Below are positions 1 through 64,000 of a DNA stretch of 64,000 nt, piece after piece. The notes below the pieces were generated by a model. That model made no database searches. It saw nothing but the letters and a program-made list of their open reading frames with translations, and was not told the DNA's origin. The stretch's first letter is position 1. Each line of letters starts with the position of its first letter. The stretch is from Falsirhodobacter algicola (GTDB lineage Bacteria > Pseudomonadota > Alphaproteobacteria > Rhodobacterales > Rhodobacteraceae), in assembly GCF_018279165.1 (NCBI RefSeq), contig NZ_CP047289.1:1300501-1364500 (forward strand), written 5' to 3'. Made by a program: the position numbers and the translations under genes.

Positions 1-1008
1 GGCCAGTTGTTCGAAACGATGGCCCGGCGCGGCCGTCTGACCGCCGAACGCGCCGCCGCCCCCCGGATCGATTTCCCAGACGAACTCGTGCAGGTCGCCT
101 CGGGGCGCGCCGACATCGCGGCCCTTCTGGACGGGCAGTCGGCGCTCTTTACCGCGCGGCGCGACACGCTGGATCGGCAGGTCGCTCAGCTGGGCCAACG
201 GCAGGACCAGATCCGCAGCCAAATCGGCGGGGTGGACGCGCAGATGGCCGCCCTCGTGACGCAGCAGACGCTCATCGCGCAGGAGTTGGAGGCGCAGTGC
301 AAACTCCTCGCCCTCGGTCTGACGCAGTTGAGCCGGGTGCTGGCGCTGGAGCGGGAGGAGGCGCGCCTTCAGGGCAGCACCGGCGAGTTGACCGCCCAGC
401 GCGCCGAGGCCGAGGGCCGCATGACCGAATATGCGATGGAGGCCTTGCGCCTCGAAGCCTCGCGCCGCGAAGAGGCGGAAACCGCCCTGCGCGACCTTGG
501 CCCGCAGGAGATGGAGCTGGCCGAGCGCCGCCGCGCGCTGATCCAGAAACTCTCCCGGCTGGATATCCGGGCGCCGGTGGCGGGCGTCGTTCTGGGCCTG
601 TCGGTCACGACGCCGCGCGCGGTGCTGCAGGCGGCGCAGCCTGCGCTGTATCTGATCCCGCAGGACCGCCCCCTCGTGGTGGAGGCGCGGCTGCCCGCCA
701 TCAATATCGACGAGGTGGCGACCGGTCAGCCCGTCCGCGTCCTCTTCACCGCCTTTTCGGGCCGCGCCACGCCCGAACTCGCGGGGCATCTGTCGCTCGT
801 ATCGGCCGATGCCCTGCGGGACGAGGCGACGGGCGCCAGCTATTACCGAGTGGAGGTGACGCTGGACGACACCGCCGCCCTTGGCGGGCGGGCGCTCGTG
901 CCCGGCATGCCCGTGGAGGCGTTCATCGCCACCGGCGATCGCAGCCCCCTTGGCTATCTGACGGCCCCGTTCACCGGCTATTTCCGGCACGCCTTCCGGG
1001 AAAGCTGA
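1..1008 (+). CDS. HlyD-family membrane-fusion (periplasmic adaptor) protein, 5' partial
   Basis: The frame is already open at base 1, so the N-terminal membrane anchor and first half-lipoyl region lie outside the window. What remains has a long Ala/Glu/Arg/Gln-rich coiled coil (about residues 40-185), then the returning half-lipoyl strand around SRLDIRAPVAGVVLGLS, then a beta-barrel region with LVVEARLPAINIDEVATGQP, ending in GYFRHAFRES. This is the order seen in HlyD/PrtE-type adaptors that bridge an inner-membrane ABC exporter and an outer-membrane channel in type I secretion. The sequence shows the architecture; which substrate is exported is unknown because the partner genes would lie to the left. 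An EmrA-like adaptor is the alternative, but the coiled coil length favours type I secretion. Confidence 0.85.
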   Translation, partial: GQLFETMARRGRLTAERAAAPRIDFPDELVQVASGRADIAALLDGQSALFTARRDTLDRQVAQLGQRQDQIRSQIGGVDAQMAALVTQQTLIAQELEAQCKLLALGLTQLSRVLALEREEARLQGSTGELTAQRAEAEGRMTEYAMEALRLEASRREEAETALRDLGPQEMELAERRRALIQKLSRLDIRAPVAGVVLGLSVTTPRAVLQAAQPALYLIPQDRPLVVEARLPAINIDEVATGQPVRVLFTAFSGRATPELAGHLSLVSADALRDEATGASYYRVEVTLDDTAALGGRALVPGMPVEAFIATGDRSPLGYLTAPFTGYFRHAFRES

Positions 1009-1065
1009 CTTGCCGGGCGGCCCCCGCCCCGTTAGCGTCTGCGCACAAGACAACGGAGCCTGCGC

Positions 1066-1524
1066 ATGACCATCGAAACCCGCCTTGCCGAACTGGGCCT
1101 GACCCTTCCCGACGCCCCGGCACCGGCCGCCAATTATGTGCCCTTCGTGCGCACGGGCAGCCAGCTGTTCATCTCGGGGCAGATCAGCCAGACGGCCGAA
1201 GGTCGGATCACCGGCAAGCTGGGCGCCGACATGACGCTGGAACAGGGCGCCGAGGCCGCGAAGGCCTGCGCGCTGAGCCTGATCGCCCAAGCCCGCGCCG
1301 CCTGCGACGGCGATCTGGAGCGGGTGGTCCGCCTCGTGAAGCTCGTCGGTTTCGTCAACTCCACCCCCGATTTCACGCAGCAGCCGCAGGTCATCAATGG
1401 CGCGTCCGATCTGATGGTCGCGGTCTTTGGCGATGCCGGACGCCATGCCCGCTCCGCCGTCTCTGCCGCCAGCCTGCCGATGGGCGTCGCGGTGGAGATC
1501 GAGGCCGTGTTCGAGATCCGCTGA
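1066..1524 (+). CDS. RidA/YjgF-family protein lacking the archetypal Arg
   Basis: 152 residues, somewhat longer than the 125-130 of E. coli RidA. The Rid fold is recognisable from LFISGQI (residues 34-40), the central VVRLVKLVGFVNS and the C-terminal PMGVAVEIEAVFEIR. Archetypal RidA hydrolyses reactive enamine/imine intermediates (such as 2-aminoacrylate from PLP enzymes) using an Arg in the motif ARLP; here the matching position reads ASLP with Ser136, so the classical deaminase activity is doubtful and it probably belongs to a non-archetypal Rid subgroup. ATG at 1066 follows a CGGAG ribosome site. Its stop TGA overlaps the next gene's ATG by one base (TGATG), so it is translationally coupled to the glycerophosphodiesterase. 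Confidence 0.88.
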   Translation: MTIETRLAELGLTLPDAPAPAANYVPFVRTGSQLFISGQISQTAEGRITGKLGADMTLEQGAEAAKACALSLIAQARAACDGDLERVVRLVKLVGFVNSTPDFTQQPQVINGASDLMVAVFGDAGRHARSAVSAASLPMGVAVEIEAVFEIR

Positions 1525-2282
1525 TGCGCCTGCCCCTGCCCCCTCCGTTCCTGCGCCGCCCCATCGCGCACCGCGCCCTGCATGACCGGGCCGCCGGGCG
1601 GGTGGAAAACTCGCGCGCGGCCATCCGCGCGGCGGTGGAGGCGGGGTACGGCATCGAAATCGATCTGCAACTGTCCTCGGACGGGGTGCCGATGGTGTTC
1701 CACGACGACACGCTCGACCGGCTGACGGAGGCCGCCGGGCCGGTTCGCAGCCGCACCGCCGCCGATCTCGGCGCGCTGACGCTGCGCGATGCCGGCGACG
1801 GCATCCCGACCTTGGCCGAGGTGCTGGGCATCGTCGGAACCGCCGTGCCCCTGCTGATCGAACTCAAGACCCAGTATCCCGCCGATGGCGCGCTGGAGCG
1901 GGCGACCGCCGCCGCGCTGCAACGCCATGCGGGGCCGGTGGCCGTGATGGGCTTTTCGCCCGATTCGGTGGCGCTGATGGCCGAACTCGCCCCCACGATA
2001 CCGCGGGGGATCACCACCTGCTCGTATCGTTACGAAGACTGGCCCCGGCTGACGCGGCGCGATTGCGATCTGCTGCGCGAGATTCCCGATTACGAACGGG
2101 TGGAGGCGAGCTTCATCTCGCACGAAGCGGCGGATCTGGGCCGCGACCGGGTGGCCGAACTGAAGGCCGAAGGCGCGGTGATCCTGTGCTGGACCATTCG
2201 CAGCCAGCATGCCGAGGACGAGGCCCGGCGCATTGCCGACAATGTGACCTTCGAAGGCTACCGGGCGGCGAAACCGGCTTGA
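1524..2282 (+). CDS. glycerophosphodiester phosphodiesterase family protein
   Basis: 252 residues, the full length of a cytoplasmic UgpQ-like enzyme, which hydrolyses glycerophosphodiesters to sn-glycerol 3-phosphate plus an alcohol. The GDPD fingerprint is complete: His16-Arg17, Glu28-Asn29, Glu45 and Asp47 (EIDLQLS), and His60 in VFHDDTLDRLT; the distal IELKTQ (about residue 113) and the C-terminal CWTIR are also typical. No signal peptide is evident, so it should act in the cytosol. The start ATG lies inside the stop of the RidA-like gene (TGATG), which fixes the start and implies translational coupling. A role in phospholipid head-group recycling is inferred from the family only. Confidence 0.9.
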   Translation: MRLPLPPPFLRRPIAHRALHDRAAGRVENSRAAIRAAVEAGYGIEIDLQLSSDGVPMVFHDDTLDRLTEAAGPVRSRTAADLGALTLRDAGDGIPTLAEVLGIVGTAVPLLIELKTQYPADGALERATAAALQRHAGPVAVMGFSPDSVALMAELAPTIPRGITTCSYRYEDWPRLTRRDCDLLREIPDYERVEASFISHEAADLGRDRVAELKAEGAVILCWTIRSQHAEDEARRIADNVTFEGYRAAKPA

Positions 2283-2313
2283 CGCCGGCGGGCCGTGCAT
2301 CAGCATTGCGGGC

Positions 2314-3480
2314 ATGAGCATCCCGATCGAACTGACCGCGCATGACGGCTTCGGCGCCATTCCCGCCGAGGTCTGGGACGCGCTGGCCCAGCCCGGGCCG
2401 GGGCGCCCGCTGGACCCATTCACCACGCACCGCTTCCTGATGGCGCTGGAGGCGAGCGGCTCCACCGGTGCAGGCAGCGGTTGGCAGGCCCGCCCCCTGA
2501 CGGCCAGCATCGACGGCCGCGTCGTCGCCGCCGCCCCGCTTTATGTGAAGGGGCACAGCCAAGGCGAATACATCTTCGATTTCGGTTGGGCGGATGCCTA
2601 TGAACGGGCGGGCGGCGAGTATTACCCCAAGATTCAGATCGCCGTTCCCTTCACCCCTGCCACCGGCCGCCGCTTTCTGACCCTGCCGGGGTTCGAGGAT
2701 ACGGGCCGCGCCGCGCTGATGCAGGGGGCGATCGCGCTCGCCGAACAGAACGGCCTGTCTTCGGTCCACGCCACCTTCTGCACCGAGGCCGAGGCCGAGG
2801 CCGGCGCGGACTTGGGCCTGATGCCCCGCGCCAGCCAGCAGTTCCACTGGCAGAACCGCGGTTATGACAGTTTCGACGCCTTCCTTGCCGATCTTTCGAG
2901 CCGCAAGCGCAAGACCATCCGCAAGGAGCGCGAGGGCGCGATGGCCTTCGGCGGCACCATCCACAGCCTGACCGGCGCCGATCTGCGCCCCGAACATTGG
3001 GACGCTTTCTGGCGCTTCTATCAGGATACCGGCGCGCGCAAATGGGGCCAGCCCTATCTGACGCGGGCCTTCTTCGACGAGATCCACCGCAGCATGGCCG
3101 ATGACATCCTTCTGGTCATGGCCGAGCGGGAGGGCCGCTGGATCGCCGGCGCACTGAACTTCATCGGGCGCGAGACGCTGTATGGCCGGTACTGGGGCAG
3201 TATCGAGCATCACCCCTTCCTGCATTTTGAGCTGTGCTACTACCGGGCGATGGATTGGGCGATCGCCCATGGCATTCCGCATGTGGAGGCGGGCGCGCAG
3301 GGCGAACACAAGCTGGCCCGCGGCTATCTGCCGACCGAGACGCATTCCCTGCATTGGATCGCCGATCCCGCCTTCCGCCGCGCCGTGGCGCAGTTCCTTG
3401 AGGCGGAGAAGGCGGCGGTGGACGAGGAGATCGAGATTCTGACCTCCTACGGTCCGTTCCGCCGCCTGTCCGAGGATTAG
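2314..3480 (+). CDS. GNAT/FemAB-like N-acyltransferase (DUF482 type)
   Basis: 388 residues, the usual length of the FemAB-like (PF04339) group, sometimes annotated peptidoglycan biosynthesis protein. Characteristic blocks are visible: EYIFDFGWADAYERAGGEYYPK (residues about 86-107), a conserved central RKRKTIRKERE (about 197-207), and a C-terminal acyltransferase section with HIPHVEAGAQGEHKLARGY-like spacing and PTETHSLHWI. Such proteins have a double GNAT fold; the true acyl donor and acceptor are not established. No signal peptide, so cytoplasmic. It is convergent with the peroxiredoxin gene, whose stop overlaps its own by four bases (TTAG). Assigned by family pattern; substrate unknown. Confidence 0.82.
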   Translation: MSIPIELTAHDGFGAIPAEVWDALAQPGPGRPLDPFTTHRFLMALEASGSTGAGSGWQARPLTASIDGRVVAAAPLYVKGHSQGEYIFDFGWADAYERAGGEYYPKIQIAVPFTPATGRRFLTLPGFEDTGRAALMQGAIALAEQNGLSSVHATFCTEAEAEAGADLGLMPRASQQFHWQNRGYDSFDAFLADLSSRKRKTIRKEREGAMAFGGTIHSLTGADLRPEHWDAFWRFYQDTGARKWGQPYLTRAFFDEIHRSMADDILLVMAEREGRWIAGALNFIGRETLYGRYWGSIEHHPFLHFELCYYRAMDWAIAHGIPHVEAGAQGEHKLARGYLPTETHSLHWIADPAFRRAVAQFLEAEKAAVDEEIEILTSYGPFRRLSED

Positions 3481-3965
3481 ACCGCCTGAAGCATCATGTC
3501 CGCACCGGACACTTCGCAGGTGCCGGGGCTTTCCTCCAGATGCAGCACGCGCACCTCGCCATCGACGACATGCATCGCATAGCGGCGCGAACGGCCCATC
3601 AGGCCCGGGCCGGGGGCGTCGAAGGCCATGCCGATATCTTGCGTGAACTCTCCACGCGGATCGCCCAGCAGGGTCAGACCGGCGTCGAGCGCGCCCGTCG
3701 CCTCGCCCCATGCCTTCATCACGAAGGCGTCGTTGACGCTGATGCAGATGATCTCCTCCACGCCCTTGGCGCGCAGGGCGTCGGCGTGGCGCACGAATCC
3801 GGGCATATGCGCGGAATGGCAGGTGGGCGTGAAGGCCCCCGGCACGGCGAAGATCACGACATTGCGGCCCTTGATATGGCGAGCAAGATCCACCTGCTCC
3901 ACCCCGTCGGCCCCGGCGCGTACCAGTTGCGCGCCCGGCAGGCGGTCTCCCTTGGCGATCGTCAT
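3477..3965 (-). CDS. peroxiredoxin, Prx5 (1-Cys/atypical 2-Cys) type
   Basis: 162 residues, normal for the Prx5/AhpE-like cytosolic thiol peroxidase that reduces H2O2 and alkyl hydroperoxides. The active-site loop PGAFTPTCHSAHMPG contains the peroxidatic Cys49 with the conserved Pro42 and Thr46; a second cysteine, Cys150 in SPGTCEVSG, may be the resolving residue. Arg128 in GRSRRYAM fits the catalytic Arg. The start chosen (3965) has GAGGGGA just upstream; longer in-frame starts add only non-conserved residues. It is divergent from an FAD-dependent reductase 75 bases away, so they may share a regulatory region, and it overlaps the GNAT gene tail-to-tail by four bases. Confidence 0.93.
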   Translation of the reverse strand: MTIAKGDRLPGAQLVRAGADGVEQVDLARHIKGRNVVIFAVPGAFTPTCHSAHMPGFVRHADALRAKGVEEIICISVNDAFVMKAWGEATGALDAGLTLLGDPRGEFTQDIGMAFDAPGPGLMGRSRRYAMHVVDGEVRVLHLEESPGTCEVSGADMMLQAV

Positions 3966-4040
3966 GCGATCCGTCCCCTCGTGTTGCGTTTCCGTGGCGG
4001 CCAGATATAGGCTCCGCCGCGCAAGGTGGGAATGGCAAAG

Positions 4041-5222
4041 ATGACGGATGTTGTGGTGGTGGGGGCCGGTCAGGCCGGCGCGGCATTGGCGGCGCGGCTG
4101 CGGGCCTTGGGCGCCGCAGGCCGCATCACCCTGATCGGAGAGGAGCCCCTGCCCCCCTATCAGCGCCCGCCTTTGTCCAAGGCCTACCTTCTGGGAGAGA
4201 TGGGCGCGGACCGCCTGACGCTGCGGGCGGACGGGTTCTGGGCCGATCAGGGGATCGATCTGCGCACCGGCGCCCGCGTGACGGCCATCGACCGAGCGGC
4301 GCGCATCGTCAGGATCGGGGATGAGGCGCTGCGCTATGACGCGCTGGCGCTGACGACGGGGTCGGTCGCCCGCCGCCTGCCAAGCCCGCTTTCCGGCGTC
4401 TTCGCCGTGCGCAGCAAGGCCGATGTGGATGCGCTGCGCCCGCATGTGGTGGCGGGTGCGCGCATGGTGATCGTCGGCGGCGGTTATATCGGGCTGGAGG
4501 CGGCGGCCGTCGCAGCGCAGCTCGGGCTGGAGGTGACGGTGATCGAGGCCGCCCCCCGCATCCTTGCCCGCGTCGCCGGAGAGCCGACCGCCGCCTTCTT
4601 CCGCGATCTGCACCGCGCCCATGGCGTGCGCCTTCTGGAAGGGACGCCCCTCGCGGGGCTGGAGGGGACGGAGCGCGTTCAGGCGGCGGTGCTGGCAGAC
4701 GGCAGGCGCATTCCCTGCGATCTGGTGGTTGCGGGGATCGGCGTCGATCCGGCCACCGCGCTGGCCGAGGCGGCGGGCCTTGCCATCCATAACGGCATCG
4801 CGGTGGATGCGCGGGGCCGCACTTCGGACCCGCATATCTGGGCCGCCGGCGATTGCACCAGCTTTCCCCATGACGGCGGCCGCATCCGCCTCGAATCCGT
4901 GCCCCACGCCATCGAACATGCCGAGGCGGTGGCCGCCAACATCCTCGGGGCCGATACCGATTACCGCGCCCGCCCATGGTTCTGGTCCGATCAATACGAT
5001 GTGAAGCTGCAGATCGCCGGGCTGAACACCGGCCATGACCGGGTGGTGACGCGGCAGGACGGCGGCACCTCGTTCTGGCATTTCGCGGGCCAGCGGCTGC
5101 TGGCGGTGGATGCGGCGGGCGATGCCCGCGCCTATATGACCGGCAAGCGCCTGATCGAGGCCGGACGCTCCCCCACCCCCGAGGCGGTCGCCACCGCCGC
5201 CCATCTGAAGGATCTGCTATGA
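4041..5222 (+). CDS. FAD-dependent NAD(P)H:ferredoxin/rubredoxin reductase family
   Basis: 393 residues from the chosen ATG (alternatives at 4032 and GTG 4026 add a few residues). N-terminal FAD Rossmann motif VVVGAGQAGAALAARL (residues 4-19), ferredoxin-reductase signature PPYQRPPLSKAYL (about 38-50), second dinucleotide motif VIVGGGYIGLEAA for NAD(P)H (about 145-157), and the FAD-closing WAAGDC (about 273-278), then the C-terminal dimerisation domain beginning WFWSDQYD. This is the BphA4/ThcD/AlkT type that passes electrons from NADH to a ferredoxin or rubredoxin. No ferredoxin or P450 gene is adjacent, so the partner is unknown. A weak sigma-70 candidate (TTGCGT 3984, TATAGG 4006) precedes it. 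Its stop overlaps the rsmD ATG (ATGA). Confidence 0.9.
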   Translation: MTDVVVVGAGQAGAALAARLRALGAAGRITLIGEEPLPPYQRPPLSKAYLLGEMGADRLTLRADGFWADQGIDLRTGARVTAIDRAARIVRIGDEALRYDALALTTGSVARRLPSPLSGVFAVRSKADVDALRPHVVAGARMVIVGGGYIGLEAAAVAAQLGLEVTVIEAAPRILARVAGEPTAAFFRDLHRAHGVRLLEGTPLAGLEGTERVQAAVLADGRRIPCDLVVAGIGVDPATALAEAAGLAIHNGIAVDARGRTSDPHIWAAGDCTSFPHDGGRIRLESVPHAIEHAEAVAANILGADTDYRARPWFWSDQYDVKLQIAGLNTGHDRVVTRQDGGTSFWHFAGQRLLAVDAAGDARAYMTGKRLIEAGRSPTPEAVATAAHLKDLL

Positions 5223-5779
5223 GGATCGTCGGCGGCCGCATGCGCGGCACCAAACTGGCCGAAGTCGGCAGCGGAGACCCGGCGGCGCATCTGCGCCCCA
5301 CCTCCGACCGAGTGCGGGAGGCGATCTTCAACCTTTTGGTGAATGGCGGGTATGGCGATCCGCTGACCGGGGCGCGGGTGCTCGACCTCTTTGCCGGGAC
5401 CGGCGCGCTGGGTCTGGAGGCGCTGAGCCGCGGCGCCGCCCGCGCCTCCTTCGTGGAGGATGGCACCGCCGGGCGCGCCCTTCTGCGCCGCAACGTGGAG
5501 ATCACGCGCAGTCAGGGCATTACCGACATCTGGCGCCGCGACGCGACCCGCATGGGCGAGAATCGCGGCGCGCCCTACGATTTGGTGTTTCTGGACCCGC
5601 CCTATGGCAAGGGGCTCGGGGAACAGGCGCTCGCCTCCTGCCGGGCGGGGGGGTGGCTTGCCCCCGGCTGTCTGATCGTCTGGGAGGAAGGCACCGCCCC
5701 GGCCGCGCCCGAGGGCTTCACCCTTCACGATCAGCGCCGCTATGGCGAAACGCACATCACCTTCCTGCAGGGGGCATGA
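5219..5779 (+). CDS. rsmD: 16S rRNA (guanine966-N2)-methyltransferase RsmD
   Basis: 186 residues, matching RsmD, which methylates G966 of 16S rRNA in the assembling 30S subunit. The N-terminal MRIVGGRMRGTKL and LRPTSDRVREAIFNLL are diagnostic; the SAM-binding loop is DLFAGTGALGLEALSRG (residues 56-72) and the N6/N2-methylase catalytic motif is DPPYG (126-130). The C-terminal RRYGETHITFL is also typical. It overlaps the preceding reductase by four bases and is followed after one base by a HAD phosphatase gene, so the three are likely cotranscribed. Confidence 0.95.
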   Translation: MRIVGGRMRGTKLAEVGSGDPAAHLRPTSDRVREAIFNLLVNGGYGDPLTGARVLDLFAGTGALGLEALSRGAARASFVEDGTAGRALLRRNVEITRSQGITDIWRRDATRMGENRGAPYDLVFLDPPYGKGLGEQALASCRAGGWLAPGCLIVWEEGTAPAAPEGFTLHDQRRYGETHITFLQGA

Positions 5780-5780
5780 C

Positions 5781-6422
5781 ATGACACGGGCCGTGATCTT
5801 CGACTGCGACGGCGTTCTGGTGGACAGCGAGGCGGTGGCGCTGAACCTGATCGTCCACGACATGTGCGCGCATGGCCTTCCCATGGACCATGAGGGCGCA
5901 GAGCGGCTGTTCGTCGGCGGCACGATCCCCGCCGTCTTTCACAAGGCGCGGAGCCTTGGCGCCGATCTGCCCGATGACTGGGTGCAGGATCTCTATGCCC
6001 GCATGTTCACCCAATTGCGGCAGCACACGCCGCTGATGCCGGGGATTCCGCAGCTTCTGGACCGGCTGGACGCGGCGGGCATTCCCTATGGCGTCGGATC
6101 GAACGGCACGACGGAAAAGATGGCCATCACCCTCGGCCAGCATCCCGATGTGTGGCGGCGGCTGAAGGGGCGGGTCTTTTCGGGGCAGGAACTGGGCGTG
6201 CCGAAGCCCGATCCGGGCCTCTATCTGCATGTCGCGCGGTTCCTCGGCCACGATCCGGCCGATTGCGTCGTGATCGAGGACAGCGCCACCGGCGCGCGCG
6301 CGGCGCGGCTGGCGGGGATTCCCTGCTATGGCTATGCGGCGGCGGACCATCCGGGCCTGCGGGCGGAAGGGGCCATCCTCTTCAACGACATGGCCGCGCT
6401 TCCCGGTCTTCTGGGCCTCTGA
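5781..6422 (+). CDS. HAD-superfamily hydrolase (phosphoglycolate/sugar phosphatase-like)
   Basis: 213 residues. HAD motif I is VIFDCDGVLVDSE with nucleophile Asp8 and acid/base Asp10; motif II is GSNGT (about residue 104), the motif III lysine lies in GVPKPDPGLYLHVA, and motif IV is VIEDSATGARAA. The alpha-helical cap between motifs I and II makes this subfamily IA, close to beta-phosphoglucomutase/YieH-like phosphatases acting on small phosphorylated metabolites. The exact substrate is not readable. The gene starts one base after the rsmD stop, and ends six bases from the convergent map stop; CTGAG-CGGG-CTCAG bridges the two stops. Confidence 0.88.
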   Translation: MTRAVIFDCDGVLVDSEAVALNLIVHDMCAHGLPMDHEGAERLFVGGTIPAVFHKARSLGADLPDDWVQDLYARMFTQLRQHTPLMPGIPQLLDRLDAAGIPYGVGSNGTTEKMAITLGQHPDVWRRLKGRVFSGQELGVPKPDPGLYLHVARFLGHDPADCVVIEDSATGARAARLAGIPCYGYAAADHPGLRAEGAILFNDMAALPGLLGL

Positions 6423-6428
6423 GCGGGC

Positions 6429-7238
6429 TCAGCCCCACGTGGGGTGGAATTTCCCGGCGGGGGAGAGGGTGAAGATCTCGCACCCGTCGGCGGTGACGCC
6501 GATGGAATGTTCGAACTGCGCCGACAGCGATTTGTCGCGCGTCACGGCGGTCCAGTCGTCGGCCAGCACCTTCGTTTCGGGACGGCCGAGGTTCACCATC
6601 GGTTCGATCGTGAAGATCATCCCCTCCTCCAGCACGGCGCCGGTGCCCGCGCGGCCGTAATGCAGCACGTTCGGCGCGGCGTGGAACACGCGGCCCAGAC
6701 CGTGGCCGCAGAAATCGCGCACCACGGACATGCGCTGCGCCTCGACGAAGGTCTGGATCGCGTGACCGATATCGCCGAAGGTGTTGCCCGGCTTCACCGC
6801 CGCGATGCCGCGCATCAGGGCGTCATGCGTCACCTCGATCAGGCGCTCGGCCTTGCGGGGCAGCGTGCCGGCAATATACATCCGGCTGGTATCGCCGAAC
6901 CAGCCATCCACGATCACCGTCACGTCGATGTTCAGGATGTCGCCGTCCTTCAGCACCTTCGGACCGGGAATGCCGTGGCAGACCACATGGTTGATCGAGA
7001 TGCAGGAGGCGTGTTGATAGCCCTTGTAGCCCTTGGTGGCCGAAACGGCACCATGACGCTCCACCTCGGCGTCGATGAAGGCATCGAGATCGCCCGTCGT
7101 CGCACCCGGCACGACCCGCGCCGCAACCGCGTCGAGGATCTCGGCCGCGACGGCCCCGGCCCGGCGCATGCCGGCATAATCCTCCGGCTCGTAGATGCGG
7201 ATTCCTTGGCGGGTGACGCGGCCTCGGGTCTCTTCCAA
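6429..7238 (-). CDS. map: type I methionyl aminopeptidase
   Basis: 269 residues from a TTG start at 7238, which is preceded by AGGAAAGGA at good spacing and gives the family-typical N-terminus EETRGRVTRQGIRIYEPED; no upstream ATG gives a better fit. Removes the initiator Met from nascent proteins. The five metal ligands are in place: Asp105 (LNIDVTV), Asp116 (GDTSRM), His179 (CGHGLGR), Glu212 (IEPM) and Glu243 (FEHS), plus substrate-binding His88. Single-copy essential enzyme in most bacteria. Convergent with the HAD gene; divergent from rsfS. Confidence 0.95.
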   Translation of the reverse strand: MEETRGRVTRQGIRIYEPEDYAGMRRAGAVAAEILDAVAARVVPGATTGDLDAFIDAEVERHGAVSATKGYKGYQHASCISINHVVCHGIPGPKVLKDGDILNIDVTVIVDGWFGDTSRMYIAGTLPRKAERLIEVTHDALMRGIAAVKPGNTFGDIGHAIQTFVEAQRMSVVRDFCGHGLGRVFHAAPNVLHYGRAGTGAVLEEGMIFTIEPMVNLGRPETKVLADDWTAVTRDKSLSAQFEHSIGVTADGCEIFTLSPAGKFHPTWG

Positions 7239-7474
7239 CGGATCGGTCCTTTCCTGTGCGGGCGACAAGATAACGTTTCCCGCCCATGAAAGCCAGCCCC
7301 GGGACTCGACCTTCGGGGGGAAAGCGGTTATGGGCTGCGGCTTGCCTTGGCCCGGAACCGCTTTGGTGATAGGCTGCCCCAGCGCCGGGGACATGCGGCG
7401 CGCCACTACTGGAGGACAATGTCCTGGCTCATTCCGATCCGTCGACCGGACTTCCGGTCGGGCCGCGCCCCGAC

Positions 7475-7846
7475 ATGAACGGCGCGGCGCAATCCCCCGA
7501 TGCGCAAAGCGAGGCGATCCTTGCACGCATCCTTCAGTCGCTTGACGACGACAAAGCCGAAGAGATCGTGCAGATCGATCTGCGCGGCCGCTCGGACATG
7601 GCCGATTACATGGTCATCTGCTCCGGCCGTTCGTCCCGTCAGGTCGCCTCCATCGCCGAAAAGCTGATGGAGAACGTCAAGCAGGACTTCGGCCGCCTTT
7701 CGAAGGTCGAAGGCAAGGACACCGGCGATTGGGTGCTGATCGACACGGGCGATGTCATCGTCCACGTCTTCCGCCCCGAAGTGCGCGAGTTCTACCAGCT
7801 CGAAAAGATGTGGCTGCCTGCGGACCAGCAACGCTCGCCTCTCTGA
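7475..7846 (+). CDS. rsfS: ribosome silencing factor RsfS
   Basis: 123 residues from ATG 7475. The RsfS/DUF143 fold is clear: [41 protein letters not shown] and [23 protein letters not shown]. It binds L14 of the large subunit and blocks subunit joining when nutrients are scarce. The start is uncertain: no ribosome site precedes ATG 7475, but GGAGG at 7411-7415 lies eight bases before an in-frame CTG at 7424, which would add 17 residues. The stop overlaps the rlmH ATG (TGATG), the usual coupling of these two ribosome genes. Confidence 0.93.
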
Positions 7847-8316
7847 TGCGGGTGCATCTGTGCGCGGTCGGTCGTCTTCGGGCCGGCCCGGAAAAGGCGC
7901 TGGTGGACGATTACGTCACCCGCTTCGACCGGACGGGCCGCGCGCTCGGCCTCGGCCCTCTGACCCTGCACGAGGTGGAGGATCGCAAGGGCGGCGGCAT
8001 GGAGGCGGAAGCCGACCTCTTGGCCCGCGCCGTCCCGTCGGGCGCGTTGATCTGCGTCCTCGACGAACGCGGGCGCACCTTCTCCAGCCCCGAATTCGCC
8101 ACGCAGCTGGGACACTGGCGCGATGGCGGGCGGCAGGATGTCGCCTTTCTGATCGGCGGGGCGGACGGGCTGGCACCGGCGTTGCGCGATCGCGCCGATG
8201 CCGCACTGTCCTTCGGGCGGATGGTCTGGCCGCATATGCTGGTGCGCGCCATGCTGACCGAGCAGCTTTACCGCGCGGCCTCCATCCTTGCCGGATCGCC
8301 CTATCACCGCGTCTAG
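7846..8316 (+). CDS. rlmH: 23S rRNA (pseudouridine1915-N3)-methyltransferase RlmH
   Basis: 156 residues, the standard size of this SPOUT-family enzyme, which methylates pseudouridine 1915 in helix 69 of assembled 70S ribosomes. Markers are the N-terminal [12 protein letters not shown], the SAM knot [14 protein letters not shown] (about residues 102-115) and the C-terminal [17 protein letters not shown] followed by the conserved GSPYHR. Overlaps rsfS by one base. Convergent with the GH13 gene, with which it shares the four bases CTAG, each strand reading TAG as stop. Confidence 0.95.
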
Positions 8317-9926
8317 GCGGGCCGCACCGACAGATCGGCCCCGGCGGGCAGCCATGCATAACCGTTCGCGCCAAGCCGCAGCTCCGCCCCGTCCAGCACC
8401 GCGTTCCGGCCCGGCCCGATCGGCGCCCCCACCCCCGTAAGCGCCAGCGTCACCGGCCGCGGCCCAAGGTTGAAGACGCAGAGCGTCGCCGCCCCCTCCC
8501 CCTGCCGGACGAAGGCCAGCACCGGTTCGGGCAGGCCGTCCACGAACCGCGTCCGTCCCAGCCGCAGCGCATCGTCGTCCCGGCGGAAGGCGAGGATCGC
8601 GCGATAGGCGTTCAGCACCGAATCCGCGTCCGCCTCAAGGGCGGCGACATGGCGGGCGGCCTGCGGCGGCTTCACCGGCAGCCACGGCGTGCCGGTGGTG
8701 AAGCCCCCTTCGGCGCTGCCGTCCCAGACCATCGGCGTGCGGCACCCGTCCCGGCCCTTTTCGTCGGGCCAGAAGTTCAGGCCCTTCGGATCGGTCAGTT
8801 CGTGATACTCCATCTCGGTATCGGTCTGGCCCAGCTCCTCGCCCTGATAGAGGCAGACCGACCCTTCGAGCGACAGAAGCAGCGCCGCCGTCTGCCGCGC
8901 CAGATCGTCCGTCGCGCCATGTTCGGCCCAGCGGCCCGCATGACGCGGCACGTCGTGGTTGGAAAACGCCCAGCAGGGCCAGCCATCCGGTGCCCCCTCG
9001 AAGAAGGACTCGACGGCGCTGCGGAAGAACGCGGCCGAGAACGCATCCCCCAGCATCTCGAAGCTGTAGGCCATGTGCAGGCGGTGATCGCCGGCGGTGT
9101 AGAGGCCCATCACCTCGATCTGGCGCAGCGCGTCGCCCACCTCACCCACCATCATCCGCGCGTCGTAGCGGTCCGTCAGCGCGCGCATCCGTTCCAGCCA
9201 CGGCACGTTTTCGGGGCGGGTCTTGGTGTAGATCTGATCCTGCATGTCATAGGGATTGACCGGCGGGCGATCGAAGGGCAGCGCCGGGTTCGAGCGCAGC
9301 TTTGGATCGTGGAAGTAGTAGTTCACCGTATCCAGCCGGAACCCGTCCACCCCGCGATCGAGCCAGAAGGTCAGCACGTCGAGGAAGTATTCCTGCACCT
9401 CGGGGCAGTGGAAGTTGAAGGTGGGCTGTTCGGGCAGGAAATTGTGCATGTAATACTGCCGCCGCCCCGCATCCCATGTCCATGCCGAGCCGCCGAAGAT
9501 CGCGAGCCAGTTGTTCGGCGGGCTGCCATCGGGCTGCGGATCGGCCCAGATGAACCAGTCGGCCTTGGGATTGGTCCGGTCGCGGCGGCTTTCGGCGAAC
9601 AGCGGGTGATCCTTGGCGCAGTGACTGATGACCTGATCGACGATCACCTTCAGGCCAAGCCCATGCGCCGTTTCCAGCAGCGTGTCGAAATCCGCCAGCG
9701 TGCCGAAATCGGGATGCACGCCGAAATAATCCGACACGTCATAGCCCATATCCAGCATCGGCGAGGGATAGAACGGCGACAGCCAGATCGCATCCACCCC
9801 AAGCGAGGCCACATGCGGCAACCGCTGCGTGATGCCCGGCAGATCGCCGATGCCATCGCCGTTCGAATCCTGAAACGACCGGGGATAGATCTGATAGGTC
9901 ACCGACCCGCGCCACCAGTTCTGCAT
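8313..9926 (-). CDS. GH13 alpha-glucosidase (AglA/oligo-1,6-glucosidase type)
   Basis: 537 residues. The (beta/alpha)8 barrel of family GH13 begins [20 protein letters not shown], typical of alpha-glucosidases and trehalose-acting members. Catalytic residues are visible: nucleophile Asp199 in GFRLDTVN, acid/base Glu262 in VGEVGD, and transition-state Asp325 in FSNHDVPR. Calcium-type loop and domain B lie around residues 105-175. Releases glucose from short alpha-glucosides. No signal peptide, so a cytoplasmic enzyme acting on imported disaccharides is likely; no transporter genes are adjacent. GGGAGGTG precedes the ATG. Convergent with rlmH (CTAG overlap). Confidence 0.9.
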
Positions 9927-10060
9927 GAAGCACCTCCCTTTTCCTTCACCCTAGCCGAGTGCGCGCGCATTACCAGCGCCATGCTTCGGGGTGCCCAAAG
10001 GGCGCGGCGCGCTATCATTGCAGGAAAGGCGCGGGATCGGCCCGCACGAAGGAGGGATGA

Positions 10061-10330
10061 ATGGAAGACGTTCTGCAAGGCATCGGTTGGGTCGCGCTGA
10101 TCCTGATGGTGGTGATCGGTGCGGCGGCGGGCTGGCTGGCGGCGCTGGTCGCGGGCGGGCACCGGGCGCGGTATGTGGCGATCGGGGTGATCGCGGCGGT
10201 GGCGGCGCCCTTGGTGATCGGGCTCTTGGCGGGCGGGGTGCTGCTGGCGGGCGGGCTGCTGGCGGTGATCCTGATGGCCGTCATCGGCGCGGCGGTGGTC
10301 CTCGTCATCGCCAAGCTGGTCTTCGACTGA
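10061..10330 (+). CDS. small hydrophobic membrane protein
   Basis: 89 residues, almost entirely Ala/Val/Leu/Ile/Gly. Three membrane spans are plausible (residues about 8-30, 38-58 and 60-86) separated by a short basic turn AGGHRARY. GAAGGAGGGATG gives a strong start. It resembles GlsB/YeaQ-like small membrane proteins in size and composition but lacks their clear signature, so I do not assign a family. It stands alone between the GH13 gene (divergent) and the GT4 gene, whose ATG is 22 bases downstream. I see no sigma-EcfG motif before it. Confidence 0.6.
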   Translation: MEDVLQGIGWVALILMVVIGAAAGWLAALVAGGHRARYVAIGVIAAVAAPLVIGLLAGGVLLAGGLLAVILMAVIGAAVVLVIAKLVFD

Positions 10331-10352
10331 TCCCGCCGGTAGAACGGGGCGC

Positions 10353-11366
10353 ATGATCGAGGTCATCGCCCCCAACCTGAAGCGCCGCCTGTCCGGCGTC
10401 ACCGCCACCATCGCGCGGCTGGTGCCCATCCAAGCGCGCGAGATCGGCATCCGCGCCACCGGCCCCGGCCTGCCGCAAGGCGTGCCCCATATGCCGCTGT
10501 GGCGCGTGGCCCTTTTGCCGCGCGACCGCTGGCGCGTCTGGCACGCCCGCCGCAACACCGAAATGCTGCTAGGCCTCGTGCTGCGCCATGTGCTGCGGCG
10601 GCGGTTGCGGCTGCTGTTCACCTCGGCCTCGCAGCGGCGGCATACGGGCTGGTCGCGCTGGCTGATCGGGCGGATGGATGCGGTGGTGGCCACCTCGGCC
10701 AAGGGCGCCGCCTATCTGGAGCGGGAGGCCGAGGTCATCCTGCACGGCATCGACACCCACGCCTTTCGCCCCGCCGCGGACCGCGCCGCCCTGCGCGCGC
10801 GGCTGAACCTGCCCGAAACCGGGCCGCTGATCGGTTGCTACGGCCGCATCCGCGCCTCCAAGGGGACGGACAATTTCGTGGCGGCGATGATCGCGCTTCT
10901 GCCCGAGCGGGAGGGGCATGCCGTCGTGATGGGCCGCGCGCTGGACAAGGACCGCGCCTTTCTGGACGATCTGAAGGCGCGCATCGCGGCGGCCGGGCTG
11001 ACGGAGCGCATCCTCTTCCGCCCCGAGGTGACGGTGGACCGGATGCCCGACTGGTATGCCGCCCTCGACCTCTATGTCGCGCCGCAGCGGTGGGAAGGGT
11101 TCGGCCTTACGCCATTGGAGGCGATGGCCTGCGGCGTGCCCGTGGTCGCCACGCGCACCGGCGCGTTCGAGGAGTTGCTCGGCCCGACGGGGCGGCTGGT
11201 GCCGACCGATGACGTGCCCGCCCTGACCGCCGGGATCGCCGCGATGCTCGATGCGCCCGATGCTGCGGGGCGCGCCGCCGCCGTGCGCCGCCGCGTCGAA
11301 GACGGGTTCCGCATCGAGGACGAGGCCCGCGCCCTCAACGCCCTCTACCGCCGGATGCTGGCATGA
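10353..11366 (+). CDS. GT4 glycosyltransferase (LPS-core mannosyltransferase-like)
   Basis: 337 residues with a GT-B fold. The C-terminal donor-binding half shows GPLIGCYGRIRASKGTDNFV (about residues 153-172) and the EX7E signature in PQRWEGFGLTPLEAMACGVPVVA (about 246-268). Size and blocks resemble LpcC/LpsB mannosyltransferases of alphaproteobacterial lipopolysaccharide core. Cytoplasmic or peripherally membrane-bound. Its stop overlaps the ATG of the GT29-like gene (ATGA), so the two act in the same pathway, presumably building a surface glycan. Donor sugar cannot be told from sequence. Confidence 0.85.
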   Translation: MIEVIAPNLKRRLSGVTATIARLVPIQAREIGIRATGPGLPQGVPHMPLWRVALLPRDRWRVWHARRNTEMLLGLVLRHVLRRRLRLLFTSASQRRHTGWSRWLIGRMDAVVATSAKGAAYLEREAEVILHGIDTHAFRPAADRAALRARLNLPETGPLIGCYGRIRASKGTDNFVAAMIALLPEREGHAVVMGRALDKDRAFLDDLKARIAAAGLTERILFRPEVTVDRMPDWYAALDLYVAPQRWEGFGLTPLEAMACGVPVVATRTGAFEELLGPTGRLVPTDDVPALTAGIAAMLDAPDAAGRAAAVRRRVEDGFRIEDEARALNALYRRMLA

Positions 11367-11986
11367 CGCGGCTTGGCTTCACTCTCGCGCGCCTGCTGCG
11401 CCGCGAAGAGCCGCTCTGCGCCCTGTCGGTGCCGCAGGCCGATGTGCTGGCCGATTGGGCCGGGCGGCGCGTGGCGCTGGTGGGCAATGCGCGCGGACTG
11501 GCCGAGGGGCGGAACGGCGCGGCGATCGACGCCGCCGATATTGTGATCCGCATCAACCGCGCCCCGATGCCCGCCGCCGCATCGCATGGAACGCGCACCG
11601 ATGCGCTGGCGCTGGCGACGGCGCTCGATGGGGCGCAGATGCGGCGCATCCGTCCGGGCCGCATCCTGTGGATGTCGCCCAAGCGCAAACGCTTGCCTTG
11701 GGCCGTGGCGACGCATCCCGGATTCTACCTGCACCCGCAGGACGACATCGCCCGCCTTCAGGCCCTGCTGGGCGCGCCGCCCAGCACCGGGGCGATGATG
11801 ATCGACCTTCTGGCCCGGTCCTCTACCGCGCGGATCGACCTTTACGGATTCGACTTCTTCGCCACCCTGTCGCTATCCGGGCGGCGGGGCGCGGCCGATG
11901 TCCCCCACGACTTTTCCGCCGAAGCGCAGCGTGTTCAGACCCTTCTGGCGCAAGATTCGCGATTTTTCCTGCATCCGCACGGATAA
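11363..11986 (+). CDS. GT29 (sialyltransferase-fold) family protein
   Basis: 207 residues. It carries shrunken versions of the sialylmotifs of family GT29: an L-like motif VALVGNARGLAEGRNG...DIVIRINRAP (residues 38-68), an S-like motif PPSTGAMMIDLL (139-150) followed by LYGFDFF (160-166), and a VS-like His in DVPHDFSAEA (His182). Eukaryotic GT29 enzymes move sialic acid from CMP-sialic acid; bacterial members of this size are mostly uncharacterised. It is translationally coupled to a GT4 enzyme, so transfer of an acidic sugar to lipopolysaccharide or capsule is inferred. No CMP-sialate synthesis genes are in view, so the donor may be something else. Confidence 0.75.
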   Translation: MTRLGFTLARLLRREEPLCALSVPQADVLADWAGRRVALVGNARGLAEGRNGAAIDAADIVIRINRAPMPAAASHGTRTDALALATALDGAQMRRIRPGRILWMSPKRKRLPWAVATHPGFYLHPQDDIARLQALLGAPPSTGAMMIDLLARSSTARIDLYGFDFFATLSLSGRRGAADVPHDFSAEAQRVQTLLAQDSRFFLHPHG

Positions 11987-12053
11987 TCCTTTCAACATCG
12001 GGGCTGGTGGGGTAAGGGTCCGCGTCCCTTCTCAGACGCAAAGGAGGTCCTCC

Positions 12054-13076
12054 ATGGGCTACAGGGTCGTCGTCGCGGGTGCCACGGGCAACGTGGGTCG
12101 CGAAATGCTGAACATCCTCGCCGAGCGCGAGTTTCCGGTCGATGAAATCGTGGCGCTCGCCTCGCGCAAATCGATTGGGACAGAGGTCAGCTTCGGCGAC
12201 AAGACACTGAAGACCAAGGACCTCGACACCTTCGACTTCACCGGCTGGGACATGGCGCTGTTCGCCGTGGGTTCGGACGCGACCAAGACCTACGCGCCCA
12301 AGGCGGCGGCGGCGGGCTGCGTCGTGATCGACAACTCCTCGCTCTATCGCTACGACCCGGCGGTGCCGCTGGTCGTGCCGGAAGTGAACGCCGAAGCGGT
12401 CGATCACTACACCAACAAGATGATCATCGCGAACCCCAACTGCTCCACCGCGCAGATGGTCGTCGCGCTGAAGCCGCTGCATGATCGCGCGAAGATCAAG
12501 CGCGTCGTCGTCTCCACCTATCAATCCGTGTCGGGCGCGGGCAAGGAAGGCATCGACGAGCTGTGGGACCAGACCAAGGGTCTCTATGTCCCCGGTCAGG
12601 AAGTCGCGCCGTCGAAATTCTCCAAGCAGATCGCCTTCAACGTGATCCCGCATATCGACGTCTTCCTCGACGACGGTTCCACCAAGGAAGAGTGGAAGAT
12701 GGTCGCCGAGACGAAGAAGATCCTCGACAAGTCCATCCGTGTCACCGCCACCTGCGTGCGCGTTCCGGTCTTCGTCGGCCATTCGGAATCGATCAACATC
12801 GAATTCGAGGATTTCCTCGACGAGGCCGAAGCCCGCGACATCCTGCGCGAAGCGCCGGGCATTCTGGTCGTCGATAAGCGCGAGGCCGGCGGTTATGTCA
12901 CGCCGATCGAATCCGTGGGCGAATACGCGACCTATATCTCGCGCATCCGTCAGGACTCGACGGTGGAGAACGGCATCAACCTCTGGTGCGTCTCGGACAA
13001 CCTGCGCAAGGGTGCGGCGCTGAACGCCGTGCAGATCGCCGAGGTTCTCGGCAAGCGCTGCCTGAAGAAGGGCTGA
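12054..13076 (+). CDS. asd: aspartate-semialdehyde dehydrogenase
   Basis: 340 residues, the normal size. Converts aspartyl phosphate to aspartate semialdehyde with NADPH, the branch point to lysine/diaminopimelate, threonine and methionine. NADP loop GATGNVGREM (residues 9-18), catalytic Cys130 in NPNCSTAQM, and the downstream substrate/His region are present, ending KRCLKKG. ATG 12054 follows a perfect AAGGAGGT. Not grouped with dapB, dapD or dapE, which also lie in this window. A perfect GC hairpin follows the stop. Confidence 0.97.
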   Translation: MGYRVVVAGATGNVGREMLNILAEREFPVDEIVALASRKSIGTEVSFGDKTLKTKDLDTFDFTGWDMALFAVGSDATKTYAPKAAAAGCVVIDNSSLYRYDPAVPLVVPEVNAEAVDHYTNKMIIANPNCSTAQMVVALKPLHDRAKIKRVVVSTYQSVSGAGKEGIDELWDQTKGLYVPGQEVAPSKFSKQIAFNVIPHIDVFLDDGSTKEEWKMVAETKKILDKSIRVTATCVRVPVFVGHSESINIEFEDFLDEAEARDILREAPGILVVDKREAGGYVTPIESVGEYATYISRIRQDSTVENGINLWCVSDNLRKGAALNAVQIAEVLGKRCLKKG

Positions 13077-13083
13077 TCGCGGC

Positions 13084-13103
13084 GCGCCCCCGGATGGGGG
13101 CGC
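13084..13103 (+). terminator. hairpin after asd (no T tract)
   Basis: An 8-bp perfect stem GCGCCCCC/GGGGGCGC with a four-base loop (GGAT) begins seven bases after the asd stop. No run of T follows, so intrinsic termination is uncertain; it could be a processing or pausing structure. Confidence 0.5.
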
Positions 13104-13136
13104 CCTGCCCCCATGCTCGAACCTGCCGGAGGACGG

Positions 13137-14291
13137 ATGATCACGCGTTTCATGCAAAAAGCGCGGGGATTGGCCCGCCTCTTCTCCAAGCCAGCCCCCC
13201 CGCGCGCGCCGCGCATCGCAGTCATCTGCGCCGCCCATCGCGGCAATTCGGGCATGTACAGCGTCGACAGTTCGGCCGTGCATTACTTCGAAGGGCGCGG
13301 CCTTGCCTTCGACATCTTCTATGCACAGCGCCCGCCGGACCGCGAGGCCGACGTGATCGCGGGCCATACCGCCAAGCTGTTCCGCCGCATGAAGGATCTC
13401 TCGGGCTACAGCGACATTGTCTATTGGGGCGATTTCCTGAACAATCCCGTCTATGGCCGCGGCGATTTCGCGAACCGCGACCGCGGGTTCGGCCACAGCG
13501 CCACCACCCGCGAAGGCTATGACGCGTGGAAGCGCCTCTTCAACTTCTACGGCGCGCGACGTCCGGGCAATGCGGTGTCGGTCGGCAACAACTTCCAACA
13601 CGATTTCGCGGCCGAACTTCCGAACGCCAAGCCGATCTTCGCGCGCATCGAAAAGAACTTCCGCGCCATCCTGCCGCGCGATCCCCATTCGCTGCAAAGC
13701 CTGTCCTCCATGCTTTCCCCCGAGGGGCGGAGCGTGGCGCGGCAGGGGATGGATTGCGCCTTTCTGCTGCCCCCCCTTCCGGCGCAGCCGAAGGACGACA
13801 TCTTCTGCTACACCTTCAACCGCAGCAAACTGCCGCAGCGCGAGCGTCTGATCCGCCGGATCGAAGAGGTGACGGGCCTGCGCGGTCAGCCCATGCCCGG
13901 CTGGATGCATCTAAAGGAGGCCGATGCCGAAGCCGATTTTCAGGCGATGCGGGCCAAGATCGCCTCGGCCCGGTTCGTGGTGTCGGACACCTATCACTTC
14001 CTGATCAATAGCATGGTGCTGGGCGTGCCGGTGGTGGGCCTTGGCCGCACGGCGGAAAAGCAGACGGGCACGCTCGGCGATTTCAAGAAGCGGATGCTGT
14101 TCGGGATGCTGGACCTCGATGCCCAGTATGTCGAAATGGGCGACGAGACGCCCGAGGCCTATGCCGAACGCGTGGCCGAGATCTGCCGCGCGGCGCCGAA
14201 CCTCGATCCGGCGCAGCTTTATGCGCGGATGCACACGCTGCGCGACGGGTTCCGGGGCGATCTGGACCAGCTCTTTCCCGGCGATGCATGA
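13137..14291 (+). CDS. polysaccharide pyruvyl transferase-like protein
   Basis: 384 residues from ATG 13137 (GGAGGA just upstream; an in-frame ATG at 13113 has no ribosome site). The N-terminal PRIAVICAAHRGNSGMYSVDS resembles the Gly/Asn-rich entry loop of pyruvyl transferases, and the C-terminal SDTYHFLINSMVLGVPVVGLG (about residues 277-297) matches their SxxxHxxxxA-x-GVPvi block. Such GT-B-fold enzymes add a pyruvate ketal from phosphoenolpyruvate to surface polysaccharides; here the acceptor is unknown. No signal peptide. It lies two genes from the GT4/GT29 pair, which supports a surface-glycan role. Divergent enough that the name is a family-level guess. Confidence 0.6.
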   Translation: MITRFMQKARGLARLFSKPAPPRAPRIAVICAAHRGNSGMYSVDSSAVHYFEGRGLAFDIFYAQRPPDREADVIAGHTAKLFRRMKDLSGYSDIVYWGDFLNNPVYGRGDFANRDRGFGHSATTREGYDAWKRLFNFYGARRPGNAVSVGNNFQHDFAAELPNAKPIFARIEKNFRAILPRDPHSLQSLSSMLSPEGRSVARQGMDCAFLLPPLPAQPKDDIFCYTFNRSKLPQRERLIRRIEEVTGLRGQPMPGWMHLKEADAEADFQAMRAKIASARFVVSDTYHFLINSMVLGVPVVGLGRTAEKQTGTLGDFKKRMLFGMLDLDAQYVEMGDETPEAYAERVAEICRAAPNLDPAQLYARMHTLRDGFRGDLDQLFPGDA

Positions 14292-14295
14292 TACG

Positions 14296-14315
14296 GGGCG
14301 GCGCGGACGCCGCCC
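14296..14315. terminator. bidirectional hairpin between convergent genes
   Basis: Perfect 8-bp stem GGGCGGCG/CGCCGCCC with tetraloop CGGA, located between the stops of the pyruvyl-transferase-like gene (14291) and carbonic anhydrase (14324). No T tract on either side, so efficiency is uncertain. Confidence 0.5.
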
Positions 14316-14323
14316 AGCCTGCC

Positions 14324-14971
14324 TTAGACCGGAACGAAGGTGCCTTCCTTGCGGTCGTAATGCTCCAGCCCGCCATGGCCGATGTCGTTCCAGCAGCCAT
14401 GCAGGCTCAGAACGCCCTCGGCCACCGCGTCGCGCACGAAGGGGAAGGTCATCAGGTTCTCGAGGCTGGTGAGGACGGCCTCGTTTTCCAGCGCGCGCAG
14501 CGGATCGGCGGGGCCGGCCTCCTTCACGCGCTTGTAGCCGGGGCGCAGAATGTCCATCCAGCGCCCGACGAAGGAGGTCGACGCCTCGAGTTCCGGGGCG
14601 TGGCCTTCGCACATGTCGTGGCAGCCCTTGACGCCGCCGCAGTTCGAATGGCCCAGCACCACCAGATGCGCCACCTTCAGCGCCGTCACGGCGTATTCCA
14701 CCGCCGCCGAGGTGCCGTGGTAATCGCCATCGGGATCGTAGGGCGGCACGAGGTTCGCGACGTTGCGGTGGATGAACAGCTCCCCCGAATCGGCGCCGAA
14801 GATCTGGGCAACATCGACGCGGCTGTCGCAGCAGGCGATGACCATGGCCCGCGGATGCTGCCCTTCCCCGGCCAGACGGCGGTACCAGGCCGCGTTCTCG
14901 GCATAGGTCGTGGCGCGCCAGCCGTGATAGCGTTGGATCAGGTAATGCGGAAGCGGTCTGACATCTTGCAT
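14324..14971 (-). CDS. beta-class carbonic anhydrase
   Basis: 215 residues. Interconverts CO2 and bicarbonate with zinc. The ligand motifs are complete: Cys47-x-Asp49-x-Arg51 in ACCDSRVD and His108-x2-Cys111 in LGHSNCGG. The FIHRNVANLV block (67-76) is also typical of type I beta enzymes. The ATG at 14971 is preceded by AAAGGA on the minus strand. No signal peptide; cytosolic supply of bicarbonate for carboxylases is the usual role. Divergent from leucyl aminopeptidase. Confidence 0.95.
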   Translation of the reverse strand: MQDVRPLPHYLIQRYHGWRATTYAENAAWYRRLAGEGQHPRAMVIACCDSRVDVAQIFGADSGELFIHRNVANLVPPYDPDGDYHGTSAAVEYAVTALKVAHLVVLGHSNCGGVKGCHDMCEGHAPELEASTSFVGRWMDILRPGYKRVKEAGPADPLRALENEAVLTSLENLMTFPFVRDAVAEGVLSLHGCWNDIGHGGLEHYDRKEGTFVPV

Positions 14972-15121
14972 CGCAGGTCCTTTCGGTTTGGTGCTGCGCA
15001 CCCTGATACGGCGCACGTGCGCCATGCGGAAGTGCGATCGCACCACGCGAATGGGATCGGCTGTGCCTTGCGGCCAGCGGCCAAAGGCGTAGGCTCCGCG
15101 CCGAACAGCCGGAGACCCGCC

Positions 15122-16489
15122 ATGAATCTGCCCCTTTCCCCCCCGAACGCCACGTCCCGCCCCCTGTATGTCGTGGGCGCGGAAGGGTTGCAGGCGTGGC
15201 TGGCCGGCCAGCCTGCCCCCGTGGCGGCGTGGCTTTCGGGGACGGGATTCGCCGGTGGCCTTGGCGATGTGCGCCTGCTGCCTGGCCCGGACGGGGCGCC
15301 CGCCGCCGCCGTCATCGGCCATGGCACCGCCGCCGCGCGGCGGCGCACGCGCTTCGGCCTTGCCGCCGCGGCGCAGCTACCGCAAGGCGACTGGCATCTG
15401 GAGGGCACCCTGACGGACGAGGAGCGGGACGAGGCCGTTCTCGGCTTCCTCCTCGGGGCCTATCGCTTCACCCGCTACCGCGCGCAGACCGGCGGCGGGG
15501 CGCGTCTGAAACTGCCCGAAGGGTGCGAACGGCTGGTCGCGCTTGCGGAAGGCGAATGGCTGACGCGCGATCTGATCAACACCCCCTCTGCCGATATGGG
15601 CCCGGACGAGTTGGAGGCCGCCACGGCCGCACTTGCCGCCCGCCACGGCGCGCATCTCTCCGTCACGCGGGATGAGGCGCTGCGCGAGGGCTTTCCCATG
15701 ATCCACGCGGTCGGCGACGGGTCGGACCGGCGCCCGCGCCTGCTGGATCTGCGCTGGGGCGCGAATGGCCCGGCGCTGACGCTGGTGGGCAAGGGCGTGT
15801 GCTTCGACACGGGCGGGCTCGATCTGAAACCGGCGGCGTCGATGCTGCTGATGAAGAAGGACATGGGGGGCGCGGCCACCGTGCTGGGCCTTGCGCAGAT
15901 GATCATGGCGCTGAACCTGCCGATCCGCCTGCGCGTCCTGATCCCGGCGGTGGAGAATTCGGTCTCGGGCCGTGCCTTCCGGCCTAAGGACATCCTCACC
16001 TCCCGCAAGGGCCTGACCGTAGAGGTGAACAACACCGATGCCGAAGGGCGGCTGGTGCTGGCCGATGCGCTGGCCCTCGCGGCCGAGGAGGCGTCCGATC
16101 TGACCATCTCCATGGCGACGCTGACGGGCGCGGCGCGGGTGGCGGTGGGGCCGGACCTCGCGCCCTTCTTCACCGATGACGAGGCGGCGGCCGCGGCCCT
16201 TGCCGATGCCGGAACCGAGATGCGCGACCCCGTCTGGCGCCTTCCCTTCTGGGAGCCGTACGAGCCGATGATCGAACCGGGCATCGCCGATCTCGACAAT
16301 GCGCCCGCGGGGGGCATGGCCGGGGCGATCACGGCGGCGCTGTTCCTGCGGCGTTTCGCGGGCGGGCGCTATGTTCATTTCGACATCTACGGCCATCAGC
16401 CGGGCGATGCACCCGGGCGGCCCAAGGGCGGCGCGGGACAGGGCGCGCGCGCGATCCTCGGGGCGCTGCCCACGCTGCTGGGGGTCTGA
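15122..16489 (+). CDS. leucyl aminopeptidase (M17 family)
   Basis: 455 residues. Two-metal cytosolic aminopeptidase. M17 core motifs: GKGVCFDTGGLDLKP (residues 223-237; Lys224, Asp229 and Lys236), KKDMGGAA with Asp247, and the signature NTDAEGRL (304-311; Asp306, Glu308 and catalytic Arg310). The N-terminal domain is shorter than in E. coli PepA (503 residues), as in other alphaproteobacterial homologues. Three bases separate it from the NlpC/P60 gene, a pairing that would suit turnover of peptidoglycan peptides. Confidence 0.94.
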   Translation: MNLPLSPPNATSRPLYVVGAEGLQAWLAGQPAPVAAWLSGTGFAGGLGDVRLLPGPDGAPAAAVIGHGTAAARRRTRFGLAAAAQLPQGDWHLEGTLTDEERDEAVLGFLLGAYRFTRYRAQTGGGARLKLPEGCERLVALAEGEWLTRDLINTPSADMGPDELEAATAALAARHGAHLSVTRDEALREGFPMIHAVGDGSDRRPRLLDLRWGANGPALTLVGKGVCFDTGGLDLKPAASMLLMKKDMGGAATVLGLAQMIMALNLPIRLRVLIPAVENSVSGRAFRPKDILTSRKGLTVEVNNTDAEGRLVLADALALAAEEASDLTISMATLTGAARVAVGPDLAPFFTDDEAAAAALADAGTEMRDPVWRLPFWEPYEPMIEPGIADLDNAPAGGMAGAITAALFLRRFAGGRYVHFDIYGHQPGDAPGRPKGGAGQGARAILGALPTLLGV

Positions 16490-16492
16490 GGG

Positions 16493-17305
16493 ATGAGGGA
16501 TCGCCGCATCACCCCCGCCACCAGCCGCATCGCGCACGAATCGCTGCGCGGCATCGTCGACGCCCCCGCCTTCACCAAGGGCGATGCGCGGCAGGTATCC
16601 GCGCCGCTCGTGGATCTTCTGGCACAGCCGCAAGGCGGGCGCGACCGTCAGCTGGTCATGGGCGACGGGTTCACCGTGATCGACCGCGACAGCCATTACG
16701 CCTTCGGCATGTCGGCCAAGGACGGCTATTGCGGCTGGGTCCCGCGCGAGACGTTGGAACCGGCCTTGCCCCAGACGCACTGGCTGGCGGTACCGGCGAG
16801 CCATCTCTATCCCGAACCGCGGGTGCAGTCGCGCCCGATCGCGGCGCTGACCATGGGCGCGCGGCTGACGGTGATCGGCGAGCAGGGCCAATGGGCCGAA
16901 ACGACCAAGGGCTTCATCTGGGCCGATCATCTGCGCGCCTTGGATGCGTGGATGGCCGATCCGGTGGCGGTGGCCGAACGCTTTCTCGGCACGCCCTATG
17001 TCTGGGGCGGCAACAGCCGTGACGGGATCGACTGCTCCGGCCTCGTGCAGATCGCGCAACTGGCTTGCGGACGCCCCTGCCCCGGCGACAGCGATCTGCA
17101 GCAATCCCTCGGCCATGAGGTGGAGGGGCCGCTTCAGCGCGGCGATCTCTTGTTCTGGAAGGGGCATGTCGCCATGGCGATGGACGAACGGCGCATCATC
17201 CACGCGACGGGCGCCTTCATGGCCACCGTGATCGAGGATACCGAGGTGGCGCTGCAACGGATCGAAGCGGCGGGCTATCCCCTGCTGTCGCAGCGGCGGC
17301 CCTAA
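16493..17305 (+). CDS. NlpC/P60-family cysteine peptidase with SH3 domains
   Basis: 270 residues. N-terminal bacterial SH3-like region (about residues 25-150) and C-terminal NlpC/P60 domain with the triad Cys181 (GIDCSGLV), His225 (WKGHVAMAM) and His237 (IIHATG). These enzymes cut D-Glu-diaminopimelate bonds in murein stem peptides. No signal peptide or membrane segment is visible, so it resembles the cytoplasmic dipeptidyl-peptidase VI type that recycles cell-wall peptides, fitting the aminopeptidase three bases upstream. The stop overlaps the convergent DUF2794 gene by four bases (CTAA). Confidence 0.88.
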   Translation: MRDRRITPATSRIAHESLRGIVDAPAFTKGDARQVSAPLVDLLAQPQGGRDRQLVMGDGFTVIDRDSHYAFGMSAKDGYCGWVPRETLEPALPQTHWLAVPASHLYPEPRVQSRPIAALTMGARLTVIGEQGQWAETTKGFIWADHLRALDAWMADPVAVAERFLGTPYVWGGNSRDGIDCSGLVQIAQLACGRPCPGDSDLQQSLGHEVEGPLQRGDLLFWKGHVAMAMDERRIIHATGAFMATVIEDTEVALQRIEAAGYPLLSQRRP

Positions 17306-17646
17306 TCGACGACGCGGATCGTCTTGCGTTCCAGCACCCGCAGCACCTGCGCCAGATCGTGACCGCGGCGCAGGATCTGCCCATCCATCCCCACCACGGC
17401 GTACATCCCCTGCCGCTGGCGCAGCTTCGGGCGTTTTTCCACGCGATAGAGGGGGTGTTCGGCGGTGCGGCGGAAGATGGCGAAGACCGCGACCTCGCGC
17501 AGGACCGAGATGCCGTAATCGCGCCATTCGCCCTGCGCCACCATCCGGCCATAGACCGACAGGATGGTCCCGAGTTCGTGGCGGTCGAAGCTGACCTGTT
17601 CGGGGATGCGGGGCGAGAAGGGTATCGGTGCGTCCATACCCTTCAT
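17302..17646 (-). CDS. DUF2794 family protein
   Basis: 114 residues from ATG 17646 (a second ATG at 17637 is nearly as good; neither has a clear ribosome site). The conserved blocks VSFDRHELGTILSVYGRMV, EWRDYGISVL and LRRGHDLAQVLRVLERKTIR identify the alphaproteobacterial DUF2794 family, whose function is not known to me. Soluble, mixed alpha/beta, no signal peptide. It is 22 bases after the asparaginase stop on the same strand and may be cotranscribed with it. Confidence 0.85.
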   Translation of the reverse strand: MKGMDAPIPFSPRIPEQVSFDRHELGTILSVYGRMVAQGEWRDYGISVLREVAVFAIFRRTAEHPLYRVEKRPKLRQRQGMYAVVGMDGQILRRGHDLAQVLRVLERKTIRVVD

Positions 17647-17668
17647 GTTGCGCCGCGCCGCGGTCAAA

Positions 17669-18664
17669 TCAAGCGGTGAAACCGTCCGACGTGCGGAAGA
17701 CGCCCGTCTCGATGCCGCGCCAATTGGTCTGAACCGCATCGAGGCGGCGGCGCGTCGCGGGATGCGCGGCGTCCAGAACGCCCAGCTCCACCAGCAGGCG
17801 CGCGATCGCGGCCTCGGCGGCGGGGACATGGCCGTCGGTGATCTTCAGCGCGATGCCCATCCGCTTTTGCGGCAGAATCGCGACATAGACCGCCTCGGCC
17901 CCCATCTTCATCGCAACCCCGTCCATGGCGCGCATCAGTTCGGTATCGGCGCGCCCTTCGCCGGCGACCATCTCGGGATGGGCGGCCATCGCGCGGGCCA
18001 GCCGGGCCGCCGCACGTTCGCGGGGGCCGCCATCATCGCGCGCACCGGCAAAGAAGGCCATCGCCCGCGCCAGCCCCTGCAGCGAAGTCGCGAAATTCGG
18101 GGCCGAGCAGCCGTCGATGCCATATCCGGGCGAGGTTTCGTCCGTCACCTCCTCGAAGGCGGCCTTCACGGCGCGCTGCACGGGATGGTCGATCTCCAGA
18201 TATTCGGCATCCCCGCCCAGATGGCGGTTCAGCGTCAGGAAACCGGCATGTTTGCCCGAACAGTTGTTATGAAGCTGGCACGGCGCCTCGCCAGCGCGGA
18301 TCAGGCGGTCCCGCTCTTCGGTGTCCCACGGCATGTGGCAGCCGCAGCGCAGATCCTGCTCCCGAAGGTTCAGATCCGACAGCCAGCGCCCCACGGTGCC
18401 CGCATGCAGCGCCGCGCCCGAATGGCTGGCGCAGGACAGCGCAAGCTGCCGGTCGGTCAGGCCATGCGCCTCGGCCGCGCCCGATTCCACCAGCGGCAGC
18501 GCCTGAAGCATCTTGCACGAGGATCGCGGAAAGATCACCGCGTTCGGATCGCCCCATGCGCGGACCACCTCCCCATCGGCATGGCAGATCACGGCATGGC
18601 CCAGATGGGTGCTTTCCAGCAATCCGCCCCGCCACAGTTCGGCCATCGCCACAGGTGCCGTCAT
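17669..18664 (-). CDS. asparaginase (L-asparaginase II / ReAV-like family)
   Basis: 331 residues of the PF06089 asparaginase family, unrelated to E. coli type I/II enzymes and resembling the Rhizobium etli inducible enzyme. Hydrolyses asparagine to aspartate and ammonia. The Ser-x2-Lys catalytic tetrad lies in FPRSSCKMLQALP (Ser48 and Lys51), and the conserved Cys/His stretch is LRCGCHMPW and LHNNCSGKHAGF. The ATG at 18664 follows GAGAGGGG. Cytosolic. An upstream in-frame extension of 36 codons is not conserved and was not used. Confidence 0.88.
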   Translation of the reverse strand: MTAPVAMAELWRGGLLESTHLGHAVICHADGEVVRAWGDPNAVIFPRSSCKMLQALPLVESGAAEAHGLTDRQLALSCASHSGAALHAGTVGRWLSDLNLREQDLRCGCHMPWDTEERDRLIRAGEAPCQLHNNCSGKHAGFLTLNRHLGGDAEYLEIDHPVQRAVKAAFEEVTDETSPGYGIDGCSAPNFATSLQGLARAMAFFAGARDDGGPRERAAARLARAMAAHPEMVAGEGRADTELMRAMDGVAMKMGAEAVYVAILPQKRMGIALKITDGHVPAAEAAIARLLVELGVLDAAHPATRRRLDAVQTNWRGIETGVFRTSDGFTA

Positions 18665-18819
18665 CGTTCCGCCCCTCTCACAGATGCGCGATTCGACGGC
18701 AGATCGCCTTTGAAACCGCGCGCAAACCACGGTAAGAACGGTTATCGAGTTGGACAGGCCCGCGCCACCCAAAAGCGCGCAGTCAGGCGGCAGGCCGGGC
18801 CGAAGCAGAGAGGCTGGAC

Positions 18820-19344
18820 ATGAACCCCACGACCACGCGCCTGATCGGCGCCGCCATGCTTGCCCTTGCGGGGACCGGCGCCATTGCGCAGGAATCCACG
18901 AACCGTGTGGCGACCAAGACCGACTGGAGCGTGTTCACCGAGGACAGCCCCAAGGAATGCTGGGGCGTCTCCAGCCCCAAGAAGACCGTGAACAGCCGTG
19001 ACGGCCAGCCGGTGGAAGTGCAGCGCGGCGACATCCTGCTGTTCGTGACCTTCCGCCCCGGTGCAGGCGCGGCGGGCGAGATTTCGTTCACGGGCGGCTA
19101 TCCCTTCGCCGGCGGCTCCACGGTGGATGTGGCGATCAACGGCAAGACCTATGCCATGATGACCGACGGCGAATGGGCATGGCCCGCCGACAGCGGTTCG
19201 GACGGCACGATCCTTGCCGCGATGAAGGCCGGGTCCGAGGCGGTTCTGACGGCGCGTTCCTCGCGCGGGACGCAGACGCAGGACACCTTCTCGCTCATGG
19301 GCTTCACGGCCGCGATGCAAGAAGCCGAGAACCGCTGCAAGTAA
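18820..19344 (+). CDS. IalB-family (invasion associated locus B) periplasmic protein
   Basis: 174 residues with a signal peptide (cleavage after TGAIAQ, about residue 24). The mature part matches the IalB family: WSVFTEDSPKECWGVSSPK, RGDILLFVTFRPG, GEISFTGGYPF, and a C-terminal FSLMGFTAAMQEAENRC with a second Cys likely to pair with the first. The family is widespread in non-pathogenic alphaproteobacteria and its role, probably envelope integrity, is not settled. It ends in a strong intrinsic terminator, so it is a single-gene unit. Confidence 0.85.
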   Translation: MNPTTTRLIGAAMLALAGTGAIAQESTNRVATKTDWSVFTEDSPKECWGVSSPKKTVNSRDGQPVEVQRGDILLFVTFRPGAGAAGEISFTGGYPFAGGSTVDVAINGKTYAMMTDGEWAWPADSGSDGTILAAMKAGSEAVLTARSSRGTQTQDTFSLMGFTAAMQEAENRCK

Positions 19345-19364
19345 GCCATGCGGCATGTGCAGGG

Positions 19365-19391
19365 CGCCCCGGCAGGTTCCGGGGCGTTTTT
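19365..19391 (+). terminator. Rho-independent terminator of the IalB-like gene
   Basis: Perfect 8-bp stem CGCCCCGG/CCGGGGCG, six-base loop (CAGGTT), followed directly by TTTTT. It is 20 bases after the IalB-like stop. Confidence 0.93.
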
Positions 19392-19394
19392 GCA

Positions 19395-19423
19395 TTTAAA
19401 TCGACGCCGAAATCCACTATATA
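19395..19423 (+). promoter_or_regulatory. candidate sigma-70 promoter of rlmN
   Basis: TTTAAA (19395-19400), 17 bases, TATATA (19418-19423), in a locally AT-rich patch between the terminator and the rlmN ATG at 19448. The -10 is good, the -35 is a weak match. Confidence 0.42.
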
Positions 19424-19447
19424 ACCGTCTTCACCCCCGAGGATGCC

Positions 19448-20623
19448 ATGAACGCCACCGCCCCCATCACGCAGGACGTGCTGACCCTTCCGCGCAAGCT
19501 GCCGGAGGGCAGGACCAACATCATCGGCCTGACGCGGCCGCAGCTTCACGCCGCGCTGATGGCGATGGGCACGCCCGAGCGGCAGGCCAAGATGCGCGTG
19601 GGTCAGGTGTGGCAGTGGCTCTATCATTGGGGCGTGCGCGACTTTGCGCAGATGACCAACCTCGCCAAGGATTACCGCGCCAAGCTGGCCGAGCATTTCG
19701 ACATCGTCATCCCCGAAGTGGTGGAGCGCAAGATCTCCGAAGACGGCACGCGCAAATACCTCGTGCGCATCGCCGGCGGCCATGAGGTCGAGACGGTCTA
19801 TATCCCCGAGGAAGGGCGCGGCACGCTCTGCGTGTCCAGTCAGGTCGGCTGCACGCTCACCTGTTCGTTCTGCCATACGGGCACGCAGAAGCTGGTCCGC
19901 AACCTCACCGCCGGTGAGATCGTGGGCCAGTTGATGCTGGCGCGCGACGATCTGGGCGAATGGCCCGAACAGGGCGCGCCCAAGGAGGAAACGCGCCTCG
20001 TGTCGAACATCGTGCTGATGGGCATGGGCGAGCCGCTCTACAACTTCGACAATGTCCGCGACGCGATGAAGGTCGTGATGGATGGCGAGGGGCTGAGCCT
20101 GTCGCGCCGCCGCATCACCCTCTCCACCTCGGGTGTGGTGCCCGAGATCGCCAAGACCGCCGAAGAGATCGGCTGCCTTCTGGCCGTCAGCTTCCACGCC
20201 ACCACCGACGAGGTGCGCGACAAGCTGGTGCCGATCAACAAGCGTTGGAACATCAAGGCGCTGCTGGATGCGCTGCGCGAATATCCCAAGCTGTCCAATT
20301 CCGAACGGATCACCTTCGAATACGTCATGCTGAAGGGCGTGAACGACACCGACGCCGATGCGCGCCGGCTGGTGAAGCTGATTGCGGGCATCCCGGCCAA
20401 GATCAACCTGATCCCCTTCAACGAATGGCCCGGCAGCGCCTATCAGCGTTCGGACTGGGAGCGGATCGAGAAATTCGCCGACATCATCTACCATGCCGGC
20501 TACGCCTCCCCCATCCGCAAGCCGCGCGGCGAGGACATCATGGCCGCCTGCGGTCAGTTGAAATCCGCGACCGAGCGGGCCCGCAAATCGCGCGCCGAGA
20601 TCGCGGCCGAAGCCGGGATGTGA
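19448..20623 (+). CDS. rlmN: 23S rRNA (adenine2503-C2)-methyltransferase RlmN
   Basis: 391 residues. Radical-SAM enzyme that methylates C2 of A2503 in 23S rRNA and A37 of some tRNAs. The cluster motif Cys135-x3-Cys139-x2-Cys142 is in [24 protein letters not shown], the GGEP-equivalent SAM-binding block, is near residue 197, and the second catalytic Cys is in the C-terminal [10 protein letters not shown]. Start ATG 19448 follows GAGG. Own promoter candidate upstream. Confidence 0.96.
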
Positions 20624-20624
20624 G

Positions 20625-20649
20625 GGAACGACCGTCCCCCTTTGCGGTT
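20625..20649 (+). promoter_or_regulatory. candidate sigma-EcfG promoter (one mismatch) of DUF2945 gene
   Basis: GGAAC (20625-20629), 16 bases, GGTT (20646-20649), starting two bases after the rlmN stop. The -10 differs from CGTT by one base. The predicted transcript would begin close to the ribosome site of the DUF2945 gene. Confidence 0.45.
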
Positions 20650-20670
20650 CACCCGTGAAAGGAGAACGAC

Positions 20671-20886
20671 ATGTCGAATTTCCACAAGGGTGACCGCGTT
20701 CGGTGGAACTGGGGCGGCAACACCGCCGAGGCGGCGGTGGAAGATATCTTCCCCCGCCGCGTGCAGCGCACGCTGAAGGGCAAGAAGGTCACGCGCAACG
20801 GCTCCAAGAAGAACCCCGCCTACCTGCTGAAACAGGAAGACGGGGACAAGATCCTGAAGCTGCACTCCGAATTGTCGAAGGCCTAG
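20671..20886 (+). CDS. DUF2945 (HVA1-type Tudor-like) small protein
   Basis: 71 residues. KGDRVRWNWGGNTAEAAVEDIF followed by GKKVTRNGSKKNPAYLLKQEDG and KLHSELSKA is the standard DUF2945 pattern, a small basic SH3/Tudor-like fold whose role is unknown. AAAGGAG precedes the ATG. An EcfG-like promoter with one mismatch lies just upstream, and such genes are often stress-induced. Convergent with the LOG gene, sharing CTAG. Confidence 0.85.
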   Translation: MSNFHKGDRVRWNWGGNTAEAAVEDIFPRRVQRTLKGKKVTRNGSKKNPAYLLKQEDGDKILKLHSELSKA

Positions 20887-21722
20887 CGCACCAGCGGGCC
20901 GAGCGGCGGTTCTTCCCACGTATCCAGCGCCGCGACGGCCTCTTCGGCGGTTTCCACGTATTGGAACAGCTCGAGATCCGCCGCCGCGATGGTGCCGAAG
21001 GATTCCAGCGCATCGAGGTTCAGGATCGCCTCCCAGAAGGCGCGCCCGAACAGCAGCACGGGAATGCGCTTCATGCGGCGCGTCTGGATCAGGGTCAGCG
21101 TCTCGAACATCTCGTCAAGCGTGCCGAAGCCGCCGGGGAAGACGCAGAGCGCTTCGGCCCGCATCAGGAAATGCATCTTCCGCAGCGCGAAGTAGTGGAA
21201 GTTGAACGAGAGTTCGGGCGTGACATAGGCGTTCGGCGCCTGCTCGAACGGCAGCACGATGTTCAGACCCACCGAGCGGCCCCCCGCTTCGGCGGCGCCG
21301 CGGTTTCCCGCCTCCATCACGCCCGGCCCGCCGCCGGTGCAGATGATGCCCCGGCGCCCGCCATCGGCAAGGCTCCGCTCGGTCATCAGATGGGCGAAGC
21401 GGCGCGCCTCGTCGTAGAAATGCGACAGCTCGGCCAGCGCGGGCGTGCGCGCCGTCTCCTTGCGGGCGGGTTCGGGAATGCGCGCGCCGCCGAACAGGAC
21501 GATGGTGCTGTCCACGCCCTCTTCGTCCAGCGACATCTGCACCTTCAGCAGCTCCAGCTGCAGGCGCACGGGGCGAAGTTCCTCGCGCGTCAGGAAATCC
21601 TCGTCGGCGAAGGCCAGCCGATAGGCGGGGGAGCGGCTTTGCGGCGTGTCGGGCACGCGGTCGGCGGTCTGCCGATCCTGTGCCGAGTGACGCAGCGGGT
21701 GCTTGCGGGTATCTTCGTTCAT
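20883..21722 (-). CDS. LOG-family protein (Rossmann-fold nucleotide phosphoribohydrolase-like)
   Basis: 279 residues. The LOG signature pair is intact: [14 protein letters not shown] (about residues 128-141) and [12 protein letters not shown] (about 196-207). Family members cleave cytokinin- or purine-nucleoside 5'-monophosphates to base plus ribose phosphate; older annotations call them lysine decarboxylases. The N-terminal 60 residues (rich in Arg, Pro and Asp) precede the fold and are typical of the longer bacterial subgroup. Cytosolic. Convergent overlap of four bases with the DUF2945 gene; divergent from dapD. Confidence 0.87.
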
Positions 21723-21796
21723 CTGCCGTCCTTCGCGAGTTGCGGGGCGTATCCCCCGCGTTTATAGCCTCGGACAGCCAATGGAAAGGATGCCCC

Positions 21797-22621
21797 ATGA
21801 CCGACGCAGCGCTGGAAGCCGCCATCGAAGCCGCCTGGGATGCGCGTGACACCATCACCCCCGCCACCACCGGAGAGGCGCGCGACGCGATTGAGGCGAC
21901 GCTGTCCGCCCTTGATGCCGGAACGCTGCGCGTCGCCGAAAAGCGGGGGCAGGACTGGCATGTGAACCAATGGGCGAAGAAGGCCGTGCTGCTGGGCTTC
22001 CGCCTGAAGGACATGGAACTGCAATCGGGCGGCCCGCAGGGCGGCGGCTGGTGGGACAAGGTGGACAGCAAGTTCGCCGGTTGGAGCGAGACCGAATGGA
22101 AGGCCGCAGGCTTCCGCGCGGTGCCCAACTGCGTCGTCCGCCGCTCGGCCTATATCGCCAAGGGCGTGGTGCTGATGCCCTCCTTCGTGAACCTCGGGGC
22201 CTTCGTCGACGAAGGCACGATGGTCGATACCTGGGCCACGGTCGGGTCCTGCGCGCAGATCGGGCGCAACGTGCACCTGTCGGGCGGCGTCGGCATCGGC
22301 GGCGTGCTGGAGCCGATGCAGGCCGGTCCCACCATCATCGAGGACAACTGCTTCATCGGGGCCCGCTCCGAAGTGGTGGAAGGCGTGATCGTGCGCGAAG
22401 GCTCGGTCCTTGGGATGGGCGTCTATCTTGGCCAATCGACCAAGATCTTCGACCGCGAAACCGGCGAAGTCAGCTATGGCGAGGTTCCGGCCGGGTCGGT
22501 CGTCGTCTCCGGCAGCCTGCCCTCGCGCAATGGCGTGCACCTCTATTGCGCGGTGATCGTGAAGAAAGTGGATGCGAAAACCCGGTCCAAAACCTCGATC
22601 AACGAACTTTTGCGTGATTGA
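21797..22621 (+). CDS. dapD: 2,3,4,5-tetrahydropyridine-2,6-dicarboxylate N-succinyltransferase
   Basis: 274 residues, the exact family size. Succinylates tetrahydrodipicolinate in the succinylase route to diaminopimelate and lysine. N-terminal helical domain (1-100), then the left-handed hexapeptide-repeat helix from [22 protein letters not shown] through [13 protein letters not shown] and [11 protein letters not shown]-like turns, ending in the basic C-terminus [14 protein letters not shown]. Works with dapE about 0.8 kb downstream. ATG 21797 follows GGAAAGGA. Confidence 0.97.
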
Positions 22622-22626
22622 TCTGC

Positions 22627-22652
22627 GGAACTCTGCCCGGTGATCCCGCGTT
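22627..22652 (+). promoter_or_regulatory. sigma-EcfG promoter of the GlsB-type gene
   Basis: GGAAC (22627-22631), 17 bases, CGTT (22649-22652): a perfect match to the general stress response promoter. The expected start point is about 30 bases before the ATG at 22690, leaving room for GAAGGGGA. Confidence 0.75.
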
Positions 22653-22689
22653 GGCGGGCCGACACCTATCACCGGAAGGGGAACAGAAA

Positions 22690-22944
22690 ATGCAAGGTAT
22701 GGGCTGGATTGCCGCCATCATCGTCGGGGCCATCGCAGGCTGGATCGCCGAGAAACTGATGAAGTCCGATCACGGGCTTCTGATGAACATCATTCTCGGC
22801 ATCCTTGGCGCGGTGATCATGAACTTCCTGCTCGTGACCCTTCTGGGCGCGACGCTGGGCGGCTGGCTGGGCCAACTGGTGGTGGGCGTGATCGGCGCCT
22901 GCATCCTGATCGCCCTTGGCCGCGTGCTGCGTCGCAAGACCTGA
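22690..22944 (+). CDS. GlsB/YeaQ/YmgE-family small membrane protein
   Basis: 84 residues with three membrane segments (about residues 5-20, 31-52 and 58-78). MGWIAAIIVGAIAGWIAEKLM and GLLMNIILGILGAVIMNFLL are diagnostic of the transglycosylase-associated (Gls24-neighbour) stress family. Function unknown, generally induced in stationary phase or osmotic stress. A perfect sigma-EcfG promoter precedes it and a strong terminator follows, so it is a one-gene general stress unit. Confidence 0.9.
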   Translation: MQGMGWIAAIIVGAIAGWIAEKLMKSDHGLLMNIILGILGAVIMNFLLVTLLGATLGGWLGQLVVGVIGACILIALGRVLRRKT

Positions 22945-22967
22945 CACCGCCGGAACGCACGGAAACA

Positions 22968-22991
22968 GGCGGCCTTCGGGCCGCCTTTTTT
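22968..22991 (+). terminator. Rho-independent terminator of the GlsB-type gene
   Basis: Perfect 7-bp stem GGCGGCC/GGCCGCC with a TTCG tetraloop followed by TTTTTT, about 24 bases after the stop. Confidence 0.95.
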
Positions 22992-23062
22992 CATGCCCGC
23001 CCGCCGGGTTGCACTGCCGCTGTGAACCTGCGACACCAAAACGACACCGCAGGGATACGGAT

Positions 23063-23383
23063 ATGAGCGAGAAGCGCCCCCAACAGGTCTATACGCTGCT
23101 GATCGAAGTCGGTCGCAAGCCCGGCGACGGGCTTCCCGGCAAGGCGACGGGGGCGGCGCTGCTCTGCTACGCCTCGGGCGTCGACGAGGCGGAGGCCGTG
23201 CGCGAAACGGTGGCGATCCTGAAGCAGGCCGATCTCGCGCCGCTGGATGTTTCGGGCTACGGCACCTTGGACGAACGCGAAAAGGCCGGCGATGAGATCG
23301 ACGCCGAGGAACGCGCCCTGATGGAACGCGCCTTGGCCGAAAACTCGGTCATCGTCGCCCAGATGACCCCCTTCTACGAGTGA
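23063..23383 (+). CDS. hypothetical protein upstream of dapE
   Basis: 106 residues that I do not recognise. The N-terminus [20 protein letters not shown] and the central [31 protein letters not shown] suggest a small alpha/beta (ferredoxin-like) fold; the C-terminal third is acidic and helical ([21 protein letters not shown]). No signal peptide or membrane span, no cysteine pair of note. It begins after a terminator and its stop is four bases before the dapE ATG, so it is cotranscribed with dapE. No function assigned. Confidence 0.78.
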
Positions 23384-23387
23384 TCCG

Positions 23388-24527
23388 ATGACCGACCCCG
23401 TTGCCCTGACTGCCGATCTCGTCCGTTGCCCCTCCGTCACCCCGAACGAGGCGGGGGCGCTGGTGCTGATGGAGCGTTTGTTGACCGAAGCGGGCTTCGA
23501 GTGCACGCGGGTGGACCGGGGCGGCATCTCCAACCTCTTTGCCCGCTGGGGCCGACCGGGGGCGAACCGCACCTTCGGCTATAACGGCCATGTGGATGTG
23601 GTGCCGGTGGGCAATGCCGCCGACTGGACCCATGACCCCTTCGGCGCCGTGATCGAGGATGGCTGGCTCTATGGGCGCGGCGCGACGGATATGAAATCGG
23701 GTGTCGCCGCCTTTGCCGCCGCCGCGATCGATTTCGTTGCGGACACGCCCCCCGACGGCGCGATCATCCTTGCCCTGACCGGCGACGAGGAGGCCGATGC
23801 CCATCACGGCACCGTCGCCCTTCTGGATTGGATGGCCGAGACCGGCGAGAAGATGGATGTCTGCCTCGTCGGAGAGCCGACATCGGCCGAGGCGATCGGC
23901 GACATGATGAAGGTCGGGCGGCGCGGCTCGGTCACGGTGCGCTTCACCGCGCGCGGGGTGCAGGGCCATGTCGCCTATCCGCACCGGGCGCGCAATCCGG
24001 TGGCGGCGCTGGCGAAACTGATCGCGGCGCTGGAATCGACGCCGCTCGATGCGGGCAACGCGCATTTCGACGCCTCCACCCTTGCGACCGTCACCTTCGA
24101 TGTCGGCAATCCCGCCACCAACGTCATCCCGGCCGAGGCGCGGGCCGCCGTCAACATCCGCTTCAACGACGAACATAGCGGCGACAGCCTGATCGCCCGC
24201 CTTGCCGCCGAGGCCGCGAAGATCGAGGCCGAAACCGGCGTCACCATCACCCTCGCCTCGCAGATCACGGGCGATTCCTTCGTCACGCCGCCCGGCGATC
24301 TGACGCGCCTCGTGGCCGGCGCGGTGGAGGCCGAGACCGGCCGCCGTCCCGAACCTTCCACCTCGGGCGGAACGTCGGATGCGCGCTTCGTGAAGGATCA
24401 CTGCCCGGTGCTGGAATTCGGGCTGGTGTCGCACCGGATGCATGCGGTGGATGAACGGGTGCGCGTCGATGACATCGGGGCGCTGAAGGCGATCTACACC
24501 CGCATCCTGCGCGACTATTTCGCCTAG
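23388..24527 (+). CDS. dapE: succinyl-diaminopimelate desuccinylase
   Basis: 379 residues, M20 metallopeptidase family. Removes succinate from N-succinyl-LL-diaminopimelate. Metal and catalytic sites: [10 protein letters not shown] (His about 66), RGATDMKSG (Asp about 100), [10 protein letters not shown] (Glu pair about 134), and the C-terminal SHRMHAVDE His. Lid domain in the middle with [11 protein letters not shown]. Together with asd, dapD and dapB it covers much of the lysine/DAP pathway. Convergent with the NYN gene, sharing CTAG. Confidence 0.96.
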
Positions 24528-25243
24528 GCGATGTCGCGCGCCAGAAGCTGGCCGCCCTCGCCCATCACCACCTCGAATCGGCTGACTTTGCGGATCAGGT
24601 CCGACAGCTTCGCCGCGCCATAGGTGCGCGTGTCGAAATCGGGATTGGCTTGGGTGATGTACTGCCCGATCTGGCCCAGCGAATACCACTCCCCCTCGGG
24701 GTCGATGGCGCGCATGGCGGCGGCGATCAGGGGGATGGCGTTGGCCGGGGCATCCTTGGCCGGGCGCGGGGTGACGGGCAGTTCGGGCTGCGGCTCCTCT
24801 TCGCGGGCGTTCAGGTTCTCGACATAGATGAACCGCTTGCAGGCCATGCGGAAGGCTTCGGGGGTCTTCTTCTCGCCGATGCCATAGACATCGAGGCCTT
24901 GCTCGCGGATGCGGGCGGCAAGGCGGGTGAAATCGCTGTCGGAACTGACCAGAACGAAGCCGTCGAACAGCCCCGAATGCAGGAAATCCATCGCCGCGAT
25001 GACCAGCCCGATATCGGAGGCGTTCTTGCCCCGCGTATTGGAAAACTGCTGATCGGCCACCAGCCCCAGATGGGCCACCTTCTCGGCCCAATTCTTCAGA
25101 CGCAGCGCCGACCAGTCGCCGTAGATGCGCCGGACCGACGCTTCGCCCAAGGACGCGATCTCTTCGAAGATCGCCTCGGCGTAATGGGCCGGAATGTTGT
25201 CGGCGTCGATGAGAACGCAAAGGCGGGGGGTGCGGCTGTCCAT
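24524..25243 (-). CDS. NYN-domain (PIN-like) ribonuclease with LOTUS/OST-HTH domain
   Basis: 239 residues. N-terminal NYN domain (about 5-140) with acidic active-site residues in [27 protein letters not shown] and [15 protein letters not shown]-terminal OST-HTH/LOTUS RNA-binding domain (about 165-238) with [21 protein letters not shown] and [12 protein letters not shown]. This is the bacterial counterpart of MARF1/Limkain-type proteins: a predicted RNA endonuclease joined to an RNA-binding module. Target RNAs unknown. AAGGAG precedes ATG 25243. Convergent with dapE. Confidence 0.87.
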
Positions 25244-25328
25244 GACGGCTCCTTCTTTGGCGATGTTGTAGCAGAGCCCGTGGCCGATGCCAGCGCCCGG
25301 CCTATCTTCCGGCGAACAGGAGGATATC

Positions 25329-25598
25329 ATGAAATACATCGCCCTTGTTGCCGCCGGCCTTGCGCTGGCCGCGTGCCAACCGACGACCAAGACCACCGTG
25401 GTGGATGTCACCACCTGCGATCCGACGCCCTATGCCGACTGGGTCGGCAAGGATTCCCGCACGCTGACCGGCGCGGAAACCCCCTATACGATGCGCATCA
25501 TCCGCCCGAACCAGCCCGTCACGCTCGACTTCAACCCGACGCGGCTGAATGTCGAGACGGACGCCAAGGGCATCATCACCGCCGTGCGCTGCGGCTAG
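25329..25598 (+). CDS. I78-type peptidase inhibitor lipoprotein
   Basis: 89 residues. Signal peptide with a lipobox LALAAC (Cys16), so an outer- or inner-membrane lipoprotein. The mature part CDPTPYADWVGKDS...MRIIRPNQPVTLDFNPTRLN...GIITAVRCG is the Inhibitor_I78 pattern, with two cysteines that should pair. Family members inhibit serine peptidases; a periplasmic protective role is inferred. CAGGAGGA precedes the ATG. Its stop overlaps the mltB stop (CTAG) tail-to-tail. Confidence 0.8.
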   Translation: MKYIALVAAGLALAACQPTTKTTVVDVTTCDPTPYADWVGKDSRTLTGAETPYTMRIIRPNQPVTLDFNPTRLNVETDAKGIITAVRCG

Positions 25599-26827
25599 CG
25601 CAGCCGCGCCAAGAGCGACGCCGACGGATAGCCGTCGGGGATCAACCCGGCCGAACGCTGATAGGCGGTGATCGCCGCCACGGTGTTCGGCCCCACACGC
25701 CCGTCGCTGCCCTGCGTGTCGAACCCGCGCTGCGTCAGACGCTGCTGCAATTCGCGCGTCTGATCGCGGTTCAGCGGCGCTTCGGCGTCCGAGGGGATGT
25801 TGCGGATCGGGCCGAGGCCCTTCAGCCGGTCCGACAGATGCCCCACCGCGATGACATAGCTGTCGGCGGCGTTGTAGCGTTCGATGGCGCGGAAGTTCTG
25901 GAAGATGAGGAAGGCCGCCCCCTTGGAGCCGCCCGGCAGCAGGATCGACGCCTCGCCCTGCGGCAAGGCGCGCCCATCGGCCGACCGCACGCCCTGCGCC
26001 GCCCATGCCGAGGAGGACATCCGCGTCGATTTGCCGATGCTGCTGTAGTTGAAGCCCTGCGGCAGCACGACCTCCATCCCCCAGATCCCGCCGCGCTGCC
26101 AGCCCGACCGCGCGAGGTAGTTCGCCGTGGAGGCCAGCGCGTCCGTCGGATCGTCCGACCAGATGTCGCGCCGCCCGTCGCCGTTGAAATCGACCGCATA
26201 GCCAAGGAAGGACGAGGGCATGAACTGCGTATGCCCCATCGCCCCCGCCCAGCTTCCGGTCATGTTGTCCGGCGTCACGTCGCCCGCCTGAACGATCTTC
26301 AGCGCGTCGATCAGCTGCGTCTCGAAGAAGCTGGCGCGCCGACCGTGATAGGCGAGCGTGCTCAGACTCTCGATCAGGTGGAAGCTGCCGCGATTGCCGC
26401 CATAGTTGGATTCCATCCCCCAGACGGCCACCACCACTTCCTTGTCGACGCCGTAGCGGGCCTCGATCGCGTTCAGCGTCGTGGCATAGCGCGCCAGCAT
26501 CGCCCGGCCGTTGTCGATCCGCGACTGCGACACCGCGCTGTCCAGATATTGCCACACCGTCTTGGTGAATTCCGACTGCCGCCCGTCGAGCCGCACGGCC
26601 TCGGTGTTGTAATGCACGCCCGCGAAGGCCCGGTTCAGCGTGGCCGGGCTGATGCCCGCACGTTCCGCCCGCGGGCGGAAGGCCGCGATCCACGACTGAT
26701 AGCCGGATTCGGAGCCGGCATCGGCGCTCGGCACCGGCATCGGCCGGGGCGAGGAGGTGACGTTGGCCGGGCTGGTGCAGGCCCCCAGAAGGGTCAGCAC
26801 GCTGGCCGTCAGAAGGATGTTCCGCAT
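25595..26827 (-). CDS. MltB-type lytic murein transglycosylase with PG-binding domain
   Basis: 410 residues. Lipoprotein signal with lipobox LLGAC (Cys17). The SLT-like catalytic domain (about 40-330) has the catalytic Glu139 in WGMESNYGGNRGSF and MGHTQFMPSSF, typical of family 3 lytic transglycosylases that cut the MurNAc-GlcNAc bond to form 1,6-anhydroMurNAc. C-terminal peptidoglycan-binding domain_1 (about 345-405: LNRDQTRELQQRL, DGRVGPNTVAAI). Acts in the periplasm in wall remodelling. It follows rnr on the same strand. Confidence 0.93.
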   Translation of the reverse strand: MRNILLTASVLTLLGACTSPANVTSSPRPMPVPSADAGSESGYQSWIAAFRPRAERAGISPATLNRAFAGVHYNTEAVRLDGRQSEFTKTVWQYLDSAVSQSRIDNGRAMLARYATTLNAIEARYGVDKEVVVAVWGMESNYGGNRGSFHLIESLSTLAYHGRRASFFETQLIDALKIVQAGDVTPDNMTGSWAGAMGHTQFMPSSFLGYAVDFNGDGRRDIWSDDPTDALASTANYLARSGWQRGGIWGMEVVLPQGFNYSSIGKSTRMSSSAWAAQGVRSADGRALPQGEASILLPGGSKGAAFLIFQNFRAIERYNAADSYVIAVGHLSDRLKGLGPIRNIPSDAEAPLNRDQTRELQQRLTQRGFDTQGSDGRVGPNTVAAITAYQRSAGLIPDGYPSASLLARLR

Positions 26828-26899
26828 GGATCTCTACCGCTCGGTTCTTATCGTTGGGCCAAAGTGTAGCGGCATCGGGACAGGAGACAAAGGCCCGTC

Positions 26900-29119
26900 C
26901 TACCGGCGTGACCGGATGACGCGGCGTTTGCGTTCCAGCTTGGCGGGTTTGCGCGGACCGCCTTTGCCGCGGCGCTGCGTCTTGCGCGGCAGGGCGTCGC
27001 CCTCCAGTTCCAGCAGTTCCAGCATCAGCCCGCCCGTGACGGGCACCGCCTCCGTCAGCCGGACGAGGACGCGCTGCCCGATCCCCAGCGTCAGCCCGCT
27101 ATCGGCCCCGATCAGAACCTGCGCATCGCCGTCGAAATGGAAGAATTCGTGCCCGAGGCTGCGGATCGGGATCAGCCCGTCCGCACCCGATTCGTCCAGC
27201 TTCACGAACAGACCGAAGCGCTGCACCCCGGATACCCGGCCCGAGAATTCCGCCCCCACCCGGTCCGACAGCCATGCCGCGAGATAGCGGTCGTTGGTGT
27301 CCCGCTCCGCCATCATCGACCGGCGTTCGGTGTCGGAAATCTGCTTGGCCGTATCGGACAGATTCTCGATGTCGAAGGGCGACAGCCCGTCCTCCCCCCA
27401 GCCATGGCCGGAGATCAGCGCCCGGTGCACGATCAGGTCCGAATAGCGGCGGATCGGCGAGGTGAAATGCGCGTAATTGCGCAAGGACAGGCCGAAATGG
27501 CCCAGATTTTCGGGATAGTAATAGGCCTGCGTCATCGACCGCAGGGTCGTGATGTTCATCAGCTCGTCATAGTCGCCGCCCCGCGCCTGTGCGAGCAGAC
27601 GGTTCAGGTGGCTGGTGCGCAGAACCTGCCCCTTGGCCAGCGTGAAGCCCGATGCCTCGGCCACCTCGCGCAGCGTTTCCAGCTTCTCGGCGCTCGGCTC
27701 CTCGTGGACGCGGAACAGAAGCGGGCGGCGCAGACGGATCAACTCCTCGGCGGCGGCGACATTGGCGAGGATCATGAACTCCTCGATCAGCTTATGCGCG
27801 TCCAGCCGATCGCGGAACGCGACGGAGGCGACGGTCCCCTCCTCGGTCAGTTCGATCCGCCGTTCGGGCAGTTCCAGATCGAGCGGCTGGCGGCGTTCGC
27901 GCGCGGCCTTCGCGGCCTCGTAGGCGGCATAGAGCGGCGCGATGACCGGCCCCATCAGCGGCGCCGTCCGTTCGGACGGGGCGCCGTCCTGCGCGGCCTG
28001 CACCTCGGCATAGGTCAGGCTGGCGGCGGACCGCATGATCCCGCGCACGAAACGGTGGCCGACCATGCTGCCATCGGCCGCCAGATGCATCCGCACCGCA
28101 AGGCAGGGCCGGTCCACGCCTTCGTGCAACGAGCAGAGATCGCCCGACAGCACATCGGGCAACATCGGCACCACGCGGTCGGGGAAATAGGTGGAGTTGC
28201 CACGCCGCCGCGCCTCGCGGTCCAGCTGGCTGCCGGGGGTGACGTAATGGGCGACATCGGCGATCGCGACCCAGACGATATGTCCGCCATCGGGCGCGGC
28301 TTCGGCAAAGACCGCATCGTCATGATCGCGCGCATCGGGCGGGTCGATCGTGACGAGGGCCAGATCGCGCAGATCCTCGCGCCCATCCTCGGGGGCCGGG
28401 CGCGCGGCCTCGGCCTCGGCGATGACGGGATCGGGGAAATGGTCGGGGATGCCGTGCTGATGGATCGCGATGAGCGAGATCGCCCGCGGCGCCGAAGGAT
28501 CGCCCAGACGCGCCACGATGCGGGCGCGCGGCAGGCCCATGCGCTTGGACGTGCTTTCGGCCTCCACCAACTCGCCATCGCGGGCATCGGCGGTGTCGTT
28601 GCGCCCGACGATCCATTCCTTGTCCTGCCCCTTGTCGATGGGCACGATCCGCCCCCCTTCGGAGGTGGCGCGGAAGATCCCCAGCACCCGCAACGGATTG
28701 GAGCCGATCTTGCGGATCAGGCGCGCGTCATAGGCGTAATCCTCGCCCTCCACGGCGGACAGGCGTGCCAGCACCTTGTCGCCCGCGCCAAGCGCATCGG
28801 AGGGGGCCGCGCGCATCAGGATGCGGGGCGGATCGCCCGCGCCCTCCCATTCGAGGGGGGCGGCGAACAGATCGCCCGCATCGTCCGGCCCCTCGATCCG
28901 CAGGATCGACACCGGCGGCAGCACCGAGGCGTCGTGATAGCTGTGCTTCTTCTTCGCCAGCTGCCCCTCCGCCTCCATCTCCTTCAGCAGGCGCTTCAAC
29001 TCGATGCGCAGCGCACTGCCCTTGATGCCGAAGGCCTTGGCGATATCCCGCTTGGCCGACTGCGTCGGATGATCGGCGATCCATTGCAGGATCTGGTCTT
29101 TGGAAGGCAACTGGTCCAT
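26900..29119 (-). CDS. rnr: ribonuclease R
   Basis: 739 residues. 3'-5' exoribonuclease of the RNase II/R family that degrades structured RNA. N-terminal helix-turn-helix (TQSAKRDIAKAFGIKGSALR), cold-shock domains (about 65-240), RNB catalytic domain with TIDPPDARDHDDAVF (the magnesium-binding aspartates), a C-terminal S1 domain (EFSGRVSGVQRFGLFVKL) and a Lys/Arg-rich tail (RRGKGGPRKPAKLERKRR) typical of RNase R rather than RNase II. Part of the minus-strand run with DUF6478 and the 118-residue protein upstream. Confidence 0.95.
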   Translation of the reverse strand: MDQLPSKDQILQWIADHPTQSAKRDIAKAFGIKGSALRIELKRLLKEMEAEGQLAKKKHSYHDASVLPPVSILRIEGPDDAGDLFAAPLEWEGAGDPPRILMRAAPSDALGAGDKVLARLSAVEGEDYAYDARLIRKIGSNPLRVLGIFRATSEGGRIVPIDKGQDKEWIVGRNDTADARDGELVEAESTSKRMGLPRARIVARLGDPSAPRAISLIAIHQHGIPDHFPDPVIAEAEAARPAPEDGREDLRDLALVTIDPPDARDHDDAVFAEAAPDGGHIVWVAIADVAHYVTPGSQLDREARRRGNSTYFPDRVVPMLPDVLSGDLCSLHEGVDRPCLAVRMHLAADGSMVGHRFVRGIMRSAASLTYAEVQAAQDGAPSERTAPLMGPVIAPLYAAYEAAKAARERRQPLDLELPERRIELTEEGTVASVAFRDRLDAHKLIEEFMILANVAAAEELIRLRRPLLFRVHEEPSAEKLETLREVAEASGFTLAKGQVLRTSHLNRLLAQARGGDYDELMNITTLRSMTQAYYYPENLGHFGLSLRNYAHFTSPIRRYSDLIVHRALISGHGWGEDGLSPFDIENLSDTAKQISDTERRSMMAERDTNDRYLAAWLSDRVGAEFSGRVSGVQRFGLFVKLDESGADGLIPIRSLGHEFFHFDGDAQVLIGADSGLTLGIGQRVLVRLTEAVPVTGGLMLELLELEGDALPRKTQRRGKGGPRKPAKLERKRRVIRSRR

Positions 29120-29150
29120 TCCCCGCAGCTAGCACGCCGCAGGGGCCGCG

Positions 29151-29507
29151 TCACGCGGAGGTTTCGGCGCAATGCCGCCGGAAGGCCCGCTTCAGCAGGT
29201 CCAGCTCGGCCCGCAGCAGGTCGATCTCGGCGCGCATGTCGTCATCGAGGGCCGATCCCGCCGCCAGCGTGAAATGCCCCAGCGTGCTGCCGTCCCGAAG
29301 CTGGATCACGAAACTCTGGACCCCATCCTCGATCACCTCGGCGCGGATCGGCACCGTGATCTTGTGGCGGTTGGCCGACACGGGGGCCACGTCCACATCG
29401 GGAACCGGCGCGCCGTTCAGCACGACCTCCACGGTATCCTCGCCAAGGCCGGTGATGATGCCGGTCCAGATGCCCCGGCTGAACCCTTCGCGGATCAGTT
29501 CGGCCAT
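29151..29507 (-). CDS. hypothetical protein, cotranscribed with DUF6478
   Basis: 118 residues, not recognised. The first 85 residues look like a beta-rich domain (WTGIITGLGEDTVEVVLNG, HKITVPIRAEVIEDGVQSFVIQ), and the last 30 form an amphipathic coiled coil (MRAEIDLLRAELDLLKRAF) suited to oligomerisation. GGAGG precedes the ATG; it starts one base after the DUF6478 stop, so the two are coupled. The end is 31 bases from rnr. No signal peptide. Confidence 0.8.
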   Translation of the reverse strand: MAELIREGFSRGIWTGIITGLGEDTVEVVLNGAPVPDVDVAPVSANRHKITVPIRAEVIEDGVQSFVIQLRDGSTLGHFTLAAGSALDDDMRAEIDLLRAELDLLKRAFRRHCAETSA

Positions 29508-29508
29508 G

Positions 29509-30231
29509 TCAGACCTCCGCTCTGGGGCGACGGATCGCCGTGATGTCGCGCAGCAGGATATGATTCATCTCAGGCTCCTCGAAGAAAAGATCGACCCACA
29601 TCTTTTCCACCCGCGATTCGCGCAGATCGGCATAGGCGAGGTCGAATTCCACCGCACCATCCTCCGGCACCTCTTGGCGCAGTTGTTCGAGGTTCGGGCC
29701 GTGCTGGATGTTCAGCCGCGCCGTCACCCGCTGGGGACGGTCGGCGGCGATGTCGATGGACAGGGCGATCACATGGCGCCGCAGCAGGCCCTGCGCCGCC
29801 TCGACCGGCAGATCGAGCGCGAGCGAAAGGTAGCTGCCGCGAAAGCCGTACACATCGAGTTGCAGCGAGAAAGGCGTTCCGCCCCCCTGCCCGCGCACCT
29901 GCCGCAGGCCGATCTCGCCCAACGGGCAATCGTGGAACACCGTCACATGCGAGCCGAGCGACTGCCCATCGCCGCAAGCCAGACGCGCATCGGCCAGCGG
30001 CGCCAGAAGAGAGGCGGGCCGCCACGACCAATCCGTGCCCGGCGGCCTGCGGATGGCGGGAACATCGGCCAGACGGGGATTGGCGACGCGCAGCAGCCGG
30101 TCGATCTGCGTTCGAAGGCTCCAAGCGCGGCCGCGGATGTTCCGCAGCCGGTTCAGACCCATCTCATGCGCCTTATCAGCGTCCCTGGACCACCGCAGAA
30201 GCATCTGTCGGTGCAGGAGGCTGTCGATCAT
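29509..30231 (-). CDS. DUF6478 family protein
   Basis: 240 residues from ATG 30231 (a GTG at 30261 would add ten residues). Sequence blocks WSLRTQIDRLLRVANPRL, TDWSWRPASLLAPL, GSHVTVFHDCPLGEIGLRQ and YGFRGSYLSLALDLP are conserved in Rhodobacteraceae proteins that I know as DUF6478; no biochemical role is known to me. Soluble, mostly beta in the second half. Forms a pair with the 118-residue gene one base downstream. Confidence 0.7.
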   Translation of the reverse strand: MIDSLLHRQMLLRWSRDADKAHEMGLNRLRNIRGRAWSLRTQIDRLLRVANPRLADVPAIRRPPGTDWSWRPASLLAPLADARLACGDGQSLGSHVTVFHDCPLGEIGLRQVRGQGGGTPFSLQLDVYGFRGSYLSLALDLPVEAAQGLLRRHVIALSIDIAADRPQRVTARLNIQHGPNLEQLRQEVPEDGAVEFDLAYADLRESRVEKMWVDLFFEEPEMNHILLRDITAIRRPRAEV

Positions 30232-30303
30232 TCCGCCACGGCCGCTGTTCACTGTTCCCACTCACCATTTATTAACGAATGTCGCGTACACTCGGTGCCC
30301 GCT

Positions 30304-30819
30304 TCATTCCTCTGCCGTCCCCCCTAGCTCAGGATTCGCTGATCTCATCGCGAAAAGCAACCTCAGCGCCGCGCCGCGATCTTCTGCCACATTCGCGCCC
30401 GGTGCCGTCGGCAGCGTCAGCGTCACCAGACGCCCCCGAAGCGGGACGAGGATTCGCCACAGCAGATCCGTCGATCCGCGATGGCCGACCAGCATGACGA
30501 TGGCATCGCCCGCGCTCGTCATTTCGTGGATCACCGCATTCGGCCAGCCCGGCCCCGACAGCGAGGCCAGCCCTTCGGCCGAACCGAGCCAGCCCGCCAC
30601 CCGCGCCGGATTGGCCAGCACGGTGCCGCTGCCCTCGGGGCCGATCAGAACGCCCATCTCGGGGCCGTCCGCGCCGTCGCAGGGGCGCAGATGCACGATC
30701 CCCGCCTCGCCCGCCCCGGCGGTGCAGTATCCGTCCGGGGGCGCGATCGTCACCTCGCCCGCAGAGGCGGGCAAGGCCATCATCAGCAATGCTGCGGTGT
30801 TATTGGTCCATATAGACAT
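30304..30819 (-). CDS. secreted hypothetical protein
   Basis: 171 residues. The N-terminus [22 protein letters not shown] is a short signal peptide (cleavage after ASA), so the protein is periplasmic. Two cysteines (GYCTAG and LRPCDG) may form a disulphide. The C-terminal half [32 protein letters not shown] looks beta-rich. I do not recognise the family. Its first six codons lie inside the 3' end of ilvD (20-base overlap), so it depends on read-through from ilvD translation. Confidence 0.72.
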
Positions 30820-32533
30820 GCTTTTCGGCCTTGGCGCCGGGATGCGTCGTCGCACCATACCGCGCCCCGCCGACAAGACGAGCATATTTCCACAGCGCAC
30901 CCGATTCATATTCCGTCGGGCGCGGGCCGGACCATGCCTGACGGCGGCGGTCCAGTTCCTCATCCTCCAGCGCGACCGACAATTCGCCGGTGACGGCGTT
31001 CAGCGTGATCATGTCGCCATCGCGCAGCAGGGCGATCGGGCCGCCATGCGCCGCCTCCGGGCCGACATGGCCGACGCAGAAGCCGCGCGTCGCCCCGGAA
31101 AAACGCCCGTCGGTGATCAGCGCCACCTTCTTGCCCATGCCCTGCCCCGACAGCGCCGCCGTGGTGGAGAGCATCTCGCGCATGCCCGGACCGCCTGCGG
31201 GGCCTTCGTTGCGGATGACGATCACGTCGCCTTCCTTGTAATCGCGGCGCTGCACGGCGGCAAAGGCCTCTTCCTCGCATTCGAAGACGCGGGCCGGGCC
31301 GGTGAAGACCTGCTCGGCCTCGCTCATGCCGGCGACCTTCACGATCGCGCCTTCGGGGGCAAGGTTGCCCTTCAGGCCGACGACGCCGCCGGTCTTGGTG
31401 ATCGGCGCATCGATGAAGTGGATGACCTTGCCGTCCGGCTCATGGGTGATGCGGCCGAGGCTTTCGCCCAGTTCCTCGCCCGAGGCGGTCAGGCAATCGA
31501 GATGCAGCAGCCCCGCCCGCGCCAGTTCCTTCATGACGACCGGCACGCCGCCCGCTTCGTGCAGGTCCTTGGCGACATATTCGCCGCCCGGACGCAGGTT
31601 CACGAAATAGGGCGTTTCGCGGAAGATGTCGCACACGTCCATCAGGTCGAAATCGATCCCGGCCTCGTTCGCGATGGCCGGCAGGTGCAGGCCGCCATTG
31701 GTGGAGCCGCCGGTGCAGGCCACGACGCGGGCCGCATTCTCCAGCGCCTTGCGGGTCACCACGTCACGGGCGCGGATGTTCTTCTCGATCAACCGCATCA
31801 CGGCCTGACCGGAATAATCGCCGTACTGGTCGCGCGATTCGTAGGGCGCCGGCGCCCCGGAGGAGTTCAGGAGCGCAAGGCCGATCGCCTCGGAGACGCA
31901 GGCCATCGTGTTGGCCGTGTACTGCCCGCCGCAGGCCCCGGCCGAGGGGCAGGCCACCCGTTCCAGAATTTGCAGTTCGGCATCGGACATGGTGCCGGCG
32001 GCGTGCTTGCCCACCGCCTCGAACACGTCCTGCACCACGACATCCTTGCCGTTCAGCTTGCCCGGCAGGATGGAGCCGCCATAGACGAAGACGCTCGGCG
32101 TGTTCAGCCGCACCATCGCCATCATCATGCCCGGCAGCGATTTGTCGCAGCCCGCAAGGCCGACCAGCGCGTCATAGCAGTGGCCGCGCATCGTCAGTTC
32201 GACCGTATCGGCGATCGCATCGCGCGAGGCGAGCGAGGAGCGCATCCCCTCATGCCCCATGGCGATGCCGTCGGTCACGGTGATGGTGGTGAATTCGCGC
32301 GGCGTACCGCCGCCCTTCTTCACGCCCATCTTCACCGATTGCGCCTGACGGTTCAGGGCGATGTTGCAGGGGGCGGCTTCGTTCCAGCAGGTGGCGACGC
32401 CGACCCAAGGCTGGTGGATCTCCTCCTCCGAGATGCCCATCGCATAGAAGTAGCTGCGATGCGGGGCACGGGACGGCCCTTCGGTCACATGGCGGCTGGG
32501 AAGCTTCGACTTGTCGAAACGGGCACTGGACAT
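30800..32533 (-). CDS. ilvD: dihydroxy-acid dehydratase
   Basis: 577 residues. Dehydrates dihydroxy-isovalerate and dihydroxy-methylvalerate in valine/isoleucine synthesis, with an iron-sulfur cluster. Cluster cysteines and neighbours: CWNEAAPCN (about 53-61), GCDKSLPG (about 126-133) and [16 protein letters not shown] (about 196-211); C-terminal catalytic region [23 protein letters not shown] precedes ATG 32533. A sigma-70-like promoter lies 30-60 bases upstream. Confidence 0.96.
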
Positions 32534-32563
32534 CGGGAATCCTCCGGCTTTTGGCTAAGAAGC

Positions 32564-32592
32564 GTCATAAAGCGCAAGATAGACGCCTTCAA
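32564..32592 (-). promoter_or_regulatory. candidate sigma-70 promoter of ilvD
   Basis: On the minus strand: TTGAAG (32592-32587), 17 bases, TATGAC (32569-32564), each four of six to consensus, ending 30 bases before the ilvD ATG. Confidence 0.45.
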
Positions 32593-32690
32593 GCTGTTAT
32601 TTTGTTGCGCCCTTCGGCACGGGCGGGCAATATGAAAACATGCGCCCCGCATGTGTTTACGGATCGCCCCGGCCTTCCTACCTTGGGCGC

Positions 32691-33356
32691 ATGGCCATCA
32701 CAACGAAACGCACAGTTTATTCCCGTTCCGAGTGGATCAGCGATGCCGCCGTGCATGTGCTGGGCACGGTGCTGGCGCTGGCGGCGGTGCCGGTCCTCGT
32801 GACGCTGACGGCGGTGCTGCGGCCCGATCTCTCGGCGCTGGCGGGCATCGGCATCTACGGGGCGACGTTGATCGCGATGCTCCTGTGCTCGGCGCTTTAC
32901 AACATGCTGCACGCGCCGGGCTGGCGGGGCGTGCTGCAACGGCTGGACCATTCGGCGATCTACCTCAAGATCGCGGGCACCTATACGGCCTTCGTGCTGC
33001 TGTCCGGCGCGACCGAGGTGCCGCTGGTGATCCTGCTCTGGACGGCGGCGCTGACGGGGGTGACGCTGAAGGTGGCGGCCCCGGACCGGTTCCGCTGGGC
33101 GGGCTTCGGCCTCTATATCGGCATGGGCTGGGCCGGGCTGCTGGCGGGGTGGCCGCTCTTTGCGACGATGACGGCGCCGGTGCTGGCGCTGATCGTGGCG
33201 GGGGGCGTGATCTACACGCTCGGCACGCTGTTCTATCTGCGCGACGGAATGCCCTATCACCGCACGATCTGGCATGTCTGCGTGCTGGCGGCGAGCGGGG
33301 TGTTCTTCGCCGCCGTCACCGTTCACATGGTGGCGGGCAGCCACGGCATCGGCTGA
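32691..33356 (+). CDS. hemolysin III / PAQR-family membrane protein
   Basis: 221 residues with seven predicted membrane spans. Family signatures: EWISDAAVHVLGT near the N-terminus, LDHSAIYLKIAGTYTAF (about residues 85-101) with Asp and His, and YHRTIWHVCVLAAS (about 188-201) with the two His that bind zinc in PAQR/HlyIII proteins. Zinc-dependent membrane hydrolase activity is inferred from the superfamily; the hemolysin name is historical. Its 3' end overlaps the convergent DUF1643 gene by 34 bases. Confidence 0.92.
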   Translation: MAITTKRTVYSRSEWISDAAVHVLGTVLALAAVPVLVTLTAVLRPDLSALAGIGIYGATLIAMLLCSALYNMLHAPGWRGVLQRLDHSAIYLKIAGTYTAFVLLSGATEVPLVILLWTAALTGVTLKVAAPDRFRWAGFGLYIGMGWAGLLAGWPLFATMTAPVLALIVAGGVIYTLGTLFYLRDGMPYHRTIWHVCVLAASGVFFAAVTVHMVAGSHGIG

Positions 33357-33841
33357 ACCGCATAGGCGATATAGAGGGGGTGCTTCGGATGCCCCCCGCC
33401 CGACAGCCCCAGATGAAAGAGCGGCAGGCCCGTGGCGCGCAGCAGCGCTTCGACATGGGCGCCGCGATTCATGAAGGCACCATGCGTGCCCCAAGCGCAG
33501 ATGATGGTGTCGGCCCAATGGGCGCTGTCCACGATCGCGGCGTCGTTGCCGGGGCCGACCGGATCGGGCGCGGCGCGCATCTTCTTGGGGTCGGTATCGC
33601 GCCATGCGAAAATGTTGCACACGCGAAACCCGCCATAGCCGAGGGTGCGGGCCCGGCGCTCGCACCGCTCCACCGTCGGGTCGTTCTGATATTCCGTCGC
33701 GGTGGAGGGGTTGAGCATGATGAACAGCGCCTTGCGCCCCGCAGGGTCCCAGATCCGCGTCAGCAGGAAACGGTGCCGCTCATCGTCGGAATAGACGGCG
33801 GTGGAGGGGGCATCCCCCTTCACATGCGTGCGCGAGATCAC
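33323..33841 (-). CDS. DUF1643 family protein
   Basis: 172 residues from GTG 33841, whose bases overlap the truB stop (GTGA). Conserved blocks: [57 protein letters not shown] and [10 protein letters not shown], all diagnostic of DUF1643. Function not known to me; the Asn-Pro-Ser-Thr-Ala motif suggests a nucleotide-binding site. Coupled translationally to truB and overlapping the PAQR gene at the 3' end. Confidence 0.85.
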
Positions 33842-34740
33842 GCGACGAACACCCGGCTCGGATGCAGCTCGCCCGCCTTGTAGGTGCCGACGGCGACGGC
33901 GCGGCCGTTCTCGCTGGCCCAAGCCTCCTCGCCATATTCGGCGCCGGTCAGCACCATGCCGGGATTGCCGTTGCGCAGCCGCGCCGCCCCTTCGGGCGTC
34001 GCCACGAGCTGCGGCAGATCGGCAAGCCCCATTTCCAGCGGGCGCAGATGCGCATCGAGCTCGGGCTGCTGGGCAAGGCGCTCGATCTCCTCGACCGAGA
34101 TGCCCTCTTCGGCGGTGAAGGGGCCGGACCATGTGCGGCGCAGCCACAGCACATGCCCATGACAGCCAAGCGCCGTCCCCAGATCGCGCGCGATGGAGCG
34201 GACATAGCCGCCCTTGCCGCAAACCATCTCCAATTCCGCATGGTCGGGATCGGGGCGGCCCACCAGCACGAGGCTTTCGACGAAGAGCGGACGCGCCGCC
34301 AGATCCATCTCCTCGCCGGCGCGGGCGATGTCGTAGGCGCGCTCACCTTCCACCTTCACGGCGGAGAACTGGGGCGGAACCTGAAGGATGTCGCCCCGCA
34401 GCGGCGCCAGCGCCGCCTCGATCGCGGCATCGTCGGGCCGCGCATCCGACGTGGCGATGACCGTCCCCTCGGCATCGTCGGTGTTCGTCGCCTGTCCCAG
34501 CCGCACCATGAAGCGGTAGCATTTCAGCGCGTCGGTGATGTAGGGCACGGTCTTGGTCGCCTCGCCCAGCGCCACGGCCAGAACGCCCGTCGCCGCCGGA
34601 TCGAGCGTGCCCGCATGCCCGGCCTTCTGCGCGCCGAAGGCCCAGCGGACCTTGTTGACGACCGAGGTGGAGGTGATGCCCGCCGGTTTGTCCACGACCA
34701 GCCAGCCCGAAATCGCGCGGCCCTTGCGCTTGCGTCCCAT
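33838..34740 (-). CDS. truB: tRNA pseudouridine55 synthase
   Basis: 300 residues. Makes pseudouridine 55 in the T loop of tRNAs. Catalytic Asp47 in [13 protein letters not shown]; motif [14 protein letters not shown]; later YDIAR and RSIARDLG blocks, and a C-terminal PUA-like part ([21 protein letters not shown]). ATG 34740 follows GGAGG. Usually adjacent to rbfA; here one gene is inserted between them. Confidence 0.96.
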
Positions 34741-34792
34741 CTTCGCCTCCATCCTAGGAAGGCCGCCTGCTACACCCTGACGGGGCGCGCGG

Positions 34793-35524
34793 TCAACGGT
34801 CCACGACCAGCCCGACGATCGGGCCGAGCGGGAAGCCGATATCGTCGCGCCCCAGTTCCGGCGCATGCAGCCGCGAGATGGAGCCGTCGAAGAACAGCGC
34901 ATCGGGCGTCTTCAGCACATCGCGGAACAGGCGCGCGAATTCGTGGAACGTCACTTCCTCTTCGGAGATGACGAAGAGCGCGGTTTGCCCGTCCGCGCGC
35001 ACGCCGACACCGTTGCGGATGTGGCGGCTGTCGCTGTCCACCAGAAAGCGCGGATGCAGCGCCCCGCCGATCACCAGCATCGGCCCGGACTGGGTCGCAA
35101 ATCGGCAGGCGGGGGGATCGGCGGCATAGGCCCGCGTCTCGATCACGCGGAACCGATCGCCGATGCAGAACACGCCGTTCGGCTCCAACCCGAAATTGCC
35201 GTCCGACGGGCCGACGACCAGATCCTTGCGCTGCACGCCATCCTCGATCAGCAGGCCCACGGGGCTGCGGTCGGGGTGGTACATCCCGGCATTCATGGCA
35301 AAGGCAAGGCGCTTGCCCTCGCCGCGCAGGGCATTGTTCACGCGGGTGAAGCTGCCGAAGGGGCGACCGTCGGGCGCGGTCTGGAAGATCCGCAGATCCT
35401 CGCCGGTGCGGGCCTCGCAGACGGCATAGCCGCGGCCCTCGAAGGTGATCGTCTCGCAGGCATGGCCGGCGACGGGCAGCAAAAGCGCGGCCAGCGCCGA
35501 CAGGATCCGCGTCCTAGTCTTCAT
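34793..35524 (-). CDS. phosphodiester glycosidase family protein (NAGPA-like)
   Basis: 243 residues. Signal peptide ([13 protein letters not shown]), so periplasmic. The NAGPA/DUF2233 fold is recognisable: [19 protein letters not shown] (about 73-91), [21 protein letters not shown] and the C-terminal [17 protein letters not shown]. Family enzymes cleave the phosphodiester of GlcNAc-1-phosphodiester sugars, in bacteria probably in exopolysaccharide turnover. It starts 11 bases inside the end of rbfA, thus sits in the rbfA-truB operon although its role is unrelated to the ribosome. Confidence 0.85.
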
Positions 35525-35930
35525 CGTCCGCCTTCAGGTCGCGCTGCACCTTCTCGTCCGAGAAGAGGCGGCGCGTCTCATCCAAACGGTCGAACGTCTC
35601 ATCGGCGCGGAAACGCAGGTCGGGGGCGTATTTCAACGCCATTTCCTTGGCGACGCGGTGGCGCAGTTCGCCCTTGTTGCGGGCCAGCGCCGCGATCGCC
35701 GCCGCCACGTCGCCGCCGCCCAGCGGCATGACATAGACGGTCGCGATCTTCAGGTCCGGCGACACCGACACCTCCCCCACGGTGATGGAGGTGGATTGCA
35801 GGTCGGGGTCGTGCACCTCGCCCCGGTTCAGCACGTCGGACATGACGCGGCGGATCAATTCGCCGACGCGAAGCTGGCGTTGGGACGGCCCGGGGCCGGA
35901 GGAGTGGATGTTGCGTACCATGCCCGTCAT
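35514..35930 (-). CDS. rbfA: 30S ribosome-binding factor RbfA
   Basis: 138 residues from ATG 35930 (GGAAG at fitting distance; a second ATG at 35921 is possible). KH-like fold: SQRQLRVGELIRRVMSDVLNRGE, SVSPDLKIATVYVMPLGG and FRADETFDRLDETRRLF. Needed for 16S maturation and cold adaptation. Acidic C-terminal tail LKADDED. First gene of the minus-strand run to truB and DUF1643; divergent from dapB. Confidence 0.95.
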   Translation of the reverse strand: MTGMVRNIHSSGPGPSQRQLRVGELIRRVMSDVLNRGEVHDPDLQSTSITVGEVSVSPDLKIATVYVMPLGGGDVAAAIAALARNKGELRHRVAKEMALKYAPDLRFRADETFDRLDETRRLFSDEKVQRDLKADDED

Positions 35931-35997
35931 GTAAGGCTTCCGGCGGGGGTTCGCAATCGCCGCGTTCCGCGCTATCCCGGCGAAAACGGAGGATGTG

Positions 35998-36807
35998 ATG
36001 GGCGAACTTCCCGGAATGGTGGTGACGGGCGCGGCGGGCCGGATGGGCCGTCTGCTGATCGAGGCGGTGCTGGCCTCGGACAAGGCGCGTCTGGCGGGCT
36101 GCGTGGTGCGTCCCGGCCATGCGTGGGTGGGGCAGGATGTGGGCGTGGCGATGGGCGCGGCGCCCGTCGGCTGCATCGCCACCGACGATCCGCTGGAGGC
36201 GTTCGCCCGCGCACAGGGCATCCTCGATTTCACCACGCCGGATGCCTCGGTCGAGTTTGCGGCGCTGGCGGCGCAGGCGCGGGCCGTGCATGTCTGCGGC
36301 TCCACCGGGTTCGAGGCGCATCACCTTGCGCGGCTGGAGGCCGCCGCCCGCCATGCGGTGATCGTCAAATCGGGCAATACCAGCCTCGGGCTGAACCTCT
36401 TGCTTGGTCTGACGCGGCGTGTGGCCGCCGCGCTCGATGCCGATTGGGACATCGAGATCGTGGAGGCGCATCACCGCATGAAGGTGGACGCCCCCTCGGG
36501 CGCGGCGCTGATGCTGGGCGAGGCCGCCGCCGAAGGCCGGGGCGTGTCCTTGGACGAGATGCGCGATTCGGGCCGCGACGGCATCACCGGAGTGCGGCGC
36601 AGGGGGGCGATCGGCTTCTCCTCGATCCGCGGGGGCAGCATCGTGGGCGAACATGACGTGATCTTCGCCGGCGAGGGGGAGCGCATCAGCCTCGGCCATA
36701 TCGCGGCCGACCGGGGCATCTTTGCGCGGGGCGGGCTGAAGGCCGCGCTCTGGGGGCAAGACAAGAAGCCCGGCATCTATTCCATGCTGGACGTGCTGGG
36801 CCTCTAG
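35998..36807 (+). CDS. dapB: 4-hydroxy-tetrahydrodipicolinate reductase
   Basis: 269 residues. NAD(P)H reduction step of lysine/DAP synthesis. Nucleotide loop [11 protein letters not shown] (8-18), and the active-site signature [16 protein letters not shown] (156-171) with His158/His159 and Lys162. ATG 35998 is five bases after GGAGG; GTG 35995 is a less likely start. Convergent with the DUF1674 gene, with a strong hairpin between and across the two ends. Confidence 0.96.
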
Positions 36808-36849
36808 GGGCCTCGCACCATCAGAAATCGATGGCGAGGCCCTTCTTCT
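36808..36849. terminator. bidirectional hairpin between dapB and DUF1674 gene
   Basis: GGGCCTCG (36808-36815) pairs with CGAGGCCC (36835-36842); inside, CCATC pairs with GATGG across a short bulge. Rightward it is followed by TTCTTCT. It starts one base after the dapB stop, while its loop contains the DUF1674 stop codon (36821-36823), so one arm is coding for that gene. Confidence 0.75.
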
Positions 36850-36994
36850 CCCAGTCGCCATAGCGGACGGGTTCGGGGCCGTCGCGGCCGCCCAGTTCGG
36901 TCGGAAGCGCAAGGTCTGCGGCGCGGCGACGCTCCTCGGCCTCGGCCAAGGCACGCAGGGCGGCGGGGGGAAGTTCGGTCTTCGGATCGGCCAT
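36821..36994 (-). CDS. DUF1674 / succinate dehydrogenase assembly factor 4-like
   Basis: 57 residues. The C-terminal block ELGGRDGPEPVRYGDWEKKGLAIDF is the DUF1674 (SDHAF4/Sdh8) signature. In mitochondria this protein binds the flavinylated SdhA subunit and promotes complex II assembly; the same role is inferred in bacteria. AAGGACA precedes the ATG. Too short for many gene finders but clearly real. No sdh genes nearby. Divergent from rsmB. Confidence 0.85.
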   Translation of the reverse strand: MADPKTELPPAALRALAEAEERRRAADLALPTELGGRDGPEPVRYGDWEKKGLAIDF

Positions 36995-37061
36995 CGGCAC
37001 TGTCCTTGTGAAAGGGGTGCGGCTGATATACCGCTGAGCGTCAGCGTAACAAGGGGGCGGC

Positions 37062-38309
37062 ATGGCGGTCGAGGGATTTCGGGCACGCAACGCGGCGGTG
37101 CAGCTTCTGGGGGCGGTCCTGTCCGAAGGGCAGCTTCTAGCACAGGTCATGACGCAACCCAACGGCATCCTCGAGGCGTTGAGCCCGGCGGACCGCGCCC
37201 GCGCCCAGCGTCTTGCGACGATGACGTTGCGTCATCTGGAACGGGCGGATGCGCTGCTGGCGCCGCATGTGCGCCGCGCGCCGCCGCGCCTCGTGCAGAA
37301 CGCCCTGCGCCTTGCCGTCGTGGAAATGGCCGTGGACGGCGCCGCCGCGCATGGCGCCGTGAACGCCGCCGTGGACATCGTACGCCATGGCCGCAAGACG
37401 GCGCATCAGGCGGGCTTTGCCAATGCCGTCCTGCGCAACATCGTCGCCGATTTCTCGGCCCTGCCGCCGCAAAAGATGCCCCGGTGGCTGCGCCAGCCCT
37501 TGGTGCACGCCCATGGCCGCGAGGCCGTCGCCGCGATGGAGGCCGTGCAAGCCGCCCAGCCCCCCGTCGATCTGACGCTGCGCCGCGGCGCGACCGAGGT
37601 GCCCGAGGGGCTGATGCTGCCCACCGGCAGCCTGCGCCTTGCGCCCGGCACCCAGATTTCCGCCCTGCCGGGATATGCGGGCGGGCAATGGTGGGTGCAG
37701 GATGCCGCCGCCGCGCTGGCCGTGCGCCTTCTGGCGCCCCAGAAGGGGGAGCGTATCGCCGATCTGTGCGCCGCACCTGGCGGCAAGACGTTGCAACTGG
37801 CCGATGCCGGGGCCGAGGTGACGGCCGTCGACATCTCCGCCCCCCGCCTTGCGCGGCTGCATGAAAACCTTGCCCGGACCGGGCTTTCGGCGCGGGTGGT
37901 GACGGCGGATGTGCTGCACTGGACCGACGAGCCCTTCGATGCGGTGCTGCTCGATGCGCCCTGCTCGGCCAGCGGTACGCTACGCCGCCACCCCGACCTG
38001 CCCTTCGTGAAGACGGGCGAGGAGCTTCCCGCGCTGGCCGATCTTCAGGCCCGGATGCTGGATCATGCGCTCGGCCTTTTGAAACCCGGCGGGCGGCTGG
38101 TGTTCTGCACCTGCTCGCTTCTGCCCGACGAAGGCGAGGCGCATCTTCAGGCCGCCCTTGCCCGCAGCGATGTGACCGTGATTGCGCCCGAAGGGTTCGA
38201 TCCGGCATGGATCACGCCGCAGGGCGGGCTGCGCCTGCGCCCCGATCTGTGGGCCGATCGGGGCGGAATGGACGGATTCTTCATGTTTTCATTGCGCAAG
38301 GCCCCCTGA
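37062..38309 (+). CDS. rsmB: 16S rRNA (cytosine967-C5)-methyltransferase RsmB
   Basis: 415 residues. N-terminal NusB-like domain (about 1-135), then Rossmann methyltransferase. SAM motif DLCAAPGGKTLQLAD (about 234-248), catalytic Cys motifs LDAPCSASGTLRRHPD (about 300-315) and FCTCSLLPDEGE (about 346-357). Methylates C967 of 16S rRNA. Its neighbours (heparinase-like gene, purH) are conserved around it in many alphaproteobacteria. Confidence 0.93.
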   Translation: MAVEGFRARNAAVQLLGAVLSEGQLLAQVMTQPNGILEALSPADRARAQRLATMTLRHLERADALLAPHVRRAPPRLVQNALRLAVVEMAVDGAAAHGAVNAAVDIVRHGRKTAHQAGFANAVLRNIVADFSALPPQKMPRWLRQPLVHAHGREAVAAMEAVQAAQPPVDLTLRRGATEVPEGLMLPTGSLRLAPGTQISALPGYAGGQWWVQDAAAALAVRLLAPQKGERIADLCAAPGGKTLQLADAGAEVTAVDISAPRLARLHENLARTGLSARVVTADVLHWTDEPFDAVLLDAPCSASGTLRRHPDLPFVKTGEELPALADLQARMLDHALGLLKPGGRLVFCTCSLLPDEGEAHLQAALARSDVTVIAPEGFDPAWITPQGGLRLRPDLWADRGGMDGFFMFSLRKAP

Positions 38310-38371
38310 TGCGGGTGACAGCGGCGCGGGGTTGTGGCTAATCTTCACAAAAGGGGACGCGGGACGACGGC

Positions 38372-39661
38372 ATGGGATGGGACATGACGCTGGCCGACAG
38401 GCTTGCCATCTGGCGCAGCCGGGGGGCACGGGTGGCGACGCTGCTGCATCCGTTGCCGCCGCTGCCGCTGGCAGGCGATGCCGACCGCGCCGAGGCGATC
38501 CTGACCGAAGGGCGCCCCCCCGCCGACCCCGCCTTCGGCTGGCTCGACGATCTGGCGACGCTCGGCGATGAGCGGGCGGGCCGCTTCGCCGCCGCCGCCC
38601 TGACCGACTGGGCCGCCGAACCGCCGCGCTGGTCTCCGGGGATGACGGGCTGGCGGTTGCTGCGCTGGCTGGCCCATGCGCAATTCCTGCACCCGCGCGG
38701 CGTTCCGGCCGAGGTGATGGCCTCCCTCTCGCGGCAGGCGGCCTATCTGGCACGGCGCTGGCGCGCGGCGCACGGATGGGACCGGATCGCGGCACTGGCG
38801 GGGCTGCTGGCGGCGGCCCATGCCCTCGATCCCGCGCTGCATCCCGGCCGGACGCCCCCGGCGCTGCCGCCCCTGCCCCGCGATCCGGCCGAGCTGACGC
38901 GGGCGCTGGCGCTGCTCGTAGCGCTGCGGGCGCTGTCCGGCCCGCCCGTGGACGAGGCGATCGAACGGGCCGCCTCTGCCCTGCGCACGCTGCGGCACAT
39001 GGACGGGCGGCTGACCGGGCTGACGGGCGGGATCGCGGTCGATCCGCCGGGCCTCGATGCGGCGCTGGTGATGGCGGGCACCCGCGCCGCGCCGCGCCCC
39101 GAGGTGATGGGGCTGGCGCGGCTGGTGCGCGGGCGGGCCTCGCTGCTGATCGACATGACCGCGCCCTTCGCCTTCGAGTTGACCTTCGGCCGCACCCCCC
39201 TCGTGATCGCCGAAGGCGGGGCGCGGGCCGCGCTGCATCTGCCGGGCCGCACGTTGCGCGCCGCACGCGCCGGGGCCATCAGCCGGGGCCCGATGACCTT
39301 CACCGCCGGGCATGACGGCTGGCGCCGCCTTCGCCACACGCGCAGCCTTGCGCTGTCGGACGATGGGCGGGTGCTGCAGGGCAGCGACCGGCTGGAACCG
39401 CGCCGCCGCGCCGCTGGGGCCGACGCCGTGCTGACCTTCCCCCTTCATCCCGCCCTCCGGGCCGAAACCGGGCCGGATGGCAGCATCCTGCTGACGCCGC
39501 CCACCGGCATGCCGTGGCGCTTCGCCGCCGAGGGCGCCGTCCTTCATCCCGATGGCCTGATCGTCCTGCGCCGCGCGATTGGCCGCCAACCGGTCCAGTT
39601 GGACTGGACCTTTCGTGCCGCCCCGGATACGACCTCACCGACCCAGCCGCCAGGAGCCTGA
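38372..39661 (+). CDS. contracted heparinase II/III-like protein
   Basis: 429 residues, well short of the roughly 550-570 usual for heparinase II/III family proteins between rsmB and purH in this group. The N-terminal alpha/alpha-toroid part is recognisable ([29 protein letters not shown]) and so is a fragment of the C-terminal beta sandwich ([42 protein letters not shown]). Missing are the family's Cys-Gly-Thr / Thr-Ala-His-Ser-Thr segment, where the catalytic His/Tyr region lies, and FHLHP has become FPLHP. Catalysis is doubtful; a structural or decaying gene is possible. Starts ATG 38372 or 38384. Confidence 0.78.
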
Positions 39662-39663
39662 CC

Positions 39664-41244
39664 ATGACAGATCTCGTGTATATCGGACGCGCCCTACTGT
39701 CCGTTTCCGACAAAACGGGGCTTCTGGACCTCGCCCGCGCCCTGCACGACCGGGGGATCGAGCTGATCTCCACCGGGGGCACGGCCAATGCGCTGCGCGC
39801 CGACGGGATGCCGGTCCGCGACGTGTCCGAGATCACGGGCTTCCCCGAGATGATGGACGGCCGCGTGAAGACGCTGCACCCCAATGTGCATGGCGGCCTT
39901 CTGGCGCTGCGCGACGACGACGAACATCTGCTGGCCATGGCCGCCCACGGGATCGAGCCGATCGACCTCTTGGTCGTGAACCTCTATCCGTTCGAGGCGA
40001 CGGTGGCGCGCGGCGGCTCCTACGAGGACTGCATCGAGAATATCGACATCGGTGGCCCGGCGATGATCCGCGCCGCCGCCAAGAACCACCGCTTCGTCAA
40101 CGTGGTCACGGATGTGCAGGATTATCCGGCGCTGCTGGCCGAACTCGATGCCCATGACGGCGCGACGGGCCTCGCCTTCCGCCAAAAGCTGGCGCTGACC
40201 GCCTATGCCCGCACCGCCGCCTATGACAGCGCGGTCTCGGGCTGGATGGCCCAGACGCTGGGCGAGGTGCCGCGCTATCGCAGCTTTGCCGGAACGCTTT
40301 CGTCGCATCTGCGCTATGGCGAGAACCCGCATCAGGCGGCGGCCTTCTACACCGACGGTTCGGCCCGCCCGGGCGTGGCCACCGCGCGGCAGTGGCAGGG
40401 CAAGGAACTGTCCTACAACAACATCAACGACACCGACGCCGCCTTCGAACTGGTGGCCGAGTTCCCGGCCGACGACACCCCCGCCGTCGCGATCATCAAA
40501 CACGCCAACCCCTGCGGCGTGGCCACCGGTGCGACGCTGGCCGAGGCCTATGCCCGCGCCTATGATTGCGACCGCACCTCGGCCTTCGGGGGGATCGTGG
40601 CGCTGAACCGCCCGCTGGACGGCCCGACCGCCGAAAAGATCGCCGAGATCTTCACCGAGGTCGTCATCGCCCCCGGCGCGGACGATGCCGCCAAGTCCGT
40701 CTTCGCCGCCAAGAAGAACCTGCGCCTTCTGACGACGCTGGGCCTGCCGGACCCGCGCGCGCCCGGCCTTGCGGTGCGTCAGGTCTCGGGCGGGTTCCTC
40801 GTGCAGGACAAGGACACCGCCGAGGTGCCGGAACTGAAGGTCGTCACGAAGCGTCAGCCGACCGAGGCCGAAATGGCCGATGCCCTGATCGCTTGGAAGG
40901 TGGCCAAGCATGTGAAGTCGAACGCCATCGTCTACGTCAAGGACGCCGCCACCGTCGGCATCGGCGCGGGCCAGATGAGCCGGGTGGACAGCACCCGCAT
41001 CGCCGCCCGCAAGGCCGAGGACGCCGCCGAGGCGATGGGCCTGCCGGCCCCGCTGACCAAGGGCTGCGCCGCCGCGTCGGACGCGTTCTTCCCCTTCGCC
41101 GACGGGGTGGAGGTGCTGGCGGCCGTCGGGGCGACCTGCGTGATCCAGCCGGGCGGTTCGGTCCGCGACGCCGAGGTCATCGAGGCCGCCGACCGTCTGG
41201 GCCTTGCCATGATCTTCACCGGCCAGCGCCATTTCCGGCACTGA
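39664..41244 (+). CDS. purH: bifunctional AICAR transformylase / IMP cyclohydrolase
   Basis: 526 residues. Last two steps of IMP synthesis. N-terminal cyclohydrolase domain with [26 protein letters not shown] and [17 protein letters not shown]-terminal formyltransferase domain with [11 protein letters not shown] (Lys-His motif for AICAR/folate) and ending [13 protein letters not shown]. Followed after one base by lspA. Confidence 0.97.
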
Positions 41245-41245
41245 C

Positions 41246-41737
41246 ATGCGCAGTGTCGTCGTCGCCGCCGCGCTGACCTTCGCCCTCGACCAGATGACGA
41301 AGCTGGCGGTCGTGCATGGCATGAACCTGATCCAGCGGGGGGAGATCGACGTGCTGCCCCCGCTGCTGACCTTCCGCATGGCGTGGAACCAAGGGATGAA
41401 CTTCGGCCTCTTCGGGGGGGACGGGGCGGTGACGCGCTGGATCCTGATCGCGGTGGCGGTCGGCATTTCGGGCTGGGTGGCGTGGTGGATGCGCAAGCCC
41501 GGCCATGGGCGGCTGGCGCAGATCTCGGCCGGGCTGCTGATCGGCGGGGCGATGGGCAACGTCGTGGACCGCATCCTCTACGGGGCGGTCGCGGACTTCC
41601 TGAACTCCTCCTGCTGCGGGTTCGAGAACCCCTATGCGTTCAACGTGGCCGACATCGCGATCTTCGCCGGGGCCATCGGGCTCGTGCTGTTCACGGGCGA
41701 TCCCAAGCCCCCCCGGCGCCGCCGAAAGACCGCGTGA
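41246..41737 (+). CDS. lspA: lipoprotein signal peptidase (signal peptidase II)
   Basis: 163 residues with four membrane spans. Aspartic protease that removes signal peptides from diacylglyceryl prolipoproteins. Catalytic aspartates in [15 protein letters not shown] and [30 protein letters not shown] is the conserved Asn block. Basic C-terminus PRRRRKTA is cytoplasmic. One base after purH. The next gene encodes a lipoprotein, one possible substrate. Confidence 0.95.
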
Positions 41738-41789
41738 CCTGCCGGTCTCTTTGCGCTACGAACGGAACCGAACTGGGAAGGAGTTGGAC

Positions 41790-42290
41790 ATGCGGGCAGC
41801 ACTGGCACTGGCGGGAGCCGTGATCCTGACGGTCTCGGCCTGCGGGGGCGGTGATCCCGACCTCGTCCGATTGCGCACGACGGGCGATGGGCCGGACCCG
41901 TTCTCGGTCGTGCCGCAAGGTCCGCTGGAAATGCCGCCCTCGCTCGACACGCTGCCCGTGCCGACGCCCGGCGGCGTGAACCGCACCGAACCCGACCCGA
42001 GGGCGCAGGCGATCACCGCGCTTGGCGGAACTCCGGGCGCAGGCGCGGCGGGCGACAATGCGCTTCTGACCGCGACCGCCCGGTATGGCCGGCAGGCGGA
42101 TATCCGCTCCGCCCTCGACACCGAGGATGAGGACTTCCGCCAAGAAAACCGCGGCCGTCTGCTGAACCGCATCGTGAACGGGTCCACCTATTACGATGTC
42201 TATTCCGACGAGATCCTCGATCCGGCGGATGAGGCCGCGCGCTGGCGCGAACAGGGGCTGCGCACGCCGTCCGCCCCGCCCTCCGAATGA
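41790..42290 (+). CDS. DUF3035 lipoprotein
   Basis: 166 residues with signal peptide and lipobox LTVSAC (Cys18). LRTTGDGPDPFSVVPQGPLEMPPSL and the C-terminal acidic NRIVNGSTYYDVYSDEILDP match DUF3035, found next to lspA and M16 peptidases in alphaproteobacteria. The middle is Pro/Gly/Ala-rich and likely disordered. Role unknown; suggested envelope assembly by context only. GGAAGGAG precedes the ATG. Confidence 0.85.
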   Translation: MRAALALAGAVILTVSACGGGDPDLVRLRTTGDGPDPFSVVPQGPLEMPPSLDTLPVPTPGGVNRTEPDPRAQAITALGGTPGAGAAGDNALLTATARYGRQADIRSALDTEDEDFRQENRGRLLNRIVNGSTYYDVYSDEILDPADEAARWREQGLRTPSAPPSE

Positions 42291-42373
42291 TCACATCCGC
42301 GTAGGGGCGGGCCACGGGGCTTGCCCCCGCGGCCTGCACCGGGTCTCCTTGTCCGAACCGCAAGGAGGAACCT

Positions 42374-43717
42374 ATGCCCCATCGCCTGCCAGCCGTGCTG
42401 GCCCCGTGCCTCGCCCTGTGCTTGGCCGCCCCGGCCCTCGCGCAGGAGGTCTCGGACTATACACTCGAGAACGGCCTTCAGATCGTCGTGATCGAGGATC
42501 ACCGCGCCCCCGTCGTCACCAGCATGGTCTGGTATTGCACCGGATCGGCCGACGAGAAGCCCGGCGAATCCGGCGTCGCGCATTTTCTGGAACATCTGAT
42601 GTTCCAAGGCACGGCCAAGATGGCACCGGGGGAGTTCTCTGCCACGGTCTCCGCGCTCGGCGGGACGGACAACGCCTTCACTTCGTATGATTACACCGCC
42701 TTCTATCAGCGCGTCGCGTCGGAATATCTCGACGACATGCTGAAGATGGAGGCGGACCGGATGGTGAACCTCACCCTCACGCAGCCGATCGTGGACAACG
42801 AACGGCAGGTGATCCTGCAGGAGCGCAGCCAGCGCACCGACAGCAACCCCTCCGCCCTGTTCCGCGAGCAGATGAGCGCGGCCCAATACCTCAACAGCCC
42901 CTACCGCCGCCCCGTGATCGGCTGGCGCGCCGAGATGGAGCAGTTGAGCCGCGAGGACGCGCTCGATCACTACCACACCTTCTATGCCCCCAATAACGCG
43001 GTGCTGGTCGTGGCCGGCGACGTGGACCCGGACGGCGTGGCCCATATGGCCGAGACGCATTTCGGCGCGCTCGCCCCGTCCACCACTCTGCCGCCGCGCC
43101 TGCGCCCGCAAGAGCCGCCGCAGATCGCGCCCCGCCGTCTGGTGCTGGCCGATCCGCGCGTGGCCCAGCCCTATGTGGCGCGCAGCTACCTCGCGCCCGA
43201 ACGCGATCCGGGCGATCAGACCGAGGCGGCGGCCCTGACGGTTCTGGCCGCGCTGCTGGGCGGCGATCCGACGACCTCGGTCCTTGCGCAGAAGCTTCAG
43301 TTCGGCGATGCGCCGAAGGCGATCTACACCATGGCCTCCTATAGCGGGGTGGCGGTGGACGACACGACCTTCGATCTGGGCGTGGTGCCGGCGCCGGGCG
43401 TCTCGTTGCAAGAGGCCGAGGATGCGCTGGACGATGCGCTCGCCGCCTTCCTCAAGGATGGCGTCGATGCCGATCAACTGGCCCGGATCAAGACGCAGAT
43501 CCGCGCCGACGACATCTATTCACGCGACGACGCGGCGGGCGAGGCGCGCGAATACGGCGCCGCGCTGGCCGTCGGGCTGGGCGTGAAAGACGTGCAGGAC
43601 TGGCCGCAGATCCTTCAGGACGTGACCGCCGAGGATGTGCTGGCCGCCGCCGGGGAGGTGCTGGACATGCGTTATTCCGTCACCGGCTGGCTGGAGCAGA
43701 AGGAGAAGACCCAATGA
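42374..43717 (+). CDS. M16 family zinc peptidase (active subunit)
   Basis: 447 residues with a signal peptide (cleaved near ALAQ, residue 24), so periplasmic. Inverted zinc motif His70-x2-Glu73-His74 in GVAHFLEHLMF, with distal ligand Glu150 in NERQVILQE. N- and C-terminal M16 domains present. It pairs with the next gene, an M16 protein without the zinc motif, like the alpha/beta halves of mitochondrial processing peptidase. Stop overlaps the partner's ATG (ATGA). Substrate unknown. Confidence 0.93.
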   Translation: MPHRLPAVLAPCLALCLAAPALAQEVSDYTLENGLQIVVIEDHRAPVVTSMVWYCTGSADEKPGESGVAHFLEHLMFQGTAKMAPGEFSATVSALGGTDNAFTSYDYTAFYQRVASEYLDDMLKMEADRMVNLTLTQPIVDNERQVILQERSQRTDSNPSALFREQMSAAQYLNSPYRRPVIGWRAEMEQLSREDALDHYHTFYAPNNAVLVVAGDVDPDGVAHMAETHFGALAPSTTLPPRLRPQEPPQIAPRRLVLADPRVAQPYVARSYLAPERDPGDQTEAAALTVLAALLGGDPTTSVLAQKLQFGDAPKAIYTMASYSGVAVDDTTFDLGVVPAPGVSLQEAEDALDDALAAFLKDGVDADQLARIKTQIRADDIYSRDDAAGEAREYGAALAVGLGVKDVQDWPQILQDVTAEDVLAAAGEVLDMRYSVTGWLEQKEKTQ

Positions 43718-45021
43718 AGGCCATCCGCTACGCCGCCGTCCTGATCGGCCTCGCCGTGCCCGCCCATGCGGCGGTGGACATCCAGACCGTCACCTCGCCC
43801 GGCGGCATCACCGCATGGCTGGTGGAGGATCACAACATCCCCTTCACCGCGCTTGAAATCCGCTTCAAGGGCGGGCCGCTGCTGGATGCAGACGATGCGC
43901 AGGGGGCCGCCAACATGATGACGGCCCTGCTGGAGGAAGGCGCGGGCGACCGCGATGCCTCCGCTTTCGCCGCCGCGCGCGACGATCTTGCGGCGCGGTT
44001 CGGCTTTTCGTCGGATTCCGACACCATCTCCGTCTCGGCGCAGATGCTGACGGAAAACCGGGACGAGGCGGCGGGCCTTCTGCGCGACGCCCTGACCGAG
44101 CCGCGTTTCGACGCCGACGCGGTGGAACGGGTGCGCGGGCAGATCTTGTCGAACATCCGCTCCGACGCGCAGGATCCGGGCGCGATCGCGATGCACACCA
44201 TGCAGCGCGAGGCGTTCGCCACCCATCCCTATGCCCGCGACAGCAGCGGCACCCTCGACGATGTGAAATCCCTGACCCGCGACGATCTGGAAGCGGCCCG
44301 TCAGAGCATGATGACCCGCGATCACCTCTATGTCGCGGCGGCGGGTGATATCGACCCGGAGGCGCTCGGCGCGCTGCTGGACCGCGTACTCGGCGATCTG
44401 CCGGCCACCGGGGCGGCCCTGCCCCCCGAGGCGGAGTGGAAGACCGATGGCAGCACCACGGTCGTCGATTTCCCGACCCCGCAATCGGTGGTGCGCTTCG
44501 GCCAGCCGGGCATCGATCTGCACGATCCTGATTTCTTCGCGGCCTATGTCCTGAACGAGATCATGGGCGGCTCGCGCTTCTCCGCCCGCCTGATGGACGA
44601 ACTGCGCGCCAAGCGCGGCCTGACCTATGGTGCCTACAGCTACCTCTGCACGATGGAACGGGCGAATTTCCTTCTGGGGCAGTTCGCCAGCGACAACGAC
44701 AAGGTGGCCGAGGCGGTGGATGTCACCCGCGACATCTGGCGCCGCACCGCCGAGAACGGCGTGACCAAGGACGAGCTCGATGCCGCCAAGACCTACCTGA
44801 CCGGGGCCTATCCGCTGCGCTGGGACGGCAATGGTCCGATCGCCTCGATCCTCGTGGGGATGCAGATGCAGGGCTTCCCCGCCGACTATCCGCGCACGCG
44901 CAACGACCGGATCGACGCCGTGACGCTGGCGGATGTGAACCGCGTCGCCGCGCGGCTGCTGCAACCCGACAATCTGCACTTCGTGGTGGTGGGTCAGCCC
45001 GACGGGATGACCACCGACTGA
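43714..45021 (+). CDS. M16 family protein, non-catalytic partner
   Basis: 435 residues with signal peptide (PAHAA). Same fold as the preceding gene, but where HxxEH should stand it reads GAANMMTALLEEGAGD, so it cannot bind zinc. It keeps the C-terminal substrate-binding block SARLMDELRAKRGLTYGAYS (Arg/Tyr), which supplies the substrate clamp in two-subunit M16 enzymes. Coupled (ATGA) to the active subunit; together they should form a periplasmic heterodimer. Confidence 0.92.
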   Translation: MKAIRYAAVLIGLAVPAHAAVDIQTVTSPGGITAWLVEDHNIPFTALEIRFKGGPLLDADDAQGAANMMTALLEEGAGDRDASAFAAARDDLAARFGFSSDSDTISVSAQMLTENRDEAAGLLRDALTEPRFDADAVERVRGQILSNIRSDAQDPGAIAMHTMQREAFATHPYARDSSGTLDDVKSLTRDDLEAARQSMMTRDHLYVAAAGDIDPEALGALLDRVLGDLPATGAALPPEAEWKTDGSTTVVDFPTPQSVVRFGQPGIDLHDPDFFAAYVLNEIMGGSRFSARLMDELRAKRGLTYGAYSYLCTMERANFLLGQFASDNDKVAEAVDVTRDIWRRTAENGVTKDELDAAKTYLTGAYPLRWDGNGPIASILVGMQMQGFPADYPRTRNDRIDAVTLADVNRVAARLLQPDNLHFVVVGQPDGMTTD

Positions 45022-45075
45022 CCTCGGCGCGGGCGGTGGCACACGGCCGCCGCCCATGCTATTCTTGGCGGCATC

Positions 45076-46884
45076 ATGCAGGCCGCCCAAAGCATCCGCC
45101 CCATCATCCGTCAGCTGGACGAATCCGCCGTCAACCGCATCGCCGCCGGCGAGGTGGTGGAGCGGCCGGCCTCTGCCGTCAAAGAGCTGGTGGAGAACGC
45201 GCTCGATGCCGGGGCACGGCGGATTTCCATCGATTACGTCGATGGCGGCAAGACGCTGATCCGTGTCACCGACGACGGCTGCGGCATGGCGCCGGACGAT
45301 CTGCCGCTGGCGCTGTCGCGGCACGCCACCTCCAAGATCGACGGCTCGGACCTGCTGGCGATCCACACCTTCGGCTTTCGCGGCGAGGCGCTGCCTTCGT
45401 TGGCGGCGGTGGGGCGGCTCAGCATCACCTCGCGGGCCGCAGGCTCCGAAGGGGCCAGCATCGCCGTGGCCGGTGGCCGGTCCGAGGATGTGCGCCCCGC
45501 CCCCGCGCGCCCCGGAACCGTGGTGGAGATGCGCGATCTGTTCTACGCCACGCCCGCGCGGCTGAAATTCCTACGCTCCGACCGTGCCGAGGCGCAGGCC
45601 ATCGCCGATGTGGTGCGCCGCCTTGCGATGGCCGAACCCTCGGTCGGGTTCACGCTGACGGATGCGGGCACGGCGCGGGTGATCTTCCGCGCCGAACCCG
45701 AAACGGGGGATTTCTTCGACGCGCTGGCCGGGCGGCTGACGCGCATCCTCGGGCCGGATTTCGTGACCAATGCCCTGCCGCTGGATCTGGACCGCGACGG
45801 GCTGCACCTCTCGGGCTATGCCGCGCTGCCGACCTATTCGCGCGGATCGGGCGGGCAACAGTTCCTGTTCGTGAACGGCCGCCCGGTGCTGGACCGGATG
45901 CTGACGGGGGCGCTGCGGGCCGCCTATATGGATGTGCTGTCGCGCGATCGGCATCCGGCGGCGGTGCTCGGCATCGAATGCGATCCGCAGCTCGTGGATG
46001 TGAACGTCCATCCCGCCAAGACCGAGGTGCGTTTTCGCGATCCGGCCACCGCGCGGGCGCTGATCGTCTCGGGCGTGCGGCAGGCGCTGTCGGGGGCCGG
46101 GCACCGCGCCGCGACCACCGTCGCCGACCGCACGCTGGAGGCGATGCGCCCCGAACCCATGCCGGAGGCGGCCCCCACCCCGCCCCGCATCTATCAGATG
46201 GACCGCCCCTCGCAGCCCGTTCTGGCGCGCGGGGCCGCATGGCAGGCGCCCCTCGGCTTTGCCGAGGCGCCCACCGCGCGGGTGGAGATGGTGGAGGCGG
46301 ATGACACCCTTCCCCTTGGCGCCGCGCGGGCGCAGCTTCACGGCAACTGGATCATCGCGCAGACGGCGCGGGGCTTTGTCATCGTGGACCAGCACGCCGC
46401 CCATGAACGTCTGGTCTATGAAAAGCTGAAGGCACAGCGCGATGCGGCGGGCGTGGCGGCGCAGGCGCTGCTGATCCCCGAAATCGTCGATCTGGCCCCG
46501 CCCGAAGCCGCCCTTCTGCTGGAGGCCGCCGAAGACCTCGCGCGCCTTGGCCTGACGATCGAGGGGTTCGGCGCAGGGGCCGTCGCGGTGCGCGAAACGC
46601 CCGCCATTCTGGGCCGCGTCGATGCCGCCGCGCTGCTACGCGATGTGCTGGACGAACTGGCCGATGGCGGCAGCACGGCGGTGCAGGCGCGGATGGATGC
46701 CGTCCTCAGCCGCATGGCCTGCCACGGGTCGGTCCGATCCGGCCGCCAGATGCGCGCCGAGGAGATGAACGCCCTTCTGCGCGAGATGGAGGCGACGCCC
46801 TCCTCCGGGCAGTGCAATCACGGCCGTCCCACCTATGTGGAACTGGCCCTGCACGACATCGAACGGTTGTTCGGTCGCCGCTGA
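45076..46884 (+). CDS. mutL: DNA mismatch repair protein MutL (endonuclease type)
   Basis: 602 residues. GHKL ATPase domain: [24 protein letters not shown]. The C-terminal domain carries [13 protein letters not shown], fitting the metal-binding DQHA-x2-E-x4-E endonuclease motif, plus ACHGSVRSG and CNHGRPT, as in MutL of bacteria without MutH. E. coli MutL lacks these. So it nicks the strand itself after MutS recognition. Its stop abuts the flgI stop with no gap, at the centre of a 14-bp palindrome. Confidence 0.95.
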
Positions 46885-46891
46885 TCAGCGG
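46878..46891. repeat. 14-bp perfect palindrome across mutL and flgI stops
   Basis: CCGCTGATCAGCGG, centred exactly between the two abutting stop codons (TGA of mutL and TGA of flgI on the other strand). Both proteins end in Arg coded by CGC, which makes the symmetry. No loop, so a poor hairpin. Confidence 0.85.
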
Positions 46892-47967
46892 ACGACGAAT
46901 TCGGCATGCAGCGCACCGGCGGCGTTGATGCTTTTCAGGATGTCGATCATGTCATAGGGCGCAACGCCCAAGGCGTTCAGCCCCGCCACCACCTGCGACA
47001 GGCTGGTGGAACCCTCCACCTCTGCCAATCCGGTGCCATCGGTTTCAAGCTGGGCGTTGGTGCGCGGCACGACGACGGTCTGGCCGGGCGCGAAGGGGTT
47101 GGGCTGCACCACCTGCGGCGTCTCCTCGATCCGCAGGGTCAGGTTGCCTTGGGCCACGGCCACGCGGCTGATGCGCACGTCCTCCCCCATGACGATCGTG
47201 CCGGAGCGTTGATCCACCACCACGCGCGCCGGGGTCGCCGGTTCCACCGTCAGATTTTCCAGCCGTGCAAGGACATGGGCGGGGGACTGGCCGCGCAGGT
47301 CGATCTCCACCGTGCCGGAATCGAGCATCTGCGCCATGCGCCCCCCGAAGGCCCCGTTGACCACGGATTCGATGCGCCCCGCCGTGGTGAAATCGGGGTT
47401 GCGCAGCGCAAGGCGCAAGCTGGGAAGCGCGGTGAAATCGAACTCCACCTCCCGCTCCACCCGGGCACCGGCGGGGATCGTGCCGGAGGTCGGCACCCCC
47501 TGCACAACCCGCGCCGCCTGCCCTTCGGCCGACAGGCCCCCGGCGATGATCGTGCCCTGCGCCACGGCATAGATCTGCCCATCCGCGCCGTTCAGCGGCG
47601 TCATCACCAGCGTGCCGCCCAGAAGGCTCTTGGCATCGCCGATCGCCGAGATGGTCACATCGACCCGGCTGCCCGCCCGCGCGAAGGGCGGCAGCGCCGC
47701 CGTCACGAAGACCGCGGCCACGTTCTTGGGGCGCAGCATCTCGCCCGAGACGTTCACGCCCAGCCGCTCCAACAGGTTGGACATGATCTCTTCGGTGAAG
47801 GGGGAGTTGCGCAGCCCGTCGCCCGTGCCGTTCAGGCCGACGACGAGGCCGTAGCCCACCAGATCGTTGCCCCGCACCCCGTCGAAATCCGCCAGATCCT
47901 TGATGCGGATCGGCGCGCCGAAGGCCGGCAGCGCCAGACACAGAAGGAGCAGCGCAAGGCGGATCAT
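46885..47967 (-). CDS. flgI: flagellar P-ring protein FlgI
   Basis: 360 residues with a signal peptide (CLALPAFGA). Forms the P ring around the rod in peptidoglycan. FDGVRGNDLVGYGLVVGLNGTGDG and ALGVAPYDMIDILKSINAAGALHAEFVVR at the C-terminus are diagnostic. Last gene of the flagellar group; overlaps the flgL stop by four bases (ATGA). Confidence 0.96.
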   Translation of the reverse strand: MIRLALLLLCLALPAFGAPIRIKDLADFDGVRGNDLVGYGLVVGLNGTGDGLRNSPFTEEIMSNLLERLGVNVSGEMLRPKNVAAVFVTAALPPFARAGSRVDVTISAIGDAKSLLGGTLVMTPLNGADGQIYAVAQGTIIAGGLSAEGQAARVVQGVPTSGTIPAGARVEREVEFDFTALPSLRLALRNPDFTTAGRIESVVNGAFGGRMAQMLDSGTVEIDLRGQSPAHVLARLENLTVEPATPARVVVDQRSGTIVMGEDVRISRVAVAQGNLTLRIEETPQVVQPNPFAPGQTVVVPRTNAQLETDGTGLAEVEGSTSLSQVVAGLNALGVAPYDMIDILKSINAAGALHAEFVVR

Positions 47968-48932
47968 AGGCGGTCCACCAAGCTCATCTGCGACAGGCGC
48001 ACGGTGACGGCATAGAGCGTCTCGATCTGGGTCTGGGTCGCCTCCAGCCGGGTCGCGGCCTCGTAGGGATCGACGGCAAGCTGCGCCGTCTGGGCGATCT
48101 GAAGGCTGCTCCGCTCGGCCGTCATACGGGTCTGGGCAAGGTCGATCCGGGCCTGCACGGAACCCAGACGCGCCTCCAGCCCCGACACCGCGCCCTGCGC
48201 CGACAAGAGCGTGCCGCCCGCGTTCTGCAACAGCTGGGCCTGTGCCTCCGGCTGATCGGCCAGAACGCCCCGCGCAATCAGCGCGCCGGTGGCCAGCCCC
48301 TTCAGCATGTCCCGCAGCGCCGGATCGGCGGCGGTGACATCGAGGCGCACCGTTTCATTCGGGGCCAGCGGCTGATCGCCCGTGGCCGCACCGCCCGAAT
48401 AGAGGCGATCGGCATAATCGGCGAACCACGCATCGACGGCGGCCTGAACCCCGTTTGCATCGCTTGCCCCCGCGACCGAAGCCTGAAGCCCCGCCAGCAG
48501 CGTTTCGGCATCGGGCAGCGCCGCACCATCCGACACGCCGGCGAACAGCCCCTGCCCCGCGACGCGGGTGTTCAGGATGCCGATCGCGGTCGTGAACCGC
48601 TGCTCCATATCCGCGCCAAGGATGTCCGGGTCCGCCGAATCCCCCAGCGCGAGGCCGCCGACATCGCCCAGCGCCCGTATCTGCCCCAGCGCCTGCTGCA
48701 TCGCATCGGCGCGGGTCGCCGTGACCGCCGCGGCGGTGGTGAAACTGTCCAGCCGGTTGATCGACGCCTCCATCGCGCCCAGCTGCGTGAAGTTGCCGCC
48801 CAGATGCCGGGCGGTATCGGCGACCTGCCCCGTCACGACCTCGGTCGCGCGTTGCTGCTGCTGGGTCTGAAGCGACTGATACTGACGGCGCAGGGCGAAC
48901 CCTTGGGCCATGTCCGAAAGGGAGATCGTCAT
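47964..48932 (-). CDS. flgL: flagellar hook-associated protein 3 (FlgL)
   Basis: 322 residues from ATG 48932; a TTG three bases earlier is ignored. Flagellin-like N-terminal helix (LSDMAQGFALRRQYQSLQTQ) and C-terminal helix (AATRLEATQTQIETLYAVTVRLSQM) that mediate coiled-coil assembly, with a short variable middle. Sits between hook and filament. ATG overlaps the flgK stop by one base (TGATG). A flagellin is the alternative, but the context supports FlgL. Confidence 0.9.
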   Translation of the reverse strand: MTISLSDMAQGFALRRQYQSLQTQQQQRATEVVTGQVADTARHLGGNFTQLGAMEASINRLDSFTTAAAVTATRADAMQQALGQIRALGDVGGLALGDSADPDILGADMEQRFTTAIGILNTRVAGQGLFAGVSDGAALPDAETLLAGLQASVAGASDANGVQAAVDAWFADYADRLYSGGAATGDQPLAPNETVRLDVTAADPALRDMLKGLATGALIARGVLADQPEAQAQLLQNAGGTLLSAQGAVSGLEARLGSVQARIDLAQTRMTAERSSLQIAQTAQLAVDPYEAATRLEATQTQIETLYAVTVRLSQMSLVDRL

Positions 48933-50182
48933 CAAAGCTCCATCAGTTGGCCAAGCATCCCGTCGATCGCTTGGATGACCTTTGCATTCGCGGAATAGAT
49001 CTGCTGGACGAGCAGCAGATCCTGCATCTCCACATCCGTATCGACGCCGCCCTCCAACTCGGCGCTGTGCAGCGTGTCGTAGCGGGCGGTGGCATAGGCC
49101 TGACGATCCTCGGCCACCACGCGCGAGGAGGCCGCCGAAGAGGCCAGCGCGTCGGCCGCCCCCCCTGCGCCCGCCCCGGCCGTCAGCGCATTCAGCATCC
49201 CCACGATGCGCGAGGCATCGCCGGAGGTGCCCCCGCCCCCCGCCCCGTCGCGCACCTGCTGCGGCGATGCGGCTACGGATGCCTGCACCTTCAGCGGCGG
49301 GCCTTCGAACAGGCCCGGCAAGCGGCTTTGCAGATCGGCGGCAAAGGCGTCGATATCCGCCTGCGCCGCAACGCCCAGATCGTCGCGCACCGAAATCTGG
49401 GCCGCCAGCGCGCCCCCCTCGATCGCGGATGTCGGCAGGTCGCGGCCATTCAGCGTCAGGCCGCCGCCGGTCCCTCGCGCCAATTCCCCCGCGCGCCCAT
49501 CCAGCAGCGCCGTGCCCGATGCGGTATAGAGCGATACGCGCCCGTCCTGCCCCTCCACCTCGCGCAGCGGCACGAGGCCCGCGATCCCGTCGATCAACGA
49601 TTGGCGCTGATCCAAAAGGCCGCTCGCATCCGCGCCGTGCAGGCTGGCGATCTGGGCGTTGAGCGCCTCCACCCCCCGCAGCGCCTCGTTGATGGAGGTG
49701 ATGGACGTACCGACCGAGGCATCGGCCTGACGGCGCGCGGCATAGATGGTATCGCCCATCTGCCCGACGCGGCTTGCCAGATCCTGCGCCCGGTCCACCA
49801 CGCTCTGAAGCGCGGCGTCCGATTGCGGGGTCGAGGCGGCGGTGACCAGCGCGCTTTCCAACTCCCCCACCATATCGGATAGCGAGGTTCCGCTGCCCGG
49901 CGTGCCCACCGCATCCTCCACCGTGGAATGGAAGGCGGCGGTGACGCCCGCCCCCGCCTGCGCCGCCTCGGCCACGCGGCGATCGGCGGTGATCGCCCGT
50001 TCGGCAAAGCGCGTGACGCCCGCGATCGACACCCCGCCCGTGCTGCTGGCCGACAGCTCCAACTCCCGCCGGCCATAGCCTTCGGTCAACGCATTCGCGA
50101 CGTTCTGAGAGATGAGGTCGGCGGCGCGGCTGCTCATCGTCAGGCCCGACCGGGCGATGGAAAGGGCGGAGGTCAGCGACAT
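48932..50182 (-). CDS. flgK: flagellar hook-associated protein 1 (FlgK)
   Basis: 416 residues, shorter than the 450-550 of enterobacterial FlgK, so the surface domain is reduced. N-terminal rod/hook motif SALSIARSGLTMSSRAADLISQNVANA and C-terminal LVQQIYSANAKVIQAIDGML fit the family. Joins hook to FlgL. Five bases of separation from flgE, one base overlap with flgL. Confidence 0.93.
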   Translation of the reverse strand: MSLTSALSIARSGLTMSSRAADLISQNVANALTEGYGRRELELSASSTGGVSIAGVTRFAERAITADRRVAEAAQAGAGVTAAFHSTVEDAVGTPGSGTSLSDMVGELESALVTAASTPQSDAALQSVVDRAQDLASRVGQMGDTIYAARRQADASVGTSITSINEALRGVEALNAQIASLHGADASGLLDQRQSLIDGIAGLVPLREVEGQDGRVSLYTASGTALLDGRAGELARGTGGGLTLNGRDLPTSAIEGGALAAQISVRDDLGVAAQADIDAFAADLQSRLPGLFEGPPLKVQASVAASPQQVRDGAGGGGTSGDASRIVGMLNALTAGAGAGGAADALASSAASSRVVAEDRQAYATARYDTLHSAELEGGVDTDVEMQDLLLVQQIYSANAKVIQAIDGMLGQLMEL

Positions 50183-50186
50183 GGCT

Positions 50187-51458
50187 TCACCGTTTCAGGT
50201 TCGTGGTTTCCGACAGCATCTCATCCACCGTCTGGATGATCTTCGCGTTGGAGGAATAGGCGTGCTGCGTCTGGATCAGGTTCGTCAGTTCCTGCGCGAC
50301 ATCGGTGGCCGATTCCTCGCGCGTGTAGCCCTGCGTCGTGCCCGTCGGCCCGTCGCCCGCATCCCAGAGGTAGAAGGCCCCCGCCTCGGGGCTGAGGGCG
50401 TAGGTCTGATCCCCGAGCGATGTCAGCCCGTTGGGATTGGGCACATCCACCACCGGCACCTGAAAGATCACCCGGCTGAACCCCTGATCGTAGAAGGCCC
50501 GCACCTGCCCCTGCGCGTCGATATCGACCGATGTCAGGCTGCCGATCCCCGAGCCGTCCTTTTGGATCGACGTCGGCAGGAAGCTGTCCGAAAGTTGCGT
50601 CATCCCGTTCATCTGCCCGGCCTTGCCGATGTCGAAGCGGACATCGGCCCCCGACAGCGTCAGCCCGATCGCCCCCGTCTGCGCGTCCCAAGTCCCGCCC
50701 GACAGCGTCGTGACATCGGACAGCGTTCCGTCCTGCCCGTCGAAGGACAGCCGGTAGCTGCCGACGACCGATCCCGTCGCCCCATCGGTCAACGTCATCC
50801 GCCAGCTGTTCGAGGCCCCCTCGGCCGGGACGGTGGGCGTGAAATCCGCCGTCAGCAATTGCGAGGTGCCGAGCGTGTCGAAATATTCCATCGTCTGCGT
50901 GCGGACCTGCCCTTCGGCCCCGGCCCGCGTATCCGTGGCCGGCAGGTTCAGCGCCATCGACATCTGCGTGGTGGGATTGGCCGACACCGCATTGGCCGAC
51001 ACGGTGACGGGGCGCAGCGCCTCCATCGACTCGCGCGCGGCGGCGGGGATCGTGCCATCCGCCTGCGCGGGCCATCCCATCAGCGCAAGGCCCGAGGTCG
51101 TGCGCAGCACGCCCGAGGCATCCTGCCGGAACGATCCGGTCGTCGTCAGCACCACGCTGTCGCCATCATCGCTCGACACCGGAAGGAACCCCCGCCCGTC
51201 GATCGCGATATCGGTCGCGTTGGAGGAAGAGGTCAGCGCCCCCCGTTCGTCCACCAGCCGCAGCGCGCTGGTACGCACCCCCCCGGCCGAATAGCTGACG
51301 CCGTCATTGCCGGCATTCACCATCTGGAAGAAATCCGTCTCCGCCCGTTTGTAGCCATAGGTGCCCGAGTTGGCGATGTTGTCCGAGATGCTGGCCAGCC
51401 GCGCGGCATTGGCGTTCAGCCCGGACACACCCGCATTGAGCGAGGAGGAGATCGTCAT
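50187..51458 (-). CDS. flgE: flagellar hook protein FlgE
   Basis: 423 residues from ATG 51458. N-terminal SLNAGVSGLNANAARLASIS and IANSGTYGYKRAETDFFQM; C-terminal TNLIQTQHAYSSNAKIIQTVDEML: the terminal helices that polymerise the hook. Middle domains D1 to D2 contain PVVDVPNPNGL. Exported by the flagellar type III apparatus, no signal peptide. First gene of flgE-K-L-I; a CtrA-like site lies upstream. Confidence 0.94.
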   Translation of the reverse strand: MTISSSLNAGVSGLNANAARLASISDNIANSGTYGYKRAETDFFQMVNAGNDGVSYSAGGVRTSALRLVDERGALTSSSNATDIAIDGRGFLPVSSDDGDSVVLTTTGSFRQDASGVLRTTSGLALMGWPAQADGTIPAAARESMEALRPVTVSANAVSANPTTQMSMALNLPATDTRAGAEGQVRTQTMEYFDTLGTSQLLTADFTPTVPAEGASNSWRMTLTDGATGSVVGSYRLSFDGQDGTLSDVTTLSGGTWDAQTGAIGLTLSGADVRFDIGKAGQMNGMTQLSDSFLPTSIQKDGSGIGSLTSVDIDAQGQVRAFYDQGFSRVIFQVPVVDVPNPNGLTSLGDQTYALSPEAGAFYLWDAGDGPTGTTQGYTREESATDVAQELTNLIQTQHAYSSNAKIIQTVDEMLSETTNLKR

Positions 51459-51507
51459 CGGAATCGCACCTTTCTGCTGCTGTGGCCCCCATGCTGGCAC
51501 CGGCGGC

Positions 51508-51523
51508 TTAACATCGCCCTAAC
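51508..51523. promoter_or_regulatory. possible CtrA-type site before flgE
   Basis: TTAA (51508-51511), seven bases, CTAAC (51519-51523): one mismatch to TTAA-N7-TTAAC. It is 50-65 bases before the flgE ATG and touches the motB stop. CtrA often controls flagellar genes in this group; one hit alone is weak evidence. Confidence 0.35.
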
Positions 51524-52343
51524 GGTCGCGGCGCAGCAGGATCACTTCGATCCGGTTGTTGCGCACGGCCATCGGATTGCCCGTGACCGGCATCCGGTCG
51601 GCATGCCCCTCCACCCGCGAGATGCGGGAATCGGGCAGACCGGCTTCGCCCAGAAGGCCGCGCATCGCCTGCGCCCGCTCGGCCGAAAGGCGCCAGACCG
51701 GGTTGTCGCGCAGCACGACCGGATAGGCGCGCACATGCCCCGACACGGCCAGCGCATTCGTCGTCAGCGGCAGCACATCGCCAAGGATGCGCGCCACGTC
51801 GCGCAGCACTTGCCGCGGTTCGGCCGTGTCCCCGGTGAACAGCGCCACATCCGGCAGATCGAACACCTCGATCACGAGGCCCTGATCCGTGACGCGGGTG
51901 ACGACATGCTTCAGCGCCCGTTCCATCGTCATGCTCTCGCCGCCGCGGGCGCGCAAAAGCTCCTCCAGTTGGCGGCGCTCCTCCTCGATGCCGCTGTCGC
52001 CCTGACCGGCATCGCCGCGGGCACGGTCGAGTTCGGTCGGGATCACGCGCGACGCGCCCGAACCGCTCTGCGCCATCACATCCTCGGAAAAGACCGAATC
52101 GCCGCCGAACACATCCGCCCCCCCGCCCGAGATGCGGTTGATCGGGATCGTCGGGTTGAAGAAATCGGCAAGGCCCTTGCGCTGTTTCTCGGTGGTGGCG
52201 TTCAGCAGCCAGAGCAGCAGGAAGAAGGCCATCATCGCCGTCACGAAATCGGCATAGGCGACTTTCCACGCGCCGCCGTGATGGGCGGATTCGGTCTTGG
52301 CGCGGCGGCGCTTGACGATGATCGGTCGCGGCTTGCGGTCCAT
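51519..52343 (-). CDS. motB: flagellar motor stator protein MotB
   Basis: 274 residues. One membrane span near residues 30-50 beginning YADFVTAMMAFFLLLWLL with the proton-binding Asp32 exactly as in E. coli. C-terminal OmpA-like peptidoglycan-binding domain (about 145-270) with VSGHVRAYPVVLRDNPVWRLS, LSAERAQAMRGLL and RVEGHADRMPVTGN. No motA is adjacent, so its partner is elsewhere. GGGGGCGGA precedes the ATG. Confidence 0.93.
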   Translation of the reverse strand: MDRKPRPIIVKRRRAKTESAHHGGAWKVAYADFVTAMMAFFLLLWLLNATTEKQRKGLADFFNPTIPINRISGGGADVFGGDSVFSEDVMAQSGSGASRVIPTELDRARGDAGQGDSGIEEERRQLEELLRARGGESMTMERALKHVVTRVTDQGLVIEVFDLPDVALFTGDTAEPRQVLRDVARILGDVLPLTTNALAVSGHVRAYPVVLRDNPVWRLSAERAQAMRGLLGEAGLPDSRISRVEGHADRMPVTGNPMAVRNNRIEVILLRRDR

Positions 52344-52454
52344 TCCGCCCCCTTCGCTGGTTTTGCCCAAGCTGGCACAGGGGGATGAACAGCGCCCTAA
52401 CGGCGGTGGCCGGTTGCGTGGTGCGCCCTATATCCGACCAAAACACAAGGGATA

Positions 52455-52488
52455 GAAACTTGACTGTTTCACTCTGCAATCCTACACG
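52455..52488 (+). promoter_or_regulatory. promoter with inverted-repeat operator before exbB
   Basis: GAAAC (52455-52459), six bases, GTTTC (52466-52470) is a perfect inverted repeat whose centre is TTGACT (52460-52465), a near-consensus -35. A weak -10 TACACG lies at 52483-52488, 17 bases on. A repressor bound here would cover the -35. An iron regulator is plausible for a TonB system, but the sequence does not tell which. Confidence 0.5.
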
Positions 52489-52522
52489 GGGCACGAAGAA
52501 CCGGATCACGGAAGGGCTTGGA

Positions 52523-53467
52523 ATGACCAGACGCAGCGCAACGGGGATCCTTGCCCTGACCCTGACCCTGATGGCCGCGCCCGTCATGGCACAGGACGCA
52601 CCCCCCGCCCCCCCGACCGATGCCCCGGCCCAGCAAGCCCTGCCGGACGATGCCGCCGCCCCCAGCCTTCCGATGGCGGAAACCCCCGCCCCGGCCACGG
52701 CGGCACCCGAATCCGATGCCGCACCCGCACCCGCACCGGAGGCCGCCGCTGCACCGCAGATCCTTGGCGGGCATGATCTGTCGCCCCTCGGCATGTACCG
52801 GCAGGCCGATGCCGTCGTGAAGGCCGTGATGCTGCTTCTGCTGGCGGCCTGCTTCGCCACATGGACGGTGTTCCTCTATAAGATCGTGGAATTCGCCGGG
52901 GCCAAGACCCGCCTGCGCCGCGCGGCCCGCGTGATCCGCGACGGCGACAGCCTGCCCGCCGTCGCCCGGCATCTGGACGGTCGCCGCGATCCCGCCGCCT
53001 TCATGGCCCATGCCGCGCTGGAGGAACTGACCCGTTCGGACGCCGCCATCGACATGGCCGGCAGCGGCGGCGTGAAGGACCGCGTCCGCTCGCTGCTGGA
53101 ACGGATCGAAGCGCAGGCCGGACGTCGGCTGCGCAAGGGCACGGGCATCCTCGCCTCCATCGGGTCGGTGGCGCCCTTCGTCGGGCTGTTCGGCACCGTC
53201 TGGGGGATCATGAACTCCTTCATCGGCATCGCCGAGAGCAACACCACGAACCTTGCCGTCGTGGCCCCCGGCATCGCCGAGGCGCTTTTGGCGACGGCGC
53301 TCGGCCTCGTGGCGGCCATCCCGGCGGTGGTGATCTACAACGCCTTCGCGCGGAAAACCTCCAACTACCGTCAGGCGCTGTCGGATGCCGGCGCGGGCGT
53401 GGAACGGCTGGTCAGCCGCGATCTCGATTTCCGCCGGATCGACCGGCACCGCACGGCGGCGGAGTAA
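52523..53467 (+). CDS. exbB: TonB-system energizer ExbB
   Basis: 314 residues, the longer alphaproteobacterial form. Signal-like N-terminus (LALTLTLMAAPVMAQ) followed by a periplasmic Pro/Ala-rich stretch (about 25-85), then the MotA/TolQ/ExbB core with three spans: VVKAVMLLLLAACFATWTVF, IGSVAPFVGLFGTVWGIMNSF and APGIAEALLATALGLVAAIP. Uses proton flow to drive TonB. ATG 52523 after GAAGGG. Four bases before exbD. Confidence 0.94.
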   Translation: MTRRSATGILALTLTLMAAPVMAQDAPPAPPTDAPAQQALPDDAAAPSLPMAETPAPATAAPESDAAPAPAPEAAAAPQILGGHDLSPLGMYRQADAVVKAVMLLLLAACFATWTVFLYKIVEFAGAKTRLRRAARVIRDGDSLPAVARHLDGRRDPAAFMAHAALEELTRSDAAIDMAGSGGVKDRVRSLLERIEAQAGRRLRKGTGILASIGSVAPFVGLFGTVWGIMNSFIGIAESNTTNLAVVAPGIAEALLATALGLVAAIPAVVIYNAFARKTSNYRQALSDAGAGVERLVSRDLDFRRIDRHRTAAE

Positions 53468-53471
53468 GCGC

Positions 53472-53909
53472 ATGGCCGGAGGGATCAGGGACGAGGGCGA
53501 CGACCTCGACGAAAACCACGAGATCAACGTCACGCCCTTCATCGACGTGATGCTGGTGCTGCTGATCATCTTCATGGTCGCGGCCCCGATCTCCACCGTG
53601 GATACGCCGGTGGACCTGCCCGGATCGAACGCCGCGCCGCAGCAGCGCCCGCAGGACCCGGTCTATCTGACGGTGCAGCAGGATTTGTCGGTGACGCTGG
53701 GCAACGAGCCGGTGGCGGCAGGCGGGCTTCGGGCCGCGCTGGATGCCCGCACCGGCGGCGATCAGGAGCAGCGCATCTTTCTGCGCGCGGATCAATCGGT
53801 GGCCTATGGCGATCTGATGGGCGTGATGAACCAGCTGCGCGATGCGGGCTATCTGAAGGTCGCGCTGGTGGGCCTCGACGGTGTGCCGAGCACGGGGTCC
53901 GACCCATGA
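53472..53909 (+). CDS. exbD: TonB-system protein ExbD
   Basis: 145 residues. Single span FIDVMLVLLIIFMVAAP with the essential Asp in NVTPFIDVML (Asp near residue 25), then a periplasmic domain with FLRADQSVAYGDLMGVMNQLRDAGY. Works with ExbB and TonB in outer-membrane transport. Its stop overlaps the tonB ATG (ATGA). Confidence 0.95.
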   Translation: MAGGIRDEGDDLDENHEINVTPFIDVMLVLLIIFMVAAPISTVDTPVDLPGSNAAPQQRPQDPVYLTVQQDLSVTLGNEPVAAGGLRAALDARTGGDQEQRIFLRADQSVAYGDLMGVMNQLRDAGYLKVALVGLDGVPSTGSDP

Positions 53910-54742
53910 TCGGCAACTCCGCCTCGCAGGACTGGCTTGCGACGCGCGGCGCATCGGAGCGCTGGCGCGAGCCGGTGGGCTGGGCGGGGTCGGCGCTGTG
54001 CGTGGCGGCGCTCTTGGCGGGAGCGGTCGCGGCCTATCTGCACAGCGACCGCGTCGGCACCCGCGAGGAGGAGGCGATCATCCTCAACCTCGAACCGCCC
54101 GCGGCGGCGCCCCCGGCGCTGGCGGTATCGGCCCCCGCGCCCGACGTGCCCGACACCGACGCCCCCGAGGCGCAGGATCTCTTGGACGACACCCTTCCCC
54201 CGCCCGAACCCCTTGCCGAGGATACCCCCCCGCCCGAGGTTCAGGACATGGCGGAACTGCCGCCCCCGACGCCCGATGCCGTATCGCTCCCGGATGCGCC
54301 GCCGCCGCCGCCGCCGCCCGCGACCCGGCCCGAGCCGCGCCCCAGACCCGAACCCCGGCAGGAACCGGTGCGTCAGCGCGCGGCCCCGCCCCCCTCGCAG
54401 CAGCGCCAAGAGGCCGCGCCCAGCCGTCAGACCGGGCAGGCCAGCGCCGCGCTGTCGGCCGGTCAGGCGCAGCAGTTGGAACTGCAATGGGGCAGTCAGA
54501 TCCGCTCCCGGATCGAGCGGCGGATCCGCAGCACCAGCGCCCGCGGTACCGTGACGGTGCGACTGGTAGTGACGCCCGCCGGGCGCCTCGCCTCGCTGGG
54601 TGTGGCGGCATCGTCGGGCAATGGGGCGCTGGATCAGCGGGCGCTGCAAACGGTGCAGGCGGCGGCGGGCGGTTTCCCGGCCGCGCCGCAGGGGCTGACG
54701 AACAGCACCTACACCTTCACCCTGCCCCTGCGCTTCCAATAA
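53906..54742 (+). CDS. tonB: TonB family protein
   Basis: 278 residues. One N-terminal span (VGWAGSALCVAALLAGAVAA), a long Pro/Glu-rich periplasmic spacer (about 50-165) and a C-terminal TonB domain (about 195-278) with RIRSTSARGTVTVRLVV, SSGNGALDQRALQTVQ and YTFTLPLRF. Couples ExbBD to receptors. The spacer is rich in PPP and EP repeats as usual. No TonB receptor gene is nearby. A hairpin follows. Confidence 0.92.
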   Translation: MIGNSASQDWLATRGASERWREPVGWAGSALCVAALLAGAVAAYLHSDRVGTREEEAIILNLEPPAAAPPALAVSAPAPDVPDTDAPEAQDLLDDTLPPPEPLAEDTPPPEVQDMAELPPPTPDAVSLPDAPPPPPPPATRPEPRPRPEPRQEPVRQRAAPPPSQQRQEAAPSRQTGQASAALSAGQAQQLELQWGSQIRSRIERRIRSTSARGTVTVRLVVTPAGRLASLGVAASSGNGALDQRALQTVQAAAGGFPAAPQGLTNSTYTFTLPLRFQ

Positions 54743-54747
54743 GAAGA

Positions 54748-54769
54748 CCGCGCCCACGAGGGGGCGCGG
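54748..54769. terminator. bidirectional hairpin between tonB and DUF1328 gene
   Basis: 8-bp stem CCGCGCCC/GGGCGCGG with six-base loop, five bases after the tonB stop and four bases from the DUF1328 stop on the other strand. No T tract. Confidence 0.6.
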
Positions 54770-54773
54770 CCGA

Positions 54774-54947
54774 TCAGACCGGGGGTTTGCCCCGCAGCCT
54801 GCGCACGATCATCGTCACGACCGAAAGGATCAGGAACATCACGAACAGGAACTGCGCGATGCTTGCCAATGGGTCCGCCGTTCCACCAAAGCCAAGCGCG
54901 GCGGCGATGAGGGCGATGATCGCGAAGGTCAGTGCCCAGCCGAGCAT
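54774..54947 (-). CDS. DUF1328 small membrane protein
   Basis: 57 residues, two membrane spans (WALTFAIIALIAAALGFGG and LASIAQFLFVMFLILSVVTMIV) and a basic tail RRLRGKPPV: the YtjA/UPF0391 family. Function unknown; commonly stress-induced. AAGGAGG before the ATG. A perfect sigma-EcfG promoter lies 46 bases upstream. Confidence 0.93.
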   Translation of the reverse strand: MLGWALTFAIIALIAAALGFGGTADPLASIAQFLFVMFLILSVVTMIVRRLRGKPPV

Positions 54948-54992
54948 GGGGGGCCTCCTTTCCGTTCGCGTTTGTCGTGGACTTGCAGACCG

Positions 54993-55018
54993 AACGGCCC
55001 GGCTTGCGTGATTGTTCC
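54993..55018 (-). promoter_or_regulatory. sigma-EcfG promoter of DUF1328 gene
   Basis: Minus strand: GGAAC (55018-55014), 17 bases, CGTT (54996-54993), a perfect match. Expected 5' leader about 40 bases. Confidence 0.75.
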
Positions 55019-55039
55019 CCCGCGGCGGGCCGGACATGG

Positions 55040-55063
55040 AAAAGGCCCACCAGATGGCGGGCC
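55040..55063 (-). terminator. Rho-independent terminator of csbD
   Basis: Minus strand: GGCCCGCC, loop ATCT, GGTGGGCC (one G-T pair), then TTTTCC. Begins 23 bases after the csbD stop and separates csbD from the DUF1328 promoter. Confidence 0.85.
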
Positions 55064-55086
55064 TTCCTTTTCATCGCAGGGCCGCG

Positions 55087-55284
55087 TCACAGGCGGTGGA
55101 CGAAGTCATCCACCTCACGCTCGGCGTCTTCCTTGCTGCGGCCGTATTTCTGCTGCACGAGGCCGACCATCTCGTCGCGCTTGCCCGCGACCCGGTCGAG
55201 GTCGTCATCCGTCAGGTCGCCCCATTTCTGGCGCGCCTGCCCTTGGAATTCCTTCCACTTGCCGGCGATCTGATCCCAGTTCAT
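55087..55284 (-). CDS. CsbD family stress protein
   Basis: 65 residues. [22 protein letters not shown] and [23 protein letters not shown] are diagnostic of CsbD, a small charged helical hydrophilin-like protein induced by general stress; molecular role unknown. Own EcfG promoter upstream (55315-55340) and terminator downstream. Divergent from the AI-2E family transporter gene. Confidence 0.95.
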
Positions 55285-55314
55285 CGTGATCCTCCATGAT
55301 CCTTGTGCCCTGAA

Positions 55315-55340
55315 AACGCCGCGCGTGCCGCGCCGGTTCC
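55315..55340 (-). promoter_or_regulatory. sigma-EcfG promoter of csbD
   Basis: Minus strand: GGAAC (55340-55336), 17 bases, CGTT (55318-55315), perfect. Its -35 is separated by four bases from the -35 of the opposite promoter, forming GGTTCC-N4-GGAACC. Confidence 0.78.
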
Positions 55341-55344
55341 CGGC

Positions 55345-55370
55345 GGAACCTGCCCCCACCGGCGGACGTT
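55345..55370 (+). promoter_or_regulatory. sigma-EcfG promoter of the AI-2E family transporter gene
   Basis: GGAAC (55345-55349), 17 bases, CGTT (55367-55370), perfect; about 26 bases before the ATG at 55396, with AGGAG between. Confidence 0.78.
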
Positions 55371-55395
55371 CGCCTTCGCATCATCAGGAGCATTC

Positions 55396-56439
55396 ATGGA
55401 CCGGCTGGACCGTCTGGCGCATTACGCCCTCATCTTCCTCGGCGTGTTTGCGTTCTTTGCCGCATTGCGCCTGACGGAGAGCATCACCGCGCCCCTCGTG
55501 CTGGCGCTGGTGACGGGGATCGTGCTGTCGCCCATCTCCTCCTTCGTGGAACGGGCGGGTTTTCGGCCTTGGGTGGGGGCGATGCTGTCGCTCCTACTGA
55601 CGCTGATCATCATCGGCAGCATCGCGGCCGCCATTCAGCCCATGATCATGCAGCTTCTGGAGGCCGCGCCCCAGATCTGGCATCAGATGCAGGGCGTGTT
55701 GGAGGCGGCGCATCGGCTCACCTCCGGCTTCCGCGATATGAGCGCGGGCATCACCGAGGCGTTGCAGCCCCCCGCCCAGCCCAACGATGCCGGGCCGCAG
55801 GCGCCCGATGTCTCCATGCCGACGCTGACGGATGCGCTCTTCTACGCGCCCTCCATCGCGGCGCAGATCCTGATCTTCATCGGGGCGCTGTTCTTTTTCC
55901 AACTGACCCGGACCGAGATCTACAACTGGGCCGCACGCCGCCTGTCGGAACCCGATCACCGGGCGCATACCGCGTTCCGCCTGTTGAATGCCGAACGTCT
56001 GGTGGCGCGGTATTTCCTGACGATCACGGTGATCAACTTCATCGAAGGGGTGCTGGTCGGCAGCGTGATGCAAGCGGCGGGGCTTCCGGGCGGGGCGCTG
56101 TGGGGGTTCGTGGCCTTCCTGATGAACTACCTTCTGTATGTGGGGCCGGCGGTGCTGACGGCGGCGCTCTTGGTGGCCGGGGTTGCCAGCTTTTCGGGCT
56201 GGATGGCGCTGCTGCCCGTCGCTTCCTACCTCGTGATCAACGGGATCGAGGGGCAGTTCGTCACCCCCACGCTGGTGGGTAAGCATACGGCGGTGAACCC
56301 GCTCCTGGTGTTCCTTGCGCTGGTGTTCGGCATGTGGCTGTGGGGGCCGGTGGGGGGGATCATCGCGATCCCGCTGCTGCTGTGGTTCCTTGCGCTGAAC
56401 GACACCCGCTCTGGCCAAATGCACCCGCCGGCGCATTAA
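55396..56439 (+). CDS. AI-2E family transporter
   Basis: 347 residues, about eight membrane spans: pairs at the N-terminus (YALIFLGVFAFFAALRL, ITAPLVLALVTGIVLSPIS, AMLSLLLTLIIIGSIAAAI), a periplasmic or cytosolic helical stretch (about 95-150), then four more spans with INFIEGVLVGSVMQAAGLPG and QFVTPTLVGKHTAVNPLLVFLA. The family includes TqsA and Na+/H+ antiporters; substrate not predictable. Sigma-EcfG promoter upstream, so stress-induced. Convergent with the PLD-like gene, sharing TTAA. Confidence 0.9.
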   Translation: MDRLDRLAHYALIFLGVFAFFAALRLTESITAPLVLALVTGIVLSPISSFVERAGFRPWVGAMLSLLLTLIIIGSIAAAIQPMIMQLLEAAPQIWHQMQGVLEAAHRLTSGFRDMSAGITEALQPPAQPNDAGPQAPDVSMPTLTDALFYAPSIAAQILIFIGALFFFQLTRTEIYNWAARRLSEPDHRAHTAFRLLNAERLVARYFLTITVINFIEGVLVGSVMQAAGLPGGALWGFVAFLMNYLLYVGPAVLTAALLVAGVASFSGWMALLPVASYLVINGIEGQFVTPTLVGKHTAVNPLLVFLALVFGMWLWGPVGGIIAIPLLLWFLALNDTRSGQMHPPAH

Positions 56440-57779
56440 CCGGGGGCGTGGGGCAGCAGGCGGCCCGACCGATCCTGCGGCGCGCAGGCGGCGTTGCGGG
56501 CCGCCAGCGCCGCCCATGCCCGCACGGCGCCGGTGGAGGAAAAGCACTCCGCCCCCGCATCGGCCGGCAACCAATGCCCCATCACGCGCCGCCGCAATTC
56601 CCAGACATCGCGGCGAACGTTCAGATAGACCCCCACCTCCGTGTTCCAGCGCAGCCCCGGCCGATCGAGCGCGGCCGAGCCGAGGATCGCGGCATGATCG
56701 TCGAAGATCGACACAGAGGTCGCCCCCTCGCCCCCACCTACGAAAAGACGCGGGCCGAAAGCCGTCCGCAGATACCGCAGGAGGCGCATCTGCCGCCGAC
56801 GGGCGCGCCATGGCGCGGATGGGCTGGGCAGGATCAGGATCATCTGCAATTCGGGATTGGCGCGAGCCGCGCGCACCAGCCGCCGCGCCGTGAGCGGATC
56901 GCCGAAGGCAGGCGTCTCGATATAGATGAGGGAGCCCGCGCGCTGGATCAGCGCGTCATGGGCCTGCTGCACTTCGGCGACGATGGGCGTGGGGCCGGTA
57001 TGCCACGAGGCCGCGCCGCGGGGCCGCGACAGGCTGCGCAGCAGGCGGCGGGCGGGCGCGGGTGGGCGCAGCCCCTCCACCACGGCAAGGAAACTGTCGA
57101 GATGGGCCAAGGCCTCGGCCACGACCGGGCCTTCCATAACCACCTGCACATCATGCCCGCCCGCCCCATCGGCAAGGTCCGGGCCGCCGACATGCACGCG
57201 CGCCCGGTCGAAGATCAGAAGCGACTGGTGATGCTCGCACAAGGTCGTCCGCGACAGATGCATCCGGCGCGGATGAAGGCGTCCGTCCGCCCCTTGCCGC
57301 AACCGGCTGCGCAGCCCCGGAAGATCGCGCAGCCCGTCCGGGCCTGCGTTCAGGACGGCGCAGATACGGCCAAGGCGGCGCTGCATCGCAGGCCAGCACA
57401 GCGCCCGGGGCAGCAGGCCGCCCGTGGCCGGATGGCGCGCGGCCACCACCTCCAGCAGGGCGGCGGGGCCGGCAAGCTCGGCCGCGGCCCACAGCATGCG
57501 CACGCTGCGCCAACAGGCGCGGTGCCGCGCGGGATGCAGGACAGGATCGACATCCGCCAGAACGAGACGCAGCCGCACCCCCCGGCGCAGCACATGCACG
57601 ATCAGATCGAACCACACCGCCCCAACCGCCTGCCCTTCGGGCGAGTGCAGCGGCAGATGCGGATCGAAGGCGCGAAGAGAGGCGTCGATGCTTGCCGACG
57701 CATCAAGGAAGGCGCGTTCGAGCGCGGGAAAGACCTCGTCCCCCGTGATGAATGTCCGCGTGGATGACCGTCCGCTCAC
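56436..57779 (-). CDS. phospholipase D-like protein with degenerate HKD motifs
   Basis: 447 residues from GTG 57779 (GGGGGCAGG upstream; no better ATG). Overall layout of a two-domain PLD/cardiolipin synthase: first motif region CEHHQSLLIFDRARVHVGG, second region SVSIFDDHAAILGSAALDRPG and RWNTEVGVY. But the HxKxxxxD signature reads HQSLLIFD (184-191, Lys replaced by Ser), and the second reads ATSVSIFD (353-360, His and Lys both lost). So phosphatidyl transfer is unlikely. A one-mismatch EcfG promoter lies upstream and it follows the kinase gene on the same strand. A true PLD protein is encoded 4 kb away. Confidence 0.8.
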   Translation of the reverse strand: MSGRSSTRTFITGDEVFPALERAFLDASASIDASLRAFDPHLPLHSPEGQAVGAVWFDLIVHVLRRGVRLRLVLADVDPVLHPARHRACWRSVRMLWAAAELAGPAALLEVVAARHPATGGLLPRALCWPAMQRRLGRICAVLNAGPDGLRDLPGLRSRLRQGADGRLHPRRMHLSRTTLCEHHQSLLIFDRARVHVGGPDLADGAGGHDVQVVMEGPVVAEALAHLDSFLAVVEGLRPPAPARRLLRSLSRPRGAASWHTGPTPIVAEVQQAHDALIQRAGSLIYIETPAFGDPLTARRLVRAARANPELQMILILPSPSAPWRARRRQMRLLRYLRTAFGPRLFVGGGEGATSVSIFDDHAAILGSAALDRPGLRWNTEVGVYLNVRRDVWELRRRVMGHWLPADAGAECFSSTGAVRAWAALAARNAACAPQDRSGRLLPHAPG

Positions 57780-57822
57780 CCTGCCCCCTGCCCTCTTCCG
57801 GTCTGGCCGGATCAGGACATGG

Positions 57823-57848
57823 AACCCGCGCTGCGGTCCTAGTGTTCC
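57823..57848 (-). promoter_or_regulatory. candidate sigma-EcfG promoter (one mismatch) of PLD-like gene
   Basis: Minus strand: GGAAC (57848-57844), 17 bases, GGTT (57826-57823). It spans the histidine kinase stop codon and ends 43 bases before the GTG start. Confidence 0.42.
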
Positions 57849-59590
57849 CGATCCCCGCCAGAAATGCGCGCCTCGCCCGTGCTCAGCGGCTCGACCTCGA
57901 AATCGACGCGCAGGGCATAACTAACCTCGTCCTGCGAGATGTCGACCCGTCCGCCGATCTGCTGGGCGAAGGCGATCAGAAGTTGCGAGCCAAGGCCCGT
58001 CCCCTCATTCCCCGTCCCCGCCGAGCGCGGACCGAGCGAGTTCGTCACGACCAGCGCCGCGCGCACCGCCCCCTCGCGGAAGAGGCGCACTTCGAGCGTG
58101 GGATTGCCATCGTGCGATCCGGCATATTTCAATGCATTGGCCAGCGCCTCGGTCAGCAGCAGCGACAGGGGCACCGCCTGATCCGGCGTCAGGCGCATAT
58201 CGGCAAAGGAGGTGCTGAGCGCGATGTGCCGCCCCGGCCCCGTTGCCAGCCGCACCACCTGCCGGGTGATGTCGGTCAGCAATTCGTCGGCGCGGATGTC
58301 GGTCAGGCCGCTGGTCTGGTACAGACCACGGTGGATCGTCGCAAGGCTCATGACCCGTTCCTGCAACCCCTTCATCAGGGATTTCGCCTCGGCCGAGCGG
58401 GCCTGACGGATCTGCATGTTCATGATCGAGGCGATGAGCTGAAGATTGTTCTTCACGCGGTGATGCACCTCGCGCAGCAGAACCTCCTTCTGGTGGATCA
58501 TGTCCTCCATCTCCGCTTCGTCATGCAGGATGGTGTCGGTCATATGCGCGAAGGTTTCCGACAATTCGCGCAGTTCGGTCGGCGCGCCGGCCATCGGGAT
58601 GCGGCCGATGATGCGCTTGCCGTCGCCGAAACCGGTCATCGCCTGACGCAGGCTGCGCACATGGCGCGTGACCAGCCGTTCGACCGCGAGGAAGGCCACG
58701 ACGAGCGAGGCGATCCACATCGCCAGCGGCAGGAACAGGTTCGGCAGCGCCCGCATGTACCAGACATCGTCGTCATCCACCGGCCAACTGCCCATGGCGA
58801 ACAGCGCGTCCGGCAGGATCGGCACTACGGAATAGACGCGCAACTGCCCGCTGCCGGTGCGGGCGGTGAAGGACATATCCTCGGTCGAGGCAAGATCCGC
58901 GAGATTGAGCCCCTCGGGCAGCATCGCCACCACCTGACGGGCCGGCAGGGCGGAGGTCAGCACCTCGCCTTCGGAGTTGAAGGTCAGAAGCTCCGGCGGC
59001 TGGGTGGCGGTGTGTTCGGCCGTGTCGGCTTGCAGCACCTGATGGGGCAGCGACAGGGAGACGAAGCCCAGAAGCTCATTCGTCAGGCCATAGACGGGGG
59101 TGGAGACGACCACCACCGGCTGGGCCGAGATCTTGGGACGGTAAGAGACATAGACCATCGGCCGCGGATCGCGTTGCAGATCCTGAAAGGACGGCACCTC
59201 GGCAATGCTCGTGCCGACGCTGCGCGAGGCGCAGGTCAGCCGGCCGTTCACATCGACGAAGGCCGCGAGGGTGTAGATGTTGGCCTGCCCCACGAAGCTC
59301 GAGAGCGCCGACGAACAGGCGATCGGATCGCTGAGCAGCGGCACCAGCGCCGCCGACAGCGCCTGCGCCGCCCCGCGGGCGCGCTGCACCAGCAGAAGAT
59401 CGGCCTCGGCGGCGCGCATCGTCTCGCCCATGAGGGCGGCTTCGGATCGGGCGCGCGCTTCTTTCAGGGTGGCAATCGTCTGGACCGCCGAAACCATCGC
59501 CAGCGGCAGCAATGCCACCGCCAGCAGGAAGGCGATCCGAAACCCCAGCGTTCCCGACAGCCGGTGCAGCCGGGCCTTCGTCGTCGTCAT
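57839..59590 (-). CDS. membrane sensor histidine kinase (HisKA_2), GSR locus
   Basis: 583 residues. TM1 about 18-38, periplasmic sensor domain about 40-280, TM2 about 283-303, HAMP-like region to about 355, then HisKA_2 dimerisation/phospho-acceptor motif LLREVHHRVKNNLQLIASIM with His377, and HATPase_c with LLLTEALANALKYAG. HisKA_2/HWE kinases phosphorylate PhyR in the general stress response. The gene is the third of nepR-ecfG-kinase; its ATG overlaps the ecfG stop (ATGA). Signal sensed is unknown. Confidence 0.92.
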   Translation of the reverse strand: MTTTKARLHRLSGTLGFRIAFLLAVALLPLAMVSAVQTIATLKEARARSEAALMGETMRAAEADLLLVQRARGAAQALSAALVPLLSDPIACSSALSSFVGQANIYTLAAFVDVNGRLTCASRSVGTSIAEVPSFQDLQRDPRPMVYVSYRPKISAQPVVVVSTPVYGLTNELLGFVSLSLPHQVLQADTAEHTATQPPELLTFNSEGEVLTSALPARQVVAMLPEGLNLADLASTEDMSFTARTGSGQLRVYSVVPILPDALFAMGSWPVDDDDVWYMRALPNLFLPLAMWIASLVVAFLAVERLVTRHVRSLRQAMTGFGDGKRIIGRIPMAGAPTELRELSETFAHMTDTILHDEAEMEDMIHQKEVLLREVHHRVKNNLQLIASIMNMQIRQARSAEAKSLMKGLQERVMSLATIHRGLYQTSGLTDIRADELLTDITRQVVRLATGPGRHIALSTSFADMRLTPDQAVPLSLLLTEALANALKYAGSHDGNPTLEVRLFREGAVRAALVVTNSLGPRSAGTGNEGTGLGSQLLIAFAQQIGGRVDISQDEVSYALRVDFEVEPLSTGEARISGGDREH

Positions 59591-60171
59591 GCAGCATTCG
59601 TTCCCGATTTCGACATCACGGCCATCGTGGTGCCGTCGTTACCGGAGAACACCTGCTCGCCTTCGTCAAGATGCAGAAGTTCGGCAAGACGTGCCCGGGC
59701 GCGGTTGGCGCGGCTTTTCACCGTGCCGACGGCGACGCCCATCATGCCCGCCGCATCCTCGTACGAGAACCCGGACGCCCCGACGAGGATCAGCACCTCG
59801 CGGTGTTCCGGGGTCAGTTTGTCGAAGGCGGCGCTGAATTCGTTGAAGGCCATGCGACCGTCATGGTCGGGCTTCACGAAGAGCGTGGCGGCATGCGCGC
59901 CTTCGGGGTCGGGCACCTCGCGGCGATTCTTGCGCCGGTCGGAATAGAAGGTGTTGCGCAGGATCGTGAACAACCACGCCCGAAGGTTGGTGCCCACGGT
60001 GAATTTGTCGAAATTCGTCCACGCCTTCACGATCGTGTCCTGCACCAGATCATCGGCCACGGTGACATTGCGCGTGAGCGAGATGGCGAAGGCCCGAAGC
60101 GCGGGCAGGTGATCGGGAAGTTCATCCCGGGGGTCCCGAACGCCTTCGGGCAGACGCTGTTCAGCGGTCAT
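59587..60171 (-). CDS. ecfG: ECF sigma factor EcfG (general stress response)
   Basis: 194 residues. Sigma-2 region LVQDTIVKAWTNFDKF and AWLFTILRNTFYSDRRKNRRE; sigma-4 region FDKLTPEHREVLILVGASG, YEDAAGMMGVAVGTVKSRANRAR. Its location between nepR and a HisKA_2 kinase, with phyR divergent, identifies ECF15/EcfG. It directs transcription from GGAAC-N16/17-CGTT promoters, many of which occur nearby. Overlaps nepR and the kinase by four bases each. Confidence 0.94.
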   Translation of the reverse strand: MTAEQRLPEGVRDPRDELPDHLPALRAFAISLTRNVTVADDLVQDTIVKAWTNFDKFTVGTNLRAWLFTILRNTFYSDRRKNRREVPDPEGAHAATLFVKPDHDGRMAFNEFSAAFDKLTPEHREVLILVGASGFSYEDAAGMMGVAVGTVKSRANRARARLAELLHLDEGEQVFSGNDGTTMAVMSKSGTNAA

Positions 60172-60314
60172 GCCTTGGCTCCCTTCTCGCGCAGCTGTGC
60201 AAGCAGCTGTGCGAAACGGTCCGGGACATCCTGCTCCAGCGCTTCGGTGTAAACCCGTTTCAGATTCTCATCGATCTGATGAAGCATCGCGGGTTTCTCG
60301 CGCTCTTTGGCCAT
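60168..60314 (-). CDS. nepR: anti-sigma factor NepR
   Basis: 48 residues. LHQIDENLKRVYTEALEQD and VPDRFAQLLAQLREKG are the two NepR helices that bind EcfG and, in stress, phosphorylated PhyR. Too short for usual length cut-offs. ATG 60314; stop overlaps the ecfG ATG (ATGA), so both are made in a fixed ratio. Perfect EcfG promoter upstream (60363-60387). Confidence 0.93.
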   Translation of the reverse strand: MAKEREKPAMLHQIDENLKRVYTEALEQDVPDRFAQLLAQLREKGAKA

Positions 60315-60355
60315 TTGTTCCAATTCTCGCTCTTTTCGATTTTGCGATCTTGTCG

Positions 60356-60380
60356 GGAACCGAACGCGATGCCAAGTGTT
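60356..60380 (+). promoter_or_regulatory. sigma-EcfG promoter of phyR
   Basis: GGAAC (60356-60360), 16 bases, TGTT (60377-60380), one mismatch in the -10. About 37 bases before the phyR ATG. Interleaved with the opposite promoter. Confidence 0.65.
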
Positions 60381-60387
60381 TGGTTCC
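60363..60387 (-). promoter_or_regulatory. sigma-EcfG promoter of nepR-ecfG-kinase
   Basis: Minus strand: GGAAC (60387-60383), 16 bases, CGTT (60366-60363), perfect. Ends 49 bases before the nepR ATG. Shares 18 bases with the phyR promoter; both lie in a GGGAACC/GGTTCCC inverted repeat (60355-60388). Confidence 0.8.
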
Positions 60388-60416
60388 CGAGAAAATGAGC
60401 TTGAAGGGGACATTCC

Positions 60417-61226
60417 ATGCCGTCGGACGCCACGCCAGACCTGTCGATGCTGATCGGGGCGAACCTCCCCTACTTGCGCCGTTACGCACGCGCGCTGACC
60501 GGCAGCCAGTCCACGGGCGACGCCTTCGCTGCCGCCACGCTGGAGGCCATTCTCGAAGATACCGCCATCTTCGACGAAGCCGGTAACCCCAAGGTCGCCC
60601 TGTTCAGCGCCTTCCACCTCGTCTGGGCCAGCGCCGGTGCGCCCCTTGGCGAACCCGACAGCCGCCTGTCGGCCAAGGCGCAGGACCGCATGGCGGAGCT
60701 GACGCCGAACACCCGCGAAGCGCTGCTTTTGCACGCGATCGAGGGGTTCACCCATGAAGAGATCGGCGCAATCATGCAGGTCGAGCCCGGCGAGGCTTCC
60801 GAGCTGATCGAGATCGCGCAGCGCGAGATGGCCAATTCCGTGCGCGGCAAGATCATGATCATCGAGGACGAGGCCATCATCGCGATGGACATCGCCGCCA
60901 TCGTCAAAGAGATGGGGCATGACATCACCGGCATCGCCCGCACCCGCACCGAGGCCGTGAACCTCGCCGCCCGCGACAAGCCCGACCTGATCCTTGCCGA
61001 CATCCAGCTTGCCGACAATTCCTCGGGGATCGACGCGGTCAACGACATCCTGCAGCAGTTCGAGAATCTGCCCGTGATCTTCATCACGGCCTTCCCCGAG
61101 CGGCTGCTGACGGGCAAGAAGCACGAGCCGGCGTTCCTGATCACCAAGCCCTATCACGAGGATCAGGTGCGATCGGCGGTCAGCCAAGCGATGTTCTTCT
61201 CCTCGACCGAGACGTTGACGGCGTAG
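60417..61226 (+). CDS. phyR: PhyR, stress response regulator (sigma-like plus receiver)
   Basis: 269 residues. N-terminal sigma-like domain (about 8-140) mimicking EcfG to bind NepR, C-terminal receiver domain with acidic Glu150-Asp151, phospho-acceptor Asp195 (LADIQLAD), Thr224 in the FITAFPERLLTG motif typical of PhyR, and Lys244 (ITKPY). Phosphorylated PhyR sequesters NepR and frees EcfG. Divergent from nepR-ecfG with overlapping promoters. Confidence 0.95.
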   Translation: MPSDATPDLSMLIGANLPYLRRYARALTGSQSTGDAFAAATLEAILEDTAIFDEAGNPKVALFSAFHLVWASAGAPLGEPDSRLSAKAQDRMAELTPNTREALLLHAIEGFTHEEIGAIMQVEPGEASELIEIAQREMANSVRGKIMIIEDEAIIAMDIAAIVKEMGHDITGIARTRTEAVNLAARDKPDLILADIQLADNSSGIDAVNDILQQFENLPVIFITAFPERLLTGKKHEPAFLITKPYHEDQVRSAVSQAMFFSSTETLTA

Positions 61227-61311
61227 GATGCGGGGCATCGGGGAGCCTTTCCTTCCAGTATCCAGCTGACGAACCACGGCGGCGGCAGAACGTTCCAGCC
61301 CAATCGGGGCG

Positions 61312-61337
61312 GGAACAAGCCGCCCCGGGATCGCGTT
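61312..61337 (+). promoter_or_regulatory. sigma-EcfG promoter of the 164-residue secreted protein
   Basis: GGAAC (61312-61316), 17 bases, CGTT (61334-61337), perfect; 49 bases before the ATG at 61387. Confidence 0.75.
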
Positions 61338-61386
61338 GGAGGGGCATCGCCGCGCATCGGTGCGGCCCATCTGGAGAGAGAAAAGA

Positions 61387-61881
61387 ATGCTTCGCACGAT
61401 CCTGTCTTCGGCCGCACTCGCGGCTCTCGTGGCCCTTCCCATCCAAGCGCAAGAACGCTTCGACGAGATCAATGTCGGCGTCGATCTGAACCAGGTCACC
61501 AGCCCCGAAGCCGCGGCCCGCTATGCCAATATCAGCGATGATCTGGTGAAGGCGATCGGCGACGCGCTGAGCGTGACGCCCGCCGGCACGGCCGATGGCG
61601 GTGCGAAAATCGTGGTGGATCTGGACGAGGTCGCCCTTGCCGCGCCGTTCGTGGGCACGCCGGGCGCCAGCACCTCGGCCATGGCGGGCACCGTCGCCGT
61701 CGAAGATCAGGGCGACATCGGCAGCCAGCGCAAATTCGATCTGACCGTGACGATGGATCAGATCATGCCCTACATGCCCGAAAACACCGACATGACCGTG
61801 ATCGAACCGTCGAGCGATGCCGTCTATCAGGCGCTGCTGCAGACCTTCGCCGCCGCCGTGGTCTCGAACCTCGAAGGCTGA
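61387..61881 (+). CDS. secreted protein of unknown function under sigma-EcfG control
   Basis: 164 residues with a signal peptide (ALAALVALPIQAQ, cleaved near residue 22). The mature protein begins ERFDEINVGVDLNQVTSPEA and contains alternating strands (KIVVDLDEVALAA, GTVAVEDQGDIGSQRKFDLTVTMDQ), ending in a helix YQALLQTFAAAVVSNLEG. Acidic, no cysteines, so no disulphides. I do not recognise the family. It has its own perfect sigma-EcfG promoter and sits immediately after phyR. GAGAGAAAAGA precedes the ATG. Confidence 0.85.
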   Translation: MLRTILSSAALAALVALPIQAQERFDEINVGVDLNQVTSPEAAARYANISDDLVKAIGDALSVTPAGTADGGAKIVVDLDEVALAAPFVGTPGASTSAMAGTVAVEDQGDIGSQRKFDLTVTMDQIMPYMPENTDMTVIEPSSDAVYQALLQTFAAAVVSNLEG

Positions 61882-63405
61882 TCACAGCCAGTACTGGATC
61901 GGCAACTGGCCGGCGATCCATGACAGCGCACGAAGGGCCGGCCCCGCCTCGGGGTCGGCCCTCATTTCTTTGGGCAGACCGGGGCGGGATACGAGGAAGC
62001 GGTGCCTGCGCCCGGCCGCGACCAGTTGGTAGGCCTGCGCGGGGCTGGTGATCCGTTCGAACTCGCGGTTCATTTCCGCCACCAGCGCCGGATCGTCCAG
62101 CAGCAGCCCCAGTTCGGTGTTCATGAAGGCCGAACGCATGTCGTAATTGACCGACCCGATCAGCGTCCGCCGCCCGTCCATCACGAAAAGCTTGGTATGC
62201 AGCAGATCGCGGCGCCCATCGCTGCGTGGCGGCGGCGCATATTCGAACATCCGCACCCCCGCCCGCAGCAGCCGGTGGCGGTAGCGGCCATAGGCCCCGA
62301 ACACCACCACCTTGTCGGTGGAGCAGAGCGCGTTCGTCAGCATCTCCACCCGCACGCCGCGTTCGGCCAGCGCCGTCAGGATGCGCCCCCCTTCCATGCC
62401 GGGCACGAAATAGGGCGTGACGAGGCGCAGATCGCGGTCCACCTCGTTCAGGATCTGCGGCAGGCGGTCCACGATCCACGGGCTGGTGCGGTGGCCATAG
62501 GCCTTTTCGGGCGGATCGGCGATCAGCCGCGCCTGCCCGCCCGTATGGAAGGGCCGGTCCAGCACGCCATGGGGCAGACGCGCGACGAAGGCCCGCGCCG
62601 CATCCGAGCGCGTCTTGCGATAGAGCCGGCGCCGGAAGGCGCGCGGCGACACGCGGGCCTTGGGCCAGAGCGTCAGCACCGGCAGCGAAAGGCCGAGGTT
62701 CCAGAAGCTGTCGAAGCAGCCCTCCACCTCGCGCAGGACGGGGCCGGTCACGGCGGCGTCGATGTCGCGGGAATTGCGCTCGCCTCCGGCCAGCGCCTCG
62801 AAGTAGGTGTCGCCGATGTTGCGCCCGCCGATGATGGCCAACTGCCCATCCACCACCCACATCTTGCCATGCATGCGGCGGTTGAAGCGAGACAGGCCCA
62901 GAAGCATCTCGGTCGTGCGGCGCAGGATGTGGCCGCGGCTGCGGGTGGGATTGAAGAGGCGGATTTCCACCCCCGGATGCTGGTTCAGCGCCAGAAGCGT
63001 GCGCCCGAAACCCTGCGCGTTGATGTCATCGAGCAGGAGGCGCACCCGCACCCCCCGATCGGCGGCGCGCATGAGTTCGGCCAGCAGCAGGCTGCCGGTC
63101 AGATCGTTGCGCCAGATGTAGTACATCAGATCGATGCTGCGCCCGGCCATGCGGATGGATTGCAGCCGGGCGGCAAAGGCCTCGCGCCCGCCGGTCAGGC
63201 CCAAGGCCCCCGTACCCGGCCCGATCCGGTCCGCCAGCGCGTCCATCGGCGTCGGCGGCCCGGTGCGCGGCAGCACATGCGAGACATGGCCCCGCGCCCG
63301 TTCGGCCCAGCGCGTCCATGCGCGGAACGCAAGGGCCGACAGCACGAAGAACAGGGCGGTGATGGCGATCAGCCAAACCAGCCAGAACACGGCCTCCGCC
63401 CTCAT
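61882..63405 (-). CDS. phospholipase D / cardiolipin synthase-like protein
   Basis: 507 residues. One N-terminal span (AVFWLVWLIAITALFFVLSALAF), then two PLD domains with intact HKD motifs HGKMWVVD (179-186) and HTKLFVMD (403-410), each followed by GGRNIGD or GSVNYDMRS. Such proteins transfer phosphatidyl groups (cardiolipin synthesis) or hydrolyse phospholipids. Stop abuts that of the convergent 61387 gene. ATG overlaps the stop of the EEP gene (ATGA). Confidence 0.9.
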   Translation of the reverse strand: MRAEAVFWLVWLIAITALFFVLSALAFRAWTRWAERARGHVSHVLPRTGPPTPMDALADRIGPGTGALGLTGGREAFAARLQSIRMAGRSIDLMYYIWRNDLTGSLLLAELMRAADRGVRVRLLLDDINAQGFGRTLLALNQHPGVEIRLFNPTRSRGHILRRTTEMLLGLSRFNRRMHGKMWVVDGQLAIIGGRNIGDTYFEALAGGERNSRDIDAAVTGPVLREVEGCFDSFWNLGLSLPVLTLWPKARVSPRAFRRRLYRKTRSDAARAFVARLPHGVLDRPFHTGGQARLIADPPEKAYGHRTSPWIVDRLPQILNEVDRDLRLVTPYFVPGMEGGRILTALAERGVRVEMLTNALCSTDKVVVFGAYGRYRHRLLRAGVRMFEYAPPPRSDGRRDLLHTKLFVMDGRRTLIGSVNYDMRSAFMNTELGLLLDDPALVAEMNREFERITSPAQAYQLVAAGRRHRFLVSRPGLPKEMRADPEAGPALRALSWIAGQLPIQYWL

Positions 63406-64000
63406 GCCTCGTCCAGATGCAGAACGGCGCGGACGGGCAGATGGTCCGATGCGCGGCGCGACAGGGGCGAGACATGCGCCGCGAAGGAGGAGATGCGCCC
63501 CCGGCTCAGCATGATGCGGTCCAGCGGCAGCACCGGGAAGGGCGCGGGGAAGCTGGCGATGGTCGGGCTGTGCGGGAAATGCGGCAAAAAGCGTTTCAGC
63601 GTCCATTTGCCGTGGCGCCATTCGTTCATGTCGCCCATCAGCACGGTGGAGCGATCCGACATCGCCGCGATCCGGTCGAGGATGACGGTCGATTGCCGCA
63701 GCCTTGCCTGCCCCAGCAGCGCCAGATGGGTGCCGATGGCCCGCAGCGGCGCCCCGCGCACCGAAAGGTCGGCCACGACCGCGCCCCGCGCCTCCAGCCC
63801 CGGCAGGGGGATGGTCTGCACATCCTCGATCTCCACCCCGTCGCGGACCAGCATGACGTTGCCGTGCCAGCCATGCGACAGCGGGCGGCCCTGCACCTCG
63901 ACGCGGCGCAGCCCCAGATCGCGGCGCATCGCCTCGAGGTCCAGAAGGCCGCGGCGGTCGCCGAAGCGGGCATCGGCCTCCTGAAGGCAGACGATATCGG
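63402..64000 (-). CDS. endonuclease/exonuclease/phosphatase family protein, 5' partial
   Basis: Runs off the right edge; about 199 residues are visible. The first visible motif DIVCLQEADARFG is the metal-binding Gln-Glu of the EEP family (DNase I/sphingomyelinase fold). Later GTHLALLG, LMGDMNEWR (Asp-x-Asn) and SDHLPVRAVL (Asp-His) complete the active site. Often paired with PLD/cardiolipin synthase genes, as here (four-base overlap), suggesting phospholipid or envelope metabolism. Confidence 0.88.
   Translation of the reverse strand, partial: DIVCLQEADARFGDRRGLLDLEAMRRDLGLRRVEVQGRPLSHGWHGNVMLVRDGVEIEDVQTIPLPGLEARGAVVADLSVRGAPLRAIGTHLALLGQARLRQSTVILDRIAAMSDRSTVLMGDMNEWRHGKWTLKRFLPHFPHSPTIASFPAPFPVLPLDRIMLSRGRISSFAAHVSPLSRRASDHLPVRAVLHLDEA

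Follow-up and report, generated by a model that had tools for sequence, protein, structure and literature searches.

Interleaved, divergent candidate sigma-EcfG promoters between phyR and nepR share a geometry conserved across the family

The window analysed here is a single stretch of 64,000 nucleotides from Falsirhodobacter algicola, and all positions are counted from its first letter. It contains a PhyR-NepR-EcfG locus in which phyR is divergent from nepR-ecfG and a sensor kinase of the HWE/HisKA2 type is encoded nearby. The genes of the locus are:

57839-59590, minus strand: HisKA_2-family sensor kinase, its start overlapping the end of ecfG
59587-60171, minus strand: ecfG, ECF sigma factor (sigma-70 r2/r4), its start overlapping the end of nepR
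60171-60314, minus strand: nepR, anti-sigma factor of 48 aa (Pfam NepR, E 8e-16)
60417-61226, plus strand: phyR, anti-sigma antagonist response regulator (PhyR_sigma2, PhyR_sigma-like, Response_reg)

The commonest arrangement in the Alphaproteobacteria places ecfG-nepR divergent from phyR, with both units driven by EcfG, a co-regulation that, as was proposed earlier, probably keeps the stoichiometry of the partner switch (PMC4814048). The promoter consensus of sigma-EcfG (ECF15) is GGAAC-N16/17-C/GGTT (PMC4814048, PMC12148442). Between phyR and nepR the window holds the following features:

60354-60389, no strand: the whole interleaved element, CGGGAACC GAACGCGATGCCAAGTGTTT GGTTCCCG, read directly from the sequence
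60356-60360, plus strand: GGAAC, -35 box of the candidate rightward (phyR) promoter
60377-60380, plus strand: TGTT, -10 box of the candidate rightward promoter after an N16 spacer, its first base off the C/GGTT consensus
60383-60387, minus strand (reads 60387-60383): GGAAC, -35 box of the candidate leftward (nepR-ecfG) promoter
60363-60366, minus strand (reads 60366-60363): CGTT, -10 box of the candidate leftward promoter after an N16 spacer

The leftward site, GGAAC-N16-CGTT, is an exact match to the sigma-EcfG consensus, while the rightward site, GGAAC-N16-TGTT, fits it with one mismatch at the first -10 position. Both sites are read at these positions just as an earlier note on this DNA had described them, one directed toward phyR and the other toward nepR-ecfG-kinase, and the interdigitation that it had claimed can be seen directly: the -10 box of each promoter lies inside the spacer of the other, between its -35 and -10. 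No box is common to the two promoters and both bipartite promoters are complete. Their cores overlap by 32 bp, and the distinct -10 boxes are 10 bp apart in the window element and 10-12 bp apart across the family. The ends of the element form a perfect inverted repeat, as previously noted, although the arms are 8 bp, CGGGAACC at 60354-60361 and GGTTCCCG at 60382-60389, and so one base longer than the GGGAACC/GGTTCCC given before. Assuming, by analogy, a distance of 7 bp from each -10 to its transcription start predicts starts at about 60387 (rightward) and about 60356 (leftward), approximately 31 bp apart, with 5' UTRs of about 29 nt for phyR and about 41 nt for nepR. Because the predicted starts lie outside the pair, the promoters are best described as divergent and overlapping: cores on opposite strands overlap, from box positions that are read, and the transcripts diverge, from starts that are predicted. 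The term "face-to-face" used by the earlier note is therefore a misfit.

Further EcfG-type sites lie around the locus. At 55315-55370 there is a second divergent EcfG-type pair, arranged back-to-back, with both sites GGAAC-N17-CGTT and 4 bp between the -35 boxes; it lies between two genes:

55087-55284, minus strand: CsbD gene
55396-56439, plus strand: AI-2E-family transporter gene

Single EcfG-type sites are found at 54993-55018, upstream of a DUF1328 gene (54774-54947, minus strand), at 57823-57848, upstream of a PLD-like gene (56436-57779, minus strand), and at 61312-61337, upstream of the gene directly downstream of phyR (61387-61881, plus strand), for which no Pfam match was found. The loose EcfG motif is found nine times in the window against 2.4 expected by chance, and the clustering of such sites around the locus suggests a small EcfG regulon. 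In the whole genome, GGGAAC-N16-YGTT occurs at 17 places, compared with 10 for the reversed control, and among these 17 only the two sites at phyR/nepR overlap on opposite strands. The same genome encodes an EcfG-like paralogue with a weaker PF22029 match (G000:C1:2181067-2181324), about 80 bp upstream of which is an EcfG-type site, GGGAAC-N16-CGTT; this is a second, possibly autoregulated sigma factor.

We collected phyR loci from the family, genus and class of the window and from a set of named public genomes. Profiles located PhyR, NepR and EcfG in them, and on each strand of every phyR/nepR intergenic the best EcfG-type site was chosen independently. The named members of the family, which include Falsirhodobacter, Thioclava and Cereibacter, suggest that it is Rhodobacteraceae in the broad sense. 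Of 187 sources scanned, 140 contain exactly one phyR and one nepR, 33 contain neither, 13 contain phyR only and 1 contains nepR only; phyR and nepR are divergent in all 140 paired loci. The family contributes 108 of these loci, comprising 100 distinct intergenics and eight exact duplicates. Four of the 32 others were skipped for an implausible intergenic length, and the remaining 28 include L146, a Silicimonas MAG belonging to the family, leaving 27 outside loci. The one-per-genus draw provided 70 loci (L039-L108), from which six without a phyR/nepR pair were dropped, and in the named set one locus (L135) has no title more specific than Alphaproteobacteria. The counts leave out receiver-only loci (L149-L183) and order-level loci (L260-L283). 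With PF22029 at E 1e-12, 76 of 149 family genomes give no match, and among the 73 matches some seem to be EcfG alone; PhyR thus seems to be missing in roughly half of the sampled family genera, or in more.

The comparison of this intergenic across the family, which the earlier note had suggested, revealed the interleaved geometry (best-site offset of 6-8 bp) in 97 of the 100 distinct family phyR/nepR intergenics, relatedness being ignored in this and the other family counts. Within three partly overlapping subsets it is present in 61 of 64 loci from the one-genome-per-genus draw, in all 35 named public genomes counted and in all seven members of the genus. The family members that lack the pair are L065, L074 and L089, where one or both good sites are missing, and also the Silicimonas MAG, inclusion of which gives 97 of 101. 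Both GGAAC and both GTT boxes are intact on both sides in 84 of the 97 interleaved loci, the other 13 having a mismatch in a box, and both -10s are CGTT in 59. CGTT is the commonest -10 form on either side in the family and is chosen as the best -10 at similar frequency on the two sides (76 and 75 of 100); in the genus of the window it is the -10 in 7/7 on the nepR (leftward) side versus 2/7 on the phyR (rightward) side. The locus of Cereibacter johrii (L113), which we take to be a congener of R. sphaeroides, has an interleaved pair with CGTT on both sides. Single-base shuffling of the 100 family intergenics, 50 times each and preserving single-base content alone, produced an offset of 6-8 bp in 45 of 5000 shuffles; when the combined box penalty was also limited to at most 2.5, this fell to 0 of 5000, compared with 96 of the 100 real intergenics. 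In a PhyR tree of 58 rows, interleaving is also present in the deep-branching family members L071, L080, L087 and L097, but because the midpoint root is for display and each of the two outside loci with an offset of 6 (L204, L256) has one weak box, no ancestral state is claimed for the layout. Sequence and family-wide conservation agree with the earlier proposal of two interleaved sigma-EcfG promoters on opposite strands, and both promoters are very probably real.

The information content of the alignments shows where the element is constrained. In the two commonest length classes (29 and 21 loci, non-redundant), GGAAC and GTT reach 1.5-2.0 bits per position, and the base that opens each -10 has 0.8-1.5. 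Bases adjoining the boxes hold no more than 1.4. In the centre, seven or eight bases have values of 0.1-0.2; the left flank ranges over 0-0.6, and the right flank rises to at most 1.0, in A-rich stretches. Conservation of the boxes is partly built in, because the sites were chosen by those boxes; the low values of the flanks and centre indicate that the surrounding sequence turned over while the geometry was kept. Family loci frequently have A-rich stretches immediately after the predicted phyR start (right flank) and T-rich stretches on the left, the latter corresponding to an A-rich nepR leader. Eight combinations of the two edge gaps and the centre occur, but every one of the 97 interleaved loci has spacers of 16 or 17 bp on both sides, even though spacers of 15 and 18 bp were permitted at a penalty. 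Permuting the centre length among 61 loci of the draw, again ignoring relatedness, gave on average 82% valid loci over 20,000 trials and never 100%. The length of the outer repeat is 31, 32 or 33 bp in 15, 48 and 34 of the 97 loci respectively.

The element can also be searched for without reference to genes. The strict pattern GGAACNNAACN{11,13}GTTNNGTTCC is found in 98 of 394 family genomes, one of which (G720) holds two matches, while a reversed control is found in one genome. All 30 strict matches for which loci were fetched, several of them from genomes already in the first set, lie at nepR, and 29 also have phyR on the opposite strand; the thirtieth, which lacks phyR, is at a contig end. 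Among 385 genomes of the class, two family members have the pattern, as does 1 of 380 others, although this rarity outside the family is partly a rarity of the locus, because many of the 380 genomes lack phyR. In a class draw of 289 genomes, 59 passed a PhyR-domain search at E 1e-18, a number that includes family members and some EcfG-only matches. A wider use of the element was considered and rejected, as the sole strict match outside the family (G358, L311) is not a divergent pair; judged by eye, it is flanked by a receiver-like ORF and, on its opposite side, by the 3' end of a second ORF.

In other families the best sites are back-to-back, with offsets of -31 to -34, in 10 of the 27 outside loci, one of which has a weak box. 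Other outside loci have sites further apart or no clear pair; four are at an offset of +2, two with a weak box, and two (L204, L256) are at +6, each with one weak box. In L232 and L235, from one other family, the offset is +2 and each -10 (GGTT) overlaps the -35 of the other promoter, which may represent a closer overlap still, or may arise artificially because GGTTCC matches both boxes. Since these other-family loci and the pair at 55315-55370 in the window are back-to-back, overlap is not the sole way in which EcfG could drive divergent genes.

There are several ways to account for the element other than as a pair of competing promoters. That two motif matches overlap by chance might be considered because chance alone predicts 2.4 loose matches in the window, but this can be rejected as having a negligible probability given the shuffles (0 of 5000 versus 96 of 100 real intergenics), the family-wide conservation and the gene-blind pattern. 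The perfect 8-bp arms could suggest that a dimeric transcription factor uses the inverted repeat as its operator. This is very improbable, as the inner AAC/GTT boxes are kept and the arms equal the published EcfG -35 (PMC4814048, PMC3892343), and it was rejected because the arm spacing varies from 31 to 33 bp while the promoter spacers remain at 16-17 bp. Variable arm spacing together with fixed promoter spacers is the requirement expected of overlapping promoters, unlike an operator. It is also improbable that only the leftward nepR-ecfG promoter is active, the rightward motif being weak or vestigial and phyR being expressed mainly by other means. In R. sphaeroides under membrane stress ecfG mRNA increases in a PhyR-dependent manner while phyR mRNA is unchanged (PMC5830050), and the CGTT counts within the genus also favour the nepR side; against this, CGTT is about evenly distributed between the two sides across the family, is present on both sides in Cereibacter johrii, and phyR expression in R. 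etli is severely reduced without EcfG1 (PMC3892343).

A frozen accident, in which the overlapping promoters are real, the ancestral layout was kept since moving it needs many simultaneous changes, and occupancy is too low for competition, deserves more weight, although we consider it unlikely. The element is nearly family-wide with few losses, as for an inherited trait, and competition is negligible at basal activity in E. coli, where five of five promoters tested had basal activity too low for it (PMC12825309). In other families the same genes are often preceded by separated promoters, so the response can do without overlap. However, the inner and outer gaps have varied with both spacers maintained, so simple freezing does not describe the element, and EcfG promoters should be highly occupied under stress, which would let competition appear.

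The divergent phyR and nepR-ecfG units already described in Alphaproteobacteria (PMC4814048, PMC3892343) have the same genes, layout, promoter consensus and autoregulation as the locus studied here; the passages considered here report EcfG promoters for both units and describe neither overlap nor relative geometry. No description of the overlap was found in the running text of the literature searched, including passages of PMC4814048, PMC5830050, PMC12825309, PMC12148442, PMC7083833, PMC3892343 and PMC10673084. One figure of PMC12148442 marks predicted EcfG promoters at the two Rubellimicrobium thermophilum loci, and the promoters of both directions may be among them.

The bidirectional promoters of E. 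coli (Warman et al., PMC12825309) are similar in that pseudo-symmetrical DNA binds polymerase in one of two orientations to give divergent RNAs, but differ in being housekeeping promoters whose two directions share a -10 element, the distance between starts commonly being 18, 10 or 23 bp. The phyR element would use an ECF sigma factor and has predicted starts about 31 bp apart and no shared box, and so falls outside the definition of a bidirectional promoter used in PMC12825309, by a shared -10 with the starts flanking it or lying within it. In the E. coli promoters competition matters only at high activity, where it lowers noise; strengthening one direction cut the other, through competition for polymerase, at all but one of those tested, and the forward/reverse ratio was unaffected by polymerase concentration (PMC12825309). 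As competition is confined to high activity, any effect at the phyR element should show under stress. The architecture itself is real and strongly conserved, and is a variant of divergent overlapping or bidirectional promoters. Divergent overlapping promoters in general, such as those of the E. coli biotin and arginine operons, combine divergent transcription with overlapping cores. The phyR element differs from these in that one alternative sigma factor would drive both directions, with the sigma factor encoded on one side, antagonists encoded on both, and a geometry conserved across the family.

Our preferred reading, which we regard as probably correct, is that the element is a bidirectional sigma-EcfG promoter that would split initiation, one polymerase at a time, at a fixed ratio between PhyR and NepR-EcfG. 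That the two polymerases would physically exclude each other, as the earlier note had supposed, is very likely: it is expected from the 32-bp overlap of the cores, and the sequence and its family-wide conservation support it. EcfG-RNA polymerase would bind the element in one orientation or the other, never both, and the melted bubble of either promoter would reach the -35 of the other. Each arriving holoenzyme would serve either phyR or nepR-ecfG(-kinase), with chances proportional to the two affinities. The ratio of activator to anti-sigma/sigma synthesis would then be constant at every level of free EcfG, with both outputs saturating together, while for separate promoters of unequal affinity the ratio would drift as EcfG rises. 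By simple occupancy arithmetic, the ratio stays constant if the sites are exclusive and drifts approximately 9-fold if they are independent and differ 10-fold in affinity. Because exclusion acts per binding event, a constant ratio of outputs is likelier than an either/or state, and because the same sigma factor drives both arms, autoregulation would amplify PhyR, NepR and EcfG without shifting their proportions; feedback gain would change and stoichiometry would not. The regulatory meaning proposed earlier, that mutual exclusion of PhyR and NepR-EcfG transcription could shape feedback or noise, is a plausible hypothesis.

In the genus of the window the leftward side keeps the consensus -10, so output should be biased toward nepR-ecfG. 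In R. sphaeroides, singlet oxygen, superoxide and diamide increase phyR mRNA 2-3 fold and do not increase ecfG mRNA (PMC5830050). The response to membrane stress would not be predicted for a plain fixed-ratio splitter unless phyR were also transcribed in some other way. Taken together, these mRNA data speak against simple equal sharing, and fit extra phyR transcription, a strong leftward bias, or both. That fixing the output ratio is the selected function of the element is possible, at somewhat less than an even chance, and we suggest more tentatively still that interdigitated, exclusive ECF promoters have been selected across the whole family as a passive ratio-setter in a partner-switching circuit.

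The PhyR/NepR/EcfG partner switches depend on the ratio of sigma factor to anti-sigma factor to antagonist, under strong autoregulation, and a conserved DNA geometry could fix the ratio of these partners without an extra regulator. Related clades with back-to-back promoters provide natural controls. If true, this would extend the idea of the bacterial bidirectional promoter to ECF sigma factors and to a layout without a shared box.
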